From a virus, in IMG/VR virus record IMGVR_UViG_3300028394_002818, positions 1 to 41,501 of that record: a stretch of DNA of 41,501 bases. One strand, written 5' to 3'. The translations under genes were made by a program, and so were the position numbers. The notes below the pieces were generated by a model, which was not told where the DNA came from, did not search any database, and saw only the letters and a program-made list of their open reading frames with translations. The stretch's first letter is position 1. Each line of letters opens with the position of its first letter. Of this stretch, positions 1-41,501 are shown one piece after another.

Positions 1-285
1 TTCACAGTCCCTAGAAGATAAAGCTCGTTGATAGTTTTCTAAATACTTGCGAAAATGTTGACTACGAAGTCTACGAAGTTCAATGTTTAAGTACTCAAGG
101 ATACCTTCAATTTCTTGAAGTTGATTAAAACGTTCTTCCACGATGCCGGGCATTTGCGAACTTGCCTTCTCGATGTTACCCGCTATGCGGACATCTTGTT
201 TTGCTTCGATTAACTCAGCTTCATAATAGGCCGCAGCATCTGGAATGTTGCTTATATCTTTACTAACCTTGTCGTACCAATTCAT
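1..285 (-). CDS. uvsY: UvsY-like recombination mediator (C-terminus cut by window edge)
   Basis: The 95 visible codons start at the ATG directly abutting the stop of the upstream small gene and run off the window. UvsY loads UvsX recombinase onto ssDNA covered by gp32. The visible part is helical and charged, and its last stretch (LNIELRRLRSQHFRKY then RALSSRD) resembles the conserved C-terminal region of UvsY in T4-like marine phages. Its place as last gene of a gp32-uvsX-small-uvsY operon supports the call. The assignment rests on context plus a remembered family pattern, not on an alignment. Confidence 0.72.
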   Translation of the reverse strand, partial: MNWYDKVSKDISNIPDAAAYYEAELIEAKQDVRIAGNIEKASSQMPGIVEERFNQLQEIEGILEYLNIELRRLRSQHFRKYLENYQRALSSRDCE

Positions 286-519
286 TTATTCCTCTTCATC
301 GTAGCTGTCTACATCTTCTTCGATTTCTTCACCGTCGATGGCGTATGTGATAGCTTCGTCAAGAAAAGGATCGACTCCTTGCAGACTGTCCAACACACTT
401 TCTTTGATACCATAATCCAACAATGTGTTTACGAAATCAGTGGCCACATCCGGTCTTTGTTTTTCAGGGATATGTCCAATTACCACATGCCATAGGTCAG
501 CAATTAAATCTTCTTTCAT
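286..519 (-). CDS. Small acidic conserved phage protein between uvsX and uvsY
   Basis: This is a 77-aa protein with a strongly acidic C-terminus (EEIEEDVDSYDEEE). Its ATG overlaps the uvsX stop codon (ATGA), which suggests translational coupling, and its stop abuts the uvsY start. An acidic protein of similar size sits at this position in marine T4-like phages as far as I recall. Its function is unknown, and a role with the UvsX/UvsY presynaptic complex is only a guess from position. Confidence 0.75.
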   Translation of the reverse strand: MKEDLIADLWHVVIGHIPEKQRPDVATDFVNTLLDYGIKESVLDSLQGVDPFLDEAITYAIDGEEIEEDVDSYDEEE

Positions 520-1595
520 TGAGCTTCCTCCAAGTCTGGTTCAACTGTAGTAGTTATCTCAGATGTGGCGATTTCACCGTATTTAGAAATGTCTGCCATA
601 GCAATGTCTAACCCGTCTTTCTCATTTCGTTCCCAAGCCTTGCGGAACTGTTTGATAATCTCACCGTCTTTGGTAGTATATACAAGGCTGTTACCTTCTT
701 TCTTAAGCATACCTTTGGCTTCAAACAAGTCGACTAATCCACTATATGGACTCATACCTGTTTCATAAGGAATCTCAACCTGCACACTTTCAAAAGGTTT
801 TGCATAACGAGTTTTCATGATCTTACAAGCGGCACGAATACCTTGCACAGTTGTGGTCTTATTACCATCCGCATCAAGCTTCAGCTTTAGCTTACGCATG
901 GCCACAACAATACTTGATGCATAGATAAAGCCCTGCCCACCGCTGATCTTGTCATCTGGATCAAACATGTCTTGACTTGCATATGTATGATTGGTACATA
1001 CCATACCAATATTGTATGCTCCGAACATGTTAACGCAGTTGCGAACCAGTGCTGTAAGTGCTTTAGGTTTACGACCCATGTCACCTTTCATATCCCCGGC
1101 TTGAAACTGGTTAACATCAGTAGGGGTCAGTAACATGCCTAATGAATCTATGATAAACAAGATCTTAGGACGATCTGCTTCATCCATGGTTTTATATTCT
1201 GCAATGAACTCTGTGATAGTCTTTGCCACATCGTCGATCATGGCCATGTTAAGTTTCAACAACTTGTCTGGACTTGTATCTACACCAAGAGCGTGTAGCC
1301 ATTTTTCATCAAGGGCATTTTCTGTATCAATCAAGATAGGATAGATACCGGCTTTCTGTGCATTTGCTACAAGATTACCTGAACAGATAAAACTTTTGCC
1401 TGCACCACTTTCGCCTGCAAACACAGTGACTTTACCTAGTGGAATCCCTCGATCAAAATATCCGCTGATGAGATAGTTTAATGCGTAGTTGTTTGTACTA
1501 ACCCAGTCTGTTGGGTCGTTAAAGCCAATACTTAAACCGTCAATAGATTTAGTAATTGACTTTCTAAATTTAGAAATATCAAATGCTTTTGCCAT
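516..1595 (-). CDS. uvsX: UvsX RecA-like recombinase
   Basis: This 359-aa protein is a DNA strand-exchange ATPase used for recombination-dependent replication and repair. The Walker A box GESGAGKS is at residues 61-68 and a Walker B-like ILFIID at 145-150. The region around residues 219-235 (CTNHTY...DKISGGQG) matches the RecA/UvsX pattern that includes the DNA-binding loop. The length is slightly below T4 UvsX (about 390 aa). It is the third gene of the minus-strand cassette led by gp32 and is followed by an overlapping small gene and uvsY. The start is two bases downstream of the preceding stop. Confidence 0.97.
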   Translation of the reverse strand: MAKAFDISKFRKSITKSIDGLSIGFNDPTDWVSTNNYALNYLISGYFDRGIPLGKVTVFAGESGAGKSFICSGNLVANAQKAGIYPILIDTENALDEKWLHALGVDTSPDKLLKLNMAMIDDVAKTITEFIAEYKTMDEADRPKILFIIDSLGMLLTPTDVNQFQAGDMKGDMGRKPKALTALVRNCVNMFGAYNIGMVCTNHTYASQDMFDPDDKISGGQGFIYASSIVVAMRKLKLKLDADGNKTTTVQGIRAACKIMKTRYAKPFESVQVEIPYETGMSPYSGLVDLFEAKGMLKKEGNSLVYTTKDGEIIKQFRKAWERNEKDGLDIAMADISKYGEIATSEITTTVEPDLEEAQ

Positions 1596-1596
1596 A

Positions 1597-1788
1597 TTAA
1601 TTGTCCAAATCCATTGTGTTCCATTCTTTAATTACAGCAAGAAGTTCTTCTTCTGTATTGCAGACAGTCTTGGTAGTTTTCCATTCTTCTTTTTTATCAC
1701 GCCCACCAATTTCAACCATCCATGCGTTGTCATAACGATTGATAGTAATTGATTCGTTTACTTTTGCTAGTTTAGTTAGTTTTGCCAT
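1597..1788 (-). CDS. Small hypothetical protein upstream of uvsX
   Basis: The protein has 63 aa from the preferred ATG at 1788, which has AGGA about ten bases upstream; a longer reading from 1833 lacks such a site. The sequence begins MAKLTKLAKVNESIT and ends with a short acidic tail (NTMDLDN). It has no recognised domain. It lies one base before uvsX and 61 bases after gp32 and is probably co-transcribed with them. Confidence 0.7.
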   Translation of the reverse strand: MAKLTKLAKVNESITINRYDNAWMVEIGGRDKKEEWKTTKTVCNTEEELLAVIKEWNTMDLDN

Positions 1789-1849
1789 TATTATTTTCCT
1801 AGAAATGAAAGAGAGTGCGAGATTACCCCGCACTCTATGTTTAGCTCAA

Positions 1850-2830
1850 TTACTTCTGACGATTGCGAATCATGGCAAGGATGTCTTGCGCACGACTAGC
1901 ACCATCAGCTGATGCTGGAGTTGCCGCTGGTGCAGCCTTAGCTGCCGGAGCAGGCTCTTCATCAAAATCTTCACTGGCCTTGGCAGCTGGTGTTGATGTG
2001 TTAGCTGTTGCACGATGTGGATCGCCTGTTGCGGATCCCATACCTGCTGGTTTGAAGTATTGACCCCAACGATCCATGTCGTAGGCCTCGCCATCGACAG
2101 ATGCTTCAAACATTTCTTTCATTACCTTGAGTTCTACATCAGTAGGTTTCTTAGGTAGGAAATCGCTCAAATTAAACAAGCCGTGAGCTTCGATGGCCGC
2201 TGCTTCAACTTCCGTTAAAGAACGTTCACGACGACTCCATTTAGAAGTAGAGTAGTCAGCAAAGCCACCTTTCGATGTCTTAGCAATACGGAAGTCTACA
2301 CCCTTGAGGTAGTCAGTTGGCAATTCTTCCAACTCTGGATCCATTAATGCCGAACGGATAATTTGATAGATTTGAGGTCCAATAATAAATCTACGGATTG
2401 GATTCTCCGGCTGTTTATCTTCCTTAATAGGATCTTCAACAACAAAGCCTTGGAAAATGTATGAACGCTTTTTCCAGTACTTACGACCCATCTCTTCTAA
2501 TGATTTATCTTTGAACCAACCACGCACTTCGCTAAGGATTGGGCAAACTGTACCGTCGTTGTACATTTCAACGCAAGGAACTTGCACCTGAACTGGACGA
2601 CTGTCTGTTTCACCTTTGATACCTGCGAACGGCAATTTGATCATTGCACGTTCTACCCAGAAAAACGTATTGGCTGAATTGCCATCGGGTAGTAAACGGA
2701 TAACCGCTTCCTTGCCTTCTTGCATGTTCCAATGTGGGTAAATTGCGTTGTCTCCACCGCCTGTGGATTGTCCGGTGGACTTTGATTGTGCTTCTTGAAG
2801 TTTCGCACGGATTTCTGCTAATGATGCCAT
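1850..2830 (-). CDS. 32: gp32-like single-stranded DNA-binding protein
   Basis: This 326-aa protein cooperatively coats ssDNA and organises the replisome and UvsX filaments. The core (HWNMQEGKEAVIRLLPDG near 33-50, then RKYWKKRSYIFQGFVVEDP) is the marine T4-like gp32 pattern. The C-terminal tail from about residue 270 is Ala/Pro-rich with an acidic patch (EDFDEEPAPA), as expected for the protein-interaction tail. T4 gp32 binds zinc through one His and three Cys; here Cys86 and Cys96 are visible but the position matching the last T4 Cys is Leu99 (CPIL), so the zinc site looks incomplete. AGGAGG precedes the ATG. Confidence 0.95.
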   Translation of the reverse strand: MASLAEIRAKLQEAQSKSTGQSTGGGDNAIYPHWNMQEGKEAVIRLLPDGNSANTFFWVERAMIKLPFAGIKGETDSRPVQVQVPCVEMYNDGTVCPILSEVRGWFKDKSLEEMGRKYWKKRSYIFQGFVVEDPIKEDKQPENPIRRFIIGPQIYQIIRSALMDPELEELPTDYLKGVDFRIAKTSKGGFADYSTSKWSRRERSLTEVEAAAIEAHGLFNLSDFLPKKPTDVELKVMKEMFEASVDGEAYDMDRWGQYFKPAGMGSATGDPHRATANTSTPAAKASEDFDEEPAPAAKAAPAATPASADGASRAQDILAMIRNRQK

Positions 2831-2835
2831 TTTAA

Positions 2836-2872
2836 ATGCCTCCTATGTTATGCCTAAAATGTTTATATGCCT
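2836..2872 (-). promoter_or_regulatory. Possible gp32 translational operator (three AGGCAT repeats)
   Basis: The mRNA-sense leader of gene 32 carries AGGCAT three times (2872-2867, 2855-2850, 2841-2836) in an A/U-rich stretch reaching the ribosome binding site; the last copy overlaps AGGAGG. T4 gp32 represses its own translation by binding an A/U-rich leader that spans the RBS. A similar role here is an inference. Confidence 0.35.
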
Positions 2873-2886
2873 TATGCACATGTATT

Positions 2887-2915
2887 ATTATGCGCTTTTT
2901 ATTTAGCAAGGTCAA
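2887..2915 (-). promoter_or_regulatory. Sigma70-type promoter of the gp32-uvsX-uvsY operon
   Basis: TTGACC (2915-2910) and CATAAT (2892-2887) are separated by exactly 17 bases. This host-type promoter fits early expression of replication genes. Confidence 0.75.
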
Positions 2916-2951
2916 TGATTATCTGCTACTTTTTTGACTTATTTTGCCAAT

Positions 2952-2976
2952 AAAAAAGCCCACGGCTTAACCGTGG
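2952..2976 (-). terminator. Intrinsic terminator, minus strand
   Basis: The stem CCACGG/CCGTGG (2960-2965 with 2971-2976) is followed on the minus strand by a six-T run (2957-2952). It lies just upstream of the gp32 promoter and would insulate it from minus-strand read-through. Confidence 0.7.
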
Positions 2977-2984
2977 ACAAGTTT

Positions 2985-3058
2985 TGAGCTAAATAATATT
3001 ACAAAACATACTCTGCTTCTTGCACATCCATTGTATGTCCATTGAGGATCTTACAATG
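2985..3058 (+). repeat. Duplicated late promoter and leader, copy 1 (copy 2 at 4210-4284)
   Basis: From the late box to the ATG, this leader is nearly identical to the one before the second fibre gene (shared blocks include CATACTCTGCTTCTTGCACA and TCCATTGTATGTCCATT). Both end in a GAGGATC or AAGGATC ribosome binding site seven bases before ATG. The conservation covers promoter, untranslated leader and N-terminal codons. Confidence 0.85.
2988..2995 (+). promoter_or_regulatory. T4-type late promoter (GCTAAATA)
   Basis: The octamer GCTAAATA matches the T4 late box TATAAATA at its last six bases. It sits 60 bases before the fibre gene start, in a leader duplicated upstream of the second fibre gene. 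Confidence 0.6.
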
Positions 3059-3724
3059 ACAACTCGCAAACTCACTACCAAAGCCATTGCCAAATCGGCC
3101 AGCACTTATATAGGCAAAGCAGGCGAATTATTCTACGATACTGCCACAGCAAGTCTTAAAATATCAAACGGTACTACGCCCGGTGGAGCAACTCTTAGCA
3201 CTGATGGAAGTGGTGGTGGTTCAGTAACACTAACAAACGGTGCAGTGATAAAAGATACAGCGGCAAATGCAGTGGCATTTGGTAACGCGGCCGGTCAAAC
3301 TTCACAAGGTGGTGGTGCAGTGGCCGTTGGTATCGAGGCTGGAAAAACTACACAAGGTGATAGTGCAGTGGCCATTGGTAATATTGCTGGAACAACCACA
3401 CAAGGCACGGCGGCAGTGGCCGTTGGCACAGCCGCCGGTCAAACCACACAAGGTGCTGGTGCAGTGGCCGTTGGTTTTGGTGCTGGCCAAACCACTCAAG
3501 GCGCAGGGGCAGTTGCCATTGGTCAAGGCGCAGGCGCAACTGCTCAAGGCGCCAGATCAATCATCATCAATGCCAGTGGCGCTGCCTTGAATCAAACAAC
3601 AACCGATACATTCACAGTGAAACCTGTGCGTGATGGTGGCGCCGCAAGTGGTATGGCCGCTGCCGGATTTAAACCCTGTTATTATAATCCAACAACTGGT
3701 GAATTTGTCTACGCAAGCTCATAA
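3056..3724 (+). CDS. Beta-roll fibre-like protein A (6 repeats)
   Basis: This 222-aa protein starts at the ATG at 3056, chosen for the GAGGATC site; a start 12 codons upstream lacks one. Residues 1-71 are a head domain (ending VIKDTAANAVAF), followed by six 16-residue repeats of the type AVAxGxxAGxTTQGxx. After these come SIIINASG and a C-terminal cap with TFTVKPVRDGG and YYNPTTGEFVY. Repeats of this kind form the left-handed parallel beta-roll of YadA-type adhesin heads. With a late promoter, this fits a virion fibre or decoration protein. It is a close paralogue of the gene at 4282. Confidence 0.8.
   Translation: MTTRKLTTKAIAKSASTYIGKAGELFYDTATASLKISNGTTPGGATLSTDGSGGGSVTLTNGAVIKDTAANAVAFGNAAGQTSQGGGAVAVGIEAGKTTQGDSAVAIGNIAGTTTQGTAAVAVGTAAGQTTQGAGAVAVGFGAGQTTQGAGAVAIGQGAGATAQGARSIIINASGAALNQTTTDTFTVKPVRDGGAASGMAAAGFKPCYYNPTTGEFVYASS
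3269..3556 (+). repeat. Six tandem 48-bp repeats encoding 16-aa beta-roll units
   Basis: The six units encode 16-residue blocks beginning AVAF, AVAV, AVAI, AVAV, AVAV and AVAI. The DNA motif GCAGTGGCC recurs at 48-bp spacing, so unit gain or loss by recombination is plausible. Confidence 0.9.
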
Positions 3725-3738
3725 TTATTCACACCCAT

Positions 3739-3769
3739 AAAAAAGCCCAGCTTATGCCTGGGCTTTTTT
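3739..3769. terminator. Bidirectional intrinsic terminator
   Basis: The stem GCCCAG/CTGGGC (3745-3750 with 3758-3763) is flanked by A6 and T6, so it works on either strand. It ends fibre gene A and also contains the stop codon of the minus-strand fragment that reads toward it. Confidence 0.85.
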
Positions 3770-3928
3770 GTATGCAGCCATTGCTCTTTGTCTAGCTAGC
3801 CATAATCTAAACTTCACATAGTCTGATAGTTCATCTTTAACTACCTTACCAAAATTTCTGCTTTTTAGATTACGACCAAAAGTGACCTCATCGTCTATTA
3901 TGAGGTCACTGCCGTCTAAGTCAAATTT
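3752..3928 (-). pseudogene. Headless coding remnant, C-terminal part of a phage protein
   Basis: The minus strand has an open frame of 58 codons that looks protein-coding (for example SRNFGKVVKDELSDYVKF and RLWLARQRAMAAYKK) but has no ATG, GTG or TTG start with an RBS. Upstream the frame merely runs under the 66-aa gene as a shadow. The region also contains the terminator of that gene. It may be the 3' end of a gene whose front was replaced by the 66-aa gene and its terminator. A rare start codon or a frameshift are alternatives. Confidence 0.4.
3878..3909 (-). terminator. Intrinsic terminator of the small secreted protein gene
   Basis: A perfect 10-bp inverted repeat (GTGACCTCAT with ATGAGGTCAC, eight-base loop) is followed on the minus strand by TTTT. 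It lies about 20 bases past the stop of the 66-aa gene. Confidence 0.75.
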
Positions 3929-4127
3929 ACTTTGCTGGGGTAGCAGGCTTTGCGTCTGCTTTAGGTGCGTCCTTCTTTGCACCGTCACTTTTTGCAGGCT
4001 TTTTCTCGTCCTTCTTGGCTTCCACTTTGGCTGGCGCGGCTGCTGGAGTTGCTGGTGCCTTAGCTGGTTCAGCGGCAAATACAGTTGCGGCAAACATTGC
4101 GGCGATTAGGGTTGCGATAGCTTTCAT
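3927..4127 (-). CDS. Small secreted Ala/Lys/Pro-rich protein
   Basis: This 66-aa protein has a clear signal peptide (MKAIATLIAAMFAATVFA, cleavage near AFA-AEP). The rest is low-complexity Lys/Ala/Pro/Asp, a histone-H1-like composition. AAGGAAA lies nine bases before the ATG and a strong terminator follows. Such short exported Lys/Ala-rich proteins are common in proteobacterial genomes, so it may be host-derived. If exported it would act in the periplasm or at the envelope, but its role is unknown. Confidence 0.8.
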   Translation of the reverse strand: MKAIATLIAAMFAATVFAAEPAKAPATPAAAPAKVEAKKDEKKPAKSDGAKKDAPKADAKPATPAK

Positions 4128-4212
4128 GTTAAAGTTTCCTTAGGTTAGTGTAGGAATTTATACCCTACATATATATAACGCCTTATAGTTACCGCCCGTT
4201 GACATCTTTTGA

Positions 4213-4220
4213 GCTAAATA
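4213..4220 (+). promoter_or_regulatory. T4-type late promoter (GCTAAATA), second copy
   Basis: The octamer and its leader duplicate those before fibre gene A. A TTGACA at 4199 lies just upstream, but no convincing -10 box is paired with it. Confidence 0.6.
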
Positions 4221-4281
4221 CTACTACAAAAACATACTCTGCTTCTTGCACATCCATTGTATGTCCATTAAGGATCTTACA

Positions 4282-5142
4282 ATGACAGCACGTAAACTCA
4301 GTACCAAAGCCATTGCCAAATCAGCCAGCACTTATATAGGTAAGGAAGGCGAATTATTCTACGATACTGTAACAGCAACTCTTAAAATATCAAACGGTAC
4401 TACGCCCGGTGGAGCGACACTTAGCACTGACGGAAGTGGCGGTGGTTCAGTAACATTAACAAACGGTGCAGTGATAAAAGATACCGCGGGTGATGCAGTG
4501 GCATTTGGTCAAAGTGCTGGATTAACCTCACAAGGCACTTACTCAGTGGCCATTGGTTTTCTTGCTGGGACAACCTCACAAGGTATTACCGCAGTGGCCG
4601 TTGGTCCAGCCGCTGGTGCAAACTCACAAGGCAATTCAGCAGTGGCCGTTGGTTATGGTGCTGGCAACCAAAATCAACTTGCGTCAGCAGTGGCCATTGG
4701 TAAGCAGGCGGGAGAGACTTCACAAGGTGTCAATACAGTGGCCATTGGTCCCGAAGCTGGACGAGACACACAAGGCTCCGAATCAGTGGCCATTGGTTTT
4801 GGTGCTGGAAAAACCACACAAGGTGCTTTTAGTGTAGCAGTTGGTCTCAATGCTGGCCAAACCAGTCAAGGCAACACAGCAGTGGCACTCGGTTACAACG
4901 CTGGATTAACCTCACAAGGTGCCTCAGCAGTGGCCATTGGCTTTTATGCTGGTGCAACCTCACAAGGCGCCAACTCAATCATTATTAATGGCACTGGCCT
5001 TGCCTTGAATCAAACCACTGCCAGCACATTCACTGTAAAACCTGTGCGTGATGGTGGATCGGCTGCTGGCATGGCCGCGGCTGGATTTAGACCCACATAC
5101 TATAATCCCACAACTGGTGAGTTTGTCTACTCCAGTTCATAA
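4282..5142 (+). CDS. Beta-roll fibre-like protein B (10 repeats)
   Basis: This 286-aa paralogue of the 3056 gene has a nearly identical N-terminal domain and C-terminal cap (TFTVKPVRDGG, YYNPTTGEFVY) but ten rather than six 16-residue beta-roll units, with more divergent variable positions. The start follows the AAGGATC site. A virion fibre or decoration protein is inferred from the YadA-head-like repeats and late promoter. The constant ends and variable middle suggest the pair diversifies by changes in repeat number. Confidence 0.8.
   Translation: MTARKLSTKAIAKSASTYIGKEGELFYDTVTATLKISNGTTPGGATLSTDGSGGGSVTLTNGAVIKDTAGDAVAFGQSAGLTSQGTYSVAIGFLAGTTSQGITAVAVGPAAGANSQGNSAVAVGYGAGNQNQLASAVAIGKQAGETSQGVNTVAIGPEAGRDTQGSESVAIGFGAGKTTQGAFSVAVGLNAGQTSQGNTAVALGYNAGLTSQGASAVAIGFYAGATSQGANSIIINGTGLALNQTTASTFTVKPVRDGGSAAGMAAAGFRPTYYNPTTGEFVYSSS
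4495..4974 (+). repeat. Ten tandem 48-bp repeats encoding 16-aa beta-roll units
   Basis: Ten consecutive 16-residue units begin with (A/S/T)VA(F/I/V/L)G. The pattern is that of fibre gene A but with four more units and more sequence drift; one unit (GNQNQLAS) lacks the usual TSQG turn. Confidence 0.9.
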
Positions 5143-5155
5143 TTATTAGCCAAAT

Positions 5156-5175
5156 AAAAAGCACCCGAAGGTGCT
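5156..5175 (-). terminator. Intrinsic terminator of the 89-aa gene
   Basis: On the minus strand the stem AGCACC/GGTGCT closes a TTCG tetraloop and is followed by a T run (5160-5156). It lies about 35 bases after the stop of the minus-strand gene at 5212-5481. Confidence 0.75.
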
Positions 5176-5211
5176 AGTGAATGTTACGCTATTCTGGCGA
5201 TGAAGCTATGC

Positions 5212-5481
5212 TTACTTCTTTGTGCCTGTATTAACAAACCCATAGAACTTTTCAGCGGCTTCCATGATCTTGTCTAGACCTGGAAACTCTGGCATATCTA
5301 TTCTGGTAACAACTTGGCCAGTCTTTTCATCCTTGGCCACTGACATTTCCCAACCGCGGAACTTTGAGTGGTATTCTTCCATAACAGCGTCTTTGGCCAT
5401 GGCCAACACGTCTGTGCGGATCTCGTAACCGTTCTTGCTGAATTTAACTTCTGGTAGTTTTGGTGTTTCAAATTGTGACAT
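5212..5481 (-). CDS. Conserved phage hypothetical protein
   Basis: The protein has 89 aa from ATG 5481, chosen for CAGGAGATTATT just upstream; a longer reading to 5532 has no RBS. The sequence contains LPEVKFSKNGYEIRTDVLAM then FRGWEMSV and ends in a helical stretch. I recall similar short proteins in marine T4-like phages, but no function. A late box and a hairpin at the predicted 5' end precede it, and a terminator follows, so it is probably its own transcription unit. Confidence 0.7.
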   Translation of the reverse strand: MSQFETPKLPEVKFSKNGYEIRTDVLAMAKDAVMEEYHSKFRGWEMSVAKDEKTGQVVTRIDMPEFPGLDKIMEAAEKFYGFVNTGTKK

Positions 5482-5511
5482 AATAATCTCCTGTGTGTTA
5501 ATGTCTGTATC

Positions 5512-5541
5512 GACAGCAACTTTGCTGTCCATGTATTTATT
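5512..5541 (-). promoter_or_regulatory. Late promoter with 5'-terminal hairpin
   Basis: AATAAATA (5541-5534, minus) would start RNA at about 5528. A hairpin (GACAGC/GCTGTC, 5529-5512) begins within one base of that point. It is one of several late leaders with this layout. Confidence 0.55.
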
Positions 5542-5580
5542 ATACAGTGTTACGAACTGTGTGTAAAGCTGAATGACTTA

Positions 5581-6153
5581 TTAGCGAAACTTGTTTACTC
5601 TTTCTTTAACAAGTTTCACAACTGCATCACTCAGCACAACTTCATAGTGGTTACAGTCCACTTCTACCAGTTCCATATCTGCATGATGCCGTTGACTGGC
5701 GATAGTTACCACACCGTCGTTGGGCTCATGCATAAATGGGCTTTGCCCTTTCACAGTAACAATGTTGGTCCACGGATGCTGTATCTTGATACGTTTGGCC
5801 TGTTTCATAACCCACGAACTGGGCCCAATGTCACGCATTAGTCTGCTGAATGGCAAAAAGTATTGGGCATAATCCGCCACTTCGGCGCCACCATACGGAG
5901 TGCTTAATGTTACAGCACCTTTAATGACTTCTGGCATGGCATTAGCCAAGTGTAATGCGTAAATACCGCCTAGGCTGTGTGCAACAAACACCAAGTTCTT
6001 ATAGTTCTGCAATGTGGACTGCATGTCTTTTAGGTTATTTTCAAACCCATTGCGACTATCGTAGTTAATGTCTAGGCCCGTGCCCAGTTTACTTTTAATA
6101 TAATTGAAGCTTTCGCTTGTGGCATTAGCCCCGTGTATGTACACCAAGTTCAT
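5581..6153 (-). CDS. Alpha/beta-hydrolase, esterase or lipase-like
   Basis: This 190-aa protein begins MNLVYIHGANA (strand and oxyanion region HG). It has the nucleophile elbow AHSLGG near residue 65, a plausible acid in PNDGVVT, and a late His in CNHYEVV. This is the catalytic order of small serine esterases of the lipase/DUF676 kind. The substrate is unknown; lipid or capsular ester cleavage at lysis or adsorption is possible. The ATG at 6153 lies exactly where the late promoter GATAAATA (6166-6159) predicts transcription to begin, and no RBS is visible, so the message may be leaderless. Confidence 0.8.
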   Translation of the reverse strand: MNLVYIHGANATSESFNYIKSKLGTGLDINYDSRNGFENNLKDMQSTLQNYKNLVFVAHSLGGIYALHLANAMPEVIKGAVTLSTPYGGAEVADYAQYFLPFSRLMRDIGPSSWVMKQAKRIKIQHPWTNIVTVKGQSPFMHEPNDGVVTIASQRHHADMELVEVDCNHYEVVLSDAVVKLVKERVNKFR

Positions 6154-6158
6154 GCCAA

Positions 6159-6166
6159 TATTTATC
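6159..6166 (-). promoter_or_regulatory. T4-type late promoter of the esterase gene
   Basis: GATAAATA on the minus strand has its predicted +1 (13 bases from its first base) on the A of the ATG. It overlaps the stop codon of the upstream 39-aa gene. Confidence 0.6.
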
Positions 6167-6284
6167 AAGCGCCGTATACAGCTTTGGCTTCAGCAATTCT
6201 GCCCTGGCGAGCAAGACTAGCGGCAGCACGGGCTTGCCCAAATGCTTCTAAAAATGACCAGATTGAGTTGACGATTGTTTTCAT
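6165..6284 (-). CDS. 39-aa small protein
   Basis: The sequence starts MKTIVNSIWSFLEAFGQARA and ends AKAVYGA: a basic amphipathic helix rich in Ala and Arg. AAAGGAAAG precedes the ATG, and the start overlaps the stop of the upstream gene as ATGA. Short helical proteins of this look are frequent in Beta- and Gammaproteobacteria. No function is known. Confidence 0.7.
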   Translation of the reverse strand: MKTIVNSIWSFLEAFGQARAAASLARQGRIAEAKAVYGA

Positions 6285-6457
6285 AGATATCTTTCCTTTT
6301 GAGAGTTGAATTGTTGGATGTAGTTTTCCAACTGTGCGGCATCGGTAATGCCTTTGGTGCTTAGATACGCATCTAAACTTGATTGATAACTGCTGCCTGG
6401 AAACATCTCTGATAAGCGTTCCAGTATATTTTGCATTTTTTCTGATATGTATTTCAT
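6281..6457 (-). CDS. 58-aa small protein, possibly DUF3563-like
   Basis: The start at 6457 is preferred because of the AGGAAAG site; another in-frame ATG at 6493 lies eight bases after a late-promoter start predicted from GCTAAATA (6514-6507). The C-terminal half (LDAYLSTKGITDAAQLENYI) resembles the short DAYLxxxxDxxxLExxI motif of DUF3563-type proteins. That match is weak and from memory. The stop overlaps the next start (ATGA), so the two small genes are coupled. Confidence 0.6.
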   Translation of the reverse strand: MKYISEKMQNILERLSEMFPGSSYQSSLDAYLSTKGITDAAQLENYIQQFNSQKERYL

Positions 6458-6577
6458 TTTGCTTTCCTGTGTGTTAAGTGTGTAGCTACTCATGGTTTCT
6501 ACTGAGTATTTAGCAAGTATACATGGCACTGCAACATTTACCAAGTTATTTGATATTATTAATCAAACATAGTATAC

Positions 6578-6585
6578 TATAAATA
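6578..6585 (+). promoter_or_regulatory. Perfect T4-type late promoter TATAAATA
   Basis: This is an exact TATAAATA followed by C, 17 bases before the ATG at 6603. GGAAGATC between the two serves as a weak RBS. Confidence 0.75.
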
Positions 6586-6602
6586 CACTTGGAAGATCAT
6601 AT

Positions 6603-6854
6603 ATGCGCAAAACAACAAGAAGTATTTTACAGGAATTAAGCGATTTAGGCATTAACCGAGACACTGACTTGGTTATCGAAAGCCGCGGTTCCAACATCAT
6701 CCAAAGTGCTGTGAACTTATTGGAGCAGATTAGGGCCAGCTATGATATTGAAACGGCCGCTGAGTTAGAGCGCAGATTCATTAACAGCATTAGAACAGCT
6801 GATGCCAGCAAATTCAAACGTGGCATCAAGCGCATACAAGAGAGTAAAGAATGA
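6603..6854 (+). CDS. Conserved T4-like phage hypothetical protein
   Basis: An 83-aa helical protein (MRKTTRSILQELSDLGI, then LERRFINSIRTAD and FKRGIKRI). I recall small proteins with the ELERRFINSI pattern in marine T4-like phages, with no assigned function. It lies directly behind a perfect late promoter and its stop overlaps the start of the next gene by four bases, so the two are probably a late operon. Confidence 0.75.
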   Translation: MRKTTRSILQELSDLGINRDTDLVIESRGSNIIQSAVNLLEQIRASYDIETAAELERRFINSIRTADASKFKRGIKRIQESKE

Positions 6855-7777
6855 GCGGATTTGCATTAGAACCAGCAGGGCTATATGGCGTTGAAGAAAT
6901 CAATGCCGCACGATTAGGCCCTACTGCCAAACCAAAAAAGAAGATAGATCCACAAAACATCAAAGGTGTTATTGTGCGTATCCCACGCAAGGCTTACGAT
7001 GCTATTGTACAACAAGTACAGCCAGTGTTAGATGCTCTTGGAACCAAAGGACACTGGACCAGCGGATCAGCAGGTTCGTGGCACCCAGAGCATCCTTACT
7101 ACAAAATGGGCAGTGTCAAAACAACTGCTGGCGATATAGACATTCATATCAGCAGTAAAGAAATTGCTCCTAAGTTAGGTTTAGAAGCAGATGCTGACGA
7201 CGGTGCAATCCGTAGCGCATTGGCACAGTATCTCGGCCAAAGTTTTGATAGTGTAACACAGACTGGCGAGCAAGTACACCTTGGAATTCCAGCAGGCTAC
7301 ACTGTTAATGTGCCAGCACTGGGCACTGAAGTAGCGGCTTACTACCAAGTGGACTTTCCCACTACAGAACATGCGGCCACCACAGTCAAACATCATGAAC
7401 ACGAATACTCACAAGACTATCAATATGACGGCCAAGACCAGCAAATGGCGCTGTCCAGCTTGGCCAACAGTATTCCTAATCATCTTGAAAAAGCGTTCTT
7501 GTACTACGGCATGGGCGGTGCATTAAAGAGCCGTGCCAACGGTGAAGTGTTGGAGCGTGATGTGCATAAGATAGCACAACGCCTGTTCAATGATCCAGCT
7601 GCCAATCAAGACTGGCTAGCCACTGTGGATCGCATACTGCAACATATTCCGCAAGGCATAGATAACCCACGTTTAGCACAGTTTAAAGGCGATATGCAGA
7701 AGAAATATCCAGATCGTTTTCTCAAGGAAGGATCAGTGGATTGGTTTAAAGCTATCCGTCAAATTGTTAGCATTTAA
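6851..7777 (+). CDS. Nucleotidyltransferase-fold-like phage protein
   Basis: This 308-aa protein contains GSVKTTAGDIDIHI at residues 87-100, the G-S-x(n)-D-x-D arrangement of Pol-beta-type nucleotidyltransferases (G87, S88, D95, D97). A following region QVDFPTTEHA could carry the third acid. The rest is mostly helical with no further known domain. It overlaps the 83-aa gene (ATGA) behind a perfect late promoter. It may transfer nucleotides to an unknown host or virion target; catalytic activity is unproven. A second protein with the same signature is at 9221. Confidence 0.6.
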   Translation: MSGFALEPAGLYGVEEINAARLGPTAKPKKKIDPQNIKGVIVRIPRKAYDAIVQQVQPVLDALGTKGHWTSGSAGSWHPEHPYYKMGSVKTTAGDIDIHISSKEIAPKLGLEADADDGAIRSALAQYLGQSFDSVTQTGEQVHLGIPAGYTVNVPALGTEVAAYYQVDFPTTEHAATTVKHHEHEYSQDYQYDGQDQQMALSSLANSIPNHLEKAFLYYGMGGALKSRANGEVLERDVHKIAQRLFNDPAANQDWLATVDRILQHIPQGIDNPRLAQFKGDMQKKYPDRFLKEGSVDWFKAIRQIVSI

Positions 7778-7801
7778 GGCGGGTTTTTACCAAAATAGGT
7801 A

Positions 7802-7833
7802 AATAAATATACAAAGGACACAGAGGGTGTTCT
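7802..7833 (+). promoter_or_regulatory. Late promoter with 5'-terminal hairpin
   Basis: AATAAATA (7802-7809) predicts +1 at 7815. There a 7-bp stem begins (AGGACAC with GTGTTCT, one G-U pair, loop AGAGG; 7815-7833). Confidence 0.6.
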
Positions 7834-7858
7834 AAAAAGCATATAGAGGAGACATATT

Positions 7859-8269
7859 ATGCCATCAGTAGACTCAACAACATCGGCCAATTGGCTAAAA
7901 ACAGCACCAACTACACAGTTTGGTACTCGTGCATTAAAATTCATCAAAGTAGTAGTATCAGGCGGAACACCAGTTGACTTAACAAAGCAAACTGGTTCTT
8001 CAGGTGCTCATACAGATGCAGGTAGTTACTATTCAACAGCAATTCGCACAATTCAAAACTTTGCAGAAATTTATGCAGTTGGTACACCAACAAGCACAGC
8101 GTTCACAGTAGTTATTGCTGATGACACAGCTAACGGTGCTGACAGTGGTAACACACAAGGTACAGGTTTTGGCTTAATGGAAGCCGCAGTATTGGCAGCT
8201 TTAGGCTCATGGGCTTCAGGCGTTGTTACTATTACTGCTATGGACCTAAGCGGTATCACTTTAGCTTAA
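7859..8269 (+). CDS. Probable small virion protein
   Basis: This 136-aa protein is rich in Thr, Ser, Ala and Gly with beta-strand character (MPSVDSTTSANWLKTAPTT; GVVTITAMDLSGITLA at the end). It has a very strong RBS (GAGGAGACATATT), its own late promoter with a leader hairpin, and its own terminator. This is the layout expected for an abundant structural protein such as a capsid decoration or tail component. No family was recognised; the gene at 23391 has a similar start and composition. Confidence 0.65.
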   Translation: MPSVDSTTSANWLKTAPTTQFGTRALKFIKVVVSGGTPVDLTKQTGSSGAHTDAGSYYSTAIRTIQNFAEIYAVGTPTSTAFTVVIADDTANGADSGNTQGTGFGLMEAAVLAALGSWASGVVTITAMDLSGITLA

Positions 8270-8299
8270 TAGTTAAATTTCCTAGGGATGGGAAGACTA

Positions 8300-8325
8300 A
8301 GCCTACTTTTATAGTAGGCTTTTTT
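8300..8325 (+). terminator. Intrinsic terminator
   Basis: The stem AGCCTAC/GTAGGCT (8300-8306 with 8314-8320) is followed by TTTTT. It lies about 30 bases after the small virion protein gene. Confidence 0.9.
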
Positions 8326-8331
8326 ACGACT

Positions 8332-8339
8332 GTTAAATA
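8332..8339 (+). promoter_or_regulatory. T4-type late promoter (GTTAAATA), leaderless gene
   Basis: The box ends four bases before the ATG at 8344, so the predicted start of transcription is at or next to the first codon. No RBS is visible. Confidence 0.55.
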
Positions 8340-8343
8340 CTGC

Positions 8344-8745
8344 ATGGAATATAAACTATACACATTGGTAGACATAACAAGTACCGGACAGTATCGCCAT
8401 GAAGCCGGCAAAGAATCTCTACGTTGGAAGGAACAAAACTTCAGTTCTGTTGTGCAAACACTGGGTATGCGGGCCAACATTTCGTATGTACAAAAACCCA
8501 TAGTGACCAGTGTCAAAGGAACAGTGATAGGACTTGACATAGAAGATGTTGTCAAAGTGTGGCGCTTTGATTTCAGCACTGAACGTGATTTTTTATATCA
8601 GAAAGATGATGACGCAGTAGGATATCTCAAAGACGATTTCAACGGTGTGCCCTACATATCAGGTCTTGACGAACTCATGGAACAACGTTTTGCTGTGTTT
8701 GTCACCAAAGGCCAAAACAAAAACATTGTTTTTCATCAAAAGTAA
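8344..8745 (+). CDS. Conserved T4-like phage hypothetical protein
   Basis: The protein has 133 aa from ATG 8344 (MEYKLYTLVDITSTGQYRHE); the open frame extends upstream through the terminator, so the longer version is not credible. I recall proteins with the features YTLVDIT, GQYR, WRFDF and NIVF as widespread in marine T4-like phages, but of unknown function. The message is probably leaderless (late box four bases before ATG). Confidence 0.75.
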   Translation: MEYKLYTLVDITSTGQYRHEAGKESLRWKEQNFSSVVQTLGMRANISYVQKPIVTSVKGTVIGLDIEDVVKVWRFDFSTERDFLYQKDDDAVGYLKDDFNGVPYISGLDELMEQRFAVFVTKGQNKNIVFHQK

Positions 8746-8751
8746 TAAATA
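8744..8751 (+). promoter_or_regulatory. Possible late promoter (AATAAATA)
   Basis: The octamer overlaps the stop of the upstream gene and is about 100 bases before the next ATG. A TACAAT at 8797-8802, ten bases before a GACTCG-GAG-CGAGTC hairpin (8811-8825), is an alternative start region. Confidence 0.4.
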
Positions 8752-8850
8752 ACATTGTAGGCAATTTATCCACGTAAACACTTAGGCATTCAATCATACA
8801 ATAGGCACATGACTCGGAGCGAGTCCCTGACTTATAACATTGGAGAGCCC

Positions 8851-9201
8851 ATGATGGCCACGAAAGAAGCACAAGCACAATTAGCACTGTTACCCGAGCG
8901 AGTAGCAATAGTAGAAACAAAAGTAAGCCAAATAGAAGAAAAACTTGATGATCTCAAAGCAGACGTCAAAGACATGCACGATTGTTTAGACAATACTCGT
9001 GACTTGCTGGACAAGAAACTGTGTGAAATGGCCGAAGCAAGCAACAGTCAACATGCAGAACTAGCTGATAAGATCACCAATTTAGAAAAGATCAAAAACA
9101 AATACACCATGTATGCCATGGTAGGTTTGGCATTTGCCGCAGGCGCAGGCTGGATCAATGCTATTAATTTCCCACATGTATTAAAGTTCTTAGGCTTGTG
9201 A
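8851..9201 (+). CDS. Coiled-coil protein with C-terminal membrane anchor
   Basis: The protein has 116 aa from ATG 8851 (GGAG six bases upstream; a second ATG follows at once). Residues 15-95 form a long heptad-rich helix (for example VETKVSQIEEKLDDLKADV) and the end carries one hydrophobic segment (YAMVGLAFAAGAGWI). The topology resembles tail-anchored phage membrane proteins, but no family is recognised. Similar coiled-coil/membrane proteins cluster at 36-37.5 kb. Confidence 0.7.
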   Translation: MMATKEAQAQLALLPERVAIVETKVSQIEEKLDDLKADVKDMHDCLDNTRDLLDKKLCEMAEASNSQHAELADKITNLEKIKNKYTMYAMVGLAFAAGAGWINAINFPHVLKFLGL

Positions 9202-9205
9202 TTCT

Positions 9206-9213
9206 GTTAAATA
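9206..9213 (+). promoter_or_regulatory. T4-type late promoter (GTTAAATA), near-leaderless gene
   Basis: The predicted +1 (9219) is two bases before the ATG at 9221, and there is no RBS. Confidence 0.55.
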
Positions 9214-9220
9214 CAGTACC

Positions 9221-9928
9221 ATGTATGCTAAAGAAACTCACTCAGAACTTGCACCCACACACAACACGCTAAATCCCAGCCTGTGGGACGGCGCTGAACT
9301 CAAACTGGAAATTCGTTATAAACTGCTACAAATTGCCAAGCACTTTATAGACTACATCAACATACCCAATTTAGATCTTACTGACATTACCATCAGCGGC
9401 TCAAACGCCAGCTTTGGTTACAGCAAGCACAGCGACATAGATCTACACTTGATAGCCAACATGCCCAAAGATCATCCAGATCTCAAGGAGCTGTTTAATG
9501 CTAAGAAAAATCAGTACAACAGCCAATACCGCATTACACTGAAAGATATACCTGTAGAAGTATATGTACAAGATGCCGCGGAGCCGCATCACAGTGCCGG
9601 CATTTTCAGTGTGCTGGACAGCAAGTGGTTGAGTGAGCCCAAAGAACTTACTCCAGATGTAGATCCCAAAGAAATCAAAAAGAAAGCCCGCAACTACGCA
9701 GGAAAGATAAACCAATCGTTGCGTTCAAATGACTTAAATACTGCTGAAGAAACAATGGATCATATCTATCGTTTACGCAAAGCTGGATTAGAATCTGGCG
9801 GCGAATACAGCATTGAGAATTTGGCATTTAAGCTATTGCGTTCTAGGGGACAGATAGACAAATTGCGCAAACGCATTGATCACTTACAAAGCAAACAACT
9901 AAGCCTCGGGGAACAAGATGAAGATTAA
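9221..9928 (+). CDS. Pol-beta-superfamily nucleotidyltransferase
   Basis: This 235-aa protein has a clear nucleotidyltransferase signature: SGSNASFGYSKHSDIDLHLI (residues 59-78) with G60-S61 and the paired Asp72 and Asp74, then DIPVEVYVQD as the likely third acid strand. Helical segments follow, ending in a basic coiled region (SRGQIDKLRKRIDHL). The family adds nucleotides to proteins, RNA or small molecules; the target here is unknown. It is preceded by a late box with no RBS and overlaps the next gene by 11 bases. Confidence 0.8.
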   Translation: MYAKETHSELAPTHNTLNPSLWDGAELKLEIRYKLLQIAKHFIDYINIPNLDLTDITISGSNASFGYSKHSDIDLHLIANMPKDHPDLKELFNAKKNQYNSQYRITLKDIPVEVYVQDAAEPHHSAGIFSVLDSKWLSEPKELTPDVDPKEIKKKARNYAGKINQSLRSNDLNTAEETMDHIYRLRKAGLESGGEYSIENLAFKLLRSRGQIDKLRKRIDHLQSKQLSLGEQDED

Positions 9929-10733
9929 AGATATTGTAGAACATAAAAAAGGCCACAGAGCCAAGCTCTATACCAAAAAGCCACAACAACAAACTACCAA
10001 ACCCGGCATGCCTCAAGCTGATGTTAACGAAGATGGTGAAGCATACAAAGTTACACAAAACGATCCCAACACTGGGCTGACTTTGGCCAAACCAGATGGC
10101 ACACAGCTTATCCTTCCTCCAGAGAAGGTAGCATCCGTAATGGCAGATCCCAACAACCCAGACAGATTCACAATGAATCCAGATGCTGTTGCGGACACAC
10201 AAACTGATCCCAACAAACCAATGGGGCCTGAAGTGGGCAAAGAAGTTGAAATTGCAGCCGCAGAAGACATTGGCGGCGATCCTACTGATGATTTTATTAA
10301 AGACGTTAGTGTCAAGCCGCATATAGCTGGCAGTTACAACTACGAAGCACAAGATGATAACTTTAGCATGAGCCCTGAAGAGTTTATGAAAGGCCTTGCA
10401 GACACAGCACGTGAAAACGATACAGATCTAAGCCCAGCTGATATGGAATCTGCAAAGAAGTTCATAGTTCCAGACGGCTTTGGCAATGTTGACATAGTGT
10501 TGACTATGCAAAAAATGGCTCAGGTTTTTAATGATCCAGAATTTTTAAAGATGATTGATGATTTAAAAGCGTTAGTGGGTGATACGCCTGATACGCCTGA
10601 TACGCCTAAGAGCCAACAACCATCTGATAGACCAGCTTCTATCAAGCCAGTAACACCAAGTGCGGACACTGCGGCCAAACAAGCAGACGACGAGCTGTTG
10701 GAAAAAATGAGAACTATCGCAGGCTTAAGATGA
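9918..10733 (+). CDS. Late protein with capsid-targeting-like N-terminus
   Basis: A 271-aa acidic, Pro/Asp-rich protein. The N-terminus MKIKDIVEHKKG resembles T4 internal-protein targeting peptides (M-K-x-x-(D/E)-x-(I/L)-x-E, cut after Glu by the prohead protease). Near residues 220-229 there is a DTP repeat (the 9-bp unit GATACGCCT three times at about 10580-10606). It sits in a run of four genes overlapping by 4-17 bases. It may be a scaffold, core or packaged protein; no family is recognised. Confidence 0.6.
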   Translation: MKIKDIVEHKKGHRAKLYTKKPQQQTTKPGMPQADVNEDGEAYKVTQNDPNTGLTLAKPDGTQLILPPEKVASVMADPNNPDRFTMNPDAVADTQTDPNKPMGPEVGKEVEIAAAEDIGGDPTDDFIKDVSVKPHIAGSYNYEAQDDNFSMSPEEFMKGLADTARENDTDLSPADMESAKKFIVPDGFGNVDIVLTMQKMAQVFNDPEFLKMIDDLKALVGDTPDTPDTPKSQQPSDRPASIKPVTPSADTAAKQADDELLEKMRTIAGLR

Positions 10734-10984
10734 AAATAAGCGAACTTTTAGACGGCTACGAACACAGTCCAAAGAACGAAAAAATATACAATATCCTTGA
10801 CGGATTTGATATTTGGACTACCCGTGAAGAAGCTAAACTCTTAGCACGTTTAAAACAACCAGTTAAACTCAGTCAGCTGAGTGAGCAAGATCAATTCAAA
10901 GTTCAGGTCATGATACGCAAGAGTTTGATAACTAAAATAGGAATGAACGATCCTAGTGTAGTTGCAAATGAAAAAATCAAATAA
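10730..10984 (+). CDS. Hypothetical late protein
   Basis: An 84-aa helical protein (MKISELLDGYEHSPKNEK; LARLKQPVKLSQLSEQDQFK). Its start overlaps the preceding stop (ATGA), indicating coupling. The middle could form a winged-helix-like turn, but I do not recognise a family. The N-terminus has the same M-K-I-x-(D/E)-(I/L) beginning as its neighbour. Confidence 0.65.
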   Translation: MKISELLDGYEHSPKNEKIYNILDGFDIWTTREEAKLLARLKQPVKLSQLSEQDQFKVQVMIRKSLITKIGMNDPSVVANEKIK

Positions 10985-11423
10985 ACCTAAACCCAAATTT
11001 ATCAAAGAGCTTGCCGGACAGTTTGAAGTAGACCTTGCAAACACTCTGCCTATAAGCATACAGCCCAACGGCGACATTGTTTATAAAGATTATGTAATAA
11101 AGCTAAACAAGTTCAACAACTGGGCACTACACTACAAATCTGGGCCATTCATAGAACAGTTTTATCTCAAAACCTGTGCTCTTATGGCCGCAAAAGCATA
11201 TCATCGATTAGACCTTAATAAATTCAACAGTATCAAGCAGTTGGATAGGCACTATTGGACGCATTATTGTGATACCCTAGTATTCAAAAACAACATTGCC
11301 AAGAAGTCCATTGATTATGATAGGTATTTGATATTGTTAAATAAGTTGGAATACAGTCAGGATAGGTCGGATCATTATAAGAATCAAATATCACAGTCTT
11401 TTAAATGGACTTTCGCCAGCTGA
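10968..11423 (+). CDS. Hypothetical late protein
   Basis: A 151-aa basic protein (MKKSNKPKPKFIKELAGQF) containing VYKDYVIKLNKFNNWALHYK. The ATG at 10968 is preferred over an in-frame TTG six bases upstream. It overlaps the end of the previous gene by 17 bases. No domain is recognised. A perfect late promoter immediately follows its stop. Confidence 0.65.
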   Translation: MKKSNKPKPKFIKELAGQFEVDLANTLPISIQPNGDIVYKDYVIKLNKFNNWALHYKSGPFIEQFYLKTCALMAAKAYHRLDLNKFNSIKQLDRHYWTHYCDTLVFKNNIAKKSIDYDRYLILLNKLEYSQDRSDHYKNQISQSFKWTFAS

Positions 11424-11427
11424 AAAG

Positions 11428-11435
11428 TATAAATA
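11428..11435 (+). promoter_or_regulatory. Perfect T4-type late promoter TATAAATA
   Basis: An exact octamer followed by C, 27 bases before the ATG at 11463. A 12-bp palindrome (TAAGATATCTTA) lies between the two. Confidence 0.75.
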
Positions 11436-11462
11436 CACAATAAGATATCTTAGGACGCCATC

Positions 11463-12458
11463 ATGCAAATTAGAGAACTATCAAAACCTGTTACTAGCAA
11501 AAGACTCAACGAAAGTCTAGCTAAGAACTTTGGATACAAATTGAAACTGGAACAATTCAACGATGTTCAGCTTTCAGACGTGCAAAACAAACTACGCACT
11601 GAAATGAGCCAACTCGAAATGAATGAAAGTTTTGACTCATTGAGTGGTAGTCCAGCTTATCAAAAAACTCGTGCTTTGCTTGATGTTATCAATCAAGAAA
11701 TCATGGAACGCGAAGAAGGCAAATGCAGTGATTGCCACAAAGCGCCATGTGAGTGCGATCTTGATGAATCACAAGACGAAGAAGAAACAATGAAAAAACA
11801 AAAGAAAAATGAAAGTGTTAACCAATACAAAGCAACCATTATTGGACAACGTGCTAAGGGGTTTTCAGTTCCATCAAATTGGATCAACAGTGCAATTCAA
11901 CGAATGACATTGGGCGAAAGCGACAACGCAGAACTCAAAGCAGAATTATCAATTCGTTACGACTTAACAGAATCACAAGCAAGTTATATTCTTGCTGAAG
12001 GCGAAGAAGACAAGGCCGAAATTATCATGGCTACAAAAGACATGGTAGACCGTATTACAGGCTGGCTAGAAGATGTGGCCGCAATGAAAGCAGAACAATT
12101 GCTTGAACTAATGGACTCTATAAGAGAAACTCAAGGAAGTGATGTTGCACAACAATATCAAGATGCAGTCAAACCTGCATTAGAGGCAGTATATACAGCA
12201 TTAGAAACTTCAAGAACCGGTCTATCAACAGGCTTATCGTTAGTATCAGGTGGAGAAGCACCAACTATGGGAGCTCCAGCGGCACCAGCAGGTGGTCTAC
12301 CTTCCATGGGCGGCGACGCAATGGCAGGCATGGCAGCTGACATGGCCGGCACACCAGGCGAAGAAACTCCTCCAGCACCAGAAGTAGGCCGAGAGAAGCG
12401 TGAAAGCATTGACTACAGCCGCAAGTTAGGCATGTTGTTAGCTTCAAAAAAAAAATAA
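11463..12458 (+). CDS. Late virion or prohead-associated protein with -1 frame continuation
   Basis: A 331-aa protein. The N-terminus MQIRELSKPVTSKRLNES has a possible prohead-protease site (L-N-E). A Cys cluster CSDCHKAPCECD at about 97-108 looks like a small metal knuckle. The middle (MATKDMVDRITGWLEDVAAM) and the Gly/Ala/Met-rich tail ending GREKRES recall a late protein of marine T4-like phages. The frame ends at TAA just after an A10 run, while the -1 frame stays open for 117 more codons, so a frameshifted product of about 448 aa is possible. Confidence 0.75.
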   Translation: MQIRELSKPVTSKRLNESLAKNFGYKLKLEQFNDVQLSDVQNKLRTEMSQLEMNESFDSLSGSPAYQKTRALLDVINQEIMEREEGKCSDCHKAPCECDLDESQDEEETMKKQKKNESVNQYKATIIGQRAKGFSVPSNWINSAIQRMTLGESDNAELKAELSIRYDLTESQASYILAEGEEDKAEIIMATKDMVDRITGWLEDVAAMKAEQLLELMDSIRETQGSDVAQQYQDAVKPALEAVYTALETSRTGLSTGLSLVSGGEAPTMGAPAAPAGGLPSMGGDAMAGMAADMAGTPGEETPPAPEVGREKRESIDYSRKLGMLLASKKK

Positions 12459-12498
12459 TTGAGAACATAGAACCCTTAGAACGTATTCTTTGGGTTCT
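12446..12498 (+). promoter_or_regulatory. Candidate -1 frameshift site: A10 run plus stem-loop
   Basis: The run 12446-12455 contains A-AAA-AAA in the correct phase, immediately before the zero-frame TAA. Thirteen bases later a hairpin forms (AGAACCC with GGGTTCT plus inner AGAA/TTCT around CGTA, 12469-12498). Slippery run, stop and downstream stem together resemble a programmed -1 site; RNA polymerase slippage or a homopolymer sequencing error would look the same. Confidence 0.5.
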
Positions 12499-12808
12499 TC
12501 AATCAGACGCAAACAATCAAGGCCCTAACGGAATCGAAGGCAATCTTCGATGGGATACATTAAACACTGAATTGGCCAATAGAGATATGCCCACACTGGG
12601 TGACAGTGATGCTGAAGCATATGATGCATTTGTTGCTCGTTGGGATGATCCACAAGAAGGCCCATTACTGAAAAAGTTCATTGATCGATTTGATGGTCAA
12701 GGCATTGTGTTAAAAACCAATAATCAACAAGACAGACAACAACAAGGCGGAGAAAAAACCGGCGAAGTTGAGAAAATGGCAAAACGTGCAACCAAATTAG
12801 GCAAATAA
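12455..12808 (+). CDS. -1 frame extension of the 11463 protein, or separate small gene
   Basis: This frame is open for 117 codons and looks coding from its beginning (ENIEPLERILWVLQSD, NGIEGNLRWDTLN, then DAFVARWDDPQEGPLLKKF). The first ATG is at 12587, about 44 codons in, and a TTG is at 12572, so most of the conserved-looking front has no normal start. Entry by -1 shifting from the upstream gene explains this best. If independent, it would have to begin at a rare codon (ATA or ATT). Confidence 0.6.
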   Translation: MIENIEPLERILWVLQSDANNQGPNGIEGNLRWDTLNTELANRDMPTLGDSDAEAYDAFVARWDDPQEGPLLKKFIDRFDGQGIVLKTNNQQDRQQQGGEKTGEVEKMAKRATKLGK

Positions 12809-12811
12809 GCA

Positions 12812-12840
12812 TTGACAAATAAGGTCATATAGTTTAACAT
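12812..12840 (+). promoter_or_regulatory. Sigma70-type promoter of the nuclease gene
   Basis: TTGACA (12812-12817), 17 bases, TAACAT (12835-12840). The predicted +1 is at about 12847, essentially on the ATG at 12846, so this early message may also lack a leader. Confidence 0.55.
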
Positions 12841-12845
12841 ACTGT

Positions 12846-13562
12846 ATGACCTTATTAACTGAAAGATATGACTACACTCCTCTAAACAGAGAAAGTGTAG
12901 AAGGCAAGCGTTTATACGCAACGCCAGACGGTGGTAAACTGCCAAGCGTTACAACAATCCTAGACAAAACCAAACCAGCAGAAAAAGTTGCCGCCTTACA
13001 GGCATGGCGTCGAGCTGTAGGCGAAAAGAAAGCCACTGAGATTGTTACCGAAGCTGCCAGCCGCGGTACACGTATGCACAAGTATTTGGAAGATTACATT
13101 GTGCAAGGTGTTCTCAACGATCCAGGATCAAATCCATACAGTGTGCAAAGTCACAAAATGGCCAAACACATTATCGAACACGGACTTAAAAATGTTAACG
13201 AAGTGTGGGGTGTTGAAGTTGGTTTGTATTATCCAGGTTTATATGCGGGAACTACTGATTGTGTAGGACTTCATTTGAATGAGGGTGCAATCATGGACCA
13301 TAAGCAAACCAACAAACCCAAAAAAGAAGAATGGATTGAAGACTATTACTTGCAAATGGTGGCTTATGCGCTGGCTCATAACGAAGTACATAAAACCAAC
13401 ATTCGCAAAGGTGTAGTATTCATGTGCGTAAAACCTCCCGAAATTACACCTATGGTTTGGGGAGAACCAGCTTATCAGGAGTTTATTCTTACTCCAGACA
13501 TGTTTGGACACTGGGAAAAGCAGTGGTGGAATAGGGTGGAGCAGTACTACAGAGAAAACTGA
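12846..13562 (+). CDS. PD-(D/E)XK nuclease, Cas4/RecB-like
   Basis: A 238-aa protein with the ordered motifs of RecB/Cas4-type exonucleases: RGTRMH (His78), GTTDCVG (Asp138), IMDHKQT (Asp151-x-Lys153) and QMVAY (Gln170, Tyr174). No four-Cys iron-sulfur cluster is seen, unlike Cas4. It would degrade or process DNA ends in recombination or host-DNA breakdown. It has its own sigma70-like promoter, separate from the late gene behind it, which fits early expression. Confidence 0.85.
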   Translation: MTLLTERYDYTPLNRESVEGKRLYATPDGGKLPSVTTILDKTKPAEKVAALQAWRRAVGEKKATEIVTEAASRGTRMHKYLEDYIVQGVLNDPGSNPYSVQSHKMAKHIIEHGLKNVNEVWGVEVGLYYPGLYAGTTDCVGLHLNEGAIMDHKQTNKPKKEEWIEDYYLQMVAYALAHNEVHKTNIRKGVVFMCVKPPEITPMVWGEPAYQEFILTPDMFGHWEKQWWNRVEQYYREN

Positions 13563-13586
13563 TAAATATCCTATATAGAGGATATT
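13561..13586 (+). promoter_or_regulatory. Late promoter inside an RBS-hiding hairpin
   Basis: GATAAATA (13561-13568) predicts +1 near 13574. An 8-bp perfect stem (AATATCCT 13565-13572 with AGGATATT 13579-13586) covers the AGAGGAT ribosome binding site of the tailspike gene. Read-through RNA would contain both arms; late RNA would lack the 5' arm. T4 genes e, soc and the td intron ORF are controlled in this way. Confidence 0.6.
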
Positions 13587-13589
13587 CTC

Positions 13590-15503
13590 ATGGCTGTGGT
13601 TCAAATTAGTCGAATTCAAGTTCGACGCGGTAAAATTAATAGTGGTACTGGGCTACCTCAATTGGCATCGGGCGAAATGGCGTGGGCCATTGATAGTCAG
13701 GAATTGTACATTGGCAACGGAGCTGTCAGCGAAGGCAGTCCGGCAGTAGGAAATACAAAAATTCTTACGCAAAAGGATCTTGAAACACAATTCAACATTC
13801 TTAACACTATCAAACACATTTATCATGCTACCGATTCCAGCATAACTACTGGTCCCACAGCCAATAATCCCACTACACGATTACTACAAGACAAATTAGA
13901 TGATGTTGTTTCAGCTTACGATTTTGGTGTAACTGGCAATGGAGTTGCGGACGATACTGTTACACTACAACGTGCTATCAATCAGTTATTTTTAAATCCC
14001 ACTACCAAATCGTCAGGTACATCAGTTATTGCCAAACGAACTAGAGTAACATTGGTACTACAACCTGGTGTATATAACATATCGTCTACATTATATGTTC
14101 CGGCATATGCAAGCATAGTAGGTGCAGGCGCCGATAAGACTTTCATATATTATAATCCAGTATCTACTGTTACAGGTGCAACTACTAATGGACAGTCTTT
14201 ATTAACTACCAGCAGAGCAAATGCACGTATGGTCGGTGCATTGATAACCGGCAACGGAATTCCTGCTGGAGCTACTATTGTTAGTGTTGTTCCCAACGTT
14301 AGTGTAACGCTGAGCGCCAACGCCACAGTCACACAAACTGCCATAACATTTACTGTTACATTGACCAAGTCTGCCATAGAGTTTGTTAATGATACATCAA
14401 CAGTTGGAAATCCGTCCATCATCTCGTCAACTACTAACAGTAATCAACCACGTAACATACAATTGGAAGGCATGACTATTCATGCACCCACAGGTAAAAA
14501 CGGATGTTTGACTTTGAACTGTGTCAAAGACAGTAAGTTTACGGATTTAAATTTACAAGGCGATTGGGGCGGAATAAACAACACTAAAAACATTGGTATT
14601 GCATTAAACAGTTTTAGCAGTTTGGTCACTTGCTCTGCTAACTTGTTTAAAAATATTCGATTTACAAACTTTACCTATGCAGTATACGCAAAACAAGATA
14701 TAATTGATAACGATTTTGAAAATTGTTTCTTTGATAACGGTTATCAAAGTTTTGTGTTTGGAGAAGGAGCAGACGGACAAACAGTGGGGCAACAATATGG
14801 TCCGCGTAATACTAATATTACCAATTGCAGATTTAACAACATTAAAAGACACGCAGTATATCTAGGACTTGGTACTAACAATACTACTAGAAATTGTATA
14901 TACAAAAACGTGGGTAATGATGGCGGAGTAGATAGCCTAAGCGCACGATATCCACAAATTTATTTTGCCACACACGGCAACGGCAGTATTAATGATATAT
15001 CTGATAGACATATTGCCATGGCAACTTCATTGGTGCTGACTACTCAGTATGTACCTGAGTTTGCTGGTCATGGATCTTATACTCCGCAAATGTTTAATAA
15101 AATTATTTTAGGTTATCGTACTACTGCTGACTTGGCATTTAGATTGCCATGTTCAACTGATGCTTTTGGCGTTCCTACAGAAAGTATTACACATACTATC
15201 GAATATTTTTATAAAAGTACAGCACAAAATTTTACCAGACAAGGTACTATTCAAATAGTAGCTGATGTACTCAATGCTAAAATACAGTTAAGTGATGACT
15301 ATAACTTTGCTGGCACTGACCCATCCGGCAATAACCAAATGTTGCTAGATTTTAAAGCTCAATTTATCGATGCCGCCGGTGCTATATTCACAGGCGCACC
15401 GGGACAAATACCAACATCAATTGGAATTTATTACACCAACCTTGCTTGGGGTAACCAAACTGATCAGGGTTATTTTAACTATTCTTATTCCAGCTACCTA
15501 TAA
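13590..15503 (+). CDS. Tailspike or tail fibre with pectate-lyase-like beta-helix
   Basis: A 637-aa protein. Residues 1-45 (ISRIQVRRGKINSGTGLPQL then GEMAWAIDSQELYIGNG) match the short N-terminal module found on phage fibres and tropism determinants. Residues 110-130 (VSAYDFGVTGNGVADDTVTL) are the typical entry to a Pectate_lyase_3 right-handed beta-helix, which continues with Asn-rich rungs to about residue 460. The C-terminal 170 residues are a beta-rich trimerisation or receptor domain ending in Tyr/Ser. It probably binds or cleaves host surface polysaccharide. Confidence 0.85.
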   Translation: MAVVQISRIQVRRGKINSGTGLPQLASGEMAWAIDSQELYIGNGAVSEGSPAVGNTKILTQKDLETQFNILNTIKHIYHATDSSITTGPTANNPTTRLLQDKLDDVVSAYDFGVTGNGVADDTVTLQRAINQLFLNPTTKSSGTSVIAKRTRVTLVLQPGVYNISSTLYVPAYASIVGAGADKTFIYYNPVSTVTGATTNGQSLLTTSRANARMVGALITGNGIPAGATIVSVVPNVSVTLSANATVTQTAITFTVTLTKSAIEFVNDTSTVGNPSIISSTTNSNQPRNIQLEGMTIHAPTGKNGCLTLNCVKDSKFTDLNLQGDWGGINNTKNIGIALNSFSSLVTCSANLFKNIRFTNFTYAVYAKQDIIDNDFENCFFDNGYQSFVFGEGADGQTVGQQYGPRNTNITNCRFNNIKRHAVYLGLGTNNTTRNCIYKNVGNDGGVDSLSARYPQIYFATHGNGSINDISDRHIAMATSLVLTTQYVPEFAGHGSYTPQMFNKIILGYRTTADLAFRLPCSTDAFGVPTESITHTIEYFYKSTAQNFTRQGTIQIVADVLNAKIQLSDDYNFAGTDPSGNNQMLLDFKAQFIDAAGAIFTGAPGQIPTSIGIYYTNLAWGNQTDQGYFNYSYSSYL

Positions 15504-15513
15504 TCAAATATTT

Positions 15514-15632
15514 CCGCCGTTGGGCTAGACAAGTTTAAAAAATGCGTATATAATTTAGTTTACGCTAATGATAAGGACTTTTCTAGCCCAATGTCATTTT
15601 GTTAATACCTTAAAACGCCCATAAAACGGCGG
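15514..15632 (+). promoter_or_regulatory. Structured region with promoter upstream of nrdA
   Basis: The 217-bp gap before nrdA holds a sigma70-like promoter, TAGACA (15526-15531), 17 bases, TATAAT (15549-15554). It is flanked by a perfect 10-bp inverted repeat (TTGGGCTAGA 15520-15529, TCTAGCCCAA 15582-15591). An outer repeat (CCGCCGTT 15514-15521, AACGGCGG 15625-15632) abuts it. The left arm overlaps the -35 box, so a regulator binding the dyad could control the promoter. A late-type ACTAAATA is at 15666-15673. Confidence 0.6.
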
Positions 15633-15720
15633 TTATGCAGAAGAATATTCGAATAATATTTTACCACTAAATACTTCCTCGCAAGGTTAATTACAAGATG
15701 AATGGTAGGTTTCGACAACA

Positions 15721-18066
15721 ATGAATAAAATTACAGTAATAAAAAGAAACGGTGAGAAAGAACCGTTAACCATTGAAAAATGGCAAGCGCAGGTGGCCAA
15801 AGTCTGTAAAGGTATAGCTGACGTCAGTCAGAGTATGATAGAAATCAAAGCACAGCCCCACTTCTACGATGGAATCACTACAGAAGAAATTGACGGTATA
15901 ACTCTTCGTGCTATAGTGGATCTTATCGACGTGGAGAATAATCCAGACGTTGGACATGTTAATTATCAATATGTCGCAGGCAAACAGCGACTCAGCATGT
16001 TGCGTAAAGATGTTTACGGTAGCTACGCAGTTCCAGAACTTTTTGGTATTGTGCAACGTAATGTGGCAACTGGATTATACACAAGTGAATTACTTGAATG
16101 GTACAGTGAAGAAGATTGGAATCGAATGGACGAAATGCTGGATCACGAAAAAGATGAACAGTATTCATATGCGGCCATTGAACAGTTGATTGAAAAATAT
16201 CTAGTAAAAAATCGTAGTACAAAACAAACTTACGAAACCCCACAAGTTAGATATATGGTTGCCGCGGCAACAATCTTTCATAAAGAAGAGCCAAATAGTG
16301 CTCGTATGAAATATATCAAGGAGTATTATAATGCCGCAAGTGACGGACTATTTACGTTGGCCACGCCAGTGTTGGCAGGGCTTGGTACGCCTACTAAGCA
16401 ATTTAGTAGTTGTGTGCTTATTCGCTCGGATGATGATTTGGACAGTATTTTCGCGTCAGGCGAAATGATGGCCAAGTATGCCAGCAAACGTGCTGGCATT
16501 GGTTTAGAGATTGGACGTTTACGCCCATTAGGCAGTCCCATCAGAGGTGGTGAGATTATGCACACAGGTATGATACCGTTCCTGAAAAAATGGTTCGGAG
16601 ATTTGCGTTCATGTTCACAAGGAGGTATCCGCAATGCTAGTGCTACTGTATTCTATCCTATTTGGCATCTTCAGTTTGATGATCTTATTGTGCTTAAGAA
16701 CAACCAAGGAACAGAAGAAACCCGAGTCCGTCATATGGATTATGGGGTTGTGCTTAGTGCTTTCTTCTGGAGACGATTTAAAAACAAAGAACAAATAACA
16801 TTCTTTGATCCCAACGAAGTTCCAGACTTGTATGAAGCATTTTATAAAAACACTGAGTTGTTCGAAGAGCTGTATGTCAAGTATGAAAAACAAAAAGGTC
16901 TTCGTAAGAAGACCATGAGTGCTGAAGAAGTATTCAAGAGTGGCATACTGAAAGAGCGTACTGATACTGGTCGTATCTATCTAGTGTTTATTGACAATGT
17001 ACAGAACCAAGGACCATTTGATCCCGAGTATCATACAATTTACCAGAGTAACCTATGCTGTGAAATACTATTACCTACTAAGTCTTTTAAGCGTCTCGAT
17101 GATGCTGATGGTCGCATCGCTTTATGCACTCTTGGTTCTATCAACTGGGGAGCCTTCCGTAACCCAGAAGACATGCGCCGGGCTTGTCGCATTTTGCAAC
17201 GTAGTCTGTGCAACATACTTGATTACCAAGACTTCCTAAGCATACAAAGCAAACTAAGCAATGATGAAATCCAACCGCTAGGTATTGGTGTCACTAACTT
17301 GGCCTACTGGCACGCCAAGCGTGGCCACAAGTATGGCGAGAAAGATGCACTACAAGATGTCAAAGCATGGATGGAACATCAAGCATTTTACTTAACAGAA
17401 GCCACAGTTGAACTTGCTCGAGAACGCGGCCCCTGCACTACAAGTCAACACACACGTTACGGTCAAGGCATATTCCCCTGGGAATTACGAGCAAAGGGTG
17501 TTAATGAACTAGCAGACTTTGCTCCAGAACTTGATTGGGAAACACTACGTACTAACATGAAACAGTATGGTGTTCGCAATGCCACTTTGATGGCCATTGC
17601 CCCAGTCGAAAGCTCAAGCGTTGTTATAAACAGCACTAATGGAATTGAGTTACCCATGAGTTTGATCAGTGTTAAAGAAAGCAAAGCGGGATCATTTGTA
17701 CAGGTTGTTCCTGAGTATGCGAAACTTAAAAACAAATACCAACTCATGTGGGATCAAAAAGACTGTGATGGTTATTTAAAGACCAGTGCAGTACTAGCGG
17801 CCTACGTTGATCAAAGCATCAGCACCAATACGTTTTATAATCCAGCACACTTTGCAGATCGCAAAGTGCCAACCACATTGATTGCCAAGAACTTGATGCA
17901 GGCACACATGTGGGGATTGAAAACATTCTACTACAGTTTGATTAACAAACAAGGCAGTAAACAAATTGCTGAAATAGCACCTGAACAAACACAAGTAAAC
18001 GGAGTACAAGTGAATGGCTATCACTATGACGAACTAGAGGACGACTGTGAGGCTTGCAAATTATAA
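15721..18066 (+). CDS. nrdA: Class Ia ribonucleotide reductase, large subunit
   Basis: A 781-aa protein that reduces ribonucleoside diphosphates to deoxy forms. The N-terminal ATP-cone region (ITVIKRNGEKEPL) is present. Active-site residues are Cys231 (FSSCVL), Cys446 and Glu448 (NLCCE) and Cys469 (ALCTLGSIN), equivalent to E. coli Cys225, Cys439, Glu441 and Cys462. The C-terminal pair Cys776/Cys779 (CEACKL) accepts electrons from glutaredoxin. Its stop overlaps the next start by one base (TAATG), and nrdB and a glutaredoxin follow. Full length. Confidence 0.98.
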   Translation: MNKITVIKRNGEKEPLTIEKWQAQVAKVCKGIADVSQSMIEIKAQPHFYDGITTEEIDGITLRAIVDLIDVENNPDVGHVNYQYVAGKQRLSMLRKDVYGSYAVPELFGIVQRNVATGLYTSELLEWYSEEDWNRMDEMLDHEKDEQYSYAAIEQLIEKYLVKNRSTKQTYETPQVRYMVAAATIFHKEEPNSARMKYIKEYYNAASDGLFTLATPVLAGLGTPTKQFSSCVLIRSDDDLDSIFASGEMMAKYASKRAGIGLEIGRLRPLGSPIRGGEIMHTGMIPFLKKWFGDLRSCSQGGIRNASATVFYPIWHLQFDDLIVLKNNQGTEETRVRHMDYGVVLSAFFWRRFKNKEQITFFDPNEVPDLYEAFYKNTELFEELYVKYEKQKGLRKKTMSAEEVFKSGILKERTDTGRIYLVFIDNVQNQGPFDPEYHTIYQSNLCCEILLPTKSFKRLDDADGRIALCTLGSINWGAFRNPEDMRRACRILQRSLCNILDYQDFLSIQSKLSNDEIQPLGIGVTNLAYWHAKRGHKYGEKDALQDVKAWMEHQAFYLTEATVELARERGPCTTSQHTRYGQGIFPWELRAKGVNELADFAPELDWETLRTNMKQYGVRNATLMAIAPVESSSVVINSTNGIELPMSLISVKESKAGSFVQVVPEYAKLKNKYQLMWDQKDCDGYLKTSAVLAAYVDQSISTNTFYNPAHFADRKVPTTLIAKNLMQAHMWGLKTFYYSLINKQGSKQIAEIAPEQTQVNGVQVNGYHYDELEDDCEACKL

Positions 18067-18239
18067 TGGATGCTTACGATATACACCAAGAAATATTTAA
18101 AGCCTGGCAACAATTAGCACACAAAACTGATGCCAGCACTATTAAGAAGAACTTTTCCAAAGTTCCTGTGTACGTTAATGGAAAACAGGTAACGGGTGTA
18201 AAAATAATAGACGGACAACTAACATTGGAAACAAAATGA
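18066..18239 (+). CDS. 57-aa protein between nrdA and nrdB
   Basis: Sequence MDAYDIHQEIFKAWQQLAHK, ending in a beta hairpin VNGKQVTGVKIIDGQLTL. It overlaps the nrdA stop by one base and the nrdB start by four, so it is translated with them. It has no known domain; its position suggests an accessory to the reductase, but that is only inferred. Confidence 0.7.
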   Translation: MDAYDIHQEIFKAWQQLAHKTDASTIKKNFSKVPVYVNGKQVTGVKIIDGQLTLETK

Positions 18240-19336
18240 GTCAGGCGCAATATAACCTAAACACCAAGACAGACTATCTTAATCGTAAGATGTTTCTAGA
18301 CCCAGCAGGGCCAGTTACCATTCAACGCTTTGAAGAAGTCAAGTATAAGAAGATTGCAGACTTTGAAGCTACTGCACGTGGTTTCTTTTGGCAACCGGAA
18401 GAGATCAGTCTTACCAAAGATTCAAATGACTTCAAAGATGCTAGTGAAGCTATCAAACATATCTTTACATCAAACCTGCTTCGTCAAACAGCATTGGACA
18501 GCTTACAAGGTCGTGGCCCAAGTCAAATCTTTACGCCAGTGATCAGTTTGCCTGAACTAGAAGCACTAGTATACAACTGGACGTTCTTTGAAACAAACAT
18601 ACATTCGAAGAGTTACAGTCACATCATTCGCAACATCTACAATGTGCCCAAGGAAGTGTTCAACACCATCCATGACACCAAAGAAATAGTTGACATGGCT
18701 TCAAGTGTGGGAGACTACTACGAAGCACTGCATGTGGTCAACTGCCGTAAACAACTAGGTGAAACAGTTACTGAAAAAGAACACGTCAGGGCAATCTATA
18801 TGGCACTGCATGCCAGTTATGCACTAGAAGCGTTCCGCTTTATGGTATCGTTTGCTACAAGTTTGGCCATGGTAGAGAACAAAATCTTTATCGGTAATGG
18901 TAACATTATCAGTTTGATTCTACAAGACGAATTGTTACATAAAGGGTGGACTGCTTATTTGATCAATCAAGTTGTTAAAGAAGATACTAGGTTTGCCGAA
19001 ATCAAAGGCGAATGTGAACAAGAAGTGTATAATCTATACATGGATGTTATTCGTGAAGAAAAAGAATGGGCTGATTATTTGTTTAAGAAAGGTCCAGTTA
19101 TTGGTCTTAACGCTAACATCTTGCGTGATTTTGTGGATTATACAGCAGTTGGCGCACTGAAGGAAATTGGTATTAAGTATAATAACCCTGCTCCTAAGTC
19201 AACACCAATACCGTGGTTTAACAAACATACAGATACAAGTAAAAAACAAACAGCTCTACAAGAAAACGAAAGTACCAATTATGTTATCGGAGTGATGAGC
19301 GAATCATTAGACTACGACGACTTGCCAGCATTATAA
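18236..19336 (+). CDS. nrdB: Class Ia ribonucleotide reductase, small (radical) subunit
   Basis: A 366-aa protein holding the diiron-tyrosyl radical. Visible ligands are Asp88 (ALDSLQGR), Glu119 and His123 with radical Tyr127 (FFETNIHSKSY), Glu198 (LEAFRF), and Glu232 and His235 (DELLH). The spacing Glu119-His123 is four residues, whereas E. coli Glu115-His118 is three, so one residue is inserted in the metal helix. The C-terminal tail ends SLDYDDLPAL, suitable for docking into NrdA. Confidence 0.97.
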   Translation: MSQAQYNLNTKTDYLNRKMFLDPAGPVTIQRFEEVKYKKIADFEATARGFFWQPEEISLTKDSNDFKDASEAIKHIFTSNLLRQTALDSLQGRGPSQIFTPVISLPELEALVYNWTFFETNIHSKSYSHIIRNIYNVPKEVFNTIHDTKEIVDMASSVGDYYEALHVVNCRKQLGETVTEKEHVRAIYMALHASYALEAFRFMVSFATSLAMVENKIFIGNGNIISLILQDELLHKGWTAYLINQVVKEDTRFAEIKGECEQEVYNLYMDVIREEKEWADYLFKKGPVIGLNANILRDFVDYTAVGALKEIGIKYNNPAPKSTPIPWFNKHTDTSKKQTALQENESTNYVIGVMSESLDYDDLPAL

Positions 19337-19345
19337 GAGAAGAAG

Positions 19346-19588
19346 ATGATTACAGTATATTCAAAAAATAACTGTCCGTTTTGTGACAGAGCAAAAGCAT
19401 TATTAGAAAGTAAAGATATTCCATTCACAGTAATTAAAATGGAAGACGAGCCAACTGCACGTGAGTTCCTAATGGATCAGGGGTTACGTTCAGTACCACA
19501 AATTTTCAAGGATGGCGTTCTCCTTCCTGGCGGCTTTCAAGGCCTTGCAGGTAAAGACGAAGAATTTTTTAACACACTCAAAGGGTAA
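19346..19588 (+). CDS. grx: Glutaredoxin
   Basis: An 80-aa protein with the dithiol active site CPFC (Cys10, Cys13), the cis-proline motif RSVPQIF and a GG pair near the end (LLPGGFQGL). It returns reducing power to NrdA using glutathione. It follows nrdB by nine bases, and the order matches T4-like phages, which carry nrdC-type genes. Confidence 0.95.
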   Translation: MITVYSKNNCPFCDRAKALLESKDIPFTVIKMEDEPTAREFLMDQGLRSVPQIFKDGVLLPGGFQGLAGKDEEFFNTLKG

Positions 19589-19590
19589 AC

Positions 19591-19881
19591 ATGCTAATCA
19601 ATAAAGGTATCGCAGTAGGCGAAGTGGTAACAATCAAGACAACAGCAGGCGAGGAAATAGTTGCCAAACTAGTAGACGAAAATCCAATGTCAGTCACAGT
19701 CAACAAGCCGTTGGTATTGACAGCAGGTCAAAAAGGTATAGCACTTGTGCCATTTTTGTTTACAGTTGAAATGGACACAAATGTTAGTATTTCACGTTCG
19801 ACTATTATGGTTTTAGCACCAACTGCTAAAGATGCTTCGGATCAATATATTCAAAATACCACCGGCATTGCTTTGAAATAA
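19591..19881 (+). CDS. Conserved T4-like hypothetical protein, possible small beta-barrel
   Basis: A 96-aa protein beginning MLINKGIAVGEVVTIKTTAG, then EEIVAKLVDE and PLVLTAGQKGIALVPFLFTV. The strand pattern resembles an Sm/Lsm-like or SH3-like small barrel. I recall homologues in marine T4-like phages without assigned function. It starts two bases after the glutaredoxin stop and is probably co-transcribed with the nrd genes. Confidence 0.7.
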   Translation: MLINKGIAVGEVVTIKTTAGEEIVAKLVDENPMSVTVNKPLVLTAGQKGIALVPFLFTVEMDTNVSISRSTIMVLAPTAKDASDQYIQNTTGIALK

Positions 19882-19884
19882 ATA
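19877..19884 (+). promoter_or_regulatory. T4-type late promoter with +1 on the start codon
   Basis: For AATAAATA the predicted +1 (19890) is exactly the A of the next ATG, and no RBS is present. Confidence 0.6.
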
Positions 19885-19889
19885 ATATC

Positions 19890-20102
19890 ATGCACAAGTT
19901 TGTGATAAAACGTAATAATATTTTGGAAACTTATACCAATTACGAAGATATTCCAGATGATTTTGACCATGTGATTGAATTCCTTCCGGATGTTCCGGAT
20001 GGTCCACACTCAGATGAAGAACATGATGAATTGGCAAAATGGAATGATCGATTGCAAGAATTAATGAGGAAAGAACATGCCCGCAGTAACACGAGTAGGT
20101 GA
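19890..20102 (+). CDS. Small acidic hypothetical protein before the PAAR gene
   Basis: A 70-aa protein (MHKFVIKRNNILETYTNYED, then an acidic middle PDDFDHVIEFLPD). It overlaps the PAAR gene by 26 bases. The late promoter places transcription start on its ATG. It may serve mainly to couple translation of the PAAR gene or be a baseplate accessory. No family is recognised. Confidence 0.7.
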   Translation: MHKFVIKRNNILETYTNYEDIPDDFDHVIEFLPDVPDGPHSDEEHDELAKWNDRLQELMRKEHARSNTSR

Positions 20103-20367
20103 CGCAGACGTAGCACATTGTAGCGGAATGACTCGAGCAGTTGGCTCAGGCAACGTATTCGTTAACGGTATTGCTGTGAGTCGACAGGGTGATGTGAATA
20201 CTGGGCATTTACTACCAGGTGGTAGATCTTGCCCTTCACATGCCGCTCCAATTGCCACTGGATCCTCTACTGTTTTTATAAACAATGTAGGTTGCGGTAG
20301 AATAGGAGATGCAATCACCGGTTGTACCAGTGTTGCGGCTGGAAGCTCGAATGTGTTTGCTGGCTAA
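20077..20367 (+). CDS. PAAR-domain baseplate spike tip protein
   Basis: A 96-aa protein made almost wholly of a PAAR domain: paired blocks (VTRVGDADVAHCSG, GNVFVNGIAVSRQGD, STVFINNVGCGRIGD) with Cys and His residues suited to metal binding near the tip. Such proteins cap the gp5-like spike of contractile tails and sharpen it for outer-membrane piercing (T4 gp5.4). AGGAAAG precedes the ATG inside the upstream gene. It supports a myovirus. Confidence 0.93.
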   Translation: MPAVTRVGDADVAHCSGMTRAVGSGNVFVNGIAVSRQGDVNTGHLLPGGRSCPSHAAPIATGSSTVFINNVGCGRIGDAITGCTSVAAGSSNVFAG

Positions 20368-20376
20368 TCAATTAAC

Positions 20377-20426
20377 TAGACATTTATTTTCTACCCTTGT
20401 ACACTAGGTATAAGTACTCTGTACTT
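20377..20426 (+). promoter_or_regulatory. Sigma70-like promoter with hairpin at the predicted 5' end
   Basis: TAGACA (20377-20382), 17 bases, TACACT (20400-20405) would start RNA at about 20412. There a hairpin AAGTAC-TCT-GTACTT (20412-20426) begins, just ahead of the histone-like gene. The -10 box is only a moderate match. Confidence 0.4.
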
Positions 20427-20446
20427 CATATAAAGGATTATTAAAA

Positions 20447-20650
20447 ATGGCTACAAACAAACACGCAGAATTCACAAAGATCGTAGAAGCAATGGAAGCA
20501 GACTTTGAAAAGTTTTATGACAAGGAAGTTGGCGCGGCCGGCACCCGTGTTCGTAAGCATTGTCAAGATTTGGCCAAGTTGTGCAAAGAAACCCGTAACG
20601 ATGTTACCGCAGTTAAGAACGCAAGATCTGAAGCAAAAGTTGCAAAATAA
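20447..20650 (+). CDS. Histone H1-like (Hc1-type) DNA-binding protein
   Basis: A 67-aa basic helical protein; FEKFYDKEVGAAGTRVRKHC followed by LCKETRNDV matches the pattern of Hc1-type histone-like proteins (PF07432), which are also found in some viruses. It could compact phage DNA or disturb the host nucleoid. AAGGATTATTAAAA precedes the ATG, and it has its own promoter-like sequence with a 5' hairpin. Confidence 0.75.
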   Translation: MATNKHAEFTKIVEAMEADFEKFYDKEVGAAGTRVRKHCQDLAKLCKETRNDVTAVKNARSEAKVAK

Positions 20651-20653
20651 TTT

Positions 20654-20661
20654 GATAAATA
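20654..20661 (+). promoter_or_regulatory. T4-type late promoter (GATAAATA)
   Basis: It lies 28 bases before the ATG of the 39-aa membrane protein, which also has a full AGGAGG site. Confidence 0.6.
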
Positions 20662-20688
20662 TAATACGCTCTTTTTAGGAGGTGTATT

Positions 20689-20808
20689 ATGTTAGAAACT
20701 TTATTTTGGTTAGCACTGGGTGCTTTCATCGGTTGGAATTTTCCTCAGCCAAATTTTGCCAAAAATATTCAAGCAAAAGTAATGGGTATGTTTAAGAAGG
20801 CAGAGTAA
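20689..20808 (+). CDS. 39-aa single-pass membrane protein
   Basis: The sequence begins MLETLFWLALGAFIGWNFPQ and ends in a basic amphipathic helix (VMGMFKKAE). There is one transmembrane segment with the basic tail presumably in the cytoplasm. A strong AGGAGG and a late promoter support real expression. Its function is unknown. Confidence 0.75.
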   Translation: MLETLFWLALGAFIGWNFPQPNFAKNIQAKVMGMFKKAE

Positions 20809-20856
20809 ACGAAACTAACGCCTAAGGCGTTATATTAGTATAGCCTGGAGACTATT

Positions 20857-21168
20857 ATGAAACAGATATTACTAGCAATCTCAATGTTGGCAATGGTAGG
20901 CACGGCCAATGCACAATGGCATCATCATGGTGGACACTATCGCGGCGGCTATAATAACAATTGGATTGCACCTGTGATTATTGGAGGAGTAATTGGATAC
21001 GAGTTAAATCGTCCACGTTACTATGAACCTCCTGTGGTTGTACAACAACCAGTTATCATACAGTCGCAACCCGTGTATTCAGTAACTCCGCAACCAAGCT
21101 GTACAGTATGGACGGAAACCCAGCACTCAGATGGCACAATAACTAGAACTAGGACCTGTACACAATAA
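20857..21168 (+). CDS. Secreted glycine-zipper-like protein
   Basis: A 103-aa protein with signal peptide MKQILLAISMLAMVGTANA. A His/Gly/Tyr-rich stretch (WHHHGGHYRGGYNNN) is followed by a glycine-zipper segment (VIIGGVIGYELN), a Pro/Val/Gln-rich linker and a Cys-containing end (CTVWTETQHSDGTITRTRTC). The type is common among proteobacterial envelope proteins, so host origin is likely. GGAG precedes the ATG. The stop is one base before iscU, so the two are probably co-transcribed. Confidence 0.75.
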   Translation: MKQILLAISMLAMVGTANAQWHHHGGHYRGGYNNNWIAPVIIGGVIGYELNRPRYYEPPVVVQQPVIIQSQPVYSVTPQPSCTVWTETQHSDGTITRTRTCTQ

Positions 21169-21169
21169 T

Positions 21170-21553
21170 ATGGCATATTCAGACAAAGTAATTGATCACT
21201 ACGAAAATCCACGCAATGTGGGGTCGTTTGAAAAAGATGACCCCACAGTGGGTACTGGTATGGTTGGTGCACCTGCCTGTGGTGATGTAATGAAACTGCA
21301 AATAAAAGTGGATGAAGATGGCATTATCACTGATGCCCGATTCAAAACTTATGGATGTGGTTCAGCAATTGCCAGTTCGAGTTTGGTTACAGAGTGGGTT
21401 AAGGGTATGCATATTGATGATGCTAGCAATCTTAAGAACAGTCAAATTGCAGAAGAACTTGCACTTCCACCTGTAAAGATACATTGTTCAATTCTAGCAG
21501 AAGATGCTATCAAGGCGGCTGTAAATGATTACCGTAACCGACACGGCAGCTAA
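21170..21553 (+). CDS. iscU: IscU-like iron-sulfur cluster scaffold
   Basis: A 127-aa, full-length scaffold on which [2Fe-2S] clusters are built. All three ligand cysteines are present (Cys37 in PACGD, Cys63 in YGCGSA, Cys106 in KIHCS) plus Asp39. LPPVK (99-103), the motif bound by the Hsp70 HscA, is intact. No cysteine desulfurase is in the window, so sulfur would come from host IscS. It overlaps iscA by 29 bases. Confidence 0.96.
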   Translation: MAYSDKVIDHYENPRNVGSFEKDDPTVGTGMVGAPACGDVMKLQIKVDEDGIITDARFKTYGCGSAIASSSLVTEWVKGMHIDDASNLKNSQIAEELALPPVKIHCSILAEDAIKAAVNDYRNRHGS

Positions 21554-21851
21554 AAAAATAAAACAACTGCTTGAAAAAAGAGGCAAAGGTGCAGGCATTC
21601 GCATAGGTGTAAGAACCACAGGCTGTAGTGGGCTAGCATACACTATGGAATATGTGGACGAATATACAGCCGAAGTGGGCGTAACTAATTTTGCTCAAAA
21701 AGACTTTGTATTATTAGTGGATGCCAAAAGTCTAGCCTATCTAAATGGTTTGACAATGGATTGGGTTCGCAATGGACTCAATGAAGGTTTTGATTTCATC
21801 AATCCCAACGAACGAGATCGTTGCGGATGTGGTGAATCGTTTCGAGTATAA
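21525..21851 (+). CDS. iscA: IscA/HesB-type iron-sulfur carrier
   Basis: A 108-aa A-type carrier with the three conserved cysteines Cys34 (TGCSG), Cys100 and Cys102 (RCGCGESF). It passes clusters from IscU to target enzymes. It overlaps iscU, so translation is coupled. A sigma70-type promoter for the next gene begins just after its stop. Confidence 0.96.
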   Translation: MITVTDTAAKKIKQLLEKRGKGAGIRIGVRTTGCSGLAYTMEYVDEYTAEVGVTNFAQKDFVLLVDAKSLAYLNGLTMDWVRNGLNEGFDFINPNERDRCGCGESFRV

Positions 21852-21857
21852 CAATCC

Positions 21858-21886
21858 TTGACTTAGTCACATTTTATTAGTATAAT
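21858..21886 (+). promoter_or_regulatory. Sigma70-type promoter
   Basis: TTGACT (21858-21863), exactly 17 bases, TATAAT (21881-21886). It drives the gene starting near 21918. Confidence 0.8.
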
Positions 21887-21917
21887 ACTAGTACTGTTAT
21901 TACTTTTGGAGAATAAT

Positions 21918-22307
21918 TTGAGTATGCATTTAGAAGGCCCGTGGCTCAGCACCACCGGCAAAAAGAAAGGCAAAAAGAAATTTGCTTCGGCAGAACACGC
22001 AAGGAAAGCTAGAGAATTGGATGACTCGTGGAAAGAACTCCAAAAACGTTGGGCCGTAGAAGCTGAAGATAAAAAACGTAAACGAGCACTTTCAAGCGAG
22101 ATTTACAAATCACCTACCCCCACATATCGAGGCGCCGATGCTCCCCGTATTCCCAGCAAAGACTCTGGCGGCGGCAATGCTACCCTAGCACCAGCCAAAG
22201 TTTATACAGGAACCATGGTAAAAGGCATTGCCACCATGCATAAAAGTAATGCAGTGCCGGTGTTCAGTGATGAACAAGCTGTTGACATTAGTCGTATGAG
22301 ACGTTAA
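21918..22307 (+). CDS. Conserved T4-like hypothetical protein
   Basis: The protein has 129 aa if started at TTG 21918, six bases after GGAG; an ATG at 21924 is the alternative. It begins (M)SMHLEGPWLSTTGKKKGKKK, has a basic helical middle, and ends with TMVKGIATMHKSNAVPVFSD then ISRMRR. I recall such start and end motifs in marine T4-like phages, without function. Its own sigma70-type promoter points to early or middle expression. Confidence 0.75.
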   Translation: MSMHLEGPWLSTTGKKKGKKKFASAEHARKARELDDSWKELQKRWAVEAEDKKRKRALSSEIYKSPTPTYRGADAPRIPSKDSGGGNATLAPAKVYTGTMVKGIATMHKSNAVPVFSDEQAVDISRMRR

Positions 22308-22477
22308 ACTATAAACTTAGTATTTTGTATAAGGTATACAGATGATAATTACATGTTGCCCTGATAGGTTTTGGGGCAATACAGCAGTAGGCTTTTAACG
22401 CACAAGGAGATGTATCGAAGCCATTTGTTAAATGACGGGACCAGCAATTCCGCGATCCAGCGTAAAGGAGAAAGAAA
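22308..22477 (+). other. Intergenic region with a hairpin; no gene seen
   Basis: The 170-bp gap before the lysin contains a stem TTGCCC/GGGCAA (22356-22361 with 22374-22379). I looked for a tRNA here and found no consistent cloverleaf. The last bases hold the AAAGGAGAAAG ribosome binding site of the lysin gene. No clear promoter is seen. Confidence 0.4.
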
Positions 22478-23008
22478 ATGATACGCATCATAAAAGCAGT
22501 AGTATTTTTACTAGCAATAACGCTAGTGATATTTGCAGGGTATAGAGCAGTTAATTATAAATTTGATACCTTGAAGTCAGCCCGTGAACAAGCGAGCCCA
22601 GTTACAGCACAATTAAGACAAAAACAACTAGACTGTCTTGCTCGTAACATATACCATGAAGCAGGTTACGAGTCTTTCGAAGGCAAAGTAGCAGTTGCAC
22701 AAGTCACAATCAATCGTGCAGAAAGTGGACAATTTCCGTCGGACATCTGCCAAGTTGTATATCAAAAGAATGTAGTATACGAACGAGTCCTTTGCCAGTT
22801 CAGCTGGTACTGCGATGGCCCTAGTGCTAAAAAGCCTATGAATGGTCCAGTATACACAGAAAGTATGGAAGTAGCCAAAAAAGTATTGTTGGAAGGATTT
22901 AGACTGCCTTCAATTAAACATGCACTTTACTTCCATGGCGATTACATCAACCCTAAATGGGGTAAACAACCTGTGGCCAAGATTGGCCGGCACATTTTTT
23001 ATAATTGA
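22478..23008 (+). CDS. SleB-type cell wall hydrolase (signal-anchor endolysin)
   Basis: A 176-aa protein with an N-terminal transmembrane segment (about residues 4-24), then a Hydrolase_2/SleB domain: CLARNIYHEAGYESFEGKVA with likely catalytic Glu61, VTINRAESGQFPSDICQVVY, FSWYCDG and HALYFH. It cleaves peptidoglycan; the membrane anchor would hold it in or at the inner membrane until release, as in signal-anchor-release endolysins. It is followed by a small multi-pass membrane protein that could be its holin. Confidence 0.88.
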   Translation: MIRIIKAVVFLLAITLVIFAGYRAVNYKFDTLKSAREQASPVTAQLRQKQLDCLARNIYHEAGYESFEGKVAVAQVTINRAESGQFPSDICQVVYQKNVVYERVLCQFSWYCDGPSAKKPMNGPVYTESMEVAKKVLLEGFRLPSIKHALYFHGDYINPKWGKQPVAKIGRHIFYN

Positions 23009-23016
23009 GGACTAGT

Positions 23017-23358
23017 ATGAACATGAACATTGAAAAATTCAAAGCAGAACTACATAACTTTTTTGACCTTAATCTATTGGTTAAGAATATCAAAGAACAT
23101 GCACCCAACATTTCAGCAGAAACCATGGGCTGGATTGCAGTAGTGCTGATGCATCTTGCCACAATTCCAACATTGTTGGCAGTGTTAACGGGACTAACTG
23201 AGAAAATGCCACCAGTGGATTTGGTATTGTTTGCATGGAGCGGATTATTTTGTTTTTTTGTCAAGGCCACTATCCAAAAAGATGTATTAAACATTGTTAC
23301 AATTGGGTTTGGATTCTTTGTTCAAGCCGCTCTTTTAGCCTTGATAGTGTTCAAGTAA
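23017..23358 (+). CDS. Three-pass membrane protein, possible holin
   Basis: The protein has 113 aa from ATG 23017 (GAGGACTAGT upstream). A charged N-terminal helix is followed by three hydrophobic segments (VVLMHLATIPTLLAVLTGL, VLFAWSGLFCFFV, FGFFVQAALLALIVF). Size, topology and position eight bases after the lysin suggest a holin, although the sequence matches no holin family I can name. Confidence 0.55.
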   Translation: MNMNIEKFKAELHNFFDLNLLVKNIKEHAPNISAETMGWIAVVLMHLATIPTLLAVLTGLTEKMPPVDLVLFAWSGLFCFFVKATIQKDVLNIVTIGFGFFVQAALLALIVFK

Positions 23359-23359
23359 C

Positions 23360-23367
23360 GATAAATA
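23360..23367 (+). promoter_or_regulatory. T4-type late promoter (GATAAATA)
   Basis: It begins two bases after the upstream stop and lies 23 bases before the next ATG, which has AAGGAGCAC. Confidence 0.6.
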
Positions 23368-23390
23368 TTAGATATTAAGGAGCACATAAA

Positions 23391-23966
23391 ATGCCATCAG
23401 GATTTCAAAACGACGCAAATCAGCTACAAGCTGAAATGTACAGAGCAACAATCACAATGAGTAATACCACATATTATCCAACCGCAGACACGGACGATAA
23501 TGGTGCAGTTACGCCCAGCGCATCGGACAGTTTTGCCACATTGCCAACCACACTGGCCAAAGGCAAAGCCCGTGCTAGAGGCAACATGCGTTTCCGCAAT
23601 GTTGTAAATCGCTTGACAGGATTGGGTGATTGTCAAATTCGCGATATCACTATTACCGAAACCAACGGCGATGCTCAAGCAACCAGTTTGGCATTTACAG
23701 TTGCGTATGATAGACCTGCTTTAATTACTGTTAGCGGAACAGCAGTTGATGGATCTACTGCAATTACTACAACTGCATTGGCCATCAGAGATGCAATTAC
23801 ACGTGGTATTAGAGATGTAACTGTTGCCAACGTTCGTGTATACAATGGTGCCACAGCAGAAGACACTCAAATGTCTCTTACAGTAACAACAACAGGCGCA
23901 ACAGCCACACAGCAGTTTGGAACTGTTGCAGTTTCAATTATTGACGAATCAACACTTTTTGATTAA
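23391..23966 (+). CDS. Probable virion structural protein
   Basis: A 191-aa Thr/Ala/Ser-rich protein (MPSGFQNDANQLQAEMYRAT) with beta-strand periodicity and GNMRFRNVVNRL in the middle. A late promoter and strong RBS fit a structural gene. The beginning MPS and the strand-rich Ala/Thr composition resemble the 136-aa protein at 7859. No family is recognised. Confidence 0.6.
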   Translation: MPSGFQNDANQLQAEMYRATITMSNTTYYPTADTDDNGAVTPSASDSFATLPTTLAKGKARARGNMRFRNVVNRLTGLGDCQIRDITITETNGDAQATSLAFTVAYDRPALITVSGTAVDGSTAITTTALAIRDAITRGIRDVTVANVRVYNGATAEDTQMSLTVTTTGATATQQFGTVAVSIIDESTLFD

Positions 23967-23975
23967 GATTATCGA

Positions 23976-25226
23976 ATGATTTTAGCCTGGCTACTACTAC
24001 TAACTGGCTTAACAATATCTGCGGTAGCGATCTATTACTCAGTAGTAGGTCTTACCGCAATATTTTCAGCGGCCGTAATTCCAATTATCATTATGGGTTC
24101 AGCTTTGGAAGTTGGTAAACTTGTTTGTGCCTCATGGCTAAAAGCCAATTGGGAACGTGCTCCACGTTTTATAAAATATTATATGATCACTGCGGTGATT
24201 GTGTTAATGATTATAACATCGATGGGTATTTTTGGATTTCTTTCCAAAGCACACAATGATCAGAACTTAGTGTCAGGCGATGTTCAAAGTAAGATTGCTA
24301 TCTATGATGAAAAGATTAAAACCGCAAAAGAAAATATTGAAGCCAACCGTAAGCAACTCAAACAGATGGATGAAGCTGTTGATCAAATCATGGGTCGAAG
24401 CAGTGATGAAAAAGGTGCCGACAAAGCCAATGCTGTGCGTCGAAGTCAGCAACGTGATCGAGTTGCGCTGGCCAAGGACATTGAAGCCAACCAGAAGCTC
24501 ATTGCATCTCTTAATGACGAAGCCTCACCAATTCGTGCAGAAGTACGCAAAGTAGAAGCTGAAGTAGGACCTATCAAATACATAGCCAAATTCATCTACG
24601 GTGATCATGGCGCAGATGAAAACATGTTGGAAAAAGCAGTAACATGGATCATTGTTCTAATTGTTGTTGTATTTGATCCACTTGCAGTTATCATGTTGCT
24701 GGCCGCACAGATGACTTTTGGTTGGAAGAAAGAAGAAGTTGAACCAGTACCTGTAAGTATTAACGACATTGTACCTCAACCACAAGAATATATTCCCAAA
24801 GAAGAATCAGCAGAGGATGACAGCCTGACTACGGAGAGCAGAGATAGCATAGTTATCGAACCTACTGTCATAGAACCCACACACACAGAAGTTCCAAGCG
24901 AAACACCGTTGACTGCACTAGGAGGTGATATAACAGCACCGGAGGAACCTTCAGTACCATTTACTGAAGAGTCAGAGCTAGAAAAATGGAACAAGATGAT
25001 CGAACAAGCTGAACGCGAGTTGGAACATGAAGCTATAAAACAAGAAGAGGCAAAACGCTATCATCCTGAAACAATAACTGCTGACAATACTTTCATAGAA
25101 GTAACAGGTGACAGAATCAAACCTGATTTGACAGAAGTTATTGAGCCTGCATCAGAAGAGTCAAAAAAAAAGACTTACATGATCAAGGACGAAACAGGGA
25201 CGATACAGATCAAGGCTCGAGAATAG
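23976..25226 (+). CDS. Large membrane/coiled-coil phage protein with -1 frame continuation
   Basis: A 416-aa protein. It has three N-terminal hydrophobic segments up to about residue 90 (IIIMGSALEVGKLVCASWLK between them; VIVLMIITSMGIFGFL), a long coiled coil (about 105-205), another membrane segment (about 225-250: WIIVLIVVVFDPLAVIML) and a long acidic, Pro-rich cytoplasmic tail. I recall homologues in marine T4-like phages with unknown role. The frame stops at TAG 25224-25226, while the -1 frame remains open from an A9 run and continues into clearly coding sequence. Confidence 0.75.
   Translation: MILAWLLLLTGLTISAVAIYYSVVGLTAIFSAAVIPIIIMGSALEVGKLVCASWLKANWERAPRFIKYYMITAVIVLMIITSMGIFGFLSKAHNDQNLVSGDVQSKIAIYDEKIKTAKENIEANRKQLKQMDEAVDQIMGRSSDEKGADKANAVRRSQQRDRVALAKDIEANQKLIASLNDEASPIRAEVRKVEAEVGPIKYIAKFIYGDHGADENMLEKAVTWIIVLIVVVFDPLAVIMLLAAQMTFGWKKEEVEPVPVSINDIVPQPQEYIPKEESAEDDSLTTESRDSIVIEPTVIEPTHTEVPSETPLTALGGDITAPEEPSVPFTEESELEKWNKMIEQAERELEHEAIKQEEAKRYHPETITADNTFIEVTGDRIKPDLTEVIEPASEESKKKTYMIKDETGTIQIKARE
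25163..25172 (+). promoter_or_regulatory. Candidate -1 frameshift heptamer A-AAA-AAG
   Basis: A9 followed by G places A-AAA-AAG (25166-25172) in the zero frame, the slippery heptamer used in E. coli dnaX. The -1 frame is open from here through 25510. No strong downstream stem was found, and the true crossover might be nearer the TAG at 25224. Confidence 0.45.
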
Positions 25227-25510
25227 GCTACATACAAAACGAAGAACAACAAGAATCAAACTCAATTTGGAATAGAATAGTAGCAAGACCAGAGATGAAA
25301 CCCATCGACGAATTGTACACTTATCATTCACAAGGTGCATTTGAACAAGTTGCAGTAGATAATATCGCGGAACCTGAATTGGCAGATTTCTTAGAGAAAA
25401 CTAACACAGACGGTCCAAGGTTTAATAGTTATCCAAAAGATAAACTGGAATATTTCGCAAGAAGGATATATGAACTTAGGAAAAATTACCCTGATAACAC
25501 CGCCGGATAA
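25172..25510 (+). CDS. -1 frame extension of the membrane protein
   Basis: The -1 frame is open for 112 codons and looks coding at least from about 25223 (IGYIQNEEQQESNSIWNRI), well before its first ATG at 25295, and continues with MKPIDELYTYHSQGAFEQVA to [11 protein letters not shown]. Starting at 25295 would discard the front part. Joining it to the upstream gene by -1 shifting gives a protein of roughly 500 aa. A single-base sequence error is the main alternative. Confidence 0.6.
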   Translation, partial: DLHDQGRNRDDTDQGSRIGYIQNEEQQESNSIWNRIVARPEMKPIDELYTYHSQGAFEQVAVDNIAEPELADFLEKTNTDGPRFNSYPKDKLEYFARRIYELRKNYPDNTAG

Positions 25511-25880
25511 GTTGTTCAATATGAACCTTAGCTATCTGTTAATCAAACCATCTACTCAAGTTAAAGAGCAGTTTCAAATTATTTTAAGCCAGATTTTAGA
25601 TGATGTAAATGTATTTGTGTACGACGAAGACGATCACGATATTGGCTGGTTACTGAGTATTGCACAACAAGTTGAAGTTATAATTATTGATGTTGATAAT
25701 TGTGATTTAATCACAAGTCACTTTATTACATTTTTATTGGCTCATCCTAATTCTTACTATATAACTAACGATGATACCATTCCTTATAAGTTGATTAGTA
25801 AAAATAGAATTTATAATTTAGACTGGATTATTGAAAAAATCAAACAAGACGAGGACGACACAGATGTTGAAGAAGAGTAA
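25470..25880 (+). CDS. Conserved T4-like hypothetical protein
   Basis: A 136-aa protein ([20 protein letters not shown]; acidic C-terminus [10 protein letters not shown]). Alternating strands and helices ([23 protein letters not shown]) suggest a small alpha/beta fold. I recall homologues next to the membrane protein gene in marine T4-like phages. It overlaps both neighbours, so it is translated as part of the operon. Confidence 0.7.
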
Positions 25881-26094
25881 AGGCACAGGGATTACTGTTA
25901 GAGATAACGAAAATATTAATCAATCTTTGAGAAGATTTAAGAAAAAGATTGAGGAAGCAGGTATTCTAGACGACCTTAGAAAGCATGAGTTTTATGAAAA
26001 ACCAACGACAGAACGCAAACGTAAAAAAGGTGCGGCCAAAGCTCGTTGGCGCAAGAAACTCGAAAGTCAACAATTACCTAAAAAAATGTATTGA
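25864..26094 (+). CDS. rpsU: Ribosomal protein bS21
   Basis: A 76-aa protein. [37 protein letters not shown] and [12 protein letters not shown] match bS21 of bacteria along its whole length. bS21 sits on the 30S platform near the anti-Shine-Dalgarno helix and aids initiation. bS21 is the ribosomal protein most often carried by phages and is known in pelagiphage HTVC008M. The ATG at 25864 is preferred over 25831, which would add 11 unrelated residues. It overlaps the preceding gene by 17 bases. Its stop lies inside the -35 box of the next promoter. Confidence 0.96.
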
Positions 26095-26119
26095 CATAAC
26101 GCCTGTGTTATGCTATAAT
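26091..26119 (+). promoter_or_regulatory. Consensus sigma70 promoter (TTGACA-17-TATAAT)
   Basis: Both hexamers are perfect and the spacer is exactly 17 bases. The -35 box contains the TGA stop of rpsU. A long dyad (TTAAGTTC 26120-26127 with GAACTTAA 26140-26147) lies between promoter and ATG. Confidence 0.92.
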
Positions 26120-26147
26120 TTAAGTTCCTAATAAAGAAAGAACTTAA

Positions 26148-26732
26148 ATGGCAAATACAGACGTTATGATTGATTTGGAGACGCTTAACACTACTCCAGA
26201 TGCAACCATACTTACAATCGGCGCAGTAAAATTTGATCCGTTTGGCAGAGAATTACAAGAGCCAAAAATGGATAGTTTTTATTGTAAGGTAGACACAGAT
26301 AGCTGTGACCGAATTGGACTAACCACTAACGATGATACTATTGCTTGGTGGGCTAGCCAAAGCAAAGAAGCCCAAGATGCGGCTTTTGATCCCACTGACA
26401 GACTTGATATAGAAGAAGCATTTGCTCGCTTGTATAAATTCTGTTGGGGTGCTAAACGTGTTTGGGCAAATGGCAGTTGCTTTGATATCATCATTTGCGA
26501 GCATGTTTACCGCAAAATTAATCGTGCTATTCCTTGGAAATTTTGGGAAGTGCGTGATGTGCGTACAGCATTTGATTTAGGTATCAACCCACAACGCCCG
26601 CCAGTTACTGCCCACCATGCATTGGAAGATGCTTGGAATCAAGCAGTTGGTATTCAAAATGTCTACAACACACTACGCACTAGCACAACCAGTGCAGGCG
26701 ATTATATCGCACCATTTGCAAATCAAAGGTAA
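26148..26732 (+). CDS. DEDDh 3'-5' exonuclease (DexA/Rv2179c-like)
   Basis: A 194-aa protein with the RNase-T-type core: Asp9/Glu11 (MIDLETL), Asp113 (ANGSCFD) and His156 with Asp161 (HHALEDA). It belongs with the 3'-5' exoribonuclease/exonuclease group that includes Rv2179c (PF16473) and resembles T4 DexA. It would trim RNA or DNA 3' ends during early takeover. A perfect host-type promoter indicates strong early transcription. MazG follows three bases later. Confidence 0.85.
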   Translation: MANTDVMIDLETLNTTPDATILTIGAVKFDPFGRELQEPKMDSFYCKVDTDSCDRIGLTTNDDTIAWWASQSKEAQDAAFDPTDRLDIEEAFARLYKFCWGAKRVWANGSCFDIIICEHVYRKINRAIPWKFWEVRDVRTAFDLGINPQRPPVTAHHALEDAWNQAVGIQNVYNTLRTSTTSAGDYIAPFANQR

Positions 26733-26735
26733 TAT

Positions 26736-27020
26736 ATGGACAGTCAAACTAAAGAAGTAATGGATATTCTCCAAGAAGAATGTGCTGAAGTTATACAAGC
26801 GGTAAGTAAAATCAGCCGCTTTGGGCTAGATAATTTCAAACCAGGAAAACCCAAAACCAACAGAGAACATCTTGAAGAAGAATTGGGCGATATGCTGGCT
26901 ATGATTGATATCTTACAAAGCATGGATATTGTTAGCTATACTAACATTGAACGTGCCCAAGAAGCTAAGATTGAAAAACTAAAAAAATGGTCAAATATTC
27001 AGAATTTAGAGAATATCTGA
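26736..27020 (+). CDS. mazG: MazG-like nucleotide pyrophosphohydrolase
   Basis: A 94-aa all-helical protein with the metal-binding pattern EECAE (14-18) and EELGDML (48-54) of the MazG/dUTPase-like superfamily. It hydrolyses non-canonical or excess (d)NTPs, and phage MazG has been linked to nucleotide-pool and alarmone control. It shares the strong promoter with the exonuclease. The stop directly abuts the dnaK late promoter. Confidence 0.88.
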   Translation: MDSQTKEVMDILQEECAEVIQAVSKISRFGLDNFKPGKPKTNREHLEEELGDMLAMIDILQSMDIVSYTNIERAQEAKIEKLKKWSNIQNLENI

Positions 27021-27056
27021 GATAAATAAATTTGTAAAACGCCGTAAGGGTTTTAC
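27021..27056 (+). promoter_or_regulatory. dnaK late promoter with 5'-terminal tetraloop hairpin
   Basis: GATAAATA (27021-27028) predicts +1 at 27034. There a hairpin starts: 7-bp GTAAAAC/GTTTTAC, one bulged G, CC/GG and a GTAA (GNRA) loop, ending at 27056. The hsp20 leader has the same architecture with other bases. Confidence 0.65.
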
Positions 27057-27086
27057 ATATTCTTGCTTAATTTAAAGGAGAAAATT

Positions 27087-28991
27087 ATGAGCAAAATCAT
27101 CGGTATCGATTTAGGTACAACAAATAGCTGTGTAGCAATCCTAGAAGGCGGAGTTGCTAAAGTAATCCCAAACAGCGAAGGTGCTAGAACAACACCATCA
27201 ATCGTTGCATATACAGAAAAAGAAATTCTAGTAGGCGCAACTGCAAAACGACAATCAGTCACAAACCCCAAAAACACAATCTACGCAAGCAAGCGTCTCA
27301 TTGGCCGCAAGTTTGACGAATCAGCTGTGCAAAAAGATATTGATCTAATGCCTTATTCAATCATCAAAGCTGACAACGGTGATGCGTGGATCGAAGCTAA
27401 CGGCGAGAAACTTGCACCACAGCAAGTGTCAGCTGAAGTGTTGCGTAAAATGAAAAAGACCGCGGAGGACTATTTAGGTCATGAAGTTACCCAAGCAGTT
27501 ATCACAGTTCCTGCGTACTTTAACGACAGCCAAAGACAAGCAACTAAAGATGCTGGCCGCATTGCCGGCTTGGAAGTACTCCGTATTATTAATGAGCCTA
27601 CTGCGGCAGCTCTTGCTTATGGCGTTGATAAAGCTGATAAAAGAGATAGGAAAATTGCTGTTTACGACCTTGGTGGTGGTACTTTCGACATCTCGATCAT
27701 TGAAATCGCGAATATCGACGGCGATAAACAAATCGAAGTACTAAGCACAAACGGCGACACATTCCTGGGTGGTGAAGACTTTGACCAAGTTATCATGGAT
27801 CACTTAGTTGACGAGTTTAAGAAAGATTCTGGCATCGATTTGAAGAAAGACATGTTGGCTCTGCAACGCTTGAAAGAATCAGCTGAGAAAGCCAAGATTG
27901 AGTTGTCTAGCACAGCAAGTACCAGTGTTAACTTGCCGTACATTACCGCAGATGCAAGCGGTCCTAAGCACATGAATGTAACTATTAGTCGTGCTAAGTT
28001 TGAATCAATGGTTGAGCAACTTATCGAGCGCTCAATTGAGCCATGTAAGATTGCTATGAAGGACGCTAAAGTGACTTCCGCTGACATTGATGAAGTTATC
28101 CTAGTTGGCGGACAAACACGTATGCCTAAAGTACAAGAAGCAGTTGAGAAACTGTTTGGCAAGGCGCCACGCAAAGATGTTAACCCAGACGAAGCTGTAG
28201 CCGCCGGCGCCGCAGTACAAGGTGCTGTGTTGGCAGGCGATAAGACAGACGTTCTATTGTTGGACGTTACTCCATTATCTCTAGGTATTGAAACAATGGG
28301 TGGTGTGTTTACCAAATTGATTCAAAAGAACACAACTATCCCAACCAAAGCTAGTCAAACATTTAGTACTGCGGACGACAATCAACCAGCTGTTGACATC
28401 AAGGTAGCACAGGGTGAACGTGAACTGTTCAAATACAACAAAGCATTGGGTGAGTTCAAGTTGGATGGCATTGCTCCTGCACCACGCGGTATGCCACAAA
28501 TTGAAGTTACATTTGATATCGATGCCAACGGCATTATGAAAATCAGTGCTAAAGATAAAAATACTGGTAAAGAAAACAATATCACTATTAAGTCAGATTC
28601 GGGATTAACTGAAGCTGAGATCCAACGCATGGTACAGGAAGCTGAAGAAAATGCAGAGTCTGACAAGAAAACACGTGAGTTGATTGATGCACGTAACAAT
28701 GCAGAATCTACCACACACGGTGTTAAGAAAGACTTTGAAGAATTCAAAGATCAGTTGACTGAAGAAGAAAAGACTGCATACGAAACAGCATTGGCATCTG
28801 TGCAAACAGCAATTGCTGGTGAAGATGTAGAAGCTATCACTACTTCGTTAACTGCATTTTTTGAAGCGGCCAATCCGGTTACGTCTAAAAAACAAGCCGC
28901 TGAGCAGGCCAAAAATGCACCACAAACTGAAGGTGGTGAACAAACTGTGGATGCAGCCTTCACAGAGGTTGACCCCGCAGACAAGAAGTAA
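27087..28991 (+). CDS. dnaK: DnaK (Hsp70) chaperone
   Basis: A 634-aa, full-length Hsp70 (E. coli DnaK 638). ATPase signatures [29 protein letters not shown] and [14 protein letters not shown] are intact, as are the linker (DVLLLDVTP) and the substrate domain. The C-terminus ends [15 protein letters not shown], like proteobacterial DnaK. The start at 27087 has AAAGGAGAAAATT; the eight codons upstream lack a site. No dnaJ or grpE is present, so host cochaperones are needed. Complete dnaK is rare in phages. Confidence 0.98.
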
Positions 28992-29005
28992 TATAATATA
29001 AACAT

Positions 29006-29028
29006 GCAGGACGCCTTCGGGGTCCTGC
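29006..29028 (+). promoter_or_regulatory. hsp20 leader hairpin (TTCG tetraloop)
   Basis: The stem GCAGGAC/GTCCTGC, one bulged G, CC/GG and a TTCG loop are the same design as the dnaK leader. A weaker late box TATAAACA (28997-29004) precedes it by one base. After the hairpin both leaders share TTCTTGCTTA and TTTAAAGGAGAAAATTATGA. Confidence 0.6.
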
Positions 29029-29058
29029 AAGGTTCTTGCTTATTTAAAGGAGAAAATT

Positions 29059-29484
29059 ATGAACCAACTTAGAACTATAGACACAGCCGCTTTGGCACAA
29101 CTGAGCAAAGCACTGGTAGGATTTGATCGTTACTTTAACGTACCAAGTCACCAAAATGGTAACTACCCTCCCCACAACATTGTTAAGTATAGCGATACCA
29201 GCTATGCAATTGAAGTTGCGGTTGCAGGATTTACCAAAGAAGAAATTGCAGTTGAAGTTGATCAAGATCAACTGACTATTAGAGGAGTTATGAATCGTCC
29301 AAACAAAGATGCAGGTGTTGAATATTTGCATCGTGGATTGGCAGCTCGTGACTTTGAACAAACATTTACTCTAGCTGAGTACATGGAAGTAGTGGGTGCA
29401 AAGGTTGATAATGGTATGCTACAAATTGATATAAAGAGAGTAGTTCCAGATGCGCTCAAACCACGCACTATTGAAATTAAATAA
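29059..29484 (+). CDS. hsp20: Small heat shock protein (Hsp20/IbpA-like)
   Basis: A 141-aa protein with an alpha-crystallin domain from about residue 37 to 130 (NIVKYSDTSYAIEVAVAGFT, then ARDFEQTFTLAEYMEVVGAK) and a C-terminal IEI tail for oligomer contacts. It holds unfolding proteins for DnaK. Hsp20 genes are usual in T4-like marine phages. The RBS and leader duplicate those of dnaK, indicating joint regulation. Confidence 0.95.
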   Translation: MNQLRTIDTAALAQLSKALVGFDRYFNVPSHQNGNYPPHNIVKYSDTSYAIEVAVAGFTKEEIAVEVDQDQLTIRGVMNRPNKDAGVEYLHRGLAARDFEQTFTLAEYMEVVGAKVDNGMLQIDIKRVVPDALKPRTIEIK

Positions 29485-29485
29485 T

Positions 29486-29516
29486 TGTAAATAACAATGG
29501 GGGAGGCAACTCCCCC
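29486..29516 (+). promoter_or_regulatory. clpS late promoter with 5'-terminal GCAA hairpin
   Basis: TGTAAATA (29486-29493) predicts +1 at 29499, the first base of a perfect 7-bp stem GGGGGAG/CTCCCCC closed by a GCAA tetraloop. Lacking a T run, it looks less like a terminator for hsp20 than a transcript 5' cap. Confidence 0.6.
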
Positions 29517-29532
29517 AACTTTGGAGAAATAA

Positions 29533-29835
29533 ATGGCAGGCACGGATATTCAACTAGATGAGAAAATTAAAGTAGTAGTTAGCGAACCCAAAAGATGGAA
29601 GGTTATCCTGCTTAATGATGATTCAACTCCAATGGATTTTGTTGTTTCAGTATTGATTGAAATTTTCAAACACAATCCTGATACTGCCCAGCGTGTTATG
29701 TCAGAAGTGCATGAAACTGGTAGCGGAATTGCTGGTGTTTATAGTTTTGAAATTGCTGAAGCCAAAGCTGTTGAAGCAACTAATCAAGCACGAACCAATA
29801 ATCATCCCCTCCAAATTAAATTGGAAGAAGAATGA
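29533..29835 (+). CDS. clpS: ClpS adaptor protein
   Basis: A 100-aa protein matching ClpS: KVILLNDDSTPMDFVVSVL with the N-degron pocket Asn28, Asp29, Asp30 and His60, then VYSFEIAEAKA and HPLQIKLEEE. ClpS brings N-end-rule substrates to ClpAP. The flexible N-terminal extension needed for ClpA contact is present (about 20 residues). It overlaps the heme oxygenase gene by four bases. Confidence 0.95.
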   Translation: MAGTDIQLDEKIKVVVSEPKRWKVILLNDDSTPMDFVVSVLIEIFKHNPDTAQRVMSEVHETGSGIAGVYSFEIAEAKAVEATNQARTNNHPLQIKLEEE

Positions 29836-30374
29836 GCCTACGAGAAATTACCAAAGACCTCCATCATGAGGCAGAAACTACCAAATTTGCTCAATTGCTG
29901 TTAAGTGGCAAAATTGAAAAGGCAGACTACAGAAACTACCTGTACAATTTGTTAGCAATCTACGACCCAATTGAATGGTATGGCAAACGTCAAGGATTTT
30001 TTGACAACATGCCCAGCTTACCAAGACTACGGGCTATTGTTCAAGATTTTAATGAATTGGATGATGGCAGCTATCATTATTTGACCCCAGCCACACTTGA
30101 ATATCAAACATACCTACATGCATTGTGCAACGACCCGGCACGTAAACATTTGATCAAGGCTCATTTGTATTGCAGACACATGGGAGATTTATTTGGCGGA
30201 CAAATCATTGCTAAACAAGTGCCTTATACCAGCGGTAAATTTTATCAGTTTGAGGATGCCAATGCGCTCAAAGCCGCTATTCGTTTAGAACTCACAGATG
30301 ATCTTGGAGACGAAGCTCGTGTGGCATTTGAGTATGCTATCAAAATGATGAAGGATCTTTATCATGGAGAGTAA
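29832..30374 (+). CDS. ho1: Heme oxygenase
   Basis: A 180-aa protein with the heme oxygenase fold: LREITKDLHHEAE with proximal His11, and the distal-helix motif HMGDLFGGQ (Gly118-Gly123). It opens heme to biliverdin, iron and CO using ferredoxin or another donor. The next gene is a bilin reductase and overlaps it by 11 bases, so the product is probably passed on. Length is slightly short of bacterial HO proteins (about 200-240). Confidence 0.9.
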   Translation: MSLREITKDLHHEAETTKFAQLLLSGKIEKADYRNYLYNLLAIYDPIEWYGKRQGFFDNMPSLPRLRAIVQDFNELDDGSYHYLTPATLEYQTYLHALCNDPARKHLIKAHLYCRHMGDLFGGQIIAKQVPYTSGKFYQFEDANALKAAIRLELTDDLGDEARVAFEYAIKMMKDLYHGE

Positions 30375-31047
30375 TGTCTGGGACACTTTGATCAAGATTG
30401 AAGAGTATCTTGAATCTCAATTCTATGCAACTGGCAGTATAATTCACGAGCCAGGCATGGATCGGTTCAATCAACCAGGCTGGGTCAACAAAGTATGGGC
30501 CAGCAGTAGATACCGCCGTGCTCATATCGATGTAGTGGATGCTCGCGAAACAAAAGGCCTGTGGATGATGCACTGCTGTATTTTCCCGCATACTCACAAT
30601 CCAGCTCCAATTTTTGGATTTGATGTTGTGGCAGGCAAAAACAAAATCACAGGTTGCTTTATTGATTACAGCCCAACCTATGACAAATTTCATCCCATGA
30701 TTGATCATTTTGGAGAAGAAGTTGGTCGTTATGAATGGAACAAAAAACGCAAGTTGCCAGAGTGGGCAGAGCGTATTTTCAGCGAGCACATGGTGGCCGC
30801 GGGTAATGTAAGCGACGAAACTGAACTAAAACAAATTGCAAATTTAGCACATGTTTTGGTAAATCATTATTTGGAAACAGTGAGTGAAAGTAACAATACA
30901 GTGATAGATACCAGCAGTTATCAAAATTATTATTGCGATAATCAAAAACAAAACCCGCATACGCCCAAAGTTATGGTTAGTTTAGGGCTCAGCGAAGAGG
31001 ATGTACAGGTGTTTATTCAGGATTGTTTGTTCCCTGAAATCCGATAA
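30364..31047 (+). CDS. pcyX: Ferredoxin-dependent bilin reductase, PcyX-like
   Basis: A 227-aa protein of the PcyA/PebS family: KVWASSRYRRAHIDVVD, then WMMHCCIFPHTHNPAPIFGFD. His70 and Asp87 occupy the positions of PcyA His88 and Asp105, which bind and protonate biliverdin. It would reduce biliverdin to a coloured bilin. Phage PcyX has been reported to make phycoerythrobilin and was assigned to phages of non-cyanobacterial hosts, which matches this context. The product specificity cannot be read from sequence alone. Confidence 0.85.
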   Translation: MESNVWDTLIKIEEYLESQFYATGSIIHEPGMDRFNQPGWVNKVWASSRYRRAHIDVVDARETKGLWMMHCCIFPHTHNPAPIFGFDVVAGKNKITGCFIDYSPTYDKFHPMIDHFGEEVGRYEWNKKRKLPEWAERIFSEHMVAAGNVSDETELKQIANLAHVLVNHYLETVSESNNTVIDTSSYQNYYCDNQKQNPHTPKVMVSLGLSEEDVQVFIQDCLFPEIR

Positions 31048-31050
31048 ATA
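31043..31050 (+). promoter_or_regulatory. T4-type late promoter, near-leaderless gene
   Basis: The predicted +1 for GATAAATA (31056) is three bases before the ATG. The hairpin TTACAC/GTGTAA (31052-31057 with 31063-31068) puts the ATG in its loop in read-through RNA. Confidence 0.55.
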
Positions 31051-31058
31051 TTTACACT

Positions 31059-32885
31059 ATGCGTGTAATTGACATTATATCAGAAGCAACACTTCAACGG
31101 TCATCTAGTACCAGCTGGCCTGACTATCTTAAAAATCTACTTACGGCTAACAATATTGGAGTGGGACCGCAAGGCGAAAAACTTGCCGGGCAACACTTAA
31201 ATTCTAATTCAAAAGAACTAATTAAATCTCTAATCGCACAGTTTGCATCGGCTGACAATAAAATACAATTTTCTCAACAGATCGAAGATACCGTTGTAAC
31301 GCTATTACCAAGCAAACAATCAATACCTCTTAAGTATCTGCACAAGAGTACTGAAATTAAAGGAAGCGCGGCTGAATCGGGCAAAGAAAAAAAACCATGG
31401 AACGAAGGCGAAGTTGCCGAAACTATCTTAGGTGCCGCACTTTATGCTAGATTTTTTAGCAAGAAAAAAGTTGGGCCAGAGGATGTATGGTCTGCTCTGA
31501 AAATGTTTACAAAAAACGTAGTTCCAGGCGGATTTGAAATTGTTGGAACAAAAAGAAATAAGAAAAGCCCTATTGCTATGAGGGCTATTAACAAACCTTT
31601 AAATAACTTAGTTATTGATAACCTTATACATAACCGAGCAGAATTAAAGAAACAATATCCCGAAGGCGTTGAAGCATTAGAACAAAAAGTAGTTGCCTGT
31701 GCCGCATATGTAAATGAATCAAGCAAAGTACTACAAGCATTGGAAGAAGCAGATGCTAATCCAGGTGCGCCAATTAACATTAAAACAGATGGTGTTGGTG
31801 ATCAAAAAGGAACCAAAGCCGACTTACAAATTGATATTGGAAATTGGCAACAATTACTAAGCCTTAAAGTCAACGATATTAAACAATTTGGACAAGATAG
31901 CGGATCAAGCGGCGCTATCATTACAATTTTCTTCCAGCGTTTTATACCTGATTTAGATTTGTCAGACTTGTATATGCGGGAAGGCGAGCCTATTCCCTGG
32001 ACACCAGAGACAGGAGAAGGATGGCCTGACATGGACAACAAAAAGGCTGTTAAACAACTTAAGGCAGATGGCTTATGGGATGCCGCATTAGATCAAGTTT
32101 ATAGATTGACTGGCATGGCTTACCAAAAGGCGGCAGCTCATTTACAAGATAAATTAACAACACCAGAGGGTTCTGCAGAAGTAGTTACAAATTTCTACAA
32201 AGGTATTTTACATCATGCACAAGGCAATGCTCAGTTTCAAACACTAGTAATTTTAAATCCAGATAGTAAAACTGCCTGGAAAGAGTTAGAGTTTGGGGCT
32301 AGCTTAGAGCAAGCATTAGGCAACTATAAAATAGAAGTTACTGTAGAAATTGGTTCTCGCGGAGCAAGTAACCACAAATTACGTATATACGGCAAAGCTA
32401 TAACACCAGAAGCAGTTGTTGCCTCTCAAATTAAAATTGATAGCGAAGAAGATGCCAAGGCAGCTAAGAAAAAAATAGATGGCGGCAAAGTACCATTGCA
32501 TTCTGGTAATGAAATGTTATTACAACTGCGATCATATCAACAAGAAAGCGGTAATATGCGAAACCCTGTTGAAATGGGGCCTTTATTAAAGAGTCTTACT
32601 GAAGTACAAAAAATAGAAGATTTGCCAGATTTATCTACCATTGAAAAACCTGCTCAAGTAGCAAGTACACAAATCAAACCGACTGTTAAGAAACCAGTTG
32701 CATTTAAAAAACAGGTTATTACACCAGTAGATGTCGCACCAGTAGAACCTACAAATAGTGATAAACCCATAACTACTACTTTACAAGGCAACGAATTTAC
32801 ATCATCAGCATCCCAACAAGCAGGTATGCCAGAAAAAGAAGAACCTGCTATGATGGAACAAAAAATAGTACATCTAAAGTTTTAA
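31059..32885 (+). CDS. Large late protein, possible head cargo with nuclease-like motif
   Basis: A 608-aa protein. MRVIDIISEA matches the T4 capsid-targeting peptide style (M-K-x-x-x-(F/I)-I-x-E|A), suggesting packaging in the head and cleavage after Glu9. KADLQIDIGNWQQLLSLKV (about 249-267) has an Asp...(S)LK arrangement seen in degenerate PD-(D/E)XK nucleases, but the usual (D/E) is Ser. The last 110 residues are a Pro/Lys/Thr-rich linker. It could be an injected effector. No family is confirmed, and no RBS is seen at the start. Confidence 0.6.
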   Translation: MRVIDIISEATLQRSSSTSWPDYLKNLLTANNIGVGPQGEKLAGQHLNSNSKELIKSLIAQFASADNKIQFSQQIEDTVVTLLPSKQSIPLKYLHKSTEIKGSAAESGKEKKPWNEGEVAETILGAALYARFFSKKKVGPEDVWSALKMFTKNVVPGGFEIVGTKRNKKSPIAMRAINKPLNNLVIDNLIHNRAELKKQYPEGVEALEQKVVACAAYVNESSKVLQALEEADANPGAPINIKTDGVGDQKGTKADLQIDIGNWQQLLSLKVNDIKQFGQDSGSSGAIITIFFQRFIPDLDLSDLYMREGEPIPWTPETGEGWPDMDNKKAVKQLKADGLWDAALDQVYRLTGMAYQKAAAHLQDKLTTPEGSAEVVTNFYKGILHHAQGNAQFQTLVILNPDSKTAWKELEFGASLEQALGNYKIEVTVEIGSRGASNHKLRIYGKAITPEAVVASQIKIDSEEDAKAAKKKIDGGKVPLHSGNEMLLQLRSYQQESGNMRNPVEMGPLLKSLTEVQKIEDLPDLSTIEKPAQVASTQIKPTVKKPVAFKKQVITPVDVAPVEPTNSDKPITTTLQGNEFTSSASQQAGMPEKEEPAMMEQKIVHLKF

Positions 32886-32906
32886 TAAATTAACTATAAA
32901 GTATAC

Positions 32907-32930
32907 AAAATAGGACTTAGGTCCTATTTT
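32907..32930 (+). terminator. Intrinsic terminator
   Basis: A perfect 10-bp stem (AAAATAGGAC/GTCCTATTTT) has a TTAG loop and ends in TTTT, 21 bases after the large late gene. Confidence 0.85.
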
Positions 32931-32940
32931 CACGACTAAG

Positions 32941-32989
32941 TGTTGGAAAAATAACACTGTTGGAAAATTAACATGTTGTAATAATAACA
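32941..32989. repeat. Three tandem 16-bp dyad repeats, operator-like
   Basis: TGTTGGAAAAATAACA (32941), TGTTGGAAAATTAACA (32958) and TGTTGTAATAATAACA (32974) each begin TGTT and end AACA, with starts 17 and 16 bp apart (about 1.5 helical turns). They lie between a terminator and the promoter of the secreted repeat protein, as binding sites for a dimeric regulator would. Confidence 0.6.
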
Positions 32990-33016
32990 GCGTAGTTTTA
33001 TTAAATTTGTAACCAA

Positions 33017-33050
33017 TGTAAATACTTTTGACTAAAAGAGGTATAGTCAA
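33017..33050 (+). promoter_or_regulatory. Late promoter with 5' hairpin
   Basis: TGTAAATA (33017-33024) predicts +1 at about 33030. A 7-bp stem TTGACTA/TAGTCAA (33028-33034 with 33044-33050) begins two bases earlier. Confidence 0.5.
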
Positions 33051-33065
33051 ATTAGGAGCGACAAT

Positions 33066-34169
33066 ATGCAAAGCACGACAGGCGCCGGTGGGTTGTCGAG
33101 AAAATTACTCACCACATTACTAATCACTGCCTTTGTGTCTACCACAAGTATGGCACAAACATTGATCAATCAAGGCACTTATGACTCAAAAAGTCTAGTG
33201 GACACCAATAGTACTACTACCAGCACTAGTACTATCAATACCAATAATGTTAATAGTGGTACTGTTACTACTAATAATAATACTGCATTAAGCGGCGGCA
33301 CTACTAACACTAACAACAACAATAATGTTAATAGTGGTACAATGACCAACAACAATAACAACAACAATGTTATGAGTGGAAGTGTAACCTATACTAATAA
33401 CAATAACAACGTTAATAGTGGTACTCAAACATTTAACAATAACAACGTTAATACTGGTGATATGACTAACCGCAATATTAACACCAGCACCAGTACAAAT
33501 ACTAATAATAATGTCAATACTGGTGATATGACTAACCGTAATATTAATACTAGTACGTCCACTTCAAACAATACCAATACTAACATCAATAGCGGAACAA
33601 TGACCAATAATAACAATAATGTTAATACTGGTACAATGACCAATAATAACAACAATACCAGCACCAGTGCTAATCAAAACGTTAATCAAAACAATAACGT
33701 TAATAGCGGTGACATGACCAATCGCAATATCAATACTTCAGACATTACACAACGTATTATTCAACCGCCTCCAACAGCAGTTGCACCTACCATGATGAGT
33801 GGCGGTAATGCCGACTTGTGTAGCACAGGAACAAGCGGAAGTGTACAAACACAAATCTTTGGTGTGAGCAGTGGCGGAACTGTGCGTGATATGAATTGCG
33901 AAAGATTAAAACTAAGCAAGACACTGTACGACATGGGAATGAAAGTGGCCGCAGTTGCAACCATGTGCCAGGATCGCCGAGTATTTGATGCCATGATGGC
34001 TGCTGGAACACCTTGCCCATACGAAGGCCAAATTGGTGCTCAGGCCAAAACACAGTGGGAAGCCAACGCAGATAAAATACCAAAATATGATGAGGCAAAA
34101 ACAGATGACACATATAAGAAAGTTGGCATTGGCGCTATTCTTGGCGCTCTTGTGTTCAAGTTATTCTAA
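33066..34169 (+). CDS. Secreted Asn/Thr-rich repeat protein
   Basis: A 367-aa protein with a signal peptide (about residues 1-31, ending SMAQT). Residues about 60-225 are degenerate repeats of VNSGTMTNNNNN and VNTGDMTNRNINTS, an Asn/Thr pattern suggestive of a beta-solenoid. The C-terminal domain (CSTGTSGSVQTQIFGVSS, ERLKLSKTLYDMGMKVAAVA, AAGTPCPYEG) has several Cys and ends in a hydrophobic segment (VGIGAILGALVFKLF). It may be exported to the envelope of the infected cell or sit on the virion. It overlaps the next gene by 65 bases. Confidence 0.7.
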   Translation: MQSTTGAGGLSRKLLTTLLITAFVSTTSMAQTLINQGTYDSKSLVDTNSTTTSTSTINTNNVNSGTVTTNNNTALSGGTTNTNNNNNVNSGTMTNNNNNNNVMSGSVTYTNNNNNVNSGTQTFNNNNVNTGDMTNRNINTSTSTNTNNNVNTGDMTNRNINTSTSTSNNTNTNINSGTMTNNNNNVNTGTMTNNNNNTSTSANQNVNQNNNVNSGDMTNRNINTSDITQRIIQPPPTAVAPTMMSGGNADLCSTGTSGSVQTQIFGVSSGGTVRDMNCERLKLSKTLYDMGMKVAAVATMCQDRRVFDAMMAAGTPCPYEGQIGAQAKTQWEANADKIPKYDEAKTDDTYKKVGIGAILGALVFKLF

Positions 34170-35979
34170 CAGTCAATCAATTGACCCTGTTACCGGTAAT
34201 TTAATCAATTACGGTACTAGTCCCACGGAAACAACAAGTACGTGGAATAATGGGGTGTATGTTAATCAACTGTGCTTTGGAGCAGGACAACCGGGCAATT
34301 GCGGCCCAAACCCCAGCATCAGTGAAGGCAACAATATCAACTTCTCTTACGGTACTGTAAACTTAAATCAAATTGTTAATATAAACAAGGCCTTATCTAT
34401 AGGTGGAAGTGGTGTACAACTTAGTGGATTCAATTTTGGTTTTATGGCAAAGAATGGTAACGGCTGGGACGATGGCAGGCAAGATTATTTGAGTGCGTAT
34501 GTTAAGTTTTACAATGCCGCTGGTGGATTAGCGGCAAACTACGATTATACAGATCAGACTAATAGACGATACAATTGGACACTGTTTAACTTTAGTGAAA
34601 CATTCTCTTCGCCGGTACCTGCTACAAACTTTAGTAATGCACAAGTAGGGTTTGTAGGTCGCGATAATAACTTTTGGGCAGGTACATATGGCCCAGAAAT
34701 ATACAACGTAAACTTCAGTTTGAAATATTCAGTTAGGCCTGATCCCTGTATCGCTGACCCGTTATCAAGTCCTACTTGTCCAGGATACGCACTGGCCACT
34801 GTTAAAAATTCAATACTAGGATCCACAGTATCAAATGCATCAGTAACTTCGTTTGTGCCTGCGCCTAACTATGCATTAGTTTCTCAAGGTCCAGCGGCAG
34901 GCCCAGCAGTAACGGGTATTGACCTCGCTAATCCAGTTCCTCAACAACAAGGTCCGGCTGCTGGCCCACAAGGACCAATGGGTCAACAAGGTCCGGCAGC
35001 AGGGCCGCAGGGACAAGGCCCAAATCAAAATTCTGTCGGCCCAATGGACAGTCCATCGCAACCAGGTCCACAAGGTCCGCAACAAGGGCCGGCTGCTGGC
35101 CCGCAACCTGCAGGTGGCCCGCCACAACAAGCACAGTCTGCACCGCCACCAAGTTCAGGCCCAAGCCAAGCCGGCCCAGCAAGATCAAATGATGGCCCTA
35201 AGATGACTCCTGGTGCCGCATTGAGTGTGGCAAGAACTGCACAGGAAAAAGACAAAGCAGTGCAAGCAACGGCTGTACAAACTGCAACCCGAGCATTTGA
35301 AAATGCTATGCAAAATTCGCAAACTGCCAGTAACACTGCAATCGCAATGAATCAAGATATGAGTGCCAATAGTGCAACTGCCGCGGCACAATTTGCCAGC
35401 CAAACAACACAGTCAAGTCAGCAGATATCTAGTCAGACACAACAAATAAACAACGCAGGGCAAACGTATAGCGGTACTGGACTTACTGTTGCCAAAGCCA
35501 ATACAAGCGTATTCAATATAGACAGTTTGAACAATTCTAGTACAGGACAGGTATCTGGTCAAACATCATCATTAATGCAATTCCGTAGTGAATCAAAGGC
35601 GTATGAAGTAGAAGAATCCACAATACAAGTTGGCGGATTTGGTGGCGCAGGCAAGGCAGGAAATCCATTATCGGACTTGATGAATCAACGAATGGACATA
35701 TTACAGACTAATATAGAACAACGTGCAGACTCTGTTAAGAAGAATGTACAACCAAACGATTTGGCCGGAGGAGTTGATGTTGCCGCCATGGCACAGATTC
35801 CAAAAGGATATGAAGCATACAGTCTAGCGGTACTACGTGACGCACCATTTTACAAACCGGAAACAATCTACAAGGATCAACGTACAGTTGATAACGCAAG
35901 AGTGTTTAGAGGGTTAGCAGGCGGCAGTGATGCCAAACACCAACAAATGATTGATAGTCAATATCAAATAGGAAATTAA
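34105..35979 (+). CDS. Secreted protein with Gly-Pro-Gln-rich collagen-like linker
   Basis: The protein has 624 aa from ATG 34105 (GAGG upstream; other ATGs at 34087/34090). Signal peptide MTHIRKLALALFLALLCSSY. An N-terminal beta-rich domain runs to about residue 210 (GVYVNQLCFGAGQPGNCG, FNFGFMAKNGNGWDDG). A Pro/Gly/Gln linker with QGPAAGP repeats follows (about 270-370), then an Ala/Gln/Ser helical region, and a C-terminal domain (GYEAYSLAVLRDAPFYKPE) that may bind a partner. It overlaps the previous secreted gene, so the two are probably a functional pair. Confidence 0.7.
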   Translation: MTHIRKLALALFLALLCSSYSNSQSIDPVTGNLINYGTSPTETTSTWNNGVYVNQLCFGAGQPGNCGPNPSISEGNNINFSYGTVNLNQIVNINKALSIGGSGVQLSGFNFGFMAKNGNGWDDGRQDYLSAYVKFYNAAGGLAANYDYTDQTNRRYNWTLFNFSETFSSPVPATNFSNAQVGFVGRDNNFWAGTYGPEIYNVNFSLKYSVRPDPCIADPLSSPTCPGYALATVKNSILGSTVSNASVTSFVPAPNYALVSQGPAAGPAVTGIDLANPVPQQQGPAAGPQGPMGQQGPAAGPQGQGPNQNSVGPMDSPSQPGPQGPQQGPAAGPQPAGGPPQQAQSAPPPSSGPSQAGPARSNDGPKMTPGAALSVARTAQEKDKAVQATAVQTATRAFENAMQNSQTASNTAIAMNQDMSANSATAAAQFASQTTQSSQQISSQTQQINNAGQTYSGTGLTVAKANTSVFNIDSLNNSSTGQVSGQTSSLMQFRSESKAYEVEESTIQVGGFGGAGKAGNPLSDLMNQRMDILQTNIEQRADSVKKNVQPNDLAGGVDVAAMAQIPKGYEAYSLAVLRDAPFYKPETIYKDQRTVDNARVFRGLAGGSDAKHQQMIDSQYQIGN

Positions 35980-35999
35980 TCATAGAGGAGCTACGGAAA

Positions 36000-36599
36000 A
36001 TGACAGAAGAAATTAAAGATGTAAACGCAAAAGTTGATGAACTTGAAGCGGCCGCAAAGAAGTATGCCAGTAAAGACACAGTTATCAGCATTGGTGGGTA
36101 TGAATTCACACCAGCTAAATTAATGGTAGCATTTACACTAGTAAGCTCATTACTTGGCGGGTTATACGGAGTATTTGAAGTGTACAAAGACTACATGGGC
36201 ATGAAAGATAAAATTGCCAAATATGTAACACCTGATTTAACTGAAATCTACAAGAAGATGGAAGTGTTAGATGCCAACACCAGCAAGATGGTTGAATATA
36301 CTGACACTATCAAGATAGATTTAAAAGGCGATGTTCGCAGATTAGAAGGAGTGGTTGAAAATGTAGAACGTAGCAGTAAGACTGATCAACGTTTGACAGA
36401 TTCAGGCATGAAGGAAATCAAACGTGACGTTGACGGAACTGTGAAAGAAATCAAACGAGATGTTGACTCTACACTAAAAGACATTAATCGCGAGTTAGTG
36501 AAGAACCAAAAAGAGCAACAAGCTGAAATCAGGGCATTAAGGGCAGAAGTTGATAATAAAATCAAGCAGGCCTTGGATAATCCATTAGCGAATAAATAA
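36000..36599 (+). CDS. Membrane-anchored coiled-coil protein
   Basis: A 199-aa protein. A short helix, one transmembrane segment (about 39-60, LMVAFTLVSSLLGGLYGVFE), then a long charged coiled coil with an internal repeat (KEIKRDVDGTV, KEIKRDVDSTL, KDINREL). GAGGAGCTACGG precedes the ATG. First of four consecutive short genes for membrane/coiled-coil proteins. Function unknown. Confidence 0.7.
   Translation: MTEEIKDVNAKVDELEAAAKKYASKDTVISIGGYEFTPAKLMVAFTLVSSLLGGLYGVFEVYKDYMGMKDKIAKYVTPDLTEIYKKMEVLDANTSKMVEYTDTIKIDLKGDVRRLEGVVENVERSSKTDQRLTDSGMKEIKRDVDGTVKEIKRDVDSTLKDINRELVKNQKEQQAEIRALRAEVDNKIKQALDNPLANK
36591..36598 (+). promoter_or_regulatory. Possible late promoter (AATAAATA)
   Basis: The octamer overlaps the stop of the coiled-coil gene and is 33 bases before the next ATG. 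Confidence 0.4.
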
Positions 36600-36631
36600 C
36601 ATTGAAGTATATTACGTCAGGAGCGACAACC

Positions 36632-36976
36632 ATGTCAGAAGAAAACAAACAAGATCAAAAAGGTGCATTTATAGAGAAATTGCTGTTTGCTCTATTACCA
36701 CTACTAATAGGCAGCACAGGATATTTAATTCAAGCATTGGGTTCTATTCAACACGATGTAACTATTCTAAATCAGAAAGTAAGTCTAGTAGTGACCACGG
36801 ACAACAAACAGGCCAGCAACAGTGGTGCTGAATTGGCTCGTGAGAAACTGCGTCAAGATCTTGAAAAAGAAATTCAAAAGAACCGTGATGCTATCATGGA
36901 GAATCGTCAACACATTGCGATCCTCGAAGATAGAGCACAAGTAAAAAATAAAATTGGTTCATTAAAAGACCATTAA
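36632..36976 (+). CDS. Membrane-anchored coiled-coil protein
   Basis: The protein has 114 aa from ATG 36632 (CAGGAGCGACAACC upstream, the same RBS phrase as the gene at 33066). One transmembrane segment lies near residues 18-37 (LLFALLPLLIGSTGYLIQAL), followed by a coiled coil (LAREKLRQDLEKEIQKNRD). Same layout as its upstream neighbour. No family recognised. Confidence 0.7.
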   Translation: MSEENKQDQKGAFIEKLLFALLPLLIGSTGYLIQALGSIQHDVTILNQKVSLVVTTDNKQASNSGAELAREKLRQDLEKEIQKNRDAIMENRQHIAILEDRAQVKNKIGSLKDH

Positions 36977-36977
36977 A

Positions 36978-37409
36978 ATGATTGATGGTGTTAAAAGTGC
37001 CGCCACGACTTTAAAAGGCGCCCAGACAGCTGGTAAAGAGCTGGGCGCAGTTGTGACCAGTCAGCAAGCCGATATGGAAGCTATTGTTCAGCGCGATCAT
37101 AAGGCCAGGATAACAGCCAAACTGGCAGAAGAACAACGAAAATCAACCCTTGAATATAGAGCTCTTGAAAAGTTTGAGTCTAAGCTAAAGTACGAGCAAG
37201 ATGTGGCCAGACTAAAAGCTGAAACTATTCGCAAGCACGGCAAGGATGCTTGGATCAAAGTGGAAGCAGAAAAAGCTCTTATGGAAAAAGAACGCCAAGC
37301 TGAAATGTCAGCTATGGATCACGATAGACAAAAGCAAGTTGATTTGCTTTGCTGGTGTTTTACTGCTGGCGCACTAATAACTTACTTTTTTAAATTATAT
37401 AAATTATGA
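36978..37409 (+). CDS. Coiled-coil protein with C-terminal membrane anchor
   Basis: A 143-aa protein, highly charged helix through most of its length (LEYRALEKFESKLKYEQDVA), ending in a hydrophobic segment (LLCWCFTAGALITYFFKLY). The anchor is at the opposite end from the two preceding proteins. It starts two bases after the previous stop and overlaps the 26-aa gene by four bases (ATGA). Confidence 0.7.
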   Translation: MIDGVKSAATTLKGAQTAGKELGAVVTSQQADMEAIVQRDHKARITAKLAEEQRKSTLEYRALEKFESKLKYEQDVARLKAETIRKHGKDAWIKVEAEKALMEKERQAEMSAMDHDRQKQVDLLCWCFTAGALITYFFKLYKL

Positions 37410-37486
37410 GATTACCGCAAATTGTTCTAGCAGTAACTTTGTTAGCTATCATGTTCTTGATGTGGCTAGAGTGGCAAGTAAAGTAA
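37406..37486 (+). CDS. 26-aa membrane peptide
   Basis: MRLPQIVLAVTLLAIMFLMW then LEWQVK: a single hydrophobic helix with a polar end. Its ATG overlaps the previous stop (ATGA) and its stop lies one base before the end of the convergent desaturase gene. Coupling supports translation. It could be a small toxin-like or regulatory membrane peptide, but this is unproven. Confidence 0.55.
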   Translation: MRLPQIVLAVTLLAIMFLMWLEWQVK

Positions 37487-37487
37487 T

Positions 37488-38189
37488 TTACCTCAAACGT
37501 GCCAAACCCACTAGCCTAAATAAACTTAGCCACATCCAACCAATATCAAATTCAAACCAGCGTCTACTCAGTTTGGGATTTGCAGGTTCGAGATGATGAT
37601 TGTTATGTAAACATTCACCGCCAATAATAATACCCCAGGGCATAATGTTGCGACTTTGATCTTTCGTTTCGCCATTACGATATCCTATCCAGTGAGCAAC
37701 ACCGTTGATTACTCCGGCTGCCCAGAACGGTATCCAAAGCATTTGTACACCCCACACGATTAAGCCCCACGGTCCAAAGAACAATAGGTCTATGACCAGC
37801 ATTAGAAGAATACCGAAGCGACTGTGTGGAGTATACAAATTGCGTTCAATCCAATCATCAGGCGTTCCCACACCATATTGTTGGATCATTTCTTTATCTT
37901 TACTTGCTGAATGATATAGGCCAGCACCCTTGAAGAACACACGCCAAATACCGTATACGTGGGGAGAATGCGGGTCTCCTTCCGCATCGCTGAATCTGTG
38001 ATGTTTTCTATGTATAGCTACCCACTGCTTGGTAACCATTCCGGTTGTGAGCCAAAGCCAAAATCTCATAAAATGCTCTAAAATTGGGTGGAATATAATT
38101 CCCCTGTGAGCTTGTCCTCTGTGTAAATACAGAGTGACGCATATTATTGTAATATGAGTCATTGCCAAAGTTGCTATAAGTTCTATCAT
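37488..38189 (-). CDS. Fatty acid desaturase (delta-9 type)
   Basis: A 233-aa integral membrane di-iron desaturase with all three histidine boxes: HRGQAH (23-28), HRKHH (60-64) and HNNHH (195-199). Usual bacterial DesC-type enzymes are about 270-300 aa; the N-terminus here starts in the first hydrophobic segment, so the leading region is shortened. It would insert a double bond into membrane acyl chains, raising fluidity. Desaturase genes occur in some T4-like marine phages. The late box GATAAATA puts +1 within one base of the ATG. Confidence 0.92.
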   Translation of the reverse strand: MIELIATLAMTHITIICVTLYLHRGQAHRGIIFHPILEHFMRFWLWLTTGMVTKQWVAIHRKHHRFSDAEGDPHSPHVYGIWRVFFKGAGLYHSASKDKEMIQQYGVGTPDDWIERNLYTPHSRFGILLMLVIDLLFFGPWGLIVWGVQMLWIPFWAAGVINGVAHWIGYRNGETKDQSRNIMPWGIIIGGECLHNNHHLEPANPKLSRRWFEFDIGWMWLSLFRLVGLARLR

Positions 38190-38193
38190 GCAA

Positions 38194-38201
38194 TATTTAT
38201 C
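38194..38201 (-). promoter_or_regulatory. T4-type late promoter, leaderless desaturase gene
   Basis: GATAAATA on the minus strand is followed by only TTGC before ATG. It nearly repeats the esterase arrangement at 6153-6166. Confidence 0.6.
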
Positions 38202-38216
38202 TTAATAAAGACTACT

Positions 38217-38855
38217 ATGAAAACCATAGCATTGTTTGTACACGACCCAAAATGCTCAGTTCAGAGCGCAAACGGCATTATTCGGGCATTAAGCCCGCAT
38301 TACAGATTTAAAATATTTGGAAAAAACCCATTAGAAGACGTATTTTTTGATGATGTTGATATGATAGCAGTTCCTGGAGGAATTGGAGATTCTGAATCTT
38401 TTCGATATTTGCTTAGAAATAACGGAGATCTAATCCGTCACTTTGTTAGTAAAGGCGGCAAATATCTAGGTATTTGTATGGGTGCATACTGGGCTGGGAG
38501 TCACTATCTTAATATATTAGATAACGTTGATGCTGTACAATATATTACACAGCCAGAAACAGATACAAGACGACCACATGCCAAAGCTATTGATGTAACA
38601 TGGAATGGTGTGCAAGATAAGATGTTCTTCTATGACGGGTGCGCATTGGTAGGCAATAGTAATAAATTTACAACAATTGCTACTTACACAAATGGTGACC
38701 CTATGGCTATTGTACAAAACAATATTGGCTTAATTGGATGTCATCCAGAAAGCGAACAATTTTGGTACGATGGTTATAGTTGGTTGAAGGGAAAATATCA
38801 TCAAGGTCGTCATCACTCATTACTGCTTGAGTTTGTTAACAATTTAATGAAATAA
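38217..38855 (+). CDS. Class I glutamine-amidotransferase-like protein (BPL_N type)
   Basis: The protein has 212 aa from ATG 38217. The flavodoxin-like core shows AVPGGIGDSESFRYLL, the nucleophile elbow GICMGAYWAG (Cys87) and IGCHPESE (His176, Glu178), a GAT-type triad. It most resembles the BPL_N family (PF09825) found at the N-terminus of eukaryotic biotin-protein ligases and as stand-alone bacterial proteins. The amide substrate is unknown. It is divergent from the desaturase gene. Confidence 0.75.
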   Translation: MKTIALFVHDPKCSVQSANGIIRALSPHYRFKIFGKNPLEDVFFDDVDMIAVPGGIGDSESFRYLLRNNGDLIRHFVSKGGKYLGICMGAYWAGSHYLNILDNVDAVQYITQPETDTRRPHAKAIDVTWNGVQDKMFFYDGCALVGNSNKFTTIATYTNGDPMAIVQNNIGLIGCHPESEQFWYDGYSWLKGKYHQGRHHSLLLEFVNNLMK

Positions 38856-38857
38856 AA

Positions 38858-38958
38858 AATGCTCACTTTCGAAATTCTAGGATTCCCGGCCTAGTCTCTC
38901 GCGCCAGCAGCCGGCGCACACAAGTAACCATAAGGTCCTAAGGTAGTGTGTTCTTTAA
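38858..38958. ncRNA. Structured intergenic element with rRNA-like segments, possible small RNA
   Basis: Three consecutive short stems can form: CTAGG/CCTAG, GCGCC/GGCGC around AGCAGCC, and CACAC/GTGTG. On the plus strand GCCAGCAGCCG equals part of the 16S 530 loop. GTAACCATAA directly followed by GGTCCTAAGGTAG resembles the universally conserved 23S segment that contains the I-CeuI site (one substitution and one missing base). On the minus strand a late box (GGTAAATA, 38971-38964) predicts RNA starting near 38958, and a T6 run at 38862-38857 could end it; that RNA would be antisense to the rRNA segments. Confidence 0.35.
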
Positions 38959-38963
38959 TAAAG

Positions 38964-38971
38964 TATTTACC
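38964..38971 (-). promoter_or_regulatory. T4-type late promoter facing the structured element
   Basis: GGTAAATA overlaps the stop of the 260-aa gene. No open reading frame follows it for about 100 bases on the minus strand, so its product would be the structured RNA or read-through. Confidence 0.4.
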
Positions 38972-39749
38972 TTCCTATGTAGATTTGCGGTTGGGCTTCT
39001 CGTCGTCGTTCTTCCTCAGTTTTTGGAAAAAAATCGTTACCGTATTGTGGGTACATTTGTTGTCGACTTTGTGCTACTAACATCATGACAAAAAAGAAAA
39101 AAAAGATTATAAACAGCACACCTATCCCCCAAGCAAACTGAATATTAAGTTGTTTTCTCTTTGCGGCTTTACGTTTTTTTTCTATAGCTTGACGTTGCAT
39201 TTGCTGAGTAATCAGAACTTTTTGTTCCTTGCCCATTTGTTTCATCATTTCTTCAACTTCGGTATATAATGCGCCAAGTTCTTTCGGGCTTTGATATACC
39301 ATTATTTCACGGAGTTCAGTGCCCATTTGTTCTAATTGTTTTTTCATTAACACACGCTGTAAAGCACGTTTGCCTAAACTGTCGTCACCAGTATAGACTT
39401 CAGTTTTAGCACGGCGCTCTTCTTCTTCAAATACAGCTATACACTTGTAATAGTTGTCGTAATATGCGCCAAGATGGTTGCCAATTTCTGTGTATATGCT
39501 AGTGTGTTCGTCTGCATTGGCTTTTTTGTTCAATGTTATTACACGATTTTTTTCTTCTATGTAGGCATTCTTTTGTGCAGTAGTAGGAGGTTTTTCAGGA
39601 GGATGAAGTTTGTGAAATTGGTCGTCAAGATCTTTGAGTACGTCTTTAATCTCACCGGCTGCGCCTTTGATGTCTTTGTAAAGTTTACACCCAGCCTTAA
39701 CTGCGGACACAGCTCCATTGGCAAGGGCAAATAATGTTAAGGGATCCAT
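38967..39749 (-). CDS. MDP-family membrane/coiled-coil protein, long paralogue
   Basis: A 260-aa protein beginning MDPLTLFALANGAVSAVKAG and sharing this start pattern, a central coiled coil and a C-terminal-half transmembrane segment (FAWGIGVLFIIFFFFFVMML, about 203-222) with the gene at 40024. I recall homologues in many marine T4-like phages; function unknown. A GGGAG site precedes it, and it overlaps the small upstream gene by 13 bases. Confidence 0.75.
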   Translation of the reverse strand: MDPLTLFALANGAVSAVKAGCKLYKDIKGAAGEIKDVLKDLDDQFHKLHPPEKPPTTAQKNAYIEEKNRVITLNKKANADEHTSIYTEIGNHLGAYYDNYYKCIAVFEEEERRAKTEVYTGDDSLGKRALQRVLMKKQLEQMGTELREIMVYQSPKELGALYTEVEEMMKQMGKEQKVLITQQMQRQAIEKKRKAAKRKQLNIQFAWGIGVLFIIFFFFFVMMLVAQSRQQMYPQYGNDFFPKTEEERRREAQPQIYIGR

Positions 39750-39895
39750 CTATTCTCCCTTTTTCTCCATTCTAAGCAAACTACACGCCGACTATAAACA
39801 TCACCAGTCCATGTCCATCGCACACACTCCCACTCGGGCCATTTTTTAATGTCCGGTTCCTTGGCTAGTGCTAATGCTAAGATCCATTCAAGCAT
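39737..39895 (-). CDS. 52-aa Trp-rich small protein
   Basis: MLEWILALALAKEPDIKKWP, then EWECVRWTWTGDVYSRRVVC. A hydrophobic N-terminal helix is followed by a Trp/Arg-rich strand region with two Cys. The start at 39895 is chosen over 39937 because a GGAAA site lies upstream and the extra 14 residues are unlike the rest. It lies between two other genes of the minus-strand membrane-protein operon. Confidence 0.65.
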   Translation of the reverse strand: MLEWILALALAKEPDIKKWPEWECVRWTWTGDVYSRRVVCLEWRKRENRWIP

Positions 39896-39899
39896 ATGG

Positions 39900-40013
39900 T
39901 TATTTCCGATCTTTGAGCCAGTCTTTGAACATGACACTAAAAACCATTAACAAAGGTATCATGCATAAGAAAAATATTATGTCGTTCATTGTAATGATTA
40001 TGTTAAAATACAT
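39900..40013 (-). CDS. 37-aa membrane peptide
   Basis: MYFNIIITMNDIIFFLCMIP, a hydrophobic stretch LLMVFSVMF and a charged end KDWLKDRK. AAAGGATAAGTC lies directly before the ATG; a later ATG (residue 9) is an alternative start. It fills the gap between the 40024 and 39737 genes. Confidence 0.6.
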   Translation of the reverse strand: MYFNIIITMNDIIFFLCMIPLLMVFSVMFKDWLKDRK

Positions 40014-40023
40014 GACTTATCCT

Positions 40024-40638
40024 TTAATTTTTAGCGTAATCGTCGCGTTCTTTCCTTTCGCGGGCTTCACGTTCTTTTTGTTGTTGTCTTATAAGTGCGT
40101 TTCTGGCCGCTACCTTTTGTTCATAAATTCTTTTTTCTTCCATAGCACCGTATACACCAACACCCGCCATGATGAATGCAAAAAGAAATATACTAACTCC
40201 TATAAAATACATGCCAAACATAAAATGGTCTGCCATTTTTTTCTTACGGGCTAGTTCGCGTTCAGCTTCTGCTTGTTCAGCTTCTGCACGTTCTTTGAAC
40301 AGTCTGGTGCGTTCCTGAATCATCTGTTCCCAGATTTGAGGTTTGCCTAATTGCCAAAGGATCATGTCTTTGAGTTCGCGTTCTGCTTGTCTTAAAGCAT
40401 CGCTATGCATGGCAATTTGTAAAGCTTCGTGGCCTAGTTCTGCATCTGTTTTGCCTAATCGGCTGGCTTTGGCTTTTATTTTTGTTCGTTCGCGATGTAT
40501 AGCATCGGAAGATTCAAAAAATTTGCCAAATTGCCCTGCAAGACTGTTGATGTCTTTGCCTAGGGCAATAGCTTGTTTTATATGGCTGACTGCTGTTTGG
40601 GCGGCGGTGAACGCAAGGCCGATTGTGATTGGGTCCAC
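40024..40638 (-). CDS. MDP-family membrane/coiled-coil protein, short paralogue
   Basis: A 204-aa protein beginning MDPITIGLAFTAAQTAVSHI, then IALGKDINSLAGQFGKFFES. Helical with a coiled coil (ERTRLFKERAEAEQAEAERE) and one transmembrane segment (about 144-168, FGMYFIGVSIFLFAFIMAG), ending in a basic Arg/Glu tail. It is paralogous to the 260-aa protein two genes downstream, and I recall this family in marine T4-like phages. No known role. Confidence 0.75.
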   Translation of the reverse strand: MDPITIGLAFTAAQTAVSHIKQAIALGKDINSLAGQFGKFFESSDAIHRERTKIKAKASRLGKTDAELGHEALQIAMHSDALRQAERELKDMILWQLGKPQIWEQMIQERTRLFKERAEAEQAEAERELARKKKMADHFMFGMYFIGVSIFLFAFIMAGVGVYGAMEEKRIYEQKVAARNALIRQQQKEREARERKERDDYAKN

Positions 40639-40651
40639 ACCACTAGCTCCT

Positions 40652-41236
40652 TTAGAACCAGAGGAACAAACCCTGGCTCATTAGAAAAATGCCAGCTCCA
40701 CAAACTACAAAACTTCCCCAGAACAACGGCATACTAACAGCAAGTATGCTTGCAGATAGTAACACAATTGCCAGTTGATATGCTGTGCTAGCATAACTCA
40801 TCCAAGGACTACGCAGTTTAGCGGCATCGCGATCTGCTTCTAACTTTTTAGCACGGGCCATAATGTCTTTCATGCCGTCATGTGGTTCATTTTCATAACG
40901 GTCAATTTTGGCAGTAAGTTCCGCTACACGCTTAGTGTCGTTGGCTTTTTGTGCATCATACAATGCATACTCTGCCGCAGTTTTCTTAATGCTTTTGGCT
41001 TGATAAAAACTCCACTCACTTCCTGCTTTGATTGTGTTGCCTAGAATAGTACTGGAATAAGTACCACCAAAATAAGCATTAACGGCCAACAGCAACGCAA
41101 AAACGTTGATGACCATACCTGCTTTGTCTTTGATCTTTGCTTCTCGCTCGCTACGTGAACCAACCGGCGGTTTTGGTGCGTCTGGATCCTTTGGGGTCTT
41201 GCTGACCATGTTTAATACTGAGTCTATTAATGACAT
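40652..41236 (-). CDS. DUF4337-like membrane protein
   Basis: A 194-aa protein. Basic N-terminal region, a first transmembrane segment (about 40-58, MVINVFALLLAVNAYFGG), the stretch KAGSEWSFYQAKSIKKTAAE typical of DUF4337, a coiled region, then two C-terminal hydrophobic segments. It opens the minus-strand operon that runs to 38967. DUF4337 proteins are found in bacteria and phages and have no known function. Confidence 0.75.
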   Translation of the reverse strand: MSLIDSVLNMVSKTPKDPDAPKPPVGSRSEREAKIKDKAGMVINVFALLLAVNAYFGGTYSSTILGNTIKAGSEWSFYQAKSIKKTAAEYALYDAQKANDTKRVAELTAKIDRYENEPHDGMKDIMARAKKLEADRDAAKLRSPWMSYASTAYQLAIVLLSASILAVSMPLFWGSFVVCGAGIFLMSQGLFLWF

Positions 41237-41339
41237 TGTTTCGCTCCATTTTATTCAAGGGTTTACTGCTAAAAATCGATTCGCTCCCGACTTGTTCCTA
41301 CACAATATTTAGCTTTTAAAGCACCATTTCTCTTGCTAT

Positions 41340-41365
41340 ACTAAATACAAGGCACTATAATAGTG
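41340..41365 (+). promoter_or_regulatory. csp late promoter with 5'-terminal hairpin
   Basis: ACTAAATA (41340-41347) predicts +1 at 41353, the first base of the stem CACTA-TAA-TAGTG (41353-41365). AGGAAATTAA before the ATG is the RBS. Confidence 0.55.
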
Positions 41366-41386
41366 TTTTAATAGGAAATTAAGTAA

Positions 41387-41501
41387 ATGGCAACAGGTAA
41401 AGTAAAATGGTTTAATGAAACCAAAGGTTTTGGGTTTATTACTCCAGACAACGGTGGTGAGGATTTGTTTGCTCACTACTCAGCGATTCAGACATCAGGA
41501 T
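41387..41501 (+). CDS. csp: Cold shock protein (C-terminus cut by window end)
   Basis: The 38 visible codons start [20 protein letters not shown], with RNP1 KGFGFI and RNP2 LFAHYS, the nucleic-acid-binding motifs of the CspA family. It binds single-stranded RNA or DNA and melts RNA structure. A phage-encoded copy could help translation of structured phage leaders, several of which are seen in this window. Confidence 0.95.

Follow-up and report, generated by a model that had tools for sequence, protein, structure and literature searches.

A heme oxygenase and PcyX-type bilin reductase pair beside Hsp20 and ClpS genes in a large T4-like phage

Introduction

Why phages of heterotrophic bacteria carry enzymes that degrade heme and make bilins is a stated open question (PMC11480375). 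Among viral ferredoxin-dependent bilin reductases (FDBRs), PebS of cyanophage P-SSM2 resembles PcyX in being a single phage polypeptide that yields phycoerythrobilin, but it lies on the PebA/PebB side of the family tree, whereas the reductase examined here lies on the PcyA/PcyX side. PcyX is missing the residue Glu76 that PcyA needs to make phycocyanobilin (PMC10151467), and has a specific aspartate, Asp55 (PMC11480375). Characterised members of the PcyX group yield phycoerythrobilin (PMC11480375, PMC13197396). In one account, whose main text has no mention of Clp or Hsp genes, PcyX comes solely from marine viruses (PMC11480375).

Two described systems come closest to the locus studied here. 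The first is the cultured Pelagibacter phage Mosig EXVC030M (MT647606), a T4-like phage with a 141 kb genome, in which genes for heme oxygenase (HO) and PcyX are adjacent, overlapping and on one strand; since Mosig infects Pelagibacter, the presence of HO and PcyX in a heterotroph phage was already known. The second is the set of hemO-pcyA/X-alaS cassettes from large aquatic phages with a proposed non-cyanobacterial host, including freshwater phage CB_2, whose FDBR is a true PcyA without the PcyX aspartate; the purpose of these cassettes has been called enigmatic (PMC11480375).

Here we describe an HO-FDBR pair in a 41,501-nucleotide stretch of viral DNA (positions 1 to 41,501 of IMG/VR record IMGVR_UViG_3300028394_002818), referred to throughout as the window. 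An initial sequence-only reading had proposed HO plus PcyX in a phage that does not look cyanobacterial. That description stands, although Mosig and the published cassettes mean that it is not new: the pair is a further case of a known aquatic-phage enzyme pair. The window shares with Mosig the T4-like, non-cyanobacterial setting and the adjacent, overlapping one-strand genes, as well as an aspartate at the PcyA Glu76 site. It differs in that the two PcyX proteins are 48% identical, and in that the Mosig cassette has 2OG-Fe(II) oxygenase and neck protein genes on its flanks, with no DnaK, Hsp20 or ClpS alongside. The resemblance to the published cassettes extends to a 'broken cassette', with alaS located elsewhere in a close relative of the window.

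Results

The HO and FDBR genes lie at the end of a chaperone and ClpS block

The principal features of the window are listed in Table 1. Heme cleavage and bilin reduction are indeed encoded by adjacent, overlapping genes, as first read: the HO and FDBR reading frames are intact and overlap by 11 nt, both proteins exceed the curated Pfam cut-offs for their families, and the key residues of both are conserved.

Table 1. Positions of the HO-FDBR pair, its neighbours and the iron-sulphur assembly genes in the window.
Feature	Position	Strand	Evidence and remarks
IscU-like Fe-S scaffold	21170..21553	+	PF01592, E=3.6e-54; possible iron sink
IscA-like Fe-S assembly protein	21525..21851	+	PF01521, E=4e-17
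DnaK (Hsp70)	27087..28991	+	PF00012, 857 bits; starts conserved chaperone block
Candidate sigma-70-type promoter	28969..28997	+	11/12 consensus match only; precedes Hsp20-ClpS-HO-PcyX
Hsp20 small heat shock protein	29059..29484	+	PF00011, E=6e-17; neighbour kept in clades A and B
ClpS, Clp protease adaptor	29533..29835	+	PF02617, E=2.5e-29; 4 nt overlap with HO
Heme oxygenase (HO), 180 aa	29832..30374	+	PF01126, E=6e-20; predicted heme to biliverdin + CO + iron
FDBR, PcyX type, 227 aa	30364..31047	+	PF05996, E=2e-17; predicted biliverdin to phycoerythrobilin
Phage protein without known domain, immediately 3' of FDBR	31059..32885	+	ORF, no Pfam match

A perfect 12/12 match to the sigma-70 consensus, with 17-nt spacing and a TG extension, lies at 26091-26119, ahead of the exonuclease-MazG-DnaK genes. 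Reading frames for NrdA and NrdB are also present, together with a DesA-type fatty-acid desaturase at 37488-38189 (397 bits, with the cut-off at 400); the discovery of the AlaS phages likewise started from a desaturase contig (PMC11480375). Proteins similar (73-78%) to the IscU of the IscU-IscA pair (21170-21851) occur in a few phage records, for example Phage C48C1 and Acinetobacter phage MD-2021a. The reading frames at 3020-3724, 4246-5142 and 33066-34169 encode, as judged by eye, two AVAVG-type repeat proteins like adhesin head repeats and one very Asn/Thr-rich repeat protein.

The reductase belongs to the PcyX group

The best solved match of the window FDBR is PcyX_EBK42635 (5owg), at 225 bits against 67 bits for PcyA; the gap persists in a profile search, in which PebA and PebS are remote. 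PcyX_EBK42635, a metagenome sequence from within the pelagiphage clade, shares with the window protein its family, fold and the equivalent of its catalytic aspartate. An AlphaFold2 model, built from window and locus sequences only, reached a pLDDT of 92.7 and has 5owg as its top fold match (TM 0.94 by target). Three residues, D56, H70 and D87, are invariant in all 241 homologues from three phage PcyX clades. Asp56 occupies the column of PcyA Glu76 and, by position in 5owg, corresponds to the PcyX-specific Asp55; H70 and D87 are the equivalents of PcyA His88 and Asp105. The window protein is not a PcyA: Asp56 replaces Glu76, and the NCBIfam PcyA model scores it at 102 bits, below the cut-off of 206.

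In a quick maximum-likelihood tree, sampled without alphaproteobacterial PcyA (Bradyrhizobium) and without the CB_2 FDBR, the window FDBR groups with Mosig, the PDB PcyX and the other two phage clades (one 55-row group, SH-aLRT 100); the PcyA proteins of cyanobacteria and cyanophages fall outside this group, as do PebA/PebB/PebS. There are long branches among the outgroups of this tree, and no branching order within the PcyA side is claimed. The label 'PcyX-like' given by the sequence-only reading is therefore upheld by a phylogeny with PebS, PcyA and PcyX. Phylogeny, nearest structure, modelled fold and aspartate signature agree in identifying the window FDBR as a PcyX, with a predicted reaction from biliverdin via 15,16-dihydrobiliverdin to phycoerythrobilin.

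The solved chains nearest to the window HO are cyanobacterial and bacterial heme oxygenases. It has the proximal histidine and the GDxxGG distal helix expected of HO-1-type enzymes: 225 of 226 phage homologues have His11, and almost all keep the motif, which reads GDLFGG in the window protein. We predict from these features that it cleaves heme to biliverdin IX-alpha.

The pair is widespread and maintained despite exchange of HO

Relatives of the window FDBR are encoded in 371 pattern-selected stretches in IMG/VR, and HO adjoins FDBR in 78 of the best 80 relatives. Queries with clade-B and pelagiphage (clade-C) FDBRs gave 82 and 194 loci, sets which may overlap. Many of the 80 loci examined per clade are near-duplicates, so the number of independent cases is smaller; at 82% identity there are about 20 FDBR lineages in clade A, 24 in B and 6 in C. 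No FDBR was found on plasmids, and the window region had no nucleotide match among cultured phages. Very large contigs (356, 364, 345 and 358 kb) are among those that carry the block. The 356-kb contig, G001 (IMGVR_UViG_3300023174_000036), is a close relative of the window, with 83-94% identity in aligned blocks and 91-94% in the three longest, and encodes 29 tRNA genes plus a tmRNA call. The ARAGORN tmRNA (278207-278623, L190) has a long tag and sits beside a large tRNA cluster at about the position where the window ends; it may be spurious.

Where computable, the ratio dN/dS is approximately 0.03-0.04 in FDBR and 0.02-0.04 in HO, with synonymous sites near saturation; these values indicate strong purifying selection on both genes. 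The HO neighbours in 78 of 80 relatives, the 371 FDBR loci, the conserved residues and the low dN/dS together go far beyond chance. While the clade-A FDBRs are monophyletic (support 99), their HOs are not, and a tree constrained to unite the clade-A HOs is worse by 95 log units (AU p=1.8e-104). The trees thus indicate that HO at this fixed site has given way to divergent HO lineages while PcyX stayed, so that the activity was retained despite replacement of the gene.

The comparison of the window with G001 (window 29200-31087) shows a stepwise drop in identity from Hsp20 through ClpS and HO to PcyX, in the manner of a recombination patch. Identity is 97-100% in DnaK, 92-94% in most of Hsp20 and ClpS, 86-90% in HO and 80-84% in most of FDBR, after which the alignment ends; dS is 0.06 for DnaK and 1.87 for FDBR. 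Frequent replacement at the cassette, with HO and PcyX always kept and a dN/dS of 0.02-0.04, argues for selection on the activity.

Hsp20 and ClpS accompany the pair in two of three phage clades

In clade A, to which the window belongs, 72 loci extend far enough upstream to show the gene order, and 59 of them have DnaK-Hsp20-ClpS-HO-FDBR; the related order (DnaK-)Hsp20-ClpS-HO-FDBR is found in 73 of 79 clade-B loci. An independent search with ClpS, for which HO and PcyX were not used as queries, gave the same picture from the other side: all 80 of the nearest viral ClpS loci continue with HO, and 75 also with FDBR, the other five ending early. FDBRs of clades A and B are only about 50% identical, and the Hsp20-ClpS arrangement is accordingly old. 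Clade C (pelagiphage), by contrast, has neither ClpS nor Hsp20 beside the cassette, and a gp13-like neck gene in 73 of 80 loci. The cassette can thus exist without the chaperone link, which is not universal, and the linkage may be one inherited gene order instead of a functional coupling. The gene overlaps suggest that the block may be co-expressed.

As far as we have searched, the Hsp20-ClpS context in two of the three PcyX phage clades is the new part of these findings; the open-access literature gave nothing relevant that unites HO, phage and ClpS. The contig had been valued at first reading for its full gene neighbourhood. That neighbourhood is informative through the Hsp20-ClpS linkage and through AlaS in a relative, both of which had been missed, although the window alone reveals no new role.

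Some cassettes contain a further gene between HO and PcyX. In 19 clade-B loci (e.g. L302:6490-7983, L286, L309) this is a tryptophan-halogenase-like gene (PF04820, E=3e-92 in L302), and related halogenases also occur near some pelagiphage cassettes. Ten clade-B loci (L247, L248-L251, L258, L259, L280, L320, L324) have a carbon-nitrogen hydrolase at this site (PF00795 in L247), and the insert in L079 is, by eye, an S-adenosylhomocysteinase-like protein. The idea that the clade-B insert is AlaS proved wrong, since the inserts are mostly of the halogenase-like or hydrolase kinds.

The host is probably a non-phototrophic proteobacterium

Neither the window nor its 356-kb relative yielded a cyanophage photosynthesis gene; the relative has no match to petE, talC or pstS, and none to psbA, for which short peptide motifs served as the query. 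The earlier statement that no cyanophage host gene is present is confirmed to this extent, psbA by peptide motifs only, and on the same basis FDBR phylogeny and gene content together lead us to reject a cyanophage origin. These results bear on one of several possible roles, in which the pigment would serve the phycobilisomes of a cyanobacterial host. Cyanophages with PebS or PcyA do employ related enzymes, and T4-like core genes are held in common with them (NrdA is 42% identical to that of P-SSM2). Set against this, the PcyX clade stands apart from cyanophage PcyA and PebS, none of these genes was matched in the relative, the closest cultured carrier infects Pelagibacter, and the proteins closest to the phage DnaK are betaproteobacterial (67-72%). 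We regard this kind of light harvesting as very improbable.

The phage DnaKs form their own clade, outside both beta and gamma sequences, and the host class is therefore not settled by DnaK. A search of 25 records for pmoC (PF04896), which as a stand-alone gene would mark a methanotroph phage, had no match, but the control search likewise matched nowhere. Overall, the phage is large and T4-like, with a non-cyanobacterial host that is probably a proteobacterial non-phototroph.

Matches to the block in GTDB bacterial genomes came from MAGs named Halobacteroidaceae, Neomarinimicrobiota (a 335-kb contig), Pirellulales and Rickettsiales (L094-L097). A bacterial origin was ruled out: they carry the same phage block, two with identical or same-length IMG/VR counterparts, and are probably viral contamination. 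Among the genomes of the class to which the Rickettsiales MAG belongs, FDBR exceeded the cut-off in only 2 of 385: G693, with two distant FDBR-family genes (L227, L229), and a mis-binned phage contig.

Some relatives carry AlaS, and no recognisable bilin receptor was found

G001 encodes a 5-aminolevulinate synthase (AlaS; 563 bits, well above the family cut-off) approximately 34 kb from HO, beyond the window's extent; alaS is not apparent in the window's ORF list, which was read without a profile. AlaS is present in 9 of 24 tested records (G001 and 8 of 23 others); of the 15 that lack it, one is 345 kb long. This distribution is relevant to the proposal that phage ClpS delivers the glutamyl-tRNA reductase of the host to the Clp protease, that AlaS supplies 5-aminolevulinate in its place and that HO-PcyX forms the outlet, so that the phage supplants host control of tetrapyrrole synthesis. 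The fixed ClpS-HO-PcyX order and the AlaS of relatives fit this proposal, and plant literature on control of the pathway mentions ClpS alongside glutamyl-tRNA reductase. However, most of the tested records have no AlaS, and binding of glutamyl-tRNA reductase by phage ClpS is purely hypothetical. We consider the scheme improbable.

PHY domains and Fer2 (2Fe-2S) ferredoxins were sought in 20 records and GAF domains in 16, in searches whose controls worked, and none turned up; every set included three contigs of 345-364 kb, and the others may be fragments. The phages thus seem to depend on host ferredoxin, which PcyX would use, and seem to have no recognisable phytochrome-type bilin receptor of their own. 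Phycoerythrobilin has no C15 double bond and would hence lock phytochromes in one state ('phytofluors'). A phage could in this way supply a bilin photoreceptor of its host with its chromophore or with a decoy, a reading with which the product of characterised PcyX enzymes agrees. PHY proteins above the cut-off were found in 13 of 150 genomes from the order of one DnaK neighbour, which places phytochromes among possible hosts but also marks them as uncommon there. As the phage records yielded neither PHY nor GAF proteins, light signalling appears to us a doubtful explanation.

Discussion

The window very probably encodes a working branch from heme to phycoerythrobilin, placed at the 3' end of an Hsp20-ClpS-HO-PcyX block in a large T4-like, non-cyanobacterial phage. 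This assessment covers the biochemical and genomic part; the benefit to the phage is a separate matter, on which our preference is tentative.

Of the roles considered, we place heme control in the infected cell, with a link to protein turnover, ahead of its four rivals, while regarding it as a possibility and not as the probable answer. HO would convert heme to biliverdin, and PcyX would carry out the four-electron, ferredoxin-dependent reduction to phycoerythrobilin. The heme could come from host hemoproteins that are unfolded and degraded through the chaperone and ClpS-ClpAP route, or from overproduction through phage AlaS, and HO would clear what is set free or made in excess during infection. 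By using up biliverdin, PcyX would drive HO onward; what would remain is free iron and a bilin in reduced, redox-active form.

That iron is the substance of a rival explanation, in which HO frees host-heme iron for the iron enzymes of the phage and PcyX merely removes biliverdin. The window does hold candidate consumers, namely IscU/IscA, the class Ia ribonucleotide reductase NrdA/NrdB and the fatty-acid desaturase, and an iron role has been discussed for such phages (PMC11480375). The AlaS of close relatives points the other way: it feeds heme synthesis, and new heme costs the iron that it would return, so that making heme and breaking it again yields no net iron and speaks against pure salvage. 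Moreover, IscU was found in 1 of 80 clade-A loci, with most of the fetched flanks falling short of its expected place, and a specific four-electron PcyX is unnecessary for mere iron release. Iron supply is on balance somewhat unlikely.

A broader and unlikely reading makes HO-PcyX one arm of a phage-coded programme of tetrapyrrole metabolism and protein turnover, in which chaperones and ClpS would dismantle or re-route host proteins, AlaS would take over the pathway entry, and heme would be turned into phycoerythrobilin for a use other than light harvesting. The bilin might then serve in redox protection, as a signal or, in some relatives, as a substrate of the tryptophan-halogenase-like enzyme.

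Our analysis extends the Asp-type PcyX to a large and common clade of very large phages. Four observations together narrow the choice of roles: Hsp20 and ClpS stay linked to the pair in two large phage clades, HO has been replaced repeatedly at a constant site, close relatives carry AlaS, and the phages lack a recognisable bilin receptor. The question of what heme-degrading, bilin-making enzymes do in these phages now becomes one of concrete tests on protein turnover, free heme and the targets of ClpS.
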